Assembly (NCBI RefSeq): GCF_036711975.1
Contig: NC_091966.1
Location: 35,037,501-35,101,500 of the forward strand
DNA length: 64,000 bases
Source: Onthophagus taurus
Taxonomy: Eukaryota > Arthropoda > Insecta > Coleoptera > Scarabaeidae
Direction of reading: 5' to 3'
Positions 1 to 64,000 of this stretch are shown piece after piece. The stretch's first letter is position 1; each line of letters opens with the position of its first letter. The notes below the pieces were generated by a model. That model was not told where the DNA came from. It was given only the letters and a program-made list of their open reading frames with translations, and did no database searches. The position numbers and the translations under genes were made by a program.

Positions 1-2019
1 ACGTCGCGCTCTTATGTCTTTATGTAGTAAAATAAAGGCGCGACGTCTGGTCTGAAACACATTAGCCAAATTAGATAGAATCCCCTTCTCCCCGTATGGC
101 CTTTGCAAAAACTGCTAAAATCGTAGAGGTTATATATTTGAAAACTTTTAAACGGCTTTTATAGTAAATTAAAGCTTAAACTTTCCTCTTGAAGAAAACA
201 TATAACTCGTTGTTATAACTTGAAAGAAATTTCATTAAAAAAACAAATCGAATTCGTGATATTTTGATAACAATTAAAAGCTGACATTTTAATTTATGTA
301 AGCACATAATATACATACAATTATAATACATTCACATACCTTTTAAATTTAACTTCATGACCATTGAGCCTCTCTCTCTCATAATAGTCCTTGCGATCAT
401 CTGATAACATTGTAAGAATACTAGATACAACGCGGTTTTACGACCGCAATAAATACAATTACGATATTGATTTTATTCCATTACAAAGCGATAATCAAAC
501 CGCCACCGAATACCGTTCGTTCACTCACTGTTCCCATCGAATATAGCTACCCGTGGAAATCGCCGGGTTTCTCGATAAAATCTTTCAATGCTCTTTATTT
601 CCCTACATTCACGTTTTCCCCAATACATTTAACCCACCTACCTAAATGTTATTTCTCGTATCTATAAAAGGTAGGTAGGAGTGAGAGAAGAAACAGATTG
701 ATATCTTTACACGCAAGAACTCAGATGTATGGGCATAATCAAAATTAAATGGGTCGTTACGAACCGGCCATTTGTTTGCGTGATTTGTTGAGTGTCTCCC
801 TGCAAGCTCATGAAGAAACAGAGTCTTGACACTGTGAGTGTACTCCATACAAGTGGGGACTATCTGTGGGATTCACAATCTCAGTATCAAGTTGGTACAA
901 AGAGAAGTATTTACTGCTATTTAATTTTTTTTTGAAAATTGGTAGCGGGGATAAGATGCTTACGAAGACTTTGGTTGGTAAATACTTTTTACGATTTGTA
1001 ATACCGAATACGGCGCATCGTATAAGATGAGATAATCCCTAAGATATAGAGATTTTTTTAAAGAGCACGTGATCTAGATTAAGATTTTTTATAGTATAGT
1101 GACAATTAAAAATATTTTGTACAATGTATACATCTCTGAGTGTTTATAATTATGTAACGTTACATAGTAAATATAATGTATAGGTTGTTGTTGAAACATG
1201 TTGGATAACATAAAATTACACTCTAGAGATACCCGGACCTCACACGTTCGTTGCTGCAGATGGTAGTGTGGTACAAGAAGGTTTTATTGAAAATTGCGAG
1301 TTTTACTATAATTACTCAATAAACTCCCGCGTCCGGTTGTTCGTAATTTATTACGACAGTTCAAAAAGTATCTTCTATGGGTAATTTAACATTGATTTAT
1401 GGTTCGTTTAGCGAAATGACACGCATTAAAATTAATTTCTTAATGAACAATTATTATCAACAATAAATTAAAAAAGAAAATCGACGCAAAATTTGTTTTG
1501 CCCAATCAGTAAATATTTGAATTCAAGGATTACAACTTTACTACTTGATGGGTTTTGATGTGAACAAAGGAGGTTGTTGTTGGTAGGAGGGATTCGTATA
1601 AACTCTTAGAGAAGATGACCGCGGGGCCTTCGGGGACATGTTTACAGCGTTTAATTGTAAGTTATAAAGTAAAGTAATAAAGTTTTGCGCGTTTGCACCG
1701 GATCGCTAATTGTCCGGATCAATTTATACGTTCACGAGATGCTATTTGTTGTCCTCCTCTCTCTCTCTATCCTTCCCAAGATTTACGTCCTATTCATTTA
1801 ACCAACACTCGAAGAAATACTCGGCTACAAATCGAAAGAAAGAATCTACATCGATAAATTTTCAAACAAGAAAATTGTAGAGTTAAAAAAAATCTTGTGT
1901 GTTCAATGATAATGTTGTTTATAGTTTTTCTTGAATCCGAATTCTTCGACCTTTCAAGCTTCTCAATCTGCGTGCGGAGTACAACATTTTTTTTTACTCT
2001 TTTCTTTCTTCCTTTTCAG
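1..2019 (+). other. Presumed LDH-1 intron
   Basis: No LDH exon could be found here although the first visible LDH-1 exon starts mid-protein, so this is read as intron. It is AT-rich with scattered CT runs (about 370-385 and 1755-1775). No recognisable protein or RNA gene is seen. Confidence 0.5.
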
Positions 2020-5000
2020 TTCCAGTGTGGTCCGCCGTCAGTGTATCCGGTGTACGTCTACGCGAGGTTAACCCCAACCTTGGAACTGATGACGATCCCG
2101 AAGACTGGCAGGAAATTCATAAACAAGTAGTTGAAAGGTAAAATCTATTTTCTACTTAGAATTTTTTCTTCTAATTAAATAGAGAAACTTAAAAATGAAT
2201 TTCTGATAAGTTATGTTACAATAATGCTATTTCAAGAAAATTAATCTTCTGACAATTTGCGACATATCATTTTGTTTCTGGATCTTACAAATTAACTCTA
2301 TCCTTAACAACGTCTTTATCTAGGAATGCAAAAAAATCAAAAAAAAGGAATCAAGGAATCAAAAACAATGAGGGTTATGAAAAAAGTAGCAAGAAACCGA
2401 TACTCACGAAAACCAATATTGCGGATAATTGAAAAATACGGTTTGCAACCTCCGAAGTGTGTATAATTGAATTCTTTCTGGGAAGAAGAAATCAATCCGA
2501 TATTTAACATTTATTAAGTAAAAGTAAATGTTATCGGTTAGCAAACTATCAAGGATTATATTGATATAGTATCGATGTAGCGCCTCGGCCTCAAACGACC
2601 CGTGCTTAATCAGGCTAAATCATGCATCATGTTCCGAAACGCCAAGCTGTCAGATAATGAGCCACATATTCTTATAAACTATCTAGGATTGTATTGGTAT
2701 GGTGTCGATGTAACACCTCAGCCGCAAGCGATCTCGATAACCAAATCGTTTATGTCAAGTGACTAAATCAAGCATATTTTGTTCTGAAATACGAACTAAA
2801 TGCTACTATATGTACATTAATGAAAAATCATATTCATTAGAATGTAATTCAAACGTATATATTGTGTTCTCTCGAAACGACATGGTTCAGTTTCCGTCTA
2901 CCCCAATCAAGTAGTCTACCTATTCTCTTCAAAATTAAGTAAAAGATAATGCCAGAAATTTGCCTTTACTATGTTTGCTCAATAGCAGTAAAGATGAAGA
3001 AGTAATGACAGCTCTAAAAAACATAAGAAAAATATGTTACTAGATAATCTGCACCCCAGTGTACGAAATCATTCCTTATCGTTATACCTGAGCAAGCAAA
3101 AAAAGGAAATTTTCCACGTATTAATCATAAACACAAGTGCAAAAACTACCTTCCATCAGAGAATGGAAATAAATACTGGCAACGAATTATACAATACGTG
3201 ATATTGTAGAATCGACGTTATCAAACTCTCGAAAAATAAAATTGAACGTTCCTTTAGTGTGCTAGAACTAAGAGCTGGAAGAAAAAGTCTGATCGAATTA
3301 TATTTAATGAGTGCTAATCATCTTTATTTTTGCGATGCGCTCCTCAACTACACCTTCTCTGGTCCGGAGTTTATCTCCTAGTAGTTCGGAATCCACCTAC
3401 AGTTTATTGTGGATTCCACCTAGGCGCCAACTGTGGCATAAGAACGGGATGATAATGATGAAAAATCACCTTTAGCATCGTTTATCTTCACATTCATGCC
3501 GTTTTGCACCAACAATCAAGTAATTACTGCGAAGTTGCAGATCACCGTAGCTTTCAACGCATCTAGAGACAAAGAGTTGAAAATAAACCGTAGAAACAAC
3601 TCAACGTATCAGAATGACCAAAATAACGACGAATGCCGGAAATTCTAGCGCTCCGAGTAGATCAATTAATTATGTGGCCATGTAAATACATCATTCTAAG
3701 ACGTAGATTCACAACTGTGGTTCAACGTGGTGAGTTCATCAGATTCTTATTATTAAAAAAACTTATTAAATCATCTCAAAAGTAATTGAGAGAAAAGGCT
3801 AGAAAGAAAGGTAAAAAGGTAGAATAGAATTTACTCCTGCAATTACAAATTTGTTTTGTAGAGGCTCCCACCTAGATTTGATGCAAATTTCCAAACTCCA
3901 GATGGATAATTTAACAACAGTTACGAGTCCATTCTCTTTCTTGGACATATCATCATGAATGGCATGTATTGGCCATTTGTACTGAAACATATTTCAACTG
4001 TGATTATCCTCCCTATTTCTGCAGAAGATAACGATCCTAATTGGTATCTACCATTTTTTTGCTATAATTTTTAACAACTTTGAAATTAATTCAAATTTTC
4101 ATCTCGTTATAGTTATAATTTGGTGTGGTGTCAATTCATCTTTGAAGTGTCTTGTAATAGTTGTGTTTCTATCTTTTAGGTGGTGTTGGAGTATCTGCTG
4201 GGTTTCATTCCAACACCACACGCGGTAATCTGCTTTCATTCATCTTTTTCACATTATCGTATTATCCTCTTCTTCTTTGTCTCCTCCATCTTATCACATC
4301 TAGTATACTACATCATTTTCTGATGTCTATATTTATGATTTCAGTCTTACCCAGGATAGTTCGGAACGTATTCATTTCTGCAACTCGATCTGATTTGACC
4401 AAACGATCATTCTTAAGCATCCTGATAGAGATGTCGTTTTATTGATCTGGTTTCTTAAGGCTTTTACTGGATCATGACTGCTGGAGGTCCAAGATATTTG
4501 AACTGACTGACATTTAATTGGGCTGAAAAATGAGACTGATAATGTTGCTCGCTATTTTCATTCTGCGCGTCTCATTTTTCTCTCAGATCAAGACTTTTGT
4601 GCCAAACTTCAGGTATTTGCAATGAAATATGGTTGAATAAAAGCAACAATTTTCCATTAAGTTCTTTCGCTCTGTATTTTAAAAGCTCTATAGATATATT
4701 ATCCATTCACACTGCTATTTTGCTTTCCATTTGTTAATTACCTCAGTTTTTATTCTAGCTTTTCTGCACTGATTGTTATTTTTCCTCTTGTTTCTTCAGT
4801 ACTACATAATTGTTGGAAATAACTCTACCATCTTTCTGGCTTTTTGTATTATACAGGGTGAGCGATAACAAATTTGGATGAGAATACCCAGAAATCAATT
4901 TGACAGATTTTAATTTGATAACTGTTATGTATTAATTCCATTAGTAGCTTGTTTGGTTATTTAAGTAATCGCTTCCTTATGCACCATAACAAGAAAGCGA

Positions 5001-8000
5001 ATTCTGTATTGCAAATGCTCTTTTACAAAAAAACATTTTGTTTCACATTTTTCTATCTAATACACCATACAATCCATTAATTTTGAAACACTTGTCCATT
5101 TATCAAATGAAATAAATACACGTAACTTCCCCATTAAAAAAATAAAATCGTTAAGGTGTGGATTTTAACAAGTTTAAACTTCAACATTTATGCATAGGTG
5201 GGCGGTTTTGTAACTTTGCGAGTGTTGGGGTTCGAAACAGGAGGTCTTTTCATAAATCATTATGGAACCCCGTGGGGCGAACACCTAACGGCAAGTCTTT
5301 AATTGGCGCGCGCAATGTTTACGATCACCTTTTTACATCCGCTTTCCAATAATAACGCACGCTATAGGCAGTTTACGGCCTCTATCTCTTTAAACTCCTA
5401 GTTTAACTCAAAAATGCAAAAATTTACTTTTTTCAATAGCACTTGAATGTTTTCGCAATTACAACAACCTCGTTTTGACAGAAGCAGTTACTTCGCATGT
5501 TGATCATCTTCTTGACAAAAAGTTTCATCTAAATCTAAGTTTTGCAAAAACAATCTGCATCTAACAAAATGAAACTTTCATACATATAAAAATTTTCTTC
5601 TTTGGGTAAGGTGACAATTTTTTTTGCACCATGACATCTTTGACTCTTAAGAATAATTAATTTTTGAAATATTATAGGTGCTTCTTTTTATATTCTGCCT
5701 TATCGTGTTTTATAGAAATTGTTGTATAGTTGTTCGAAGAAATGTTAATATTTTCTATTTATTAGGTTTGATGTTAAAAAGTGATAGACGTCCGTCAATA
5801 CGTCTTCGCGATGATATCGTTTTGCTCGATTTCTTCTTCGTATATAGTTTGTCCAGTCAAGTAAGACCGCGTAACGAGGGGGTCTTTTTGATTTATTGCC
5901 CTCTCGATATGACGACATCTGCGACATTCAGTAATCGGCCTGTCTACGGGATCGACGCTGATAGTTGCGTTTGATTGATGTTACAATGATCGCCCATGAG
6001 GTGTATCCACCTCTCAAACTCCTTCTCCACTCCACGACGGTAATTAGATATGTTAAGGAAAGCGACGATAGATACGAAGAATCCGGTTGGAATGTACTCG
6101 CCCTTTTCTTTTTGATTAATTATAAAATTCAAAGAAAGAAGATAAAAAGAAATAAATTTATTTTTTTGTTACAGTAATATTGAAGTGTGCAAATTGAAAC
6201 ATGCTGGATCTTGGGGGATGGCTTTAAGCATTTCAAGATTGGTCAGAGCTATAACTGAAGATTTAAGAGAATGTTTTCCAATATCAACACATATTAAGGT
6301 AAAAGAAATATATCTTAAAAAAAAATAAATTTGTACAAATTGCTTCCACCTCCATTAAACGCAACTAATGTCTCCATTACTCCTGCAATTGCATCTCTCC
6401 ATCCGGTTTTAAACTCGATTTCGTGTCCGTTATCTCTCTAATACGAACTCGAGTCTCAACCTCTTAAAAGGTTTTCTCAAAGAACCTTTATGGTGATTGA
6501 ATTCCAACACAAAATAAAGCCTAAATGAAGCTTTTATATTTAATACATATGAAGCTTTTTTTTAAATTTTTAATAAAATTAAGTTCTTATTTTTTTATGT
6601 AATAATAACATAATCTTTTAGAGAAGAACGATTTTGTATTCACTCGTATTAATTAGATTACACGCGTAATCCGCTTAAGAGATGATGATGACCACGACTA
6701 AGAACGACGACGAGGACTACTTTAGCTCGCGGAACCGCTTGAAGCCATTAAGTGAGGCGCACGATACACTTTCTATGTAATTACATAACTGTGAGCTCAT
6801 AAATCATCGTAATGGACCTACGTGGAGGCGCTGTCCCGTTCAGATAACGTATGAAATACCACTCCTACAAAACACTAACCCAACATAAGTAACCTATACG
6901 AAGTCTTATTTAAAACATTAAAAAGAATATTTGCAAAGAAATTAGACAATAAGATAAAGTGGCTTGAATTGTAAACAAATTGAACCAAAACGGCTTAAAT
7001 ACGGCTCCCGGTTAAACGTAACGTGTTGATGTATGCAGAAGGTATTCAAAGCGTTAAGTGGCCCCATTCGTCTAAGAACAAGTTCGAATTCCATCGATTA
7101 CGGTTACTAAAAACACTTTCGACGGATATAAATGAGAAAGATTTAAAGAAATTTATTTTTACTTGAAGTTGTTTTTAAGAATTTTATGTGATTCAAAAAG
7201 ATTACAGAAAATTGAAGCAACATTAAAAGTAAAACCACGATTACTACGGGGAAGGGAGTGTCTGAAGACGCACGACTAAACCCGAAACTTTCTAGTTTTA
7301 TGCAATAATCTAACGCTGAATAATAATTAAAACTAGAACTAACAGTAGCATTAAAACTTAGAGATTAACGTCTATGAGCGCTAACATTTATATTTTAATA
7401 TACTGATGTAATAAATATGTAGGTAATATTAATAGTATATCCGAAGTTCGTTCTAATGAGGTCTATTATATCGAGATTTTACTTTACTATCATTAATAAT
7501 AATTTATCACTACCCACACAAACACACTCAGGAAAAGAAAATAAAACTTATCCATAACGTAAAATAATCAGAATCGACTCTTCTCAAAGAGGAAGAAAAG
7601 ATAAGCGACTGACGGTTTGAAAGATACTCTGTAGGAACAACAACGGAATCTCTCTCTTAAAAGGCGTAATTGTATATGTAGTAAAAGGAATATCCCATCT
7701 ACAATCACTATAGTAAGGGGCCCCGTTGGCGTTTTATAATAATTTAATGTGAAACGCTTGTCGCTTATCGTTTCTTGTTTCCCTCTTCACACTTTCTTCC
7801 CTTCTCATTTCTTTTTTGCTTTTCCTTATTCGCAGGGCTGTCGCCATGGCGTCGATAAGGACGTGTTCCTGTCTTTACCGTGCATTATAGGCAGCTCCGG
7901 GGTCGTGAATATCGTCAGACAGAATTTAAGTGATTTGGAGAAGGATATGATACAAAAATCTGCCGATTATATGAACGAATTGCAAAAGAAATTAATGGAT

Positions 8001-8006
8001 AGATAA
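2020..8006 (+). CDS. Ldh: L-lactate dehydrogenase paralogue LDH-1, 3' part
   Basis: Three exons are visible: 2020-2137, 6175-6298 and 7836-8006 (stop TAA). Their translation follows the C-terminal third of L-lactate dehydrogenase, which interconverts pyruvate and lactate with NADH in the cytosol: [19 protein letters not shown], then [20 protein letters not shown], then [18 protein letters not shown]. The first exon begins in the same phase as the matching exon of LDH-2 (14284-18788), and the first two exons together are 242 bp, exactly the length of LDH-2 exon 5, so one intron was gained or lost. The nucleotide-binding half and the catalytic His lie left of the window. The usual KGYTSW is KHAGSW, so the threonine near the substrate is replaced. 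AATAAA lies near 8045. A divergent paralogue is certain; whether it still acts on lactate is unknown. Confidence 0.9.
2138..6174 (+). other. LDH-1 intron with diffuse repeats
   Basis: Intron of 4.0 kb. A loosely repeated block occurs at about 2555-2650 and 2680-2770 (both read 'cgatgta...cacctc/gcctcggc'). A stretch at 5158-5350 and another at 5780-6080 are more GC-rich and complex than their surroundings, but neither gives a recognised protein. A sequence at 4853-4870 resembles the TA-CAGGGTG ends of the mariner-like MITEs elsewhere in the window; no partner end was found. Confidence 0.4.
6299..7835 (+). other. LDH-1 intron with a dispersed repeat
   Basis: Intron of 1.5 kb. Bases about 7256-7360 (GTCTGAAGACGC..CTAAACCCGAAACTT..ACGCTGAATAATAATTAAAACTAGAA) recur in the same orientation at about 29448-29545, so this is a copy of a dispersed repeat of unknown class. 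A GC-richer stretch lies at 6660-6850. Nothing else is recognised. Confidence 0.5.
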
Positions 8007-8944
8007 AAATATCATCATGTATCATCAAACAAATCACCCTTTATTAAATAAATCATTATTTATCTTTAATTTAATGCGTTTTAGTCTTTAAATTAGTAAG
8101 ATAAGACTTAGGACTTTTTCCCACCCTTAGTTGTAATTGAATGTAAGATTTTAGAATAGCTTAATTGAATATTAATTGGTTAAACGATTAATATTAGTTG
8201 TTCCACTGTATAAGAGGCAACACGACGTCGAGATAAACTGGTTGGTGGTAGTAGCACTTGGTGCTCATAAATATTTAAATCGGTACATTGTTCTATTTAG
8301 GTATGTCCGTCTTTAGAATTCGTTAAGTATATACAAGATGATAGATAATGAAGAGGTTGACGTTCTTCTAATTGGAAGGCGATTTAAAACTGTTTCAACG
8401 TTACCCAACAAAAAAATTGTTATTTTTTGTGCAACCGGACACCGAGATGTTCATGAACGCCCGATAAAGCCGGAGGACGGTAATAATTATTTACGTAAAG
8501 AGAGCCGAAACTGAAAGAGTACACTTGCAGGCGAAGCTTGAATGAATCGATTAGATCCATAGCGATGCGGATTTTTTCGAAACTTTACCATCCGCACCCA
8601 TCTCTTTACCACCCGCAGGTTGTAAAGTTAAACTATTCGCCATGAAAACTATGTTGTAAACCGGGGGATTAATTTATTAGACACGAGGTAAGATCTATGC
8701 GAAGATATTACAGGATAAGTTAGTATGAGAGAAGTGAAAAGATGGATGAGCAATTTAGCTTCTGGAGGAATAAGGAGGAATACATTATATCTAGGAACTC
8801 AAATCGTGGTAGCTCGAGATTTATGCTGTTTTTATAGATGTGATAACTTCGAGATTATCTATAAGGAGAATTATGGAAAAAGATGAAACGTCTATTAATA
8901 TATCTATACTGAGCTAATTTGCGTTCTACTTGTTTAGAGCAAGT

Positions 8945-9420
8945 AATACAGAGCGAGTTCACTACTTCGAAGATGTAGTCTCCAAATGTGACTTTGCCAA
9001 ACACGATATCCGTCTCTTACTTTGACACCAACCTCTCTCCAGTGGATTCGAGGTTTCCAAAGATTTCCTTGACCGACTGCATTGCTCTGCCAAGGATGTT
9101 GTGGTCATCTGCATATCCCACCATTTGGACGGACTTGACTCCGGTTCTTCTCAAAACATAATCATGTGATATGTTGAAGAGTATTGGTGCTAGTCCGTCT
9201 CCATGTTTCAGCCTTGAAGACACTTTGAATTTGCTTGTGCGTTGTTCTTTCACTCGGCATGTATTGTGTAACATTGTGCATTTGACCAGCTACACTAATT
9301 TGGATGATATATTGAGGTGGCGCATTATGGTGTACAGTTTGTTTCTGTCGACGCTGTCGGATGCTTATTTGAAGTCTATAAATAGTTGGTGAATATCAGT
9401 GTGACACTCCAAGAACTTAT
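8945..9420 (-). mobile_element. Non-LTR retrotransposon fragment, reverse transcriptase
   Basis: The minus strand (best at 9017-9274) reads FKVSSRLKHGDGLAPILFN, then VGYADDHNILGRAM. This is the palm region of a LINE reverse transcriptase, including the YADD catalytic box, typical of the RTE-like elements common in insects. Frames are broken on both sides, so it is a dead fragment. It lies in the intergenic space between LDH-1 and the PEX11 gene. Confidence 0.75.
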
Positions 9421-9832
9421 CATATGGTGTTGTTTTGCACAAGGTATTACTTAGGTACCAAGATATCATAATTTAACATGTCTTACAAAAATCTACTAAT
9501 TTAGGGGATCCAGAATGAATGCAAACTAAAATTACCGTTCCCCAAAATGGAGCCTCCCATATTTACCTTCCAATAATAATCGGCTGTAAGAAGAGAACGC
9601 CAAGCGCCTCGAAAAATCCGATACGGAAAGACCCTTCAACGAGGTTGCTCCAAAAATTAGGGAGATTGATATAGATCAGGCTAAGCCGTGAAGAAAATCT
9701 CTACCAAATCCTGAAATGAAGTCAAATATTGGATTATTTACCCAAACTGGTTCATTCATTTGTTGTCTAACCTGTTCCTGGTCCATTTTTCGGCGAACAT
9801 CCGGTTTAAGTTGATTGATCATGGTTCTCATA

Positions 9833-10760
9833 TTACAGCCAACCATCAATCACCGAAAAATCACCGTTTGATGATTTTCCTGTTGACCGTCTAGGCGTGT
9901 TTCGAAAAGACATTAAAAACTTCTGCACTCGGATATTTAACTCTTCATTCCTAGCAGTACTTTTCATTCGTTCTTTGAAAGTCCTCACCATTCTTTCTGC
10001 CAATCCATTTGTTTGTGGATGGTATGGTATTGTCCTCACATGTTTTATTCCTTGGAGAGAGCAGAAATTCTCAAACTCTTCGGATACCAGTTGGGGTTCG
10101 TTGTCTGTTACAAAGATCTTAGGCAGATGATCAAAACGTGCAAAAATCTTGCGGAAAGTGTGACAGTTGTCGCAGTGGTAGTCTTTGTCATCTTTACTAT
10201 TTCCATGTAAACAAACAACATGTAATCTTGCGAAGGATTGCATTGCAGTTGTGCCAGGATGTCTTGATCTTGTGTTGGGAAATAGGGATAAAGCATCAGT
10301 TGTCTAATTTTCTTTTCCAGTCTGATGATATATGGTATAATTATAACTATTTAGTAATATCTCAATAAACGGTTGCTGGCTATTTTTGGAGTCTCTCGGT
10401 GTTGACTGAAAATTCTCTCTAGAGGCTTTTGGTCGGTCAATAATGTGGAATGTCTCCCATACAAATACTTATAAAATTTTGTCACTTTTATATAATAGAA
10501 TATCGCTTTTCCACGTCATTAAATATCCTGGAAGCGTAAGCGATTGGACGTAATGAATTATCATTCATCTTGTGCATCACTGCTTAAATATAATGGAAAA
10601 CTAGGGTTGTAATGGACCAACGTGGTTTTTGACGTCAAAATAGTCTTTAATTTTTCCACTATGTTGGTATCTTCGTCTGTCCAATTCCAATTCAAACTCT
10701 TCTTCAACAGTCGGTATAATGGTACACAAATGATATGTAAATTCTTCATAAATTTTCCAT
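9833..10760 (-). mobile_element. Ty3/gypsy-type LTR retrotransposon fragment
   Basis: On the minus strand, 9833-10243 gives an integrase core piece (FVTDNEPQLVSEEFENFC, then IPYHPQTNGLAERMVRTFKE), with the Asp and the Glu of the D,D-35-E triad. Further 5' on the same strand, 10561-10749 gives the end of the reverse transcriptase and start of RNase H (PLYRLLKKSLNWNWTDED, LVHYNPSFPLYLSSDAQDE). The order RT, RNase H, integrase is that of gypsy pol. The middle is decayed and no LTRs were found. Confidence 0.75.
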
Positions 10761-12600
10761 TCTATATAATCTATCCTAAAAATGAGCGAAGTTCGGTGGT
10801 AAAAATGAGCTTTTTAAAATCATACACACTAATTTTAAAAAGTCAATCAAATGCATGTGTCCAACACCACGACTTGGATACAAAAGAGGAAAAGGAAGCT
10901 TAAAAACTATCTAAGAGTGGACAACCCCACCCTTGGTGAAAACAGGAATCGATAAGATTAATACACGACAATAAGACGTAATAGAGGACACTAATATACT
11001 TTAAAAGAAAAATAAACCGTTACAGCTTAATGATGAAGAACGTTGTTACCAAGACGTACTGTTACTCCATGATAGGCCATTCCTTATAATTAAAATGATG
11101 TATGACCTCTTCTGGTCTTCTGCCATCAATTGAGTAATTGTTGTCTAAAACCATTTAAATCGCGCAGAAAAGACTTATTTGTTACAACAAAAAACGCTGT
11201 AATTGTTGCCTCTATTGATAAGAATTGTTAGGGTAAGCTATGCTTGGTAAGATGTACCAACAAATAGATAAAGCCAAGAGGTTGCTGTATCCATTGTGGG
11301 ATGCGTTCTCCTTACTTTGGTGTCTTCTGGTAGAAGAATCAGCTATTTCAACAAATCACAATGTGTTTTCACTCTTTTTTCGAAGCTCAGATTATTTCTG
11401 GTAATCAGTATACTGGTATTCTAGACTTTTTTGACCGTTTTTCTGATTCAAATTACAGGTTGTAAAAGTCTTTATTCCTGAAAACAAATTTTATGGATTT
11501 TTTTTGGATTCTTAAGAAATTGTTGGTATACTTTCTGGAATCGAAAAACAAATCACCGTATTATCGGATTTTTATTATTTTTCTTTAAAGCACGCCTCCC
11601 TTTTACCCAACCCAATTTATTCATCCAACCTCAACATTATCCACTCGCTAAATTACAATTCTCTTCCTTTATACCCCGAAACGGATCCGTTCGCGGAAAC
11701 AACTTATAACAACCTCTCATCCTCCTTGCTTTTTTTTCTCTTCCTCCTTTACATCCTCTTCAACATCTTCTCATTAACAATATAATTATTGCGTATCATA
11801 ACGTCACGGCTTAACTCGGCGTAATTGCTGGGCCCCTCTGTCTCCGGCCATTAAAACAACTTCATTACAATTCGTGGCGCGCGAAAAAGACCGAAGAAGT
11901 TGTGACGAGTTGTGAGGGTCTCAGAAAAAGGATACAAAGAAGAGGGAACGAGATGAAGCTGAAAGTACGAAAGGAACGAAACGAAACGAAACGAAACTCA
12001 CGGGTATTATATGTAAATGCGATCGGAGCGCATGTAATTTGCTTAATCCGTTCCGCGGGACCGACGGACGTAGCGGTTTCGAGGCAATGCCATCAATCGG
12101 GGGCCTCCAGACGTCCTTAAATTGACAGATGTACTAATGGTGCGTTTCGAGAATTCAAGACCCCCTTTAAATATACAAGAAAAGTTTTTCTATTTACATT
12201 TTTCTCTATAAGAAAATGAATCGCTTTATAATTTCTTTATATAATAATGTTAATCATTCAAAATTAAATATATTAAAAGTTTATAATCCTCGTAGTAAGG
12301 TCATCTATGAGATAACTTAAATACTATTTACTTCAAAAGTGTAGATTTCTATTTTACGGATAACGACGATTTTAAAATTGAACATATTTCTGTTTTACTT
12401 AGCGTTTTTCAAAATATTATTAATATTTTAAAATTACATTTATTATCAACGTGTTATAAAAAGTCTTCATATAAAATCTCGATTAGCTTCAAAATAGTAA
12501 ATACCAAAAAAACAATATTTTAAGATTAAAGTTTATCTAAAAATAGACGTTCTGATTAGATAACATTTGCACTTTCACAACGTTTTATAAAATTTTTAAA
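10761..12600. other. Intergenic, nothing recognised
   Basis: No coding similarity was found. A short pentanucleotide run (ACGAA repeats) lies at about 11970-11997, and the stretch 11820-12120 is unusually GC-rich for this window. The latter could be conserved regulatory DNA, which is a guess. Confidence 0.35.
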
Positions 12601-12608
12601 CAAATTTA

Positions 12609-13423
12609 TTAAGGTGACAATTTATTTTTTGGATTTAAAACTATAAGTAATCCTGCAATAGAAGAAATTACCCCCAATGTACCCACAGTACTTGGCGATA
12701 ACTTTGTATAACCCAAAGATGTCATAGGAATAAATATATCGCAACCGTTTTTAATAATATCGATTAAAACGTTTCGATGTGATTGTAATAATAAAAGGGA
12801 CGTTGTTAGTACTTTTAAAACGTCTGGAAGACTTGAAATGCCTTTGGATGGAATTAAACTTGTTTTGTGTGATTTTAAAATGTTTGTAACTTCATATAGA
12901 TCTCGTAATAAATTAAAAATAAGGGAATAAAACCAGTATTGGGTTGATAACCGACCCCATTTGTCTGTATTAACAGAACATAAATCCGATCGTCCCAACC
13001 ACAAAATGTGATCTCCTAATAAGAATAGAGCTGTGTTTAATCTGCTTAAGATTACTGTTGTTTTTATCGTTGGGTCCTTATGTTTTAATAATGGAAGGAT
13101 TGAGTAAACTATATCAACGCATTTTCCAAAGCGTAACACTAAAAAAATTTACCATTATTTAATAAAATTTAAGTATTTATTTTTATTACTTACATTTTCT
13201 GAATGAACTTAAATGGAACTCTAAATTTTTAAAGGTTTCAACTCCATTTCGGTTATTTTGTTGTAGTTTATACCAAATTACTCTTGATAAGTACTGAATT
13301 AACCTAAAAACATTGAAGATTTTAAGGTTATGTTATTCTTTTTAATAAAGGGTGAAATTATAAAAACCTTGCTTGTCTATCACGACCTACGGTTTGTCCA
13401 TTTAATTTTATAAATTCTTCCAT
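12609..13423 (-). CDS. Pex11: Peroxisomal membrane protein PEX11 (alpha/beta type)
   Basis: Exons on the minus strand are 13423-13368, 13303-13194 and 13138-12609, joining to 231 residues. PEX11 proteins sit in the peroxisomal membrane and drive its elongation and division. The N-terminus MEEFIKLNGQTVGRDRQAR matches the start of the family; the middle has GDHILWLGRSDLC, SLIFNLLRDLYEV and KNGCDIFIPMTSLGY, all hallmark PEX11 segments; the C-terminus has a hydrophobic segment (STVGTLGVISSIAGLLIVL) followed by a short basic tail. The length fits the family (human PEX11B is a little longer). The start is the first ATG giving the conserved N-terminus. An AATAAA overlaps the stop region. It is transcribed away from LDH-2, with 860 bp between the two start codons. 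Confidence 0.93.
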
Positions 13424-14283
13424 GTTTCTCGTGTAAACATTTAATGAGAAATGCGAAATGTAAGGCTTCTAAACGGTGATCCTGAGTGAGTTCAAAGGTT
13501 AAGTATTTTGACAAGTCATTGTTTACTATTTACTATGAACAGCATCGATAAAAAATTAAATTTAAGTAAGATATTTTTTGTCAGTTATTATTAATGATTA
13601 TATAAGTTGTTTATAGATTTCTTAAAAATTAATAACTTAATTTCAACAACTTATTTTTTTGAAATTTCGTGCTGCCATCTTGCGGAAATATAAAGAATTA
13701 ACCGGGTAAATTTTGAATAATAACGTATTTCATACAAAATCCTTTATTAATCTTAATTAATCCCATTAATTCTTCTAAGATAATAAATTCATGATAAATT
13801 TTAACTTAAAATAATGATTATAAAACGAGTTCTATATTAAAACCACAAATTATAAATAGGCAACCAACATTACTCCAACTGACAGATACCTAACCTAACA
13901 TTTTAAAAATGTTATTTACAAAAGTCTATAAATACTGAAATAAGAATGATAAATTAATTCCTTTATATACTGAATTATTATAGTCGTTATATTACATAAC
14001 TTGACACAATATTTCGAAAACTATTTCACAATTAACAGGAAAATTGTGTACCTATGAAGTCATTGAACTTTTACGAGGAAATTGGTTACTGGGAAAAAGT
14101 AAATAATCATATCATTTCTCTTTCGATCACGTAGATAGAACACATGCGCAATTTCACCGGTGTGATTTTTACAGCTGCTTTTCAAAGGTCACCTTCAGTC
14201 GGCGGCAATAAAAGTATTTGAGATTCCCAAATTTCTTCATTTCAAGTATTTGATCTCGTTGTGTTTGTTATCTCGTCGTTAAC
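13424..14283. promoter_or_regulatory. Head-to-head interval between PEX11 and LDH-2
   Basis: Both genes start from this 860-bp interval. Bases 14183-14191 read CAAAGGTCA, a nuclear-receptor extended half-site one base away from the TNAAGGTCA site of oestrogen-related receptor, which activates Ldh in Drosophila. An AATAAAAG at about 14207 could act as a TATA-like element about 75 bp before the LDH-2 ATG. Use of either site is inference. Confidence 0.35.
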
Positions 14284-17200
14284 ATGCGTAAGTAAAGTTT
14301 TATAATCGTTATTTTATCGATTTCCTGTTATTAAAATTTGCGTAATTTTATAAAACTTTGTTAAATTAATTTTTAAAAATATTCAAGTATAAGAAGTTAA
14401 TTTTAATGATTTAATACAAATAAAGAAACGATTTAAATTATTTATAACTATTGTATATTTTAATTTTTTAGCTGGTACAAAAGAGTTACTTTTAAAAAGT
14501 GTTCAAACTCCTTTAACAAATGGGGGTAATAAAGTAACTGTGGTTGGGGTTGGACAAGTTGGAATGGCTTGTGCTTTTAGTATTTTATCTCAGGTGATTT
14601 TTCAAACAAAATAATTTTTATATTTAAATATAATTTAAACTTAAAAATAGCGCATTTCTCATGATGTTTGCTTGGTGGATTGTGTTGAAGACAAACTTCT
14701 TGGTGAAATGATGGACCTTCAACATGGATCAATGTTTTTCAAAAACTGCAAAGTTTCAGCCAGTACAGGTAAATATTAATTTTTAATTTTAACTATTTTT
14801 TGTTAAATTTATCCCTTGAGATTTTGGTTCATTAAAACCAGAAATTATTTCTTAAATTTCTAAATAAAGTTAGGTTCTTATAATTTACCAACTTTTTCTT
14901 AAAGTATTTTTAAAGAATATTGAATGTGTATCTTGCCTTTGTGGGAGTGCCATGTTTTATTGAGAATTCCTTTTAATGTTTTATTTTTAAACTCTGTATT
15001 ATTTCAGTATTGGTTTAGTCTTAAAATATCTCAAAATATTTTTAAAATTATTCATGTAAAATCTAGCTTATCTTTGCGTCTAAGTTCATACTGGATACTT
15101 TGTGTAACATTTTCAATCTATTACATGGACCTCTCTCTGTAGCAATCTGTACTTTTAGGTTCTCTCATTCTTTCAATTCTCTCTTATGATTGTGTCAGTG
15201 CTCTGTCTAAACCCAAATTCCACAGCGTAAAAAGCGTCGATTTTGGCGCTTTAACTCGGAGTGCACTCGTTGTTCCGATATATAACCGTGTCTTCACGCT
15301 TTAAGCAAGTCGGAAATCTCACCCATTTAATGTTTGAGAATTGGTTGAGGCCATTTCGACCCCAATGTCTCTAATTATTCCCTTTCTCGAATGAGACTCG
15401 TAATGCGAGCGCCAGCAGAGGAGTGCGGGGCACGTTCGAGAATGAACTTTACTTTTATTGCCCCTTTATCAGAATCGCAATGACTCACGCACATGCATAT
15501 TTGTTTATTTATGTAAACTAAAGGTGGCAACACTGATAGGACATAAAAGAAAAGACAACATTTTGAGTTTTACATCCAGCCACGTTCAACATTAATCCAA
15601 ATGAAGGAAAACAACAAGCACTACAAAAGACAAGTCGCTGGAAGAACTATAATATGTGAATCAGCCTTTTATTTTAATGAACAATTAAACGATTCTGCCG
15701 ACTTTAAAGCCAGCACCGTAAGATTATTACAAAATTTCAAGTCAAGGTATGGGATAAGGAATTTGACTATTCAAGGTTTATCTTCAGATAGTTCTGCTTC
15801 CGAATCTTTCAAGATATTTTTTTGAATTTTGTATATAATAGTGACTTTGCTAGAGAAGATATTTATTTTACAATTGTGACAAATCCGGGATAAATTGGAA
15901 AGCTTTAGCTCGAAAATCGAAAAAAGGAACCAAAGTGTTTCAAAAACGTAAGCCCGCTTTCTGTCATTTATAGAGCACAGAAAAGTACCTTAAGAATAGT
16001 GATATTTTCCAGACTGGTTAGAAATGTGTTCATACCAAATGAAAACAATTTTGGAAAAACTTCAAGGAAAATTGTTGCTGACGAATCTGTCTGTTGAAAC
16101 GCTAAATCCGATTGATGAAAATTTTGTTCTTTTTGCCTAATGTCACGCCACTAATCCAACTAGTCAATGGATCAAGATGTCATTATAAAAATTTTTTAGC
16201 TGAAAATAATGAAGGGGCATTGTAGAGTTTTCCAAAAAACTAAACTTGAAAGATTCGACCTACACGCTAGATTCAAGCTTTGGCCTGCCAACATAGAAAT
16301 TGGAGAACAAGATAATGAAAATGAAGCAGGTGGCAAAACTGACACTACAAAGTGTCATATATTTAGTGTATGGCTACATCATACAAAGAGTTCTATATAT
16401 AAACAGTATAAATAATACATTACGGAATAATCATAATAAGAATAACGATAATAACAAGCTCTAGAAACAAACATCAATATTACAAATATATTTAATTGAT
16501 TATTTTGTCGCAGCTAAGAAATTGGATGAGTTGCCACTGCGAGATCTAATTGGGCATTGTTCCACTAGGTGTTTAATTGTCTTTCAGCGTCACAGTCGGA
16601 ATTTGAGGAGGGTATTTTTCCCCACCTGAAGAGTGAATCGTTGCACCTGCTACAGTTCATCCTTATTCTGTTGAGTGTTGTCCAGATTTGTCTTAGTTGG
16701 TCTAGATGCTCGTCGAGAACACGTTAAAAAAATCCGCCTCTAGAAACTGCAAAAATGCTAATCGAAAGTAACTTCATCATAATTTCCATTTCATCACAAT
16801 TTTATAAAAATGGTCTGAGCTATGAAATCCTCGATGCCAGCGATATTGTTACCCAAGTTGAAATGTTTGGAGATTAAGACGTCAGTGAACAAGAAGAGGA
16901 TCACAACGACAACTGTCATGACAGTGCCTTTTGAGATACTGAGGCGATCATAACGTTGCAGACAGCAATGTCTTAGTACCAAACGGAACTGGAATGTAAT
17001 GAAGTCCAACTGTTATTATTAAACCAACTGACTTGGCAGACAGAAAATAGTAACCAATTAAAGAACATTTCTAGGATTTCTAGGATTACATAACAGTTTG
17101 TATATCGTTTTTCCATTTTTCATGATTTATAAAGTTCCATTCTTTTAAACATTACTGCATGTGTTAACTCCTTGACTTTGTTCATATTTTTGCAATACCC

Positions 17201-18788
17201 TGATGTATAATTACATGCATGCCTGATGCAGATTTTCTCCATGAAAAGTAATACACTCATCCGTTATAAGGTATGTTTAGAACGAAGTCACAAAACCCGA
17301 ATTTGATATTGGATATCCCACTTCTCTAGATCGGTGTTAAGTGATAACTAATGTTGTTATTTATCTTGACTATAAAAATACCATGCAAGTCATAGATGTT
17401 AGGTTCAAACTCCCTTTACTTTATCGTTTTGGTCAATAATAAATTTTGTTTATGAAGTAAATTGTAGAATAGTTATATGTCTACTAGGCAATGGACTACA
17501 TGAACATTAATAAACAACATGACTTCCCACCTGGGCAATCATACAATCTAGCTTGACATCTTAGGTCAATAAGTTGAAGCAATTTACATGAATCATTTAA
17601 AAGATAATATTGTTTAATAAATGTTGTTCTTATTTAAAATACTGTCAATTTGATTGTCTATAATCTCCGTATAATTTAAATTTAACATTTCAATAAATTT
17701 TATTCACAAAAAACGTTTTTTTTTGAGATAACTGATTACTTAATTAATAACTCTGAGTTTTTATAAGAAAATTATCAATTAAACATGTTATTTTTAAACA
17801 TCAAACTTTTTAACGATTTTAACTTTTTTTGATAACGATAAAATTAATCTTCAATCTCGTTTTCCTTGAATGATAATCATAAATACAGAATAAATATGAA
17901 ATTTGCTATACTTATTTACAGATTATGCAATTACTGCTGGTTCAAAACTATGCATAGTAACTGCAGGAGTACGTCAACGCGAAGGAGAAACTCGTTTGGA
18001 TCTGGTCCAAAGAAACACGGAAGTAATGAAATCGATCATACCAAAATTAGTCCAATATTCCCCCGATACCATTTTACTAATTGTAAGCAACCCCGTCGAT
18101 ATTCTCACTTACATCGCTTGGAAATTGAGCGGATTACCAAAAGAACGCGTCATTGGGTCCGGTACAAATTTAGATTCCTCGCGATTTAGGTTTTTGTTGT
18201 CTCAAAAACTCGGTGTCGCTCCTATTAGTTGTCACGGATGGATTATTGGGGAACATGGAGATTCAAGCGGTAAATTTTTAAAAATATCAAATGATTTAAC
18301 CAAAATAAATAATCTTTTTATTTAGTTGCCGTTTGGTCTGGTGTAAACGTAGCTGGTGTTCGATTAACAGATATTAAACCTTCTTTAGGTGGTAAAGATG
18401 ATACGGAAAATTGGGGGGAACTTCATAAGGAAGTAATTGATAGCGCTTATCAAGTTATAAAATTAAAAGGATACACTTCTTGGGCTATTGGAATGTCTGT
18501 CGCTGAAATTACCCAATCAATTTTGTATAATGCCGGAAATATTAGCGCTGTTTCAGTTTTGGTTAAGGTGATTTAAATTAATTTTTTTAATGATTATTTT
18601 TATCTTTTTTATTTCATTGTAAGGGTTTCCATGGGATTGATAAAGAAGTTTTTCTTTCGTTACCCAGTGTATTAGGTGCGAATGGTCTTACTGATGTTGT
18701 TATTCAACCTTTAACATGTAAGGAAAAAGAAGCTCTACAAGAATCGGCTAAGATTATGGCTCAAGTTCAAATGGGAATTAAGTGGTAG
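14284..18788 (+). CDS. Ldh: L-lactate dehydrogenase LDH-2, complete
   Basis: Six exons: 14284-14287, 14472-14593, 14651-14768, 17922-18269, 18326-18567, 18624-18788. They join in phase to 332 residues, the usual LDH length. Cytosolic enzyme that reduces pyruvate to lactate and regenerates NAD+. Visible features: dinucleotide-binding loop [13 protein letters not shown], the region [19 protein letters not shown], coenzyme/substrate loop [41 protein letters not shown], the catalytic His in [11 protein letters not shown], and [14 protein letters not shown] with the LDH-type threonine. All are intact, so the enzyme is predicted active. The first exon codes only the ATG plus one base. Intron 3 (3.15 kb) holds a pogo-like remnant. 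It lies downstream of LDH-1 on the same strand, so the two probably arose by tandem duplication. Confidence 0.96.
15597..16420 (+). mobile_element. Pogo/Tigger (jerky-type) transposon remnant
   Basis: Inside LDH-2 intron 3. An open stretch at 15601-15825 reads [39 protein letters not shown], the DNA-binding part of Tigger/jerky transposases (CENP-B-like helix-turn-helix). Further on, with frameshifts and stops, come [20 protein letters not shown], then [15 protein letters not shown] near 16140, matching the DDE domain end. Several stops make it inactive. Confidence 0.75.
16510..16735 (-). mobile_element. LINE fragment (C-terminal part of ORF2)
   Basis: The minus strand reads [20 protein letters not shown], then [14 protein letters not shown] with an interruption. 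This is the C-terminal cysteine/histidine-type region found in R1- and Jockey-like LINE polyproteins ('LNRLRTGHGRCN..' pattern). Short and broken; class assignment is tentative. Confidence 0.5.
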
Positions 18789-19102
18789 TAAAGGAAAAGA
18801 TTTTTTAAAGCATTTTTATTATAGCATTTCAAAACTTGCTTTGTTATATAACTTTAAAACAGTATTAGTTAATAAAAAATGCATTTTTTTTGTATTAATC
18901 AAAGTACTTATCTCAGGTGATTTTTTTGTAAAGCTTTTTTATTTTTGAAAGAATTATGCTCTATTTAAATGCACATTAAATGCAATTATCTATAGTTTTT
19001 GTCTGATTCCAACAACCCAATTTAACGATTAATTAATTTCAATTGATCTTTATCTCAAACAATTTTAAGTGCAATAGTCTATATTACTTTAGTCTATTAA
19101 AA

Positions 19103-19518
19103 ATGATTAAGTTCATCGGTTTATTACTCCTTATTTGTGGTGTTAACCCAAAAATTATCGCAAAATATGATTCTGTAAGTTTTTTTTTTTTGATTAAATT
19201 ACACAATTTGTAAGAAATCGTGTTTTTTAGGAAGAAAATTTAGAAATTGAATTTTTAATACACGAAGTGGAAATGCCAAAAGAAATGGAAGAATTGATTA
19301 TGAACACTTTAAGAGATGGATATAAATATTACAAAACTGATATTTGGTTAATCGCTGATTATGCAAGAAAAAGAATCGAAGAAAATTACTCAGACATAAA
19401 TTGGATGGTTTCTGTTAATTACCAAGAAATAATTTATCCGTTTTATTATAAAATTATTTTATCTCCAACTACCTATAACGATATTTATTTAATTAGTGGG
19501 TTAAATCTGAATTGTTAA
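19103..19518 (+). CDS. Small secreted protein with dynein light chain LC8-like body
   Basis: Two exons, 19103-19174 and 19231-19518, join in phase to 119 residues. Residues 1 to about 20 (MIKFIGLLLLICGVNPKIIA) form a signal peptide: one Lys, a Leu-rich core, small residues at the end. The rest follows the LC8 pattern: VEMPKEMEELIMNTL, then DIWLIADYARKRIEENY (LC8: DIAxYIKKEFDKKY), then NWMVSVN (LC8: TWHCIVG), then strands ending in Gly. The C-terminal strands are divergent and the GRNFGSYVTHE groove motif is lost, so binding of classical LC8 partners is unlikely. It sits 314 bp downstream of LDH-2 on the same strand with its own ATG. Function unknown; the fold call is by eye. Confidence 0.65.
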
Positions 19519-19544
19519 ATAAAACGTTTAAATTTAAATTTGCG

Positions 19545-20260
19545 TTAAATGTTATTACTCAGGCAACGAAAAATATGCAAACCGATATTTTTTTTCATAC
19601 GTCCGAGAAAAGAATGGACTAGACAGAAATTTGTTTCAAACTACGAATTTTGATGCGTTTTATTCAAAAGTGACACACTTAACTTGTTTTGTACACGGAC
19701 TTCATAGAGTTTGTGAGCAAATACGAGGTATATACAGTAACGTCGACCGGCTTATCGCTAATGTGAAAAAAGTATTTTTAAAAGTGCAATCATGAGTAGC
19801 AATTTTTAACGAAATAGCGCTTTGTCTTGCTTTTCCTCCACAACCGGTAACTACTCGCTGCGGAACATCGATTGAAGCGGCAAACTACTATGCCACTAAC
19901 TTAGAAATAATTGGGAATGTGTTTGATGCATTAGATGAAGAGGACGCTGCGTCAATCAAAATTTCAATACAATAAAATCAAACTTGATTTTCATTGCATC
20001 AAATTATGGCTTCCTTACCGCATCAATAAAAACATTGGAAACAGCAGGACTTCCGCTTTCTACACAGGTTCAAGCTCAGGACTTAATTAATGGCATAAAC
20101 CGTGAAGCTGCTATGTTAGTAAAGAAAAAAATGGCTATGATTATTTCAAAAAATCATGGTTTTTCTATTTTGAAAGATATTTCTACATGTTTAAGTAAAG
20201 AATCCACAGAAATAACCTCAGTAAAGCATTCGCATTTAAATTTGCGCCTATAACACAGAA
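19545..20260 (+). mobile_element. hAT-like transposon remnant
   Basis: Broken frames read VTHLTCFVHGLHRVCEQIRG, NVDRLIANVKKVFLKVQS, PPQPVTTRCGTSIEAANYYA, FDALDEEDAASIKIS, and later ASIKTLETAGLPLSTQVQ. This pattern belongs to hAT-type transposase-derived proteins. Stops and frameshifts interrupt it and no terminal repeats were identified. Confidence 0.55.
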
Positions 20261-20854
20261 TAACTGAATCTAAAATTACTTTGAATTTTAGATGCAGAGA
20301 TGAAATTATTGCTGCCAAGATCAATACAAGTTTTCTCAGCTGTCATCAAATTTGTGACACCAGCATCCCTACTACACCTTTGCCGTTTCCTTCAAACTGG
20401 AAGTAATAGAACCTTCACATGGCTCTATTCCGTGATGGGCAAGATATATCTAGCGTAGTAAATTAACAGTACAGTTTTCCTAATTTTAATGCTAAGTTAA
20501 ACCAGCTGATTGGTTATATTGGGTTTTTCACACTGTTGTAGGGCTTGCTTACAAGATCGTCTTGAATGAGCACCAACGTATTCATTTTAGAGATACGTTT
20601 ACTTTTTAGACTTTGTGTCGTGAGATGAGAAAAGCAGAAAATGCGTCAGCAAGTCAATTTAAGTCGTTGCTACTCAATTACAGTCGCCAACGAGTTATGA
20701 CCGTGGAAGAAAACACGCTTTATCGGATTTTGAATACTTTGGACACCATGGATATTGAATATTTTAAGTATTAGTTGTTAATTTCAGTGTTCAGTTATTG
20801 ATTTTTGTATCTATAGTGGATGATTCCTGTATCAAGGAATGGAATATGGTTGAG

Positions 20855-21045
20855 CCTGTATATTATTTTATTTTTTTGTGATCAAACTAACAATTTTAGG
20901 AGAAAATGTCAAGAGACAAAAAAGTTGCGTATTGAATCCCACTATTTAAATCAAGTTTTTAAATAGAAAAATGTAGACGTATTAAAAAGTTTTAATGCAA
21001 AGTATTATGGGGTTGATTCTTTCAGCCTCTTGTAATAACATTTTC
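20855..21045 (+). repeat. Dispersed repeat, copy 1
   Basis: About 190 bp (GAGCCTGTATATTATTTT..TTTTAATGCAAAGTATTATGGGG..CTCTTGTA) that recurs almost unchanged at about 52535-52735. Class unknown. The second copy is part of the nested stack around the P-type element. Confidence 0.75.
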
Positions 21046-22240
21046 GGGTTATAAAAATCGTGGGTGTAGTATTTGTAGTGATAAATTGTGGGCTATTCCA
21101 CCATCCCACGAATAATTAAGTATAATTAGAGATTGGTTCTAATATCCAGAGTTAGATAGACTTTTTATAATAACTAAAACCAGAATGTAATAATTAGGTC
21201 TAGTATTTGGAGGCTGATTCCAGTATCTATTAGTTGGATGAAGTGTCTATAGCGATTCGTTCCAATATACAGGTGTTAGATATACATAGTTTTCAAAGTG
21301 ACTACAACCAGAATCTAGTAGTTGATTCCAGTATTTAGTGAACAATTTCATTACCTAGTTGTTAAATGTAGTATTCATAGTGATTAAATCGTCATTATCT
21401 ATTGTAGATGATCGTAATATCATTTAGATAATTCCAGCATTGAGATTGTTGGAATTGTTACGAACCCCTGTATTTCGTCGTATTTTATTAATCCTACAGA
21501 GAATACGATTAAAATGTTATAGCAAAACACATAAGTCATTGGCGTGACATTGTTTTCTCATAGTAGTATGTTGTTATGAATCCCATTATAATTACTTTCT
21601 CATAGCGATAAGTTGTTTTTTTTTTGTTTATTTTCTCATGTTTGATTATGAATATGTTAACGCTACACAGTCTTCAACCATACCTTTATTTATGGTCTTC
21701 AACTATGCAGAGGCGACTTTGAGCGTACCATACGTGACTTTAAGATTTATTAAAGTAGGGATAGAAACGCGTGAGTGGCCGAGGGCATAAATAGTTAGCG
21801 GGCGCTAAATTCGGGAGTGTTCGTCACTCATCAATTCAATTCAAATCAAAAGTCAAAGTATTTTAAGTTACTTACATTATTGTTCGTCGTTTTCATCGTT
21901 TTCTTCGCATTAATTATAAGTTCGTCGTCCTTAAAATCGTAGTTATGTTATCATCAGTTCTACCTTAATTAATAGAAAGCCAATAAAAGACCTTCAGAGT
22001 ATTTTAATTTACGGATAACAACTCCAAGAACCTACATTGTGCTAGACGAAGCTAGACGGAGTTTTCGTAGTCATTAGAACCAGAACGTAGCGATTAGTCC
22101 TAATATCTAATGGATTATTCCAATATCCAGTTATTGGATGCAGTATCTATACTGATTCATTCCAGTATCCACTATAACTTTAATATCCAGTTGTTGAGTG
22201 TATGATTATATTTAGTCTTAGATTCATAGCGATGGGTTTA
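21046..22240. repeat. Degenerate tandem repeats split by an LTR-like insert
   Basis: At about 21060-21460 and 22060-22230 short units around 'gATTccAgTATcTAGTtgTTgGATG' repeat imperfectly. Between them, from about 21467 (TGTTACGAACCCC), lies a stretch with an LTR character: a TATA-like CATAAATAG near 21790, then CGTTCGTCACTC about 30 bp on, then an AATAAA near 21984 and a TAACA end near 22021. A target duplication could not be shown, so the solo-LTR reading is tentative. Confidence 0.35.
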
Positions 22241-23001
22241 AGTTTTAATAACACAGATCTGCAAGATTTTGTTGTCGGTCAGCTGAGAGTAATTTCCGAG
22301 CCAATTTTCCACGTAGAATCATAATCCGAACTCAAAATTGCACCATCTCATCAGGATTTTGAGATATCTGAGGTTATGTACAAGAAAAATGGCGTTTTTG
22401 ACTACTTTTGAAGTTATGTACAATATTTTTTTTATATGAAATGCTGTTCTCAATGTATAAGAACGTTTTACGAGCAAACAGATATTGTAATCAAAATTAA
22501 AGCTAAATCTGTTTCTGTTTTATTTTCTAATTCTCTTTTAGTTTTTATATCATTTTTCATTCACTTTGTAGATTTAAAAGATATCCATATTTTAATTTCA
22601 ATTTTTTATTAAGCATATTTTCATACTTAACCAGTATATTTTGACTTTCATAGAACATTTTTTAAGCGCTTAAACTACCATTTTTTGAGCATATTTTTGG
22701 TTACCCCAGTTATTACCAACCTAAATAAAATTTTAAACAAACGTCAATCTCGAAATAATAAATAATTAATTATTTGTGCGCATCTCGTTAATTTTATGCT
22801 AATACTTGTGTTTATAAACAATTTATTAATCATAAAATTCAAAATAAATTAAATTTTGATATTCCCGCTAAGAATCATTGCCAACTTAAACGAGGTTTTA
22901 AAAAAACCACATGACTTAAAAATGTCAAATTGTTATGAAGCCATGCTACCATTTAAGTTAAATTAATTCGAAATAAACATTTAATAATTATAATTGCGAC
23001 T
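22241..23001. other. Intergenic, upstream of the M3 peptidase-like gene
   Basis: AT-rich, with no recognised gene or repeat. It must contain the promoter of the gene starting at 23002, but no specific element stands out. Confidence 0.3.
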
Positions 23002-25368
23002 ATGGCATTGAGTTTGTGTTGTCGGCGGGCCCTACAAAGGCGTACTTCTTTCCAAAAAACTTTCCGAAGACACGGATATATAGTTCTGTAAGTAAGCCGA
23101 CAAAATATTTATAGGTTATCTCATTCCAATAAAACCCCTTTTTTCTAAAAAATTCTAAAATATCCAACTCTAATAAACAAAACTAATTTTTATAATAATT
23201 TATCGTTTTCTTTTAATTTAGTGTACCTGAAATAGGTGAAGATTTACCAGAGAAAAATCCCCTTTTACAAAAAAATGGTCTCCCAGAGTTTAGTCAGATC
23301 ACAATCGAAAACTGCATGGCAGCAATTGGTAAACAAACTTTGGACTTTGAGTCTGATATAAAACAAATTGAAGAAAAAGTCGAATCGGAAGAAAATGTCG
23401 ATGTTTTTAAAGATGTCTTCGAACCAATCGAAAAATCAGGATCCTCGTTAGACATGACATGGGGGCTTTCGAAAACCCTTTATTTAGGCAACAGTACATT
23501 AATGCCCACAAAAAGTTACCTAGCGATTCACGAACGCGCAAGACGTGCGAGAGCCGTTAAATTCAACAGCCCCACTATTTATAATGCAGTCAAAAAAACT
23601 TTGAATGACACGAAAAATATGTCTGAAGAGGAATTAAGGGTGGTTAAAAAGTTTGCGTTAGAAGGAAAATTAAATGGGTTAGATTTAAATGATGGCGAAA
23701 GAGCTAAATTGACCGCGAATTTAAATAACATTTTGGCTGAGAAAAGTAAATTTAAAATTAAAAATGAACACGCAACGAAAGCTTTTAACCATCAAATAAA
23801 TGATCCCCAAATTATTCGAGGGTTTCCTGAGGAATTATTAAAAGGAATGGTATCAACACCTTCCCAAATTGTTGAAGGACCTTGGTTTGTTACTTTACAA
23901 CCACACATTTCAACCAGTTTCATGGAATATTGTCCTGATAGAATATTAAGATGGAATGTATGGCAAGCAATTGTTAGTAGAGGATCTGGTTATAAAGATT
24001 CGGAATTACAAACTAGTCCCCAAGTAAATTAATTAATTTAATTTTATTCAATTTCACAATTTTTTTAATTTTTAGATTGAAGAAATAAGATTTTTAAGAC
24101 GAGATCAAGCAAAAATTTTAGGTTATTCAACATTTGCCGATATGTCAATGGAAACAAAAATGGCCGGAAGCGTAACGAACGTAAAAAATATGTTATCCAC
24201 ACTTTTAGAACGCGCTAAACCAGCTCAAGACGCCGAATTAGCCAACCTTTACGAGTTTGCATCAAAAAGTGGATTTGAAGGTTCAAGAATTGAACTTTGG
24301 GACGTTCCGTATTGGCGAAGAAAACAAAGAATTTCGCAGTTTTGTTTCACCGATCAAGAAATCCAAGAATACTTTCCATTACCAAAAGTGTTAAAAGGAA
24401 TGTTTAATTTATGCGAACGATTATTTAATATTACAATTCGTCAACGAAATGAAATTCAAACTTGGCACAAAGATGTTAAATATTATGATATTTTTGAAAC
24501 ACACAGTTCGGCTCCCGTTGCTGGATTTTATTTTGATCCGTATGCGAGAGAATCGGAGAAAATAAGGACGACGAATAACGGTTGGATGGTTGGAATACAA
24601 AATCATAGCACGGTGGCCGATATTAAACCTTTAGCTGCTTTAATTTTTAATTTTACACCACCCACGCAAGATAAACCAACTTTATTATATTTCAATGAAG
24701 TTTCTTTGCTTTTCCACAAATTTGGTCATGCGTTACAGCATTTAATGAGTAGAACTAAATATTCTGAAGTTTCTGGGTCGTCAAATATCGAATGGGATGC
24801 TGTTGAAGTTTGTGGGCACGTTTTATCCCATTGGTTATACAATGAAAAGGCTTTAGAAGAAATAAGTAGTCATTACAAAACCGAAGAAAAAATTCCAAGT
24901 CATATACACGAAAGTTTAACAAATATTCGGAAACACACTGCGGGAATTGATTTGTGTAGAGAATTATATCTATCCGCTTTAGATATAGAGTTCCATTCGA
25001 CAAAAGATTTTTGGTTGGATATTGTTAAAAAACTTTGGCCCCAATATAGATCATTTCCTTTAGAAAAATTAGATTCCCATCCTTGTTCGTTCACACAGAT
25101 TTTCATAGAAGAATGGGGCGCTGCTTATTTTTCGCATATTTGGTCAAGAATTATTGCTGCCGATATTTACAGTGCGTTCCATGAAGTCCGAGAGAATGAA
25201 GATCAAGTTTTAGACGTTGGAAAAAGATTTCGAGAGACTTATTTAGCTTTGGGAGGAAGTTGTCACCCGGGAGAACTTTTTAGAAAGTTTAGAGGGCGCG
25301 ATCCATCACCCAAAGCATTACTTAGTTCGTTAGGTTTAAAAAAAATTAAAAAAATTGTTGAAGAGTAA
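23002..25368 (+). CDS. M3-family oligopeptidase A-like protein, catalytic Glu lost
   Basis: Exons 23002-23087, 23222-24023 and 24076-25368 give 726 residues, near the usual length of oligopeptidase A/organellar M3 peptidases. The basic, Ser/Arg-rich start MALSLCCRRALQRRTSFQKT suggests a mitochondrial presequence. NPLLQKNGLPEFSQI matches the family N-terminus. The zinc site, normally HEFGH, is HKFGH (residues 510-514): the general-base Glu is Lys, while both His and the third ligand (Glu540, in WDAVEV) remain. The C-terminal substrate loop is also altered: SFTQIFIEEWGAAYFSHIW instead of the His/GGY/YYSY pattern. LALGGSCHPGELFRKFRGR is well kept. Long, stop-free frame implies constraint, so a pseudoenzyme rather than a pseudogene. 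It could bind zinc and peptides but is not expected to hydrolyse them by the normal mechanism. Confidence 0.88.
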
Positions 25369-25649
25369 TTTTTTTCTTTATAATTAAAAGATGAAATATA
25401 ATTGTATTTATTATTTGTTGTGATTACTTTTATGTAGAATTTAAATATAGATCTTTCTTGTAAATAATTTCTAAAAAAGATTTTTAATCTTTTTAGGATA
25501 AGCAATCAATAACACAATGATGTGCTGTTATTATAATCTTCAAAAATCTGACAACTTCGATTTGAGAAATTTTTGACGAGGTAGAGAACTTGAAACTGTC
25601 AAGGATCTTCGATCGTATAGAGGAATAAACTGCGGTTCAGATCGTTTCC

Positions 25650-27425
25650 TGGTACTTTGCACTTTAAGACAAAGGATAAGTAACGCGCAAAAGAAAAATG
25701 GGCATAAGCCCAAGAAGTGGAATGTCTATAAACTAAAAGATGAGGATAATAAGAAGAGGTTCCAGGAAATGATACAGACAGAACTGGAGATCTATAAAGC
25801 AGAATATATTGAAGGCTGCAGAGCAGTTAACGGACGTTGGGGAACTGCGTAACGAAGAGTGGTTCGTTGAAGCGTGCAGACGGTCGATTGAGGAGAAGGA
25901 CGAAGCGAGAGGCAGGTACCTCAAAATGTAACTGGACAGAATATAGCAGCAGAAGAAGGATAGCAACAAAAGCGTGCAGAAGGTTATTCAACATTCGCTG
26001 ACATATCGATGGAAACAAAAATGGCCGGAAGCGTAACGAACATAAAAAATATGTTATCCACACTTTTAGAACGCGCTAAAGCAGCTCAAGACGCCGAATT
26101 AGCCAATCTTTACGAGTTTGCATCAAAAAGTGGATTTGAAGGTTCAAGAATTGAACTTTGGGACTTTTATTTATGCGAACGATTGTTTAATATTACGATT
26201 CGTCAACGAAATGAAATTCAAACTTGGCACAAAGATGTTAAATATTATGATATTTTTGAAACACACAAAAATTTTTTTTTTCGCCTCCCGTTATATGATA
26301 TTAATCCTTTAGCTGCTTTAATTTTACACGACCCACGCAAGATAAACCAACTTTATTATATTTCAATGAAGTTTCTTTGCTTTTCCACAAATTTGGTCAT
26401 GCGCTGCAGCATTTAATGAGTAGAACTAAATATTCTGAAGTTTCAGATATGACATGACTCGCAAAAGAAATATTGAACCTGTATAAAGCTCCTATTGGGA
26501 TCACCTCTGCCCAGCCCTATACTACATGAAGATGATATTCTTAGCAGATGGAGAGAATACTTTGAGGAATTGCTAAATCAGGAAAATAATACAGAGCCTG
26601 ATGGGTTACATTAAAGTAAACCAAAGCCGCGGTGACGGTAGCAGGAAATCTCAGCTCTGCTTTTTAACTTGACACTGCACGCCGCTATCTCAGAAAATAT
26701 CACAAAGGACAACTTAACAAAACTAAAAGCAAACAAATTGTCGCATATGCGGATGACATGGTCATAATTGGGCGAAATGGTGTAGCAATAACGGAGACAT
26801 TCCTTGATTTAAAATCCAACATTAAAGACGTAGGACTATTAATAAACCAGAATAAAACCGAATATATGAAGATGTCAATAAGGGGAAGGAATGTCGGGTA
26901 GGAATTTGGAGTCAGGGAAAGTAGATTTAAGACGACGGATGAGTTTACATACTTGGGATCACTAGTTAACGAGAATAAGTAATGAAATAAAGACAAGAAT
27001 AAGAAAGGGCAATAAAGCTTATTCCGCAAACAAGAAACTGATGTGTTCAAGTATACTAGGTCACAGCTCTAAAATGAGAATATATAAGAGTTTAATGAGA
27101 CCAACCCTAAAAATGAAGATCTAAAAAAGTTCGAAAGAAGAATACTGAGAAGGATATTTGGTCCAGTACAAGAATAAGTTGGAAGATGGAGAACTCGAAT
27201 GAATTTTGAATACAATGTCCTGGTTAGTGATGCAGACATAAGCAGATTTGTTAAATTTCAGCGAATTAGATGGCTGAGACATATAAGAAAAATGGAAAAC
27301 GATAGAAGTGAAAAATTCTTACAGAATGAAAACCAACAGAGAAAAGACCTAGAAGGAGACCTAGATGGTTGGACGACGTTAAGAGACACCATACACTACA
27401 GACTCTTAATCGGCCGATAGTTTGG
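25650..27425 (+). mobile_element. Decayed RTE-like LINE, interrupted by an M3 gene fragment
   Basis: From about 25840 the plus strand reads NEEWFVEACRRSIEEKDEARG, an ORF2 segment between endonuclease and reverse transcriptase. From about 26525 it reads DDILSRWREYFEELLNQEN, and from about 26735 QIVAYADDMVIIGRNG (catalytic YADD), INQNKTEYMKMS, FTYLGSLVNEN, then 27199-27420 gives RIRWLRHIRKMENDRSEKF and its end. Stops and deletions abound. Between the first two LINE segments sits a copied piece of the upstream M3 gene (25983-26447). The last bases (about 27392-27421, ACTACAGACTCTTAATCGGCCG) recur inverted near 31003-31032. Confidence 0.75.
25983..26447 (+). pseudogene. Partial, deleted copy of the M3 oligopeptidase A-like gene
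   Basis: This is a duplicate of the third exon of the gene at 23002-25368, beginning at GYSTFADISMETKMAG and ending at the segment after the zinc motif. Compared with the parent it lacks a block after ELWD (about 90 bp) and another after FETH, and has indels that shift the frame. The copy still encodes HKFGH (CAC AAA at 26386-26391), so the Glu-to-Lys change came before the duplication. It lies about 600 bp downstream of the parent, flanked on both sides by LINE sequence. Confidence 0.9.
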
Positions 27426-27598
27426 TCGGTCTTTTAATTATCATTAGGGCATATAATATAAGTGCGCACTCTCAAACGACTTGAATCGACCGATAGTTAA
27501 GTTTAATGAGCAACTCGATTCTCTTTCAACTTCGTAGTTTGCCATACTACTGTTCTGTGTAGTTTGCCAACTACCGGCCGAATGCTTAAACATCACTA

Positions 27599-28895
27599 TA
27601 CTCTGTTTTTAAACCAGGAGGAGTAAACGCGAAAGTCAGATTTACACTAGGAAAAATCACCAGAAAATATCACTAGATATTTTGGCGGTAAATTTAAATT
27701 AATAATTATTATTATTTATTTATTTACTTATTAGCTGTGTTTGGTACACTTGCTATAAATACTCCTAGTGTAGCAAGTGTAGTGCAGTTGACTACTCTCA
27801 GTTTTCAACACATTTTCAAAGTGCATAAGTGTAACAATTTTAGGTATTTGGTAAAACGGATTATTATGACAGTTATAGGTTATGACATGTAATCTTTATT
27901 ATTTCTGTAGGAAGTTGAATAATTTATTATTGATCAAAGAATCAAGATGAATAAATCAAAAAAGGAAATGTTGCCTGTAGTGACCCTATTAGAGTCTGAC
28001 ACCGAAAGTGAAGACAATGATATGATTTTTGAAGAATTGGACAGCGATGATGAAGAAAATGTATTTTTACTTTTAAGTAAAAAAGATAAAAGAACTTGCA
28101 TCGATAAATACTTTGAGGATGTAGTTCCCAAATATTCTGATGTACAGTTTAAAAAATCTTACTTACTCTCTATGTTTTGTGCCAATACTTGGCTACCGTC
28201 ATCACTTTTTACATATTTTCCCCCTTCATCATAAATTATTTTTACATTTAACTGTCTTTCAATTTTAGCCATTGTATTTAACCGGAGAACTTCCTATTCG
28301 GTTTTTAATTTTAATTGAATAGAACGTTTTCTACAAATCAAACTGTTATTTATTGTTTTTACTAGCTTACAATATTTTATTTTTGTTTAAATAAATCTAA
28401 CTTTGACACTTTCAAAAAACTAAATACGTCTTAAAGGTTATGTCGACTTACACTACACTTCCTACACTTGCCGGCGAGTCGGTGCGAAAAGTGTCTGCAC
28501 TTTTAAAACTCAATCGCTTACCAAACGCGGCGGCACTATCTACACTTGTTTGCACCAGTCTACCAAACACTATTTTTAAGAAAAAGTGTGCACTGGTGTA
28601 CGTTAGTGCAAGATACCAAACAAAGCTATTATTGTATTTATTTTCGTTTGTTATCGTCAACACTAAACATACAAATTAACATTGAAGTTATGAGTGTATT
28701 TATTTCAAAATATAATAAAGAAGGGTTTAAGAACACAAAATTTACAATAATGACACGAAACTGTCGAATTGTCAATAACCTAACCTTCAAATTCAAAATT
28801 GCCTGTGTGTGAACCTTCCTCGCATTCAACCAATCACGTGCAAGGTCAATCTGGTGACAAATTTAAAATACTCCTCCTGGTTTAAAAACAGAGTA
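27599..28895. mobile_element. TACTCTG-type MITE, copy 1, carrying a nested element
   Basis: Terminal inverted repeats TACTCTGTTTTTAAACCAGG at the left and its complement at the right, flanked by TA on both sides. Two more copies lie at 29548-29930 and 52762-57709. TA duplications and lack of coding capacity point to a mariner-like MITE; since all copies are bordered by TATA, duplication and terminus cannot be fully told apart. Relative to copy 2 it has an 0.9-kb insert at 27734-28628. Confidence 0.85.
27734..28628 (+). mobile_element. Harbinger-like nonautonomous element nested in the MITE
   Basis: Comparison with MITE copy 2 defines this insert. Ends are GCTGTGTTTGGTACACTTGC and GTGCAAGATACCAAACAAAGC (complementary with mismatches), with TTA on both sides, the 3-bp target usual for PIF/Harbinger. 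Inside, 27947-28234 encodes 95 residues: an acidic stretch (ESDTESEDNDMIFEELDSDD) then KKDKRTCIDKYFEDVVPKYS, which resembles the segment just before the nuclease domain of HARBI1-type transposases. The catalytic part is missing. Confidence 0.55.
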
Positions 28896-28897
28896 TA

Positions 28898-29448
28898 ATT
28901 GCCAAAGAAAACTTCAAGGTATAATTAATGTTTGTAAACAAAACTAACCTTACATAACATTCCTTCACGCTATAATTGACATTACAAAAGAAAACTTCAC
29001 GCTATAATTGCCATTACTAATTGCCAAAGAAAACTTCATGGTATAATTAATGTTTGTAAACAAAACTAACCTTACCTCACATTCCTTCACGCTATAATTA
29101 ACATTACAAAAGAAAACTTCACGCTATAATTGCCATTACTAATTGCCAAAGAAAACTTCATGGTATAATTAATGTTTGTAAACAAAACTAACCTTACCTC
29201 ACATTCCTTTACGCTATAATTGACATTACAAAAGAAAACTTCACGCTATAATTGCCATTACAAATTGCCAAAGAATACTTCATGGTATAATTAATGTTTG
29301 TAAACAAAACTAACCTTACCGAACATTCCTTCGCGCTATAATTGACATTACAAAAGAAAACTTCACGCTATAATTGCCATTACAAATTGCCAAAGAATAC
29401 TTCATGGTATAATTAATGTTTGTAAACAAAACTAACCTTACCTAACAT
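28898..29448. repeat. 122-bp tandem satellite, about 4.5 units
   Basis: Units begin at 28898, 29020, 29142, 29264 and 29386 (ATTGCCAAAGAA..ACTTCA), an exact 122-bp period with few substitutions. Each unit contains a shorter internal duplication around TTCACGCTATAATTG. The array begins directly after the right TA of the MITE at 27599-28895. Confidence 0.95.
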
Positions 29449-29547
29449 TCAGCGTCTGAAGACACAGGGCTAAACCCGAAACTTAAAAATATACTACTTA
29501 GCGCTGAATAACAATTAAAACTAGAATTAACACTTGCACTAGAACTA
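29448..29547 (+). repeat. Dispersed repeat shared with LDH-1 intron
   Basis: About 100 bp (GCGTCTGAAGACACAGGGCTAAACCCGAAACTT..GAATAACAATTAAAACTAGAA) matching about 7256-7360 in the same orientation. It links the satellite to the next MITE copy. Class unknown. Confidence 0.7.
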
Positions 29548-29930
29548 TACTCTGTTTTTAAACCAGGAGGAGTAACCGCGAAAGTCAGATTTACACTGGA
29601 AAAAATCACTAGATATTTTGGCGGTAAATTTAAATTAATAATTATTATTTATTTATTTACTTATTATTGTATTTATTTTCGTTTGTTATCGTCAACACTA
29701 TACATACAAATTAACATTAAAGTTATGAGTGTATTTATTTCAAAATATAATAAAAAAGGGTTTAAGAACACAAAATATACAATAATGACACGAAATTGTC
29801 GAATTATCAATTACCTAACCTTCAAATTCAAAATTGCCTATGTGTGAACCTTCCTCGCATTCAACCAATCACGTGCAAGGTCAATCTGGTGACAAATTTA
29901 AAATACTCCTCCTGGTTTAAAAACAGAGTA
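29548..29930. mobile_element. TACTCTG-type MITE, copy 2 (uninterrupted)
   Basis: A 383-bp element with the same ends as the elements at 27599 and 52762, flanked by TA. It has no insert and so serves as the reference for the other two copies. Confidence 0.9.
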
Positions 29931-30019
29931 TAGTTTCTATGTACAGGTGCACACACGGCGACTTTTCAGCCGGTAGGTAGCTGTCTTTGATTTGTATTGC
30001 GATCTGTCTTTCTCATCCT

Positions 30020-30990
30020 ACAATGTCGCTGATTTCGAACGAATTGATCGAGAATCTTTTTGAAGTGAAGAAGAGTTATATAAAAAAAAGTATGAAGGAA
30101 TACTCGAACGTAATCATTAAACGGAAACTATGGTTGGAAGTTTGTGAAGTTGTTGTTCCTGAATGTTCCTGAATTTTACAATATTTCGTATTGTTGATGA
30201 TCCAGTAACATATTGGAATGACAAAGTTTGCAAACTAGATCCAGTTTCCAAATATCTGTAAGAGAAGATAGGTATCTACATATATTATCAACTACACTGT
30301 GGTTTTATATCATGTAACGATGTTCAAAAGCGTTGGAATAACCCAAGGTTTATATATAAGAGGTTGTCTAGGTTCGTACGCAATCATACTGCGCATTACG
30401 TCACATGTGGAAAATAATACCGCCAAGCAATTCAAATTAAACAAAGGCATGGAGCACCACATGGCCATGAGGTTGCGTGCGCAATCCGTGATCGCTTACG
30501 TCACGAAACACTCCTGCTCTTGCCCCTCGCCCACAAACTAAAATCAAAGTATTGCAGCATAGGAACTTAGACAACCTTTAATATATAAACCTTGGGAATA
30601 ACCTGCAGACTTGTTTTCGTTTAAAAAAAAAACAAAATCAGTCCAAGCTGCCAACAAGAGGCGCAAATATGTTTGCTTCAATAAAATGTTATTTTTATTG
30701 TGATGCTGTGATAATTGTACTACAGAAAGCAACATAGAACTACTTTGCGCTGATGATGATGTTGAAGGCCACACCAAAAGTGGACCTCTTGCATCCACTT
30801 CAATGTCAACCTCTCTACGTAAGAAAATAAGAACGCTAAAAAATTGTTCAGCTATCGAAGATGCAGACAAGGCATTGCTGCAAGCTCTGGAAGAGACTAA
30901 AACTGATGAAAACACCAACTGCGCTTTATCTCCGCACTCTTAGCCCAAACGAGAAACTGGATGCTAAGATCGGAATATTAAATATATTTA
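30020..30990 (+). pseudogene. Decayed MADF-BESS domain gene fragment
   Basis: From 30024 the frame reads SLISNELIENLFEVKKSYIK, then KEYSNVIIKRKLWLEVCEVV, a MADF DNA-binding domain pattern (family: '..LYD..H.DYSN+..R...W.EI'). From about 30840 comes IEDADKALLQALEETKTDEN, then in another frame LSPNEKLDAKIGILNIFKQI, a BESS motif pattern. Stops and frameshifts separate the parts, and a MITE (30344-30594) is inserted between them. Probably a dead gene or accessory gene of a transposon. Confidence 0.45.
30344..30594. mobile_element. CAAGGTTTATATATA MITE, copy 1, with 9-bp target duplication
   Basis: 251 bp with complementary ends of about 33 bp starting CAAGGTTTATATAT. The flanks are an exact 9-bp direct repeat, GGAATAACC (30335-30343 and 30595-30603). 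A second copy at 42208-43146 has its own exact 9-bp repeat. Nine-base duplications are typical of Mutator-like elements; the assignment to that group is inference. Confidence 0.92.
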
Positions 30991-31152
30991 AGCAGATCAA
31001 CAAATTATCGGCCGATCAAAAGTCTGTAGTGTGCGGTATTTCTAAGGATGACTTGAGGGTAATGGGAGTGAGAGACTGTAGGAGAGTGGCTAGGAGTAGA
31101 CGGGAATGGCGTGAAGTTGTTGTAGACGCTAAAACCCACCAAGGGTTGTAGA
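30991..31152 (+). mobile_element. LINE 3' end fragment
   Basis: The frame reads DLRVMGVRDCRRVARSRREW, then REVVVDAKTHQGL followed by a stop, the recurrent C-terminus of RTE-like ORF2 in insects. The first bases (about 31003-31032) are the inverted form of 27392-27421. Confidence 0.6.
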
Positions 31153-31526
31153 GCCAAAAGAAGAACACAAACTTGAAATAAATTACAAACATCTATAAAC
31201 ATTTGAGAATTTATTTAAACAAATAGGTGTTAAGCCCCCAATAATCGACATAGATGTTAAAATTCCATTTTAAAACGAAAAAAAAAAATCATGTATAAAT
31301 TAAAATTAAAAATGAGGTAAAATAATAAATTGCTACTACTCTCATATCATTATTTAAAAAAAAACTGTCGCCTCTTGGTGTCGCTCTTCAACTTCACCTA
31401 CTATGTACAAAAAAAAAAGAAAAAGGGATGTTTAATTGACTTAAAGAAAACGATAATTCATTTCTCTTTTCACACTATCTTGGCGGTTTGTTTTTTTTCT
31501 TGGGCTAAATTATTCTATAAAAATCG

Positions 31527-33113
31527 TTACTTCTTCGGATTGAAAACGATTTTACGTGATTTTAGCACCGACCACTTATGCCTCTTCAAATAGTAGGTGA
31601 ACACTAAAAGAATGGTAAAGATTCCCGCCGTTCTAATCAACATTCTTTTACGTTCGTCATGTTCTGGCTCGGACGTCCATTTCAAAAATGTTGCGACGTC
31701 TTTCGCCAATTGACTGGCAGTGGCTGGTGTTCCATCTTGATACTCCAACACTTCATTATACAAAGCTTGAGCCATAGAAATAGCTCCACCGGGGAAATAT
31801 GGATTATAATATTGACCTTCTCTTAATACGATTCCAGCTGGAGCGTCACAATAACCCGTTAACAAAGCAAAGATGTAATCTTCACCTAATTTAAAAAATA
31901 GAGATTATTTTTGCTTAGATTTAAAATTATATATTTGATATACCTCCATGACGGGCTGGAACGATATAACTTAGATCTGGTGGAAAAGCACCATTATTGG
32001 CAGCACGAGCAGCTTCTTCGTTTGGATATGGACTTGGGAAATAATCGGAGAGTTTTCCGGGTCGTTTAAACATTTCCCCAACTTCATTCGGGCCATCAGT
32101 TACCTGGATTTCTTCAGCTTCCGCTTTAGCTTCGTCTTCCGTGTGGGTTACACCTACGAGGTCGCGATACGCGATATATTTCATAGAATGACACGCTGCG
32201 CACACCTGTTTGTACACTTCATAACCTCTTCTCACGCTATAAAATATTTAAATTATATAAAAATGTAATTGTGTGCAAGAAAAAACTTACCTGGCATGAT
32301 CAAGACTGTTTAAAAGCCCGTTGTGATACCACGGATTCTTTGGTGGATGCAATTCCAAATCAGAAGCGCGAACCGACTGGTCTAAAGCAAAAGCTAAAGC
32401 ACCAGCCCCTCCAGCCAAAGCTCCAATTGTTGCAAAGAGCTAAAATATGAATTTTTTAAGATATGAAAATAATGTATTTTGTTGAGAAAATTTTGATATT
32501 TATTATAGGCGCTAGATTTTAATAATATACATAGAAAAGTACAAAATATCTTAAAAAGAAAGTTTATTTCACAAAAATTACCATAACCTAACAATTTTAC
32601 GCCATCTCTTAATGAACATCAAAACTTTCCATAACCTCACAAAAAAGCATTTATTAAAAGATTTACAAAAAAAACGATTTTTTTGTTAAATTTCAAAAAT
32701 CTACATTTTATAATAAAAAAGAAGTCATTCTTACAGCTTTTCTTCCTCTGGTCCATTCCCTGGCAGTAGAATAAGAGCTTATCTAAAAACAATTTAATGA
32801 CATTTAAGATATATTATGTAATAAACTACGAATTAAATAATAATCTAATGCATATTCCCAATAATAACACGGTTAAATTTTGATTATTTGATAAATTACG
32901 TAAGTGAGGGTAATCAAAAAAATATCCATATGCACTTTGAGATTAATTATTAAACATATAGCGTTTCTATGGAAACTCACCTTGAAATATTATTGAAATT
33001 TAAGTTTATATTTCGTCAAATTGCTTATTAAAAGTACTTACTTGATTAAGAACAACACCGTTGTTCGTTTTTAAGAGACCCGCACCGCAAATCCTTCCTA
33101 CCGACGCAGCCAT
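31527..33113 (-). CDS. Cyc1: Cytochrome c1, heme protein of respiratory complex III
   Basis: Five minus-strand exons: 33113-33042, 32782-32735, 32439-32291, 32236-31944, 31885-31527; 306 residues, normal for the family. Cytochrome c1 passes electrons from the Rieske protein to cytochrome c in the inner mitochondrial membrane. Residues 1-40 are basic and Ser-rich (mitochondrial presequence), followed by [19 protein letters not shown], the bipartite sorting segment. Heme attachment is VCAACHS (CxxCH), next to [23 protein letters not shown] is the conserved loop; the axial Met lies in [17 protein letters not shown]. The C-terminal anchor ([15 protein letters not shown]) is followed by [11 protein letters not shown]. 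All key residues are present. Divergent from the LSM14 gene at 33776. Confidence 0.97.
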
Positions 33114-33775
33114 GTTGACCTGAAGGCTAAGGATCGGTTCGTAAATTATCGGTTAGTTTTCTAATTAAAAATAATAAAATCGTTTTAAAACATGCAAAAC
33201 CCCCAGCGATGCAAAGTGCTCGAGGCGACGTGTTATTTCATTAACGCAATTTTTCGAAACCGATCGAAATTGTATTTTTTTGACAGTTTACGTAACCTCC
33301 GTGGGTTATCAGGGAAATTTTAGCATCTAGGGTGGTATTTATAATATGAAAATTCATAAAAAATTTTCACGAAATTTGCGAAATTTAAAACAAAATAATG
33401 TTTAATTTAATTATTTGTTGTTTTAAAGTTGATTGTGATATAAATATGGTGTGAATTTGTTTTAATTAAAATTTTATAAATAGAAATTGATATAAATATT
33501 GATACTTATTGAATTATTATAATTTAATTAATAATTTTGTTCTATTTTTAACGTTTTAATTAATTAATTGTAATAAATTAAAGCTAATTTTTCAAAAAAT
33601 GTTTGTGTTTTAGTAATTTTATTTATGGCTGGTTGGTGACACTTGTGCGGCATACGTCACTTCTCCCAGCTGTTTTTGTACGCCATTTGTGGTGGAAGAT
33701 TTTGATTTTTGTTTAGTACGCTACAAGAATCGGTTGATATCTTTGCCATCGGTATTCTTAAAGCAAGTTTCGAAG
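33114..33775. promoter_or_regulatory. Divergent interval between cytochrome c1 and LSM14
   Basis: 662 bp separate the two start codons. The part 33350-33610 is extremely AT-rich; the 5' UTR of LSM14 probably starts near 33650 where sequence becomes more complex. No specific motif is claimed. Confidence 0.4.
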
Positions 33776-36700
33776 ATGAGTTCTGGGATGCCGGAGCTGG
33801 GCTCCAAGATAAGCTTGATATCGAAGGCCGATATCCGCTACGAGGGCCGTTTATTTACTGTCGATCCCCAAGAGTGTACTATCGCTTTGGCTTCAGGTAA
33901 GAAATCTATCAACGGAAACGTATTTTTTTGTTTACGTCCACGCTTATCACATTTTTTAAATAATTTCGTTAAACAATTTTTAATGTTATATATCGATATA
34001 TTTCATTAATTTCATTTAGGTACTGAAATATAGATAAAGTATTACGAATTTAACGTGTATTTTTAACTATTTAACACTTACTTTTTTCAACAATTCTTGG
34101 TAAAAAAAAATTAAACGGTAAAGAATCATTCATTCTCTTTAGGATCAACAAAATTACCAATCTTTATTTCATAATTTCTTCCTATCTTAATTTTTTTCTT
34201 TGTTTTTTTTTGCAGTAAGATCATTTGGTACAGAAGATCGTGAAGCACCATTTCCTGTTGCCCCCCAAAATCAGGTTTATGACTACATCCTTTTCCGTGG
34301 TTCGGACATCAAAGATATCCGTGTGGTCAACAATGTTTCCTCACTTCCAAACGATCCAGCGATCATGCAGTTGTCGGTGCCCCCATCTCTCACTCAGCAA
34401 GCGTTCCAGACACAAGGCTTCCAACATCCAGTCCTTGGGGCGATGCCGCCACAGTTGGCTCAGTTCAACACTTACGGTATGGGTTTAGGGGCGGGTTTGG
34501 CACCTGGAATGGGGATACCCACTCGCGATCCACGTTTACCACCTGTTGCACCTACTGCTGGTGGTAAACCTGGCGAACAACTTACTATAGGGGGCGGAGG
34601 CCCACCACCTCAACAAACTGTTGAATTATCTCCTGCTGTGGAACCACCACGACCAACCAACGATCATGGTACAATAATAAAAATATATCAAACGCTTTTA
34701 GTTGCTTTTTGGATTGGAATTGTAAGCGAATTGCATGGAGTTGATATTTAGAATTATGACATTAATTAAATATGTTTATAGTTGTTTATTTTGGTTTAGT
34801 TGGGCTTGATTAGATATAAGTAGTTTTGCTATATGCTTCAAATAAGCTTACTAAATATATTATTTTAATTGATTATATTTTTGTTTAGCTTCAGTATTAG
34901 ATTTAATCAGTGGAGGATCAAGAAGTACAACTCCAGCAAGTTTAGGATCGAGAAAATCTCCAACTGCCGACCAAGGAGTTCAAGCTGGTGGTAAAAAGGA
35001 TGAGAAGAAAGCTGTGAAACCAATTCAACCACCAAGCGGTGGTCAAAGATCCATGAATCATCAACAGCGCGACCGGAAGGATTCTAGAGGTGAACCTCAA
35101 GTAAGTAGTTTTATTTTAATACTAACTTTAACTTAATAAATTCAAATGTATTATTATTCTGAAATTTCACAACAAATAAAATGTAATTGATTAAAAAGGT
35201 ACTGTAATGGTGATCTGATCTGATTATCACACATTCTAGGAAATTAAGGTATAAAGTTAGATTTATTATTGTTAATTTATACATTGTTGCTAATTTGTAT
35301 GGAAACAGTTAGTTATCTCCTAAAAAAGATGCAAAAGATTTAATGTTTTTTTGAAATCTTTTACAATAAAGACAAATTAAGTATACAGGTGTCATTCAAA
35401 AAGTTATGACGAAACAAAGTTACGTTTTCTTTAATGGAACACCTGTATATTATTTCATATTTCAGTTCATGTCGAAATTCTAAACAAAATTCATGTAGCA
35501 CATAATTAACCTAAACTTAACCGTTTTTCAGATATTGAGCTTTTAAAAATTTACGAATTTATCTAATTAGTGACGTAATTTATCTTTGAGCGCAAATAGG
35601 CCACAGTTACTAACGATAAATCGCCATAAAAATGTCACTTAGTTTATTTTATTTTAATACTAATTGAAAAATTGCATATGACGATTTACCGTTAGCAACG
35701 AAAATGATTGGTGTCGGTATAAGCTCCGCCCATCTCTGTGACGTCAAGGCTTAGGTTGTCTATTATCCAAACTATTTTGTATTTTTGACATATGTTATGT
35801 CACTGCGTTGCTATGGAGATGAGAAACTTTCAAAGGTAACTTGATGAACTATGAACATAATCCACTAAAATATTTTGGTGTAATTTATGAGAGTAATTTC
35901 AAACTTCAATATCTCGAAAACGGTTAAGTTTAGGTGTATGATGTGTTACATAAATTTTGTTTGAAATTTCAAAATGAACCGAAATATGAAATAATACACA
36001 GGATGTTTCATTAAAGCAAACGTAATTTTGTTTCGCCATAACTTTTTGACTAACCCTGTATACTTAATTCATCTTTATTGTAATAGATTTTAAAAAAGAC
36101 TAAAACTTTTTAATATACTTTTTATTTAAACCGACCGTTTTCATACATATCAGCGATCATCTATATCATAATTGTGCACGTCATCATGTGTCTGGAGTTT
36201 ATCAAAATTATCTTAAACATATATGAGACATTCGTAAATAAAACAGGGTCTTCTGGGTCTCACTATCTGATTCATTTTATTAATACAATTGCAGAAATAT
36301 TTGTCTCAAAGTTGCTTAGAATTATAAAGTATTTGTGCAGATGACTTCATGTCCCACATAATTAAGAAATCTGATAAGCAGAGCCTGGACTGTTTAGGAA
36401 ACGCGTGCCCCTCCACGTGGAGGAAATGGTTCTCTCCTCATGCTTCGTTTTATGTCGCTGAATATTGAGACTGGAGCGTTTAAGAATCTCTTTCCTAAAC
36501 GGCCCAGGTCCTACTGATAAGGACCAATAACGTTTTTTAACGTGAAAATTGTTATCAAACTCATTGCGCTTTGAAAAATGTTGTATAATCACGTGTTTTG
36601 AATAATTTTTCTATTATTCTTAATTCTATTGTTTCCTGTTGCAGAGAAAAAGCTTATTCCGTGATTCAAAGGATTAGTTATTCATGAAGGCTTTTCCAAG

Positions 36701-39700
36701 ATTTCCAGATCATTAAAATGAATGTTTTATTTTATATGTTTTAAATAATGTTTTATTTTTTCATATCATTTAGTGTCCGACCGAAAGCAAAACCGAAATT
36801 CGTCTTTTATCTCAGTTTCGGCCGAAGCTGTTTTAGAAATAAATAAAAGACAAAATGTAAGGATTTTAATATTATATTCATCGCAAAGTAAAAGGCATGA
36901 CCAATCTTAATAATTATAATTAAATAGACGTATTGTAATTTAAAAGTAAAAGTTTTTCAGCATTATTCTCCAATAAAATATTGCGTTGATTAGCAAATAT
37001 TAACCCAGCAGCACTAGAGTTCTTCCCTATCTACACTTGTTGGTGGTGCTGAGAGGTATTTTAGAAGATCCTTTTGTAGGCTGTTCTAAAATATACACTG
37101 CGTTAATTAATTATTGTACTCGACGCCATCATCGCAAGTATGCAACCAATATCACAGTATTGTTATTGCAATACGAAAATCGCGTATTATATTATGCTGT
37201 GATATTGGTTGCATACTTGCAATAATGACGTCAGGTACGATAATTAAGTAATTAACACACTGTATATTAGCATTATATTTTACCTCTTTGTTGTCTGTAT
37301 TATCCTGATTTTATAATTTGCCATTGATATAAGCGGTATAATTATAGAAATAAACATTTTCAAAAGACAATTCTGATGTGGCTTCATAAAAGAACTTTAA
37401 TTAATCACTAGATGACAAAGTGTTTATACCACTTTGTTCAACCAATCGTTGCAACATTAAAAACATGCTATTTCACTGCACTTCTATGTCCTGTAGTAAA
37501 TGAGTGAAAAGTCCGCACTGATTTTGACAATCTGTCAGTTTTCTGGTCGCTTGTTCATTCCTTTGAAAGTGACTGACTGTTTTTCTGCATCATTAGGTTT
37601 CTTCTAACCGCACTTTTGACAGCTAATTGACACAAGTTAAACAAAGTGCTGTTTCAACCGAACCGTGGACTGATTCGCGACGTTCTACAACGCGCTCCAG
37701 CGACCGTCGGACGCGTTCATGTACGCATGCGCGATTAGTCAAATTCGTACCTGATCTCGACCAAGTACGGTTCGTCACGTCTTTTAGCGCTTACGCATAA
37801 TCAGCATAACTCATTTCCAATTTCATTTTTCTACTTCTACTTTAGTTCATTTTTGTTAAAAAAATGAGTAAATCGATTTCGTTTGAAATGGTACGATATT
37901 TGTTGAGCCAAAATTCCAAGAAAGGAAAAAATCGATAACGTTCTATACTCTGAAAGCAACGGTTATTCACGACTTGATATTTGTAACCAGTGACGTACCT
38001 TTAAATTTTCCACGTTATTTCTCGAATATTTTTTGCACTTTTGGTTAATATCTCAGAAACTAATTAACGGATTTGCAGCAAGCTTTTATTGAAAAATTAA
38101 GTTATAAAAAATATAACGTCAATTTTTTTGAAGAAATAAACCAAACAAAGAAACTTTTATTGTATTAACCGACCTACAGCTCCTAATCTGATAAATTTTA
38201 AAACTCGTCCTCACTACTATCCGTGCAAAAAGCCAAGTCCCCTCACTTTAGAGATCGATATCTTCGTAACTGCTCGATGGGAAAAATTGCGGTAAAGTTT
38301 ATTGTAATCAGTGAATATTTCTGCGTATCACATGTTAATTTGGAAATTTTCGGGTACGCTGTTTTTCTTTTATCCCGAGTTAAGTGAAAAAAGTGCCCGA
38401 TTTTTGAGAGTGCCAACTTTGTCTATTTTGCGATTGTTATTCTCCAAAATTATTTGACGAAAAAATTTCAAATTTGAACTGATGGTAAACCGATGCGTTC
38501 TTAATGTAGGGCATATATTATTTTTTCGATATTCCATATAGTTTCGCGGAAAATCGCAGTTTAGTAGAAGTTTCACTATTAGAGGTTGTAATAATTAAAC
38601 TTTCTGTTGCTACATCAATTCGAACGTCGTTTTGTAAATAATTATTTTCAACATTAACAACATTTTGAAAACACTTCAACCAGTCTTCAACAGCGATACC
38701 AAAAACCTCTAGTGACATGGTTTCGCAACAATCGTAAAATAATTCTGTAAAATAATCGAACACATCTCTAAAATCGGAAAGGGTGATTTCTACCCTTAAA
38801 ACGGCAATCGGGCAGATATGACGATATACGTGTCAAATATTTTTCCATACACTTACTTGTATGCCAAGTTTTAAGAAAATCGGCGTATGGCACTTCCCTA
38901 GTGTTACTTGTTAGCTTCATTTTGCTTCATGTGTTATTGACGTTTCAAAACTTGTCGATACTCTGAATTGTGAAATTTGGACAAATGTTGCTTCAATCCA
39001 TATATATTTGTTTTTTTGGTTCGTTACTGCTCAAAGAACTAAGGTTTTTCAAAGTTTATACAGGATGTTTCGGTGATTCGGGGAACAAATTTAACCACAT
39101 ATACTAGCCTGAAAATGATGACGATTCATGTAAAAAAATTGGTAAAAGTCTTCAAATTTCACAGATACAGGCCATCAAAGTTAGGAAATTTTAACACATT
39201 TTTCCAAATATCTTAAACACTATTTACAGTAAAGCGCTGAAATTTGGTACAGTATAAATCAATGTGATGTAAAATCGTTAGGCAATTTATGAGTTGGATC
39301 GGTCCGCGGGAACAATGCTATACAGGCTGTTCCTAAAGTTTGTTTGCTCAGAACTTTTTTATTCTATCATAACCCTACATTTATTTTTGCAGTTCCTAAT
39401 AGTAAATTTGGTTTAAAAACTTTTATTACTCTTAGTAATATTGATAAAAATCACCGTTTTCGTGTTAAATGCAAAAATGTTGGGTGCATTTGTTACATTT
39501 GTTCCCCGAGTCACCAAAACACTGTATATGGTTTTTGACAAGTCACCAGTGCCTCTAGGTAGCTAGGACATCTTTAATCTTCTTAGTTAAAACAAATATA
39601 TGCAAAAATTGTTTATATGGTATTGACTGAAATAACTCAAAAATGGTACAACCTAGACATATGATGACTTACAGCAAGTTATATTAAAATTTAGCGAAAA

Positions 39701-42700
39701 TGCAATAAAAATTGGGACATTCCATTTAAAATAACGAAATAGGCTCCATTTCCGGTATAACCGGAAGTTGCAGAAAACTCAATATGTTTTAGCTCCTCAG
39801 ATAAACCTAATAACTGTATTATCATTTACTTTATATAATTTATTGTCATAAATTTTATTATTAGGAATATCAAAACCGTAATATGCATCGAAATCAAAAT
39901 CATCAATATCACCACCAACAACAGCAGCATCATCAACAACATAATCGTAACCAACCTCAACGTCAAGGAAGTTGGACGACGCCGCGTGGTTATATGCGAC
40001 AAAGGGGACGACCAAGAGGTGGTTATAACAAGCCCCCGCAGGGCGGAGGCCCCATGAATCAACAAGGCACCGGTGGAAAACCGAAAAACACGCTCAAATT
40101 CGAAAATGATTATGATTTTGAACAGGCCAACACGGAGTTTGAAGAGTTACGTAGTCAACTAACTAAGGTAATTATTCAATTTCCTTTTTAAACTGCAACT
40201 CTAATCTTGTTTTATATTTTTAATTTTTTTTTTATAATTTTGTGTTTCTTGTTTGGTTTAATATTTGCGAAACGCAGGTGAAGTTGGATGACGGTAAGCC
40301 TGAAATGAACGGTGACAGTGATAAGAAAGATGACTCTGGCAATGAAACAGGGGCGGGAGAAGGAGAGCCGGAGGAGGAGCACGAGGTTTACTACGACAAG
40401 GCCAGGTCGTTCTTTGATAATATTTCTTGTGAGGCTGTTGAACGATCAAAAGGACGATCTCAACGCACAGACTGGCGTATTGAAAGGAAACTTAATTCGG
40501 AAACGTTTGGTGTTTCCGCAACAAGACGTGGCGGGTAAGAAAATAAGAAGTTTTATTATAAATTATGTTACAAACTTTGTTTATTAGTTTTCGTGGTCGA
40601 GGTGGATTTCGTGGAATGGGTTACCGCGGAAATTATCGTGGAAATTACAATAATCGAAATGGAGGAGGTCCACAAAGACGGGATCAACACCAACAGGTAC
40701 ATCAAAATGGTAAACCAATGGGCCAGCAAAACTCCTCAAATAAGAGCAACGTACAATCTTCCGGTAACAGTCAAGAAAATAAGACTGCAGCGACTGTAGT
40801 GAGTAAGTAAACTAATTAATTAATACAGGTGATTCAAAAAACCGCTGACAGACTTCTAGGGCAGGTAATACATCAAAAATTAAGATGAAAAGTCTTAATA
40901 TACATGGGGTCGCAAATGCCTCCTTAACGAGATATAGCGGGTTAAAATTAAACATTATCTGCAATAAAAAGCCCTTTTTTAAGAATATTTTCAACTCCAC
41001 TGCTAATTTTGCCAAATGTGCAGTATTTTCGTGTAAAGTGATCTATCAATGATCGACCAATAATTATTATTGGTCTCTTACAAAACTTTGATTAAAGGAA
41101 CAGTTTTTGATTGAATTAACAAATTTTCTACAAACGTGTTTTTCTTAAAAACTATTGTTTTGATCAAAGTTTTGTAAGAGACCAATTGATAGATAATTGA
41201 TCATTTTACACCATATATATACTATCTCCTATATCACTGACTAAGGCAGCAAAAGAGTGTAAAGACTAGAGTGCAGATATATATATATATATATCTGTCT
41301 CTGTCATGCCCCCTTCTACTCAAGAGGCATGCGTGAGCACGCGGTGAGTACGCTTTTATCTTATTGGACGGTGAATTAAAATTTAATAGCAACTGATGAC
41401 CTTGATGTTTATAAATCACCAAATAAATGTTTGACATAAACATAACCTAAAATCTAAATATTTAGTTATGTATATTATAGGTTTCATGTGTATAATAACA
41501 TAATTATTAACATATTTTAGAACTAAGCAATTTAAAATGTAATTATTATTTGTTAAGAAACTGAAGAAAATTTGTTAAAAGTAAAATAAAAAAGAAAAAG
41601 AGTAGTGGAGATATTTTTGGGGCCTAAAAATTGGTTGAACAGATAGAAGGAAAGATCTCAGTGTAATGAAAAAGAATTCAAAATCCTCCTTTTCTTGAAA
41701 CATTTTTCTTAGAAATTTAATTAATAATTACATGGACGAAAATTTTATGATAGAATATTATGTACATTAAATAGTAAGTACATATTTTGAGCTCACAAAT
41801 TATGTTAAAAATTAATAACTATATTTTGGTACACATTTTTAATAATTACTATGTATGTATTAATTTAATTTGAAAAATATAATGTTTAATGAACAACCTA
41901 CATAAATATGATATTTAAAGCAATATTCAACCTCAATTTCACACAAAAGTACATATATTCTAATTTATTTGATGCATCAATGATAATTTATAGTTAAAGT
42001 AAACCATCTATAATAATTGCATTTTAAAGCTGCACAAAATGCGCGCGAAACACTTCAAACTCTTTAAAATTTACGATTCGCGTAAGCGCTTCGCGACATG
42101 GGGGCATGACAAAGACAGACAATAGATCATTCTGTCTGCCTTTGATGGAAACGCTCTGCTCCATTGAGGTCTTATATATAATCTAGAGTGCGTATGCTGT
42201 TGTCCCCCAAGGTTTATATATAAAAGGTTGTCTAGGTTCGTACGCAACCATACTGCGTATTACGTCACATGTGGAAAATAATACCGCCAAGCAATTCAAA
42301 TTAAACAAATGCATGGAGCACCACATGGCCATTAGGTTGCGTGCGCAATCCGTGATCGCTTACGTCACGAAACACTCCTGCTCTTGCCCCTCGCCCACAA
42401 ACTAAAATCAAAGTATTGCAGAATAGCATATATATACTATCTCCTATATCGCTGACTCCCTATCTAAGCAATGAGTGGCGAGCGTTTCCATCAAAAGCAG
42501 ACGGAATGATATATGTTTTGTCTTTGTCGTGCCCCCATATCGCGAAGGCGCTTGCGCGAATCGTAAATTTTTAAGAGTTTGAAGTGTTTTGCGCGTATTT
42601 TATGCAGCTTTGAAATGCAATTATTGTAGATAGTTGACTTTAATTATAAATTATCGTAGATGCATCAAATAAATTAGAATATATGTACTTTTGTGTGAAA

Positions 42701-44589
42701 TTGACGTTGAATATTGCTTTAAATATCAACTTTATGTAGGTTGTTCATTAAACATTATATTCTTTACTTTTGTTTAGGCAACCCAAATAACAAACCAAAT
42801 TTTATGTAACCATGACAATTTTGTCGATTTCAAATGTTATAAATAAAACAAGAAGCCATTATTGTATTAGATTTTAGGTTATGTTTATGTCAAACATTTA
42901 TTTGGTGTTTTATAAACATCAAGGTCATCAGCTGCTATTAATTTTTAATTCACCGTCCAATAAGATAAAAGCGTACTCACCACGTGTTCACGCATGTCTC
43001 TTGTGTAGACGGGGGCACGACAGAGACAGATATATATATATCTGCACTCTAGTGTTTACACTCTTTTGCTGCCTTAGTCAGCGATATAGGACATAGTATA
43101 TATATGCAGAATAGGAACTTAGACAACCTTTAATATATAAACCTTGGTTGTCCCCATCACGCCTAAAATGAAGCCAGAAAGGTCGCCATGTTAGATGTAC
43201 CAACTTAGCGGGAAATGCGAAATTCATATATATACTTATGCAAGAGTTTACATTATTATAAACTGAAAAGACAAAAAATATTAACCAAAACAAAACATTA
43301 ATTTTTTATTGATAAATAATTATTAATTATATGATATTTTAAAAGAACTTAATAATTTTTAGCCACAACCCTTATAATTAACATAAACTAAGAAGAAAAT
43401 ATTTAAAGCAATTCTGATTGATCACGTTAACCTTTGCTTATAAATAATTGTTAGTTTATTTAAAAAAAACTGAACATTCCTTAATAATAACCTTTACTTG
43501 AACTTCAATTGAAGACCTCGGTGTAAGAAGGGAGTAGCTCCATTTATCAAGAGAAGGAGTTGTCCCCTTCTTACACTGTGGTCTTCAATTGTTAATTCCA
43601 AGTCAACCTGCCAAATTATAAAAAACATATGTGAAACGAAAAGAATTCGAAAACTTTCATCAAAAATCAAATTTTAATAAAAATAACAATATGTTTATGA
43701 GAATTGTGAGGTTATAATTGTAGGTACAATAGAGACTTGAAACTATAGCTAACAATAAGTTCAGGTCGGTACATCCAACATGTCTGACTTTCTGATTACC
43801 CCCACCACCACCACATACGCTCTCTAGATTATATATAAGACCTCAATGCTCTCCTCTCATTGCTTAAATAGGGAGTCAGCGATATAGGAGATAGTATATA
43901 CAGCGTGTCCCGTATCTTCCGCATCAGAGCATTATACGGTTGTAGGATACATTATTCTGAAGCGATCTTTCTAATAAAATTTTTTCGAAATGTTTATAAT
44001 AACCGCACGGGAACTGTTTAAGGAACTGTTTTTCGTCCAATCAGCAGATCGCAAATCAGACTCAGGTAATCGGTGCCACCCTCGGCCAGTCCGCTACGCC
44101 GATGATAACTCGTTTCCCACGTGTACTCACCAATAGATTCGTCATGGAAAGAGAAATAAACTTTTTCGATGAATCAAAGTTGTCCGTTATTGGTCGTCGT
44201 TAAACAGTTCCCGTGCGGTTATTATAAACATTTCGAAAAAATTTTATTAGAAAGATCGCTTCAGAATAATGTATTCTACAACCGTATAATGCTCTGATGC
44301 GGAAGATACGGGACACGCTGTATATGCTTTACACGCGTAGAGAGCAATGGCGTAGACAATATTTTTAAAAAAGTGCTTTTTATTGTAGGTAATGTTTAAT
44401 TTTAAAGAAACTTTGATCCGCTATATCTCGCCAACGAGGCATTTGCGACCCCATGTATATTAAGATTATTCATCTTAATTTTTCATGTATTATCTACTCT
44501 AGAAATTTGTCAGTGGTTTTTTGAATCATTCTGTATAGTTTGTGTATGTTTCTAATATAATTTAAATTTTTTTTGTTACAGATAAATAA
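33776..44589 (+). CDS. tral: LSM14/trailer hitch, mRNP protein
   Basis: Exons 33776-33896, 34216-34668, 34889-35100, 39865-40167, 40278-40534, 40588-40802 and 44582-44589 give 522 residues. LSM14 proteins bind DDX6/Me31B and control translation and decay in cytoplasmic granules. Seen: N-terminal LSm domain ([37 protein letters not shown]), a Pro/Gln/His-rich linker, the DFDF box ([18 protein letters not shown]), the FFD box ([16 protein letters not shown]), the TFG box ([12 protein letters not shown]) and C-terminal RGG repeats. The last exon codes only two residues and a stop: donor TGA|GTAAGT at 40802 is strong and the acceptor TTTGTTACAG at 44581 fits; reading through instead gives the same length (ending SK rather than NK). 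Introns 3 and 6 are filled with MITEs. The 3' UTR probably runs to AATAAA at about 45560. Confidence 0.95.
35340..36110. mobile_element. Long palindromic MITE in LSM14 intron 3
   Basis: Core ends CAGGTGTCATTCAAAAAGTT (35386) and its complement at 36058, flanked by TA. Similarity continues outward: AAATCTTTTACAATAAAGAC..TTAAGTATA on the left mirrors TATACTTAATTC..TTTATTGTAATAGATTT on the right, so the core may sit within an older palindromic element. A second pair of inner arms (ACACCTGTATATTATTTCAT and complement) shows internal folding. Noncoding. Confidence 0.75.
36111..39060 (+). other. LSM14 intron 3, middle part
   Basis: Unclassified AT-rich sequence apart from a small inverted-repeat element at 37096-37262. 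A GC-richer block lies at about 37660-37760. No coding similarity was found. Confidence 0.4.
37096..37262. mobile_element. Small foldback MITE
   Basis: 167 bp whose halves are complementary (CACTGCGTTAATTAATTATT.. and ..AATTAAGTAATTAACACACTG; inner arms GCAAGTATGCAACCAATATC), flanked by TA. Noncoding, mariner-like by its target. Confidence 0.8.
39061..39524. mobile_element. TA-flanked MITE in LSM14 intron 3
   Basis: 464 bp with ends CAGGATGTTTCGGTGATTCG and complement (..GAGTCACCAAAACACTG), TA on each side. Noncoding. Confidence 0.8.
42208..43146. mobile_element. CAAGGTTTATATATA MITE, copy 2 (interrupted)
   Basis: Same family as 30344-30594, with an exact 9-bp flanking repeat GTTGTCCCC (42199-42207 and 43147-43155). 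It is split by P-type element C at 42427-43106; without the insert it is about 251 bp and nearly identical to copy 1. Confidence 0.92.
42427..43106. mobile_element. P-type nonautonomous element C
   Basis: 680 bp. Ends CATATATATACTATCTCCTA and its complement, close to the P-type element at 53267-57224. An exact 8-bp duplication CAGAATAG (42419-42426, 43107-43114) inside the MITE copy at 42208 marks the insertion. Its sequence is the inverted counterpart of much of element A (41212-44326). No coding capacity. Confidence 0.9.
43901..44320. mobile_element. CAGCGTGTCCCG foldback MITE
   Basis: 420 bp with inverted arms of about 120 bp that are almost identical (CAGCGTGTCCCGTATCTTCC at each end; AACCGCACGGGAACTGTTTA at the inner edge). 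Flanked by TA within the right end of P-type element A; removing it and one TA restores GATAGTATATATATG. The near-perfect arms suggest a young insertion. Confidence 0.92.
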
Positions 44590-46379
44590 AAGTTGATAAA
44601 TTTATTTAAAAATAAAGACCGACAACAAAACAAATTAAAAGAAAAATAAGGGTGTCGTAAAAAAAAAAAAATTAGAATGGTTGGTGTGAAAGTTTCTATG
44701 CGTTAAAAAGGAGATTTTTTTGTTTTCAATTATTTTTTATAAGTTAAAAAACTGTGATGATTGACTCCGATCCGATTAAATATTATTTTTTTTTTTGGAA
44801 CAGAGATCAACAGCAGCATGTTACGCACGGTAAAGATTGTGTTTATTTTTTCTTTTTGTTTTTCGCCCCTTCCAATGATTAAGGTTACAATTACAAATTT
44901 ATTATTATTTCTTTTTTTTTTTTTAAATTTTTGGTGGCATTGATTAATATCGTTTGAAAAGAAAAATTGATTTTGATGTTTAAGTTTATGATTATTATTA
45001 AGAATGGCTAGGAAAGTTATTATTACTAGAGGCATTACAATTAATTTTTTTTCTTTTAATCGGCCCGCCACTGGGTTTAAAAAGCTATCAACAACCGAAT
45101 GTATTTTTAATTTATTTTTTTTTATGTAATCATCAGCATGGTATAGAATATAGGAAAGATATAAACGGTCCATATATACATATATTTTTTATTTTTATTA
45201 ATTTCCCCCCGTTTTGATATAACATTTTAACTACAACACATACACTTATCATTAAAAAATTAACAATAGTAATTAAAATTTCCTTACGTAACTATCCATT
45301 TGTGAAGATTCACGTATAGGTTTTATGATAAGCAATTTTTTTTATTTTCATTTCTATTATTTTTTTTTTACCTTGGAGAGGTAAAAGGGGTTAAAAAACA
45401 AAGGCAACAGAGAAATTTTGAAAAACATGAAATTAAACCAATATGTGAAAAAAAAATGAAATAACATAGAGAGATGCTGTTGTATTTATTGTCGATTTAT
45501 TGTTAATATTAGACATTTGTACTGTAAGATGATACTTTGTATTGTAAAATCAGATTTTCGAATAAATATTATAATCTAAAAGTAGTTGTATGCAAAATTT
45601 GGTAACTTCCCAACACCATAGCTTTAACATGATGACTTAATGAAAGTTGCTTCAAAAGGGTGATGTAATATGAGAAAATAATAATAATAATCCTTTTTCT
45701 ACAGTAAATAAAATTGTAATGCTTTAATATATGATTTAACTCCTGATCATAGCGATGTTTTTAATGAAACTATGTATAGATAAGGCTTCCCTTTACATCC
45801 TTTGCATTAGGTTCGAATCCTCTAAGTTTCTCGCCACACTCCACCCATAATTTGTTTTTGTCATCTCATAACATCTTAGAATTTTTACGTGCTGAGCTCT
45901 CTCTTTCAGATAGTCCATGATGTGAACGACAAGTTCTGATTGGCGTCACGGCTTGAACTTGTGCGCGAGCATTTCACTGAATCTTCCTTCATACCAACAC
46001 GCAGTCTACTCTATAAACACTTTTAAGGAAGAATAAAAATACTAGTTACTATGTTCTAAATTAGTGAACGAGTTGGAAAAACCGGAACGATTCGTCTCTT
46101 TTGGTTGCAATTGATGATGCCGCTAAAAGTTGTGTTAGTAAGGGTTGGTAGCTTACTTTAGATGTTGCTAGTCCATATAGCACATCAGTGGGGGTTATTA
46201 ATAAAGCAGAAATATATATATAGCAAAAATCCTAATACAGTCAAGAGATGCTCTGTGGTCACCTCGTCAGTGATAATTGATGACAGCCCCGAACGTTTGA
46301 ACCTCTTTTGCAACCTGGGAATGAATCTTACTACTGGAACCTATTAAGCTTTACTGTATGTCTTGAAATCGCTGAACGT
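44590..46379 (+). other. LSM14 3' UTR and flanking intergenic DNA
   Basis: From 44590 to about 45590 the sequence has the look of a long 3' UTR (T-rich, several AATAAA-like signals, the last at about 45560). Beyond that, to 46379, no gene or repeat is recognised. Confidence 0.45.
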
Positions 46380-46975
46380 GTCATAAGAACATAAAGATGG
46401 TGTACAAAACAATGATTAGGCATATCCTGATATAGGGCTCTGTAACATGGAGCGTAACATTTTGTTGGAAATGAGTATTCTCATTCATAGGCACTTGTGG
46501 GATGCAGAAAGTTTTCAGCATTCGAACATATCGCGCTGATGTTACGGTAATTGCATGGCTATCATCATGCTCAAAAAAGTATGGGCCAAAAGTATAAGAC
46601 ATCGCACATCAAGCTGTAACTTTGGCCGAATGGAGAAGTCGTTCATAAAGTTGATGATTGTCTTCAACGGCCTAAAGTTATGTTTATTAAAATACTCGCA
46701 AAAGTGAAACTGAGTTCTGACGCCTTGCAGTTCTATGAGGACTTCTTACAGTCGCTACTCGTACAATCTCTATGTTCTCGGGAGTCTCAACAGTTCTTAA
46801 ACTATCGCCTTTTTTTCTTGTTGTTTGGCTTTCCTACTCGGAACAGGAGCATGAGGTGGTAAATGAAAAAGTCTGTGGAATTCGCGTTGTGTTTGCACAT
46901 AGCTTTGGCCATTTTCTAAATAAGGTGTAACAGCAAAACCACGTTGTTGACAAGCCCAATTAAGCATGTTGACTT
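46380..46975 (-). mobile_element. Tc1/mariner-like transposase remnant
   Basis: Minus-strand frames read HREIVRVATVRSPHRTARRQ (paired helix-turn-helix region), then FGPYFFEHDDSHAITVTSAR and VPMNENTHFQQNVTLHVTE, the DDE domain around FQQDGAxxHT of IS630/Tc1/mariner transposases. The catalytic Asp after FQQ is Asn-Val in this copy and stops interrupt the frame, so it is dead. Confidence 0.65.
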
Positions 46976-47709
46976 AACTGTCAAGTGTATTGAATATGAT
47001 AACAAAAAGTGGTTTTTCTGCTGCTGTATAAAATGTTATCTTTTGTCTTCACAATTGTTGCAAAAAAATGTTTTGTAATACTTTTTCAATAGTTTTAAAT
47101 AGTGCGGTTTGAATGCCTTACCCTGTATATACCAAGAACTAAGATAACTGTATCGGACTTCGAATTTATAATAATACAGAGCTGCAGGAAGCAATACTAA
47201 TAAGAATGAGTAAAGAACATCCCAAGAAGTCTAACACTATATAGACGGCAGTCAATAGGCAGAAGAAAAAACGGCTAATGCAAGTGAGAAATGGGAAAGG
47301 ATGGCAACGGAGAAGGGGTAGAACGAGTAAAGGCTGAAATTGAGGGAGGCCAACATCCACCAAGACTTTAGTGCTACAGAAGAAAGGTAGACTAAAGCAG
47401 CAACGATATGATAACTTCAACCATATAATCCACCAATAATAAGAGATGAGAATAATAAGATTTAATTATTAAGTAAAAATAAAGCTGTAGATTCAAAATA
47501 CTTAGTTTAATCAAGCATAAAAATTTACTTTATGATACTAAAAACGTTAAAAATAATGGGAATCCTAAACCCATCCGATATTTTTACTACAACTACGATG
47601 TTACCCCATCTGTCGGGTATACCTTAAAGTGGAGTAAATATTAAGTTTGTAGTTTCTTGTTTAATAAATAAAACTACTACCGGTCCAAGGTACAACACAT
47701 TTCCGTATA
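46976..47709. other. Intergenic, unclassified
   Basis: A Lys/Arg-rich plus-strand stretch at about 47200-47340 looks like old LINE sequence but no motif is decisive. Nothing else recognised. Confidence 0.25.
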
Positions 47710-47988
47710 CAGGTGATTTATTAGTTCACCATCAAACTTTGACATGATAGCTAATCCAATTACAAAAAAAAAACGCTAATGAACATACGTCCTATTTCAA
47801 TTTTTTGAAATTATAACACTTTAAAGTTTTAATTTTTATATCAAAATTAACTGCTACATTTTTTCTAAAACACATAAATATTTTTGTTTTATATAAATAA
47901 TTGAAATAGGCCATATGTTAGCATTTTTTTGGTAATTGGATTAGTTATCATATGTCAAAGTTTGATGGTGAGCTAGTAAATCATCCTG
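47710..47988. mobile_element. TA-flanked MITE
   Basis: 279 bp with complementary ends of about 60 bp (CAGGTGATTTATTAGTTCAC and complement; inner TTTGACATGATAGCTAATCC), TA on each side. Noncoding. Confidence 0.85.
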
Positions 47989-47989
47989 T

Positions 47990-48900
47990 ATATCGAATAA
48001 TCTCTCCTTTTCTCATAGACAGTCTGTTGTCAGATTATCGCATTTTTATAGTCTACATCAGAGATAATAGAGGATCTACACCATGTTGTGTTAGGGTTTC
48101 GATCAGTTCTGCATGTTTTACTCGATCAAACGCTTTTTCGTAATCGATAAATCAGAGAAACGCGTCTTTGCGTTGATCTCGGCACTTTTGAAGCAGTATC
48201 TGTAACAGTGCTTCTCTTGTACTAATTCCCATACCTCCCATACGGAATCCAAATTGATTGTCGCTTAGGTTTTTCTCGCATTCTCTGTATATACAGTGTC
48301 CGCCAAAAAGTCAGCAATACCCGTTTAATTTCAGTTCCATTGCATCTACATTTCTGAAATTTAGCATATGTGGGAGGTTCATACCGACCTTTGGATCTAA
48401 AGTATTTTGAAGATGGCGGCCACTTCCGGTCCCCCGGAACTAGACCACAACATCGTTATTATAAATGGAATGCTATAATTTTTATTGCACCTTTTAATTA
48501 TAGGCGAAAAAATAAGTTGACTTTGATAGAAGTTATTGGTACGTAACGCTTTTCGTTTTCGAATTATTTTGATTTTAAATTTTTTCTCTCAATTTTCACC
48601 ATAAAAACCACCTTGAAAATACTTTAGATCGAAAGATCGGTATGAATCCATATAAGTTCCATATAAGTCAAATTTCAGAAACGTTGATGCAATGGAACAG
48701 AAATAAAGCGGGTGTTGCTGACTTTTTGGCGGACACTGTAGATTGGTGTAGGACTCTAACATTTATTAACGTAAACTGTTATCATCTATCTGCTTTATTT
48801 TTCTTGGGTATGGATAAAACTATTAATCTGAGCCAACCTTCTGAGAAATTTAATTTGTCATCTTGTATCATATAAAGTGAATTCAAGGTCTACAAAAGCA
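47990..48900 (-). mobile_element. LINE reverse transcriptase fragment split by a MITE
   Basis: On the minus strand, 48290-48000 reads NLSDNQFGFRMGGMGISTRE, LLQKCRDQRKDAF, FIDYEKAFDRVKHAELIETL, the fingers/palm of a LINE reverse transcriptase, with a stop before FIDYEKAF. The matching upstream part seems to continue on the far side of the MITE at 48294-48738. Dead element. Confidence 0.65.
48294..48738. mobile_element. TA-flanked MITE inserted in a LINE
   Basis: 445 bp with ends CAGTGTCCGCCAAAAAGTCA and its complement, TA on each side; second matching arms at AATTTCAGAAACGTTGATGC / complement. Noncoding. Confidence 0.88.
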
Positions 48901-49250
48901 AACAAATATAGTTTAATTCTTATTTGCTATTATTACAATTAAAGTTTGACTAAATTATTTACATGTGTCATTTAAAATGTTAAAACAGCAAATTAATGTA
49001 TCATTAATATAAAAAAGAATATTTTAATTGATAATTCGATATAAATTAACCATTTTAGATCATTCAATTCATATTTCTCAATATTTATACTTATATCTCT
49101 ATTAATTACTTGTTTTATTGTTATAACTCGACAGAGCTTTTTAAATTTTTTAATTAAATTTGAATTGATTACAAAATAATTTTTATACAGTTTGTCATAA
49201 ATCGACATAAAACACCTACATAAAATTGTTTTTTTAATAACAAAAAAATA

Positions 49251-51791
49251 TTAGGAATGATTTTTCTTTTTATTGGAGGTTGTAGTTAATTCCATAATCG
49301 AATCTAAAATTCTCTTTTTCTTCTCCAATTCATCGCAAGCCTCTTTTAAATCTTCCCGACAGTGCACCAACTCGGCACCTTTAAGTGCCGCCTCTTGTTC
49401 AACTTTAAATAATTGCTAAAAAAAAAAATTTATTTATTTTTAAATAAAAAAAGATTATTTTATATTTTTACCGATTTTAATGATTCGACATTTGCGGATG
49501 AAACCGATAATCTTTCCTTTAATTCATCGTGAGCTTTCTCTTTTTTAACTAAATTTTCTCTTAAAGCTTGTTGATATGTCATTCTTTTTTCTAATTCTTC
49601 CTCAACAATTTTTTTCGCAACTTGACATTCATCCAAAGCAATCGTTTTTTCTTTTAAACTTTTTTCTGTCGTTTCAACTTGACCGGTTAAAAACTTAACT
49701 TTACCTTTAGCAGCATCTAATCGTACGACTAATTCTTTAGTTCTTTCAGACATTTTATTATTTTCTTTCGTCGCTTCTTCTTGGCCTTGTTGAGCGTGAA
49801 ATAAAAGTTGTGTCGTTCTTGATAGCTCAGCTTTTAATTGAGCGATGCGTTGTTCTAAATGAGTACATCTTTGTGATGCAGCTTCCATGCTGGCTAAAGC
49901 GGCGCGTTCGGCGTGTCCCATCGTGGCTAATTTGTATTCGTATAATTCCATGACTTCTGATGTAGCTACTTTAGATAAATTATTTTGTACAATCGTTTCT
50001 TTTAAGTTATTAATTATTTTATCGATTTCTTCGGATTGCGCAACTGACATTTTTGGGAACCAAAAGTTTTCCATTAACTGTTGGGATGTAAATCCGTCTT
50101 TTTCGCCGACGATAAGAGTTGATTGTATTAAAGTCATTGCTTTTGCTAAATCTTCGCGTGGGAATGAAGGAAGTGAAATTAAATTGAGTACATGAAACCG
50201 AACATTTTCTGATGTGTTATACACAGCTTGGGCGATTAATATTTGAATTTCTCGATTTTTAAATAATTCGGTACGCAATTGAAACCATTCTTCGTTAAAT
50301 TCCGCTAACTTTGTAACCAAAAATAAAGCGTTTGCGAATAAGGTTATCATCTCAACTGAATAAAATTCGTTTTGTTTATTTTGTTTTTCACCTAATAATG
50401 GCTCAAACACTTTTCTTATGTGTTGTTCTTTGAAACAGTTTAAAATGTTTTCGCGTAATGCCTCAATTTGCACCAAACAAGCTAATAATTCCATTAAACA
50501 CGATAATTTTTTGTTGTATTCGAGATTTCGTGGGGTTTCAATCGAGTTTAATTCCAATTCGATTAAAAATATCGATAATTTTGGGAGCATCATTTCTAAT
50601 AGTTTTAAATTTGGATTTTTTGAATTAATTGTTATTGCTTTAAGTATTAATAAAGCCTGAGATGAAACCGTTTCGTGCGATAAAAATTGTAATGCTAATT
50701 TTATCATGCGATCATAAAAGCACTCAGTTTTTGGTAATTTCTGATTTACTAAACATGTTAAGAATTGAAGCAGTAATTTTACACATTCCGGTTCAGAAAC
50801 TGTTGCATCCCCTGAGTTGAAAATGTTATTTTCAACCGATTTTAATAAAGTTTCTAATTCATTTTCGTATGGTTCAAAAGACAACAAAAAATTGACTTGA
50901 TTACTTTGTATTTTTATGTCTAAGAAAAATTCTACGGTATGCCGTAGCAAAATAATGTCTTTTTCAATGAAAGCCTCCCGTGTTGACTTAAAAGTTAAAC
51001 TTGTTAAATGTAATAAAGACTCCTCCGGTATTTTTCCATTGAGGTTATCACAAATTATTAATAATTTACAAATATGGACTTCCAATTTAGCACCCTAAAT
51101 CATAAAAATGAAATTAAATATACTTAAAACATCAAAATTACAACTTAAATCTTACCTTTAAAGACATTAAATACCTAATAAATTCTTTTATATCAACACA
51201 CCTCGATAAAGTGTATAAAGCAGGCAAATTTTTGTAACACAAATTAACTAAAACCCCTAAAGACAACGACATGATGTCTTCTAACCCACTTTTAATCCAT
51301 TTTATAAGGGTAGACATTAAATGTACTAAATGGGGAATCTGCCACAAGATTTTAATTCCACCTGTTAACTCTTGCAGTAATGATAACAACCGTATTTTCT
51401 TTTCTTTCGACAAATGGTCTCCTAATAATCTTGATAAAGGTGGCAAAAAGTGATATGTTTCTATTAAAGCCACTCTCGCGGCATAATTACGACAACAAGT
51501 GTTCAAAACACTTACACAACACCACGCAATTGGAGATCTCGCCTCAAGGCATGTTAACAATTCGTGAAGACTCACAAAAAATTCACAAGCGACGCTTGTG
51601 TGTGGGTCAAAAATGCTTAAATCGATTGTTACGCATAAAATCTGTAAATGTCTGGTTAAAAGGCTTGCGGTTTCTTCTGTACTGTTGTTACAATAATCTC
51701 TTGTGGCGTTTATGAACATTTTCATGTTGTATTGCTTGGATTCGGATAATTCGAGGTCTGATTTGCTGTTAAATGATTTTACGTTGTTCAT
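49251..51791 (-). CDS. CIP2A: CIP2A homologue (inhibitor of protein phosphatase 2A)
   Basis: Minus-strand exons 51791-51156, 51094-49472 and 49415-49251 join in phase to 807 residues. In vertebrates CIP2A inhibits PP2A and, with TOPBP1, tethers broken chromosomes in mitosis. The N-terminal two thirds is an all-helical armadillo-like region; SLGVLVNLCYKNLPALYTLS followed by KEFIRYLMSLK is the segment most like the vertebrate protein. From about residue 590 (YEYKLATMGHAERAAL) to the end it is a long coiled coil rich in Glu, Lys and Leu heptads. It is about 100 residues shorter than human CIP2A (905). The start ATG gives a reasonable N-terminus but is not proven. Identity rests on recognition by eye. 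Confidence 0.8.
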
Positions 51792-52534
51792 TTTAAATAA
51801 ACTCCGATTTTCTTTCTAATTAGAATAATATAAATTAAAAGCACAGCACAATGTTTTTATAAAAGATACAAAAGGACAAAAAACGTCCACCAAGTTTTAA
51901 ATTGTAACGGAAATGTCAAAATGCAAAAACATAACAAATTTAAAAAAATAAAAGTAACTAACATAAAAATAATAACTTTTTTTGTAATTTTGAATTATTT
52001 ATGTTTTTTGTATTCTATATATTTATTCATGTACAAATATTGAATGTTTTTAGGATTTATAGCTGATTATGATATTAAAAAAAAGCGAGAAGATGAAGTT
52101 ATTAAAATGATAAAAACATCAATGAAGAAGAGTATGTGAAGAAAAAAATTTATGAATTAACTAAATTAAGAGAGATGATGATAAAAATGTTAAGGGTAGA
52201 TGATTGAACGAGAAAATATGAGGAATACGGAGTGCGGAGTGTAGTGCTAAAAGAAGAATATATTGATATACAGGTGTATCTAAATTGATGCGAAAGATTT
52301 TAAGGGTTTAAGCAATTAATTTTAAGATTTTTTATAAGATTTTCATATACCTTTTTGGTCAAAACCCCTTCTCCTCCAAGTTATAGCCCTCTAAAGTTAA
52401 GGGTAAAAACCTGCAACTTTCTTATCTTTTGACATTTTGTTAGTTTGATCACAAAAAATAAAATAATGCTGAGATCAATTTGAGATAACTTCATTTTTTT
52501 GACTAATAATAACCAATCTCTGAATTAATTCACC

Positions 52535-52735
52535 TGAGCCTGTGTATTATTTTGTTTTTTTGTGATCAAACTAACAATTTTAGGAGAAAATGTCAAGAGA
52601 CAAAAAAGTTGCGTATTGAATCCCACTATTTAAATCAAGTTTTTAAATAGAAAAATGTAGACGTATTAAAAAGTTCTAATGCAAAGTATTATGGGGTCGA
52701 TTTTTTCAGTCTCTTGTATATATTAGGGTTATCAA
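52535..52735 (+). repeat. Dispersed repeat, copy 2
   Basis: Nearly identical to 20855-21045 (for example GTCAAGAGACAAAAAAGTTG), same orientation. Located inside the level-1 element. Confidence 0.75.
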
Positions 52736-53266
52736 AATCGCCAAAAAATGTCACCTTATTATACTCTGTTTTTAAACCAGGAGGAGTAAACGCGAAAGTC
52801 AGATTTACACTAGGAAATATCACCAAAAAATATCACTAGATATTTTGGCGGTAAATTTAAATTAATAATAATTATTATTTATTTATTTACTTATTATTGT
52901 ATTCATTTTCGTTTGTTATCGTCAACACTAAACATACAAATTAACATTGAAGTTATGAGTGTATTTATTTCAAAATATAATAAAGAAGGGTTTAAGAACA
53001 CAAAATTTACAATAATGACACGAAACTGTCGAATGGGGTCATACACGATTTTTTTTTTATTATATTTTCTGAAAGTTTATATAAAAATATAGTTACCGTT
53101 ATTTTTTTTTTTTAATATTTTCGAACAAAGTCATTGTTAAAAAAATTATTGAAAATTTATATACCCATTTGCGCTTTTAAAATTCCCGCGTTGATGACGT
53201 ACGATTCTCACTTTTGCGTCCCCTGCTACCCGCTCAAATGCGAGAAAGAGATGAACGTCATTTAGG

Positions 53267-56200
53267 CATATATATACTATCTCCTATATTGCTGACTAGG
53301 AGAGCGATTACAAGCCGATGTTAGAGTGCAAACATATATATCTGCACTTGTCTTTGATCTCTACCCCGTACGCATGCGTGAGTATCAACTGCTACGTAAG
53401 CGCCACCTAGCGTAAACATTTGCTGCCATTTCCGCCATTTCTGTTTTGGTTTGTTTTTGGAGTGTTCAGCGTGGTGTTACTATTGTGTTATTAAGTGTTT
53501 ATTATTGACTATTTTCTTTTTTTTAATATTAGTGTTTGTACATAATTTTATAGACGTACGGTAAGAAATTATAATAATAAAAATATCTGGTGTAGGTATG
53601 TACATGTTATTTTCTTTCAGTGTTATTTTGTTCTAAATTTACTGCATGTAAGCAATGCCTCCTGTCCGGTGTTGTATATGTAGAAAGGGCCCTCCAGCAA
53701 CCTTGCATGTGTAAGTAAATATTTATATATCAATACAGGGTAATTTCTATTTTAATTTCTCTTAACATCATCAATATCGTTGCAGTTTTCCAAAAGATAA
53801 TGTACAGCTTGCTTCGTGGAAGCAAATATGTAACTACGACGACAGAGATAACGTTTCTAAACTTAAAATATGCTCAAATCATTTTTTACCACAAGATTAT
53901 TTTGAGCCAAACGCCAAGAAATTGGGTGGTGCATTAAGGTTAAGACCTAATACAGTTCCGTCTGTGTCTGTGCCGAATCAACTCACAAGATGTGAACCGA
54001 CAGATGTTGCTTTTGAGAATATAACATCAGAAGTTGCAAAATTGCCAGAGGTACTATCGCCTACAATGCAATCAATAGATACAACACAGTTGATTCGAAA
54101 GCAATTATTTCCTACTACGACACAATCAGTAGAAGTGACTACATCAAGTATTAATACTGAATTGGGTATGTATTGCTTTATAAATAAATTGTTGCTTCAG
54201 TGTATGTTTGATGTTACCCTGAATTGTTCCCAGTCTGTTAAGTGTAGAACACTATTTAAACGCAATACTTAACCCTTTTTTAGATGAAACTCTACCATGT
54301 ACTCCCAAGAAAAGAAAATTTTACTCTCCTCGTTATGTTGGCGAAATAACTTCTGCTGATGTAGCTACTCCTCGAAGAGCTAAACGGGTAGTGGCTTTAG
54401 CACAAGCTGATATAAAAAAGAAAGCACGACAAATTAAAACTCTACAAGGAAAAGTGGGAAGATTACAGAAAAAAGTTTCATCGTTGCAGGGACTTATCAA
54501 ACATCTAAGGGCAGGGAATATTCTATCTGAAGATGCTGGCGATACATTGATGGTACATTTGTGATCTTTATCTTATTAATTATCTTCCAAGTCTTCTTTC
54601 ACAACTTTTTTCAGTTATTTATACTGTGGGTTAACCTTCAATATCTAACATTTATTCTTTTTTTTATTGTTATTTATATTTATATATGAGGCATTTAGTA
54701 GTTAAAGGTTAAATGAGACATTAGTTTCAAATCCAATAGTAGAATATAGATCACTATTAAAAAATGTTTTTGGAAAAACTAAAAACTAATTAATAACATT
54801 ACTTGTATACATATTTTATCTTCTATTCATTTATAAATAGGTTATTAACAGATCAATACTTAATGTAAACTAAAAGTTTATGTAAATGTGGACAAATCAT
54901 TTAAAAGCGTTGTAAATTAGTTTTTCATTAATGTAATTGGGTTGATAGTTGTAATTAGTAGTTTAAGAAATTTTTTTTCATCTTAGAATTTGTTGGCACT
55001 TAATTCCTCTTTTTTAAGGAAAACTATTAATAATTAATCAGAAAACAAATAAGCTTAAACAATTAAAATTAATATTACGGTGTAATAAATATTAAAGGCA
55101 AGTTAATATGTTGTTATAGGATATATTACCAGATAGCGTGAAACAGTTAATTGGAAGAAAGTTGCAGACAAAGAGGAGGCGATTTGCACTGGAACTGCGA
55201 GCATTTGCTTTAACTTTACAATTTTATTCTGCGAAAGCTTATAGTTATGTTCGAAGAACGTGGCAAAACTTGTTGCCTCATCCATCCACACTTCGTGCAT
55301 GGTATGCTGTTGTTGATGGCAAACCTGGTTTTACCTCTGAGGCATTATCCGCCATTCGTGTGCAAGCCTCTACAAAAAATATTTTGATAAACCTCGTCAT
55401 AGATGAAATGGCGTTACGAGAACAAAGGATTTTTGACAAAAACAGATTTTATGGAGGAGTGGATCTTGGAACTAGTACTTCAAATCAAGATAGTGATAAT
55501 ATTCAATTAGCTAAAAATGCCCTGGTTTTTATGGCGGTCTGTGTGAACGGCGGATGGAAGGTTCCGGTGGCATATTTTCTGATTAAAGGCCTTACCAGCT
55601 CAGAAAGAGCCAATTTATTAAAAACATGCCTGGAGCTATTACATGAGACTGGTGCGCATGTTAGATCAATTACCTTCGATGGCGCATCAGTTAATTTAGG
55701 AATGTGTAACAATATGGGGGCCAATTTTAATTTTTCCTCTAAGAATTTTAAACCCTGGATCGAGCACCCTATCACAAAGAAGAACATCTACATTTTTTTT
55801 GATGCTTGTCACATGATAAAGCTTGTGAGAAACACGCTGGGTGACAAAGGCTTAATTGTAGATGGTGACAATAAAAAAATTAACTGGTTACATATAACAG
55901 AATTAAATAAAATTCAATTAAAAGAAGGCTTGCACTTAGCCACCAAAATTACAACAAAACACATAAAGTATTACGACAATCGTATGAATGTTAAATTGGC
56001 CACTCAAACATTGGGCAAAAGTGTATACAATGCATTACTATTTTTAAAACAAACAAAGTACAATCCCGTCACATTTGATGAGTGTGAAGGCACTGCTAAT
56101 TTTTGCCTAATGTGTAACAATATATTTGATATGTTGAATTGTCGGAATAAATTTTCAAAACACAATGAATTTAATCGTCCACTATCAAATGAAACAATTG

Positions 56201-57224
56201 AAAATTGTAGAGAAAAAGCAAATATATTAATTAAATATATTGTAGCTCTTAAAGATCCTCATGGGATTAAACTTATAGATGGTCCACGAAAAATTGGATT
56301 TTTAGGCTTAGTCATAGACCTTACTAATGTATTTAAATATTTTGAAGATATAAAAGATATTATAGATTATCTTCTAACATTTAAATTAAGCCAAGATTTT
56401 ATCGAGACGTATTTTAGCGCTATCAGAAGTCGTGGTGGCTTCAATAATAATCCGAATGCCAAGCAATTTGAAAGTGCCTTCAGACGCTTATTAATTAGAA
56501 GCGAAATAAAAATTTTTGATAATTCGAATTGCTTGGCAGACGGATTAGATATTTTACACATATCATCAAAACGAAGCCAATATGTATGTCCATTACAAGA
56601 AAGTTGTGAAAACATTTCCGCTGATGTGTTCGATCACGATTATGTAAATACAATGTGGAAATTTAATAACTATGTAGAAAATGTGATAGAATACATCAGC
56701 GGATTTGTTGTTAACAAAATTTTAGCGTCAAATATGTGCACTTTTTGTAAAAGGTATTTAGTATCTAGTGAAAAAAATTGTTTATTGATTAATTTAAAAA
56801 ATGAGGGAAAGCTAATTTATCCCTCAAAAGATGTTACTACAATTTGTCAGATTGCCGAAAGGGTTTATAGAGAGAACATAACTAAAATATTCAGCACCAA
56901 TATTAAGAGTGTTATGATAAACAATGTTGTCCGGAGGTGTTATCGTTTAGTATTCAATAATCAAGATTTAATAACGCACGTACAAAGCCAAGATTATTTA
57001 GATAATCACATATCACAATTAATAAAAATAATTGTTGATAAATATTACGTTATACGACTGTTTCATGAGTGTAAATTAAATTCTTCAAAAAATGAGTATG
57101 TTCGCTCAAAATATCATAGATTAATTCTTTTTAAGAATCAATAAATAAATTCAAAATGACTAGTTTTCTTATTAGTTCCTATTTTTATTAGGGAGTAAGC
57201 AATATAGGAGATAGTATATATATG
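53267..57224 (+). mobile_element. P-type DNA transposon, apparently complete (level 4)
   Basis: 3958 bp. Ends match as 31-bp inverted repeats at 30 of 31 positions (CATATATATACTATCTCCTA..GCTGACT), the same repeat length as the Drosophila P element. The flanks are an exact 8-bp direct repeat CATTTAGG (53259-53266 and 57225-57232), the P-type signature. It encodes one intact spliced THAP transposase (53655-57144). Two nonautonomous elements with the same ends lie at 41212-44326 and 42427-43106. The exact duplication and open frame suggest recent, possibly still possible, mobility; this is inference. Confidence 0.95.
53655..57144 (+). CDS. P-element/THAP9-type transposase
   Basis: Exons 53655-53710, 53786-54165, 54284-54552 and 55120-57144 join in phase to 909 residues, close to THAP9 (903) and longer than Drosophila P transposase (751). 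Residues 1-85 are a THAP DNA-binding domain: zinc ligands Cys6, Cys9, Cys48, His51, the conserved Trp30 and the C-terminal Pro. A basic, leucine-rich coiled coil follows (about 190-230), as used for dimerisation. The catalytic RNase H-like fold shows Asp330 (INLVIDEM), Asp422 (SITFDGAS) and Glu664 (QDFIETYFSAIRSRGGF), with the GTP-domain insertion between. FDACHMIKLVRN is the usual D..H..K motif. No internal stops. Retaining the third intron would stop the protein three codons on, leaving only THAP and coiled coil. Confidence 0.93.
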
Positions 57225-57899
57225 CATTTAGGTTGTATTGAAAAGAGATAGAGTGTTTGTAGGTTATGTTTATTATGTTTTGTTCATGGATGTAATAGAG
57301 ACACTCTATTACATCCATGGTTTTATTTTGACACTGTCACACCGCAAGCGCTATCTAACGGACAATTTAACTTGTTTTAGGCAGTGCGGTTCCTACGTCA
57401 CAGAAAAGCCGCGAAATTATTTCGTTTGAATATTTGCTATTTTTCACTTCAAATTACGCAAAATATAAAATTGATCAAAATATTTCTTTTACTTTGTGTT
57501 CATGCATATACTTGCATATATCGTTTGACATAAAAATTTTCTCTAAATTTAATAAGTGTGTATGACCCCATTGTCAATAACCAAAAAAAAATTGAAAAAA
57601 AAAAAATCAAAATTGCCTGTGTGTGAACCTTCCTCGCATTCAACCAATCACGTGCAAGGTCAATCTGGTGACAAATTTAAAATACTCCTCCTGGTTTAAA
57701 AACAGAGTATAGTAATAGTTATCTGCCAAATTTCATCCTTCCAAATTCCTCCATAGTGGATTTATTAAAGAAATACAATTTTTTTCCCCTAATTTTAGAG
57801 GGCTGTAACTTGGAGGAGAAGTGGTCATAACCCCCGTAACTTAATTTTTGCTGAAAAATCACCCCTTAAAATCTTTCGCATCAATTTAGATAAATCCTG

Positions 57900-58329
57900 T
57901 ATATCTAGACGAAAGTTGAGTAAAATTTTTGGAGGATAAGGAGGCAACCTCAATGGAAATTCTTACAACAAAGTTAAAAGATATAGATAATTTATAGACC
58001 GATGTAGTCAATGGCACTTTATTTGAAGGGTACAGTGTTAATTGCTAAAAAAAGCTTCCAATTAAAATTACTTAAAAACTAAAAGCACATGTCTTATCAA
58101 AATCAACTTAGTTTTGTGTGTAGAATCAGAATACGCAATAAAAACTATATCATTCCATTTAAAATAACATAAGTTTATTTCGGTAGGTCGTTATGGAACA
58201 CCTACCTGTATGTATAAAAATATTTTCCGTTTATAGTTTCCTACAACTTTTATCTAAGGAAGAACGTAGCGTATATCGGATCCTTAATGCCATTTATGTA
58301 CTTTGTTGCTTACGTGGGACACCTGTCTA
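57900..58329. other. Intergenic, unclassified
   Basis: AT-rich. An imperfect copy of TACCTGTA/TACAGG type ends appears near 58200, without a clear partner. No gene seen. Confidence 0.3.
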
Positions 58330-58935
58330 TATTCAACTTTAAACATATTAGAATGAAAAGAAACTTGAGAAAAACTGGTAAAACATCCGATCGCCTTTAG
58401 ATAAAATCCTATTTAATCGAGCCACTCACCAAATAAAAAACGCCTTATCTGTGTATAAAAATAAATCACTACAATGTTTTTTGGAAAACCCAACAAATAC
58501 TTTTGATGCGAACTACTCCATGTGGAAGCTAAATAAATCCATTAATCAATCAAAATAATGTTGATCATAATGCAACATGGTGAATGGAACATAAAGCGAT
58601 AAAAACAAAAACCTTATGTTTGCAAATGGTCTAAGTACAGTCTTTCAAGCTCATACGCGACAAATCTCTGTGGGCGAAGAGAAACAGATCATAGATATCC
58701 CTCATCACATGTGCTCGCTGTTAAGTAATTTTAAAAAGACAGATCTTACTGGTACAATCTCAAGTCTGAAAGCTATTAAGGTTTTCGGATTCGACCTTAT
58801 TACCTTTTTTTATGATCACCATAAATGATATCAAAACCTGGTAAAAGCCACAGCGAAGTTACATCTGATCGTCCTACATTATTACCGTTCCTTAGTAACA
58901 TGTTTGAAAGAATGCTTGTGATCAAAATTATCCTC
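58330..58935 (+). mobile_element. Jockey-like LINE fragment, plus strand
   Basis: Broken frames read HQIKNALSVYKNKSLQCFLE, NYSMWKLNKSINQS, then ISSLKAIKVFGFDLIT and ISKPGKSHSEVTS, LLPFLSNMFERMLV, the N-terminal part of a Jockey-type reverse transcriptase ('KAPGxDxI', 'KPGK', 'ISLLPxxSKxFE'). Stops and shifts make it dead. Confidence 0.7.
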
Positions 58936-59039
58936 CCAGAAGTCTTCCTCAAAGTGCTCTTTCCATCGGTCTAATCGGTTCTTGTACTGTGGTTAAAAGT
59001 GTCCGTTTTTACTCTTAATTTATTTATTTATTACATATT

Positions 59040-60035
59040 CAGGATGCATACAGGGAGAATATCTTCAACAAAACATCCTTTTTTTTAGTTTTTTTAAATT
59101 TAGAAAGTTGAGGATAATGTTTCCAAATAAATGTAATTTTTTGGGATTTGTCATAATTTAGGTAAAGTTTGTTGAGGCGACAGTAGTCGTGCAGGTGGTC
59201 AAGATCCTCCTGTCCGACTGCCCTGAGGCACACCGGATGTGATTGGTTTGTAACCAGATACCAAGCTACCAATCCTGACCGCCTGACTTCTGTTAGATAA
59301 ATAGGACATAATCCAGTGAACAAGACCATCTGGAATATCAAAGGAAAACAGTTTCTGTACAAGAATAGTATGATCGATTTCGTCGAAGACTTTGGAGTAG
59401 TCGGTATAGATTGCGTCAATCTGAGTATTCTCGTTTAAAGCAGAATGAATAAAGTAAGACAACAGATTAAACTCCACTGACCGCCTAGACTGGAAAACAT
59501 GTTGTTCATTGTTTATAGAGTGAGAAATAGAGGAACTAAGATAATCGTGGATAATTTTTTCAAAGTCCTTGGGGTAGCTGAATGGATAGAAATAGGACGA
59601 TAATTGGAAACAGTGGCTCTTTTAAGAATAAAGTTGGAATACCATCTGGACTAGAGCTAGAAGACCGGTCAAAATGCAACAGAACATTATGAATTGCATT
59701 AGCGGAAAACCACGGCAAAAATCCGTAGCCATGGGCAACCACTGAGCTGTCGATTGTCCCATCTACAAAAATAGAAGAGAAGTAATCCGAGAAAGCACAA
59801 CAGATCGCAGGACACGAGTCAACTATGGTTCCATCAAAGAAAGTCATTGAGGCTGGCATGCTGGATGAGGAACCCTTTTTGATATGAACAAACGACCATA
59901 TCTTCCTTAGTTTCCCCAACACATCTGCTTGAATAGAACTCATATAAGCTCTGTAATCAGCAGCTATCAATTTCTTAGATCTTTTTTTTTCACCTTTTGT
60001 AAAATTAGGTATAGCTTTTCCTTAATAATTGGGCG
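59040..60035 (-). mobile_element. Jockey/CR1-like LINE fragment, minus strand
   Basis: Minus-strand frames: 59970-59560 reads DYRAYMSSIQADVLGKLRKI, FHSDYFSSIF-like and FDRSSSSSPDGIPTLFLKEP (the linker and finger region before the reverse transcriptase), and 59477-59199 reads QIDAIYTDYSKVFDEIDHTI, MSYLSNRSQAVRIGS, TSGVPQGS (palm, ending at the GVPQGS motif). Frames are shifted relative to each other. The class matches the LINE at the right edge of the window. Confidence 0.75.
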
Positions 60036-60271
60036 ATTCATGTGCTTTGACGTGCCCCCTTGATTGCGAAATCCTGGATGACAGTGTTTTACTTAACAAT
60101 GAGGTTGTGTTTAATTTATACTCTTTGTATATGATACAATATACAATAACTACTTATTATTAAACACGATTTTTGACACACATAGAACGTTTTTTATTAA
60201 AAAATCTTTACAAAAAATACTAAACTTAACACATATTTACAAAAAAGAAATCAATAATCATTTCTTTAATG

Positions 60272-61447
60272 TCACTTATTAACCTGATGGCTACAAATAA
60301 CAATACTTAAAATTTTATGTTGGGGTAATTGACACAATTGACTAATTAAATCCCCAATATTCCCATAAACACACTTAACAGATAAAGCAACTTGTACAGC
60401 TTGAGCATATCTATCCAAAGCTAAAATTAACATTTCGTTTAAATCAAAAATTATCGTATCGGTATCATCTTTTTTCCGCCTTGTTTTAATATCCATTGTA
60501 AATCTACACAAATATCCCACAGAAGTGGTTAAGTGTTTAGCTGAAACAGCTCGTGGTGGACTAACAATTGGAATTTCTAATAAACTGTTTAATAAAGCTA
60601 GATGTAATCGAGAATAAAGGTTAGAATTTTGATTAAAAATCGGTGCTAAAATACACCATTTTAATAAACCAGCTATCGGGGTTGTTGTTTCCATTGCAAT
60701 TGCACCCGGGGGTAAAACTGATGGATTTTGTTGAGCTGCTATACACAATTTATAATTTCCCTCAATCCAATTAGTTACAGCATTTAATAAACTTTCAGGA
60801 GGGAAATTAATCGTACCTTTTATATCAGTGAAATAAATCTCAGAAATTGCTGTTAAAAAGTTTGCCACAAACTGCGGGGCGCAATTAGATAATAAATTTA
60901 ATCTTTGCGCACCATTTGGAACTAAAACAAAATAATCCCTAATTACTGACTCTGCTAATTTATTACAATTAATGGAAGTATTTCCTAATTGTTGCATCCA
61001 AGCACTCGCCGAAACCAAAACTGGTTCAGAAGGCATTCCTATAGCTATAGAAATTAATCTACTCAAAATTACAGATCTTAATGCAAACGTAGTTCCACTA
61101 AAAATTGATAGAAAAACCGTATTTCGATGTGATTCCGTTTGTATTCCATTGAAATAATCAAAAAGAACTTCGATTAATTGAAGCTCTTTTAATGGATTTA
61201 ATGGGGCTATTTTATTCCCTCTTTTATCTACCTCGCAAAACACGAATTCCGATATTAAATCTAATGCTAAATCCATTTGTTTTAAACTTGGCACTTTTCC
61301 GCATATTAACTGACCTAAAAAAGTGAGGTTAGAATTTATTGTTTTATTTATGTTTCAGGAGGAATTACCTATTTTATTGAGTGCTTCTTGAGTACATTGT
61401 GGAAAATCCATTTTTCGAAGTGAAGATTTTATCTCTTGGCCACTCAT
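60272..61447 (-). CDS. IntS15: Integrator complex subunit 15
   Basis: Minus-strand exons 61447-61369 and 61314-60272 join in phase to 373 residues. INTS15 (formerly C7orf26) belongs to the Integrator complex, which cleaves snRNA and paused nascent transcripts in the nucleus, and joins the INTS10-13-14 module. The similarity runs the full length: LNPLKELQLIEVLFDYF, SASAWMQQLG, IRDYFVLVPNGAQRLNLLS, PQFVANFLTAISEIYF, TPIAGLLKWCILAPI, YSRLHLALLNSLLEI, LALDRYAQAVQVALSV, LCQLPQHKILSIVIC. The human protein is somewhat longer (extra C-terminal Pro/His-rich tail). An all-helical protein with no catalytic motif. The start ATG lies 191 bp from the divergent RNF146 ATG. Confidence 0.85.
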
Positions 61448-61638
61448 TATTAATTAAATAAATTAAATTAAATATAAGAAAACAAATTGAGATTTTTGAC
61501 ATTAAGTTTGACATGAAGACGATTTAAGCGCCATCTACATCAAATGAAAATGTTCAAGATGTCAATTCGTTATAACTTTTTTCATCAAAAATAATAAATT
61601 TATTGAATATCTTATTTAAATTCGTTTTGTTGTGAATC
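61448..61638. promoter_or_regulatory. Bidirectional promoter of INTS15 and RNF146
   Basis: Only 191 bp separate the two opposing start codons, so the two 5' UTRs and core promoters share or abut. The sequence is AT-rich with no TATA element obvious for either direction. Confidence 0.7.
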
Positions 61639-62720
61639 ATGGCAGAAGCTTCTTCATCAACAACAGTGGAAAACACCAAAGAAGTATTGGAAAATAAAGA
61701 AAAAGGTAACCTAATTTTTGATTAGGAATGACTTGATAAGTTAATGAGAAAAATCTTCAACAGGTGATGGTTTAGAATGTGCTGTATGTTTACAAATTTG
61801 TGTCCATCCTGCTCAATTACCTTGCGGCCACATATTTTGCTTTTTGTGTATAAAAGGTATTGCAAACCAAAGTAAAAAATGTGCTATGTGCCGACAAGAA
61901 ATTCCAAGAGATTTTATCGAACATCCTACTTTAGTTAATGATGAACCCATAGTAGATGCAACCGAAAATTTTGATGGAAATTACCAATGGTTTTATGAAG
62001 GAAGAAATGGTAAGTTAGCTAAAACAGTAGATTAATAAACAATTAGTTAACACATTCGCTGCCACCAAGAGGCTGGGGGCAGTATATGTGTTAAGAAAAT
62101 TATGCTTTTAACTAGATGATGATTGAAGGTTGGTGGATGTATGATAGTAGAACTAATGAAGATATTGAGGAAGCTTTGCAATTAAATCTAGAAAGAATTG
62201 AAATTTTAATTTGTGGAGCACTATATGTGATTGATTTAGAGAACAAAGTACAATATGCTAAATATAGACCAGGAAGAAAAAGAAATATTAAAAGAGATTT
62301 AGTTAAAAATACTTCTTATAAAGGCGTTGCAGGTCTTAAATAACTTTTATGGTTGAAATGTATTATTATGTAAACACTTGATATTATTTATTACTACAAT
62401 AAAAAAGCTTTTAATTCATTATTAACTTTTATTGTTTCAAAATTTCGGTTTAAATCAAAATTTAAATAAATAAAGTAATATCAAACTTAATTTATTTAAT
62501 TAGCAATTTAAATAATACTTTTTCTTAGGTTGGTGGCAATATGATGAAAGAACCAGTAAAGAACTTGAATCTTGTTATAAATCTGGAGAAAGAATATGCG
62601 AATTATTAATAGCCGGATTTTTATATGTTGCTGATATGGAATCTATGTTACAAATAAGAAGAAATGATCCGTCGAGAAGACGAAGAATTAAAAGAGATTT
62701 GGCATCAATTCGCAAAAAAG
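61639..62720 (+). CDS. RNF146: E3 ubiquitin ligase RNF146 (Iduna), with two alternative WWE exons
   Basis: Exons 1 (61639-61705) and 2 (61764-62009) code the RING finger: [18 protein letters not shown], then CFLC and CAMC, all eight ligands present. RNF146 binds poly(ADP-ribose) made by tankyrase through its WWE domain and ubiquitinates the PARylated protein (for example Axin). Two WWE exons follow, both accepting the same phase. Exon 3a (62129-62343) has [17 protein letters not shown].. ..[18 protein letters not shown] and its own stop, giving 175 residues, with AATAAA near 62398. Exon 3b (62529-62720) has [15 protein letters not shown].. ..[19 protein letters not shown], closer to the canonical domain, ends at a good donor and continues beyond the window. 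The 3a acceptor (GATTGAAG) lacks a good pyrimidine tract. The downstream intron carries a LINE. Confidence 0.88.
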
Positions 62721-62799
62721 GTAAATTTGTTTTGCCTCTATATATTTTTTTAGCTTTATTTGTTTAATAATAATATTTTTTGTGTGCACTTAATACTGC

Positions 62800-64000
62800 A
62801 GGGTTAACCATTTCCAACATCAGTATTGTAGTTAAGATTTGTAATATTTTGTTGGGAGCAATCTCTCCATTCTACTTATTTTCTTTATGTTTTTCTCACT
62901 ATCATTCATGTGTTATTATCAGTTCTTGTGTTTGCTATTATTTCCCTTAGGTGATTTTTACAGTTTACCAGATTATTTATTTTTCATTCGTTGTTTTTTT
63001 AGTGTTTTTTTCTACTTCACATGGTTCTTCTTCTTCCTCTACCCCTTTCCTGGAATCCTCTTTTGGGAATACCTTAAATTTTTCCTCTGGGAATATGAGT
63101 AATGTGGATGAGGCGGATTCTTACATGGGAATACCTCCAACTAATCTTTTTTGTGGATTTGCGAGCCATATTTCTGTATCTCATATTAATGCCCAGAGTC
63201 TTTATGCTCATTTTGATGACTTCTTATATACTTTTGAGTCAAACATATTTGATGTAATCTTGGTTAGTGAAACTTGGTTTAGGCCTTCATTGCCCTCTTC
63301 CATGTTTTTCTTACCAGGTTATTGTTTACTAAGAAATAATCGTGAATATTCCCGGGGTGATGGGGTTTGGATTTTTATCAGGAATCATTTTCAAACTGAT
63401 GGATTTCAAAACGAAATGGAATTCTTATTGATTGAGGTTAAGTGTCGTTGTGATAGGTTGCTACTGGGCGTGTTCTGCTGTTCCCCAGGAGTGAATTATT
63501 TGGACCATTTTGAAGACCTCCTGGAGAGGCATGGTGTTAATTATGATACTATTCTGTTAATGGGGATTTTAACACATGTATTCTGAAAAATGATACGCGT
63601 AGTGAAAAGTTTTGATTTATTATTCTGTTCAGATAAAATTTTAACACATGGTCAATTACCTGCTGAACAGTTTTCTTGTCATGATCTGATTTATTGTGCT
63701 GTTCAAGTTCGGCAGCTTGTCTTTTCTAATCGCATGTTCACTTACCGTGATTTTAGGCACATCGATTATGAACACCTCAAATCTAATGCGTTACTGATTG
63801 ATTAGCAGCCATTGTATTGTATGCGTGACATTGACTCAAAAGTTAGTTACTTTAATGACAAAATTACATGTTTGTATAATAAACATGCCCCGCTTAAGCA
63901 GAGAAAACTAAAGCATTTCCGTGCCCCCTGGCTAAATGATGAGATTAGAGACCTTATGCTATTAATCGAATACTAACTATGAAAGGTATCGTGTACAGCG
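62800..64000 (+). mobile_element. Jockey/CR1-like LINE, 5' part, in RNF146 intron
   Basis: From about 63140 the frame reads ISVSHINAQSLYAHFDDFLY, FDVILVSETWFRPSLPSSMF, LPGYCLLRNNREYSRGDGVW, LLGVFCCSPGVNYLDHFED, the apurinic-like endonuclease domain of LINE ORF2 (the SETW metal-binding motif is present). Near 63570 a stop and frameshift follow; the reading then resumes with FDLLFCSDKILTHGQLPAEQ and, near the edge, HAPLKQRKLKHFRAPWLNDE. So it is defective and is cut by the window end. Same class as the fragment at 59040-60035. Confidence 0.85.

Follow-up and report, generated by a model that had tools for sequence, protein, structure and literature searches.

A coding-complete P-type transposon with a probable right-end deletion in the genome of Onthophagus taurus

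The question raised by this locus is whether a P-type transposon in the beetle Onthophagus taurus, described in the initial annotation as apparently intact, is a complete mobile element or a copy which has kept its gene and lost part of its ends. The window, the whole stretch of DNA that was analysed, comprises 64,000 nucleotides of contig NC_091966.1 (assembly GCF_036711975.1, positions 35,037,501 to 35,101,500). The element and its borders lie in it as follows.

53267-57224, whole P-type element, 3958 bp
53259-53266, forward strand, left target duplication, CATTTAGG
53267-53297, forward strand, left terminal inverted repeat (TIR), 31 bp
57194-57224, reverse strand, right TIR, 31 bp, matching the left one at 30 of 31 positions
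57225-57232, forward strand, right target duplication, CATTTAGG

Sequence comparison found the 8-bp CATTTAGG exact at both flanks, and the perfect duplication and the 31-bp inverted ends of the initial annotation are both borne out, the latter at 30 of 31 positions. A genome-wide search for copies with these ends, proposed in the same annotation, was run with a 26-nt end pattern at up to three mismatches; it returned 274 sites in the 290.8-Mb genome (128 forward, 146 reverse) against none for the reversed control, and 6 sites within the window against none in 100 shuffles, so that these matches exceed chance.

The element is a P-superfamily cut-and-paste DNA transposon. It combines TIRs of about 31 bp and an 8-bp duplication with a protein carrying an N-terminal THAP domain, a helix-turn-helix (HTH) region, an RNase H triad and a GTP-binding insertion. 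This membership is unaffected by the absence of right-end motifs described below, since subterminal signals at both ends distinguish complete copies from incomplete ones and do not define the superfamily. Its occurrence outside Diptera, which had been presented as noteworthy, is only a small surprise: a published survey reports P-superfamily sequences in every arthropod that it covers (PMC6327564), and comparable P elements have been described in many insects. The notion that P elements outside Diptera are exceptional was rejected on the basis of that survey and of the P-type RNase H matches in this genome, which number at least 150 (best 150 of 341 candidates). Two pentamer repeats were sought as a guide to the insect order: exact TTAGG x5 occurred at a single internal place (3 overlapping hits, against 11 for its reversed control), and TCAGG x5 was absent.

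The gene occupies most of the element and can be assembled from four predicted exons.

53655-53710, forward strand, exon 1, start of THAP (residues 1-18 and part of 19)
53711-53785, forward strand, intron 1, GT-AG, acceptor also present in L020
53786-54165, forward strand, exon 2, remainder of THAP
54166-54283, forward strand, intron 2, GT-AG, donor and acceptor also present in L020
54284-54552, forward strand, exon 3, start of HTH and a putative coiled coil
54553-55119, forward strand, intron 3, GT-AG, 567 bp
55120-57144, forward strand, exon 4, bulk of HTH, RNase H, GTP-binding insertion, C-terminus and stop
55402-55404, forward strand, catalytic D330, aligned to Drosophila D230
55678-55680, forward strand, catalytic D422, aligned to Drosophila D303
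55807-56163, forward strand, GTP-binding insertion domain, residues 465-583
56404-56406, forward strand, catalytic E664, aligned to Drosophila E531
57140-57145, forward strand, AATAAA, possible poly(A) signal overlapping the stop codon

Joined together, the exons give a single frame of 909 residues with no internal stop, and all three introns run from GT to AG and are compatible with that one frame. Five Pfam domains scored over their cut-offs and follow one another in the order THAP (PF05485, E 4.3e-9), Tnp_P_element HTH (E 3.5e-21), TNP-like RNaseH_N (E 4.5e-43), GTP-binding insertion (E 1.1e-39) and RNaseH_C (E 2.6e-14), the last four corresponding to models PF12017, PF21787, PF21788 and PF21789. 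The sole relative of solved structure at E 0.001 is the Drosophila P transposase (6p5a/6pe2, E 7.8e-24), whose catalytic triad is named as D230, D303 and E531 (PMC7776569). The residues at positions 330, 422 and 664 are indeed D, D and E and align with this triad, and the Pfam domains, the alignment to 6p5a and the stop-free frame together confirm the P-type identity and agree with the spliced 909-residue reading proposed from the letters alone.

The remaining comparisons involve other sequences of the same genome, which carry L-numbers (L002, L010 and so on). In L020, with a nucleotide identity of 74-77%, three of the six splice sites are kept, namely acceptor 1, donor 2 and acceptor 2. Selection appears to have acted on the transposase lineage, as suggested by a dN/dS of 0.10 against L010, a member of a sister subfamily, at a dS of 1.9, which is near saturation. 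Ratios of 0.31-0.66 were obtained for 10 of the 11 relatives compared, a pattern expected if one side of each comparison decays.

The age of the insertion can be approached through the DNA into which it fell.

53032-57572, forward strand, 575-bp host repeat (AATGGGGTCATACAC...GTGTATGACCCCATT), interrupted by the element

An empty-site query was built by joining 250 bp from each flank with one CATTTAGG, for a total of 500 bp. It matched 40 scored places (best 40 of 154 candidates), all without the element, and identity across the insertion site was 98-100%; this unbroken match indicates that the element has fallen into a copy of a dispersed repeat. In the empty sites L090 and L071, CATTTAGG is found in single copy, and the repeat copy of the window differs from these two by one private substitution and one difference in poly-T length. 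With a single private substitution and empty copies elsewhere, the repeat copy is young and the P insertion inside it younger still, a bound which is loose, as it is drawn from three sequences and one substitution. By this comparison the P insertion is judged to be recent.

The right end of the element departs from those of its relatives.

57189/57190, forward strand, deletion junction, where the 3' UTR meets the last 35 bp and where L002, L003, L005 and L010 retain homologous sequence

The similarity of L002, L003, L004 and L005 to the element ends at element position 3921-3924. Beyond 57189, L002, L003 and L005, which are 85-97% identical to the element over the C-terminal coding part, run on into a common sequence, and the sister-subfamily L010 (68% amino acid identity) runs on into a homologous tail, 74% identical to that of L003 over 134 bp. 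The alignment of the L003 and L010 tails scored 69, while none of 500 shuffles scored above 34. L004 gives no information here, since unrelated sequence follows in it, and four of the five relatives checked thus have the homologous tail. In L010 about 590 bp separate the stop-codon region from the element end, whereas the element under study passes from the 3' UTR directly to AGGG and the 31-bp end, that is, to a right end of 35 bp. Even with three mismatches allowed, the genome contains this junction a single time. As the relatives keep the tail and the element is without it, loss of a right subterminal region is the most likely reading. The description of the element as intact consequently stands for the gene, whose 909-residue frame is complete, but not for the element, which is without a right subterminal region that four of five relatives keep. 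The exact duplication and the young insertion give no timing of the deletion, which may have preceded or followed insertion; had it come first, the 35-bp right end was sufficient. The right end of L003 may be that of a hybrid rather than of the element's own subfamily.

Other elements with these ends carry short motifs at fixed distances from them, one of which the element itself shares.

53322-53330, forward strand, TAGAGTGCA, a left subterminal motif and candidate transposase site, 24 nt inward of the TIR

The comparison set consisted of 30 other elements with a convergent right end, of which 26 have a duplication with up to two mismatches and four do not. On the left, TAGAGTGCA is found at its fixed position (within 1 nt, up to one mismatch) in 29 of the 30, the exception being L083, and it is kept in the element. 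On the right, AAGCAATGAG lies at a fixed distance (within 1 nt, up to one mismatch) in all 30, and an exact GACGGAATGAT at its own fixed distance (within 1 nt) in every one but the pair at window positions 41212-43904 (29/30). Neither is present in the right 200 bp of the element, where the best matches have 3 and 4 mismatches, respectively. The 30 elements share descent and these counts are not independent, the comparison being in effect one among three groups (L003, L010 and the non-autonomous families). The sharing of the right motifs by L003 and L010, despite near-saturated synonymous sites between the element and L010, is therefore the stronger point.

A second signal concerns repeats between the two subterminal regions. 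Left-right matches of 11-20 bp were found in 22 of 26 other elements, two of which had 1 in 100 shuffles also reaching 12, and they resemble the subterminal inverted repeats of the Drosophila and zebrafish elements. Inside the element, the longest such match is 6 bp and was equalled by 96 of 100 shuffles. The repeat is also absent from L003, L059, L072 and L086, and since L003 is without it, it may not be ancestral in the element's subfamily.

Related copies in the genome fall into two classes. Among the best 40 of 114 and the best 50 of 521 candidates, just one coding copy is near full length. The other same-subfamily pieces (among the best 40 of 114) are fragments, about 76-97% identical, and all those compared contain stops except L005 and L032. 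L003 and L005 share an internal deletion which joins element positions 250 and 3127. This range of divergence suggests a long residence of the subfamily in the genome.

The second class comprises short elements with closely similar ends. In the 32 sequences examined, 31 left ends were paired with a convergent right end, the element included; 20 of the regions had been picked for nearby end matches, and in L071, L056 and L061 no convergent pair was found. The 8-bp duplication is exact in 24 of the 31 pairs and has up to two mismatches in 27, again including the element, although the exact ones represent 23 independent sites at most, since L059 and L087 share the duplication ATAGTTCT and the same flanking repeat. 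The four pairs outside the two-mismatch filter (window 41212, L053, L052 and L060) were added separately for the motifs and left out of the divergence and subterminal-repeat comparisons. A transposase in L038 was considered as the owner of the P-type ends next to it and was discarded, because those ends pair as separate short elements. One of the short elements lies in the window.

42427-43106, reverse strand, 680-bp non-autonomous P element, with exact CAGAATAG duplications at 42419-42426 and 43107-43114

By eye, each of its ends is within 2 of 31 positions of the left end of the element. The mean pairwise difference is 0.69% in the 680-bp family (n=7), and the mean difference is 2.1% in the family of about 1 kb (n=11). 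These 18 measured non-autonomous copies are young. That all copies might be fixed and diverged, an outcome foreseen in the initial annotation as contrary to an active family, thus applies in part: the other same-subfamily copies found are diverged fragments, but these 18 are not.

The origin of the short elements points to the sister subfamily. L044 and L059, both of about 1 kb, resemble L010 at each end, with 96-97% identity over 496 bp on the left side and 90-92% over some 330 bp on the right, and the right 329 bp of L010 are about 90-93% identical to other non-autonomous elements (among the matches listed). From this similarity of ends, the non-autonomous elements look like deletion derivatives of the sister subfamily. 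No coding copy of that subfamily was found among the candidates scored (best 40 of 114 and best 50 of 521). The left end of the element shares 29 of 31 positions with that of L010 and 30 of 31 with the common end of the non-autonomous elements; such near-identity, despite the dS of 1.9 between the element and L010, makes cross-mobilisation directly testable.

The explanation that we favour, at a little better than even, is that of a coding-complete P transposon of recent insertion, probably impaired in cis by its right-end deletion, whose gene may serve non-autonomous elements in trans. The element would have inserted recently into a young copy of the 575-bp repeat, generating the 8-bp duplication. 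Judging from domain content and by analogy with Drosophila P, the THAP domain would bind subterminal sites and, together with the HTH, recognise the ends; GTP would support the pairing of the two ends, and the RNase H triad would cut and join, staggered joining giving rise to the 8-bp duplication. The right-end deletion probably weakens the copy's own movement, and its complete gene may act in trans on non-autonomous elements with both ends. Trans action is the least certain step, since the non-autonomous elements look sister-derived and another transposase may have moved them. Such a sister transposase may have been lost since, missed among the candidates scored, or left unassembled. Overall, activity of the transposon is plausible on indirect evidence.

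A bolder version, which we consider unlikely in its full form, would make of this copy a stay-at-home helper, which lost its right subterminal region near the time of its recent insertion, became immobile and, being the last coding-complete source of transposase to carry these ends, is now driving a burst of perhaps a hundred sister-subfamily elements across the subfamily boundary. If the helper reading is true, it would provide a natural system in which to ask what subterminal sites are required by a P-type transposase and how one immobilised source of transposase shapes a non-autonomous swarm. If it is false, what remains is a well-preserved example of a superfamily that is widespread, in a genome where P elements abound. 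The correction to be kept is that the element is coding-complete but, most likely, end-deleted.

The alternative that survives best, although we rate it as less probable than the cis-impaired copy and rather doubtful, is a fully autonomous mobile P element, for which the 35 bp of right end (TIR and AGGG) would be enough and whose low copy number would reflect a recent start or silencing by the host. The exact duplication, the ends matching at 30 of 31 positions, the complete gene and the young insertion would all be expected of such an element. Moreover, zebrafish Pdre2 is excised by the P transposase of Drosophila, although no sequences resembling the THAP sites of Drosophila were found in it (PMC10983969); a P transposase can thus excise an element without recognised canonical sites, and missing motifs need not abolish movement. 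Autonomy is nevertheless opposed by the absence of right subterminal motifs common to the other elements, the sister L010 included, by a right junction present once in the genome and by the single near-full-length coding copy among the scored candidates.

That same rarity, with one coding copy found and the other same-subfamily copies found being fragments, most of them with stops, would suit a recently silenced, non-functional copy, open merely because its insertion is young and without any role. We regard this as quite improbable, as 909 codons are free of stops, the triad and some of the splice sites are kept, and the young non-autonomous elements with near-identical ends require a recently active transposase.

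A recent horizontal arrival from another species, in line with the horizontally mobile family envisaged in the initial annotation, would also account for a young insertion and one near-full-length copy among the scored candidates. It is very unlikely, and was rejected as a default, because same-subfamily relics about 76-97% identical are resident in the genome. A resident sister subfamily with the same ends and subterminal motifs also speaks against it, as does a search of viral contigs with exon 4, in which 37 pattern matches included no relative. A domesticated host gene resembling THAP9 would explain one coding-complete copy and purifying selection in the lineage's past, but can scarcely be credited for a gene which is flanked by TIRs and an exact duplication and lies in a young repeat whose paralogues are empty.

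Among known systems, the P subfamilies of Anopheles gambiae offer a close parallel, with coding copies, P-MITEs and one MITE family having the ends of two subfamilies (PMC1562414). Coding copies there encode 873-894 residues with THAP (Table 1), carry TIRs of 27-32 bp with perfect 8-bp duplications and have related MITE families (PMC1562414); L003 may be a hybrid like the family with two kinds of ends. The Onthophagus element differs in having four predicted exons, against three in all AgaP elements but one, in its length of 3958 bp, against 4178-7545 bp for coding AgaP elements (PMC1562414), and in being without a right subterminal region which its relatives keep. Among the literature matches listed, and with no claim of absence, none was noticed that describes, outside Diptera, a P element both coding-complete and accompanied by MITEs, zebrafish aside. 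In zebrafish, Pdre2/THAP9 likewise has 8-bp duplications and a single transposase gene of THAP9 type alongside several elements with internal deletions, but in a vertebrate host and with 13-bp TIRs and 12-bp subterminal repeats (PMC10983969).

Drosophila melanogaster P shares with the element 31-bp TIRs, HTH, RNase H and GTP-binding domains, the aligned triad and a third intron (IVS3), predicted in the element; like the element's relatives, it has subterminal signals whose spacing differs between the two ends (PMC7776569). The two transposases are 28.5% identical over 417 aligned residues, and no right-end subterminal signal was recognised in the element, unlike in Drosophila P. An unrooted FastTree phylogeny was built from the element, Drosophila P and 11 genome sequences, L010 and L025 of the initial 13 being below the 250-residue limit; Drosophila P groups in it with L038, L034 and L035 (local support 1.000), apart from the element. 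Purely as an analogy, P[delta2-3]99B of Drosophila is a stable transposase gene which acts in trans on non-autonomous elements (PMC7776569). That source was engineered by intron removal (PMC7776569), whereas here a natural right-end deletion would be the cause and the trans action is putative.

A minor observation concerns intron 3. If it were retained, the frame is computed to stop after three intron-coded residues, giving a product of 238 residues with THAP which might, speculatively and in principle, be comparable to the truncated Drosophila repressor.

The P-type transposon at 53267-57224 is inserted in a young, dispersed 575-bp repeat, whose scored copies share 98-100% identity (n = 40) and which holds a perfect 16-bp hairpin at 57285-57319. 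Since a further repeat flanks the 575-bp repeat on the outside, the nesting comprises three levels. The repeats and the larger P-type element of the window are as follows.

41212-43904: larger P-type element, left end at 41212, decayed right end at 43904
53032-57572: 575-bp repeat, inverted ends AATGGGGTCATACAC; also at the genomic regions L071 and L090
52760-53034 and 57589-57712: further repeat, flanking the 575-bp repeat
28627-28897 and 29546-29934: further repeat, elsewhere in the window; also at the regions L059 and L087

At L059 and L087, the further-repeat copies adjoin non-autonomous P elements, and the duplication ATAGTTCT is identical in both. By eye, the 575-bp copy at L071 (C1:20330000-20334900) lies within an apparent env-like reading frame of a retroelement.

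Nesting was also observed at 41212-43904, where the larger P-type element encloses the non-autonomous 680-bp element (42427-43106). The flanks of the former show no recognisable target duplication, with mismatches at five of eight positions, and the element is missing the right motif GACGGAATGAT.

Elsewhere in the genome, copies belonging to other P-type families and lying on different contigs are 99.95% identical over 4248 bp (L021/L022; C1, C2), 100% over 4044 bp (L023/L024; C2, C10) and 98% over 3206 bp (L034/L035; C10, C11), L034 featuring an 855-aa open frame; these near-identities may reflect recent movement or assembly duplication. A further P-type pair (L027/L028, C15:1828457-1835970), mutually inverted and contained in a span of 8 kb, is identical over 3645 bp. 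A composite P element with an exact target duplication (L003, C3:28853571-28855893) joins a left end resembling that of the present element to a right end resembling the sister subfamily, and may be similar to the Anopheles hybrid P-MITE.

Exact five-fold TTAGG and TCAGG repeats were both absent from contig ends across the whole genome, where the only exact five-fold TTAGG lies at C3:12202483-12202517.
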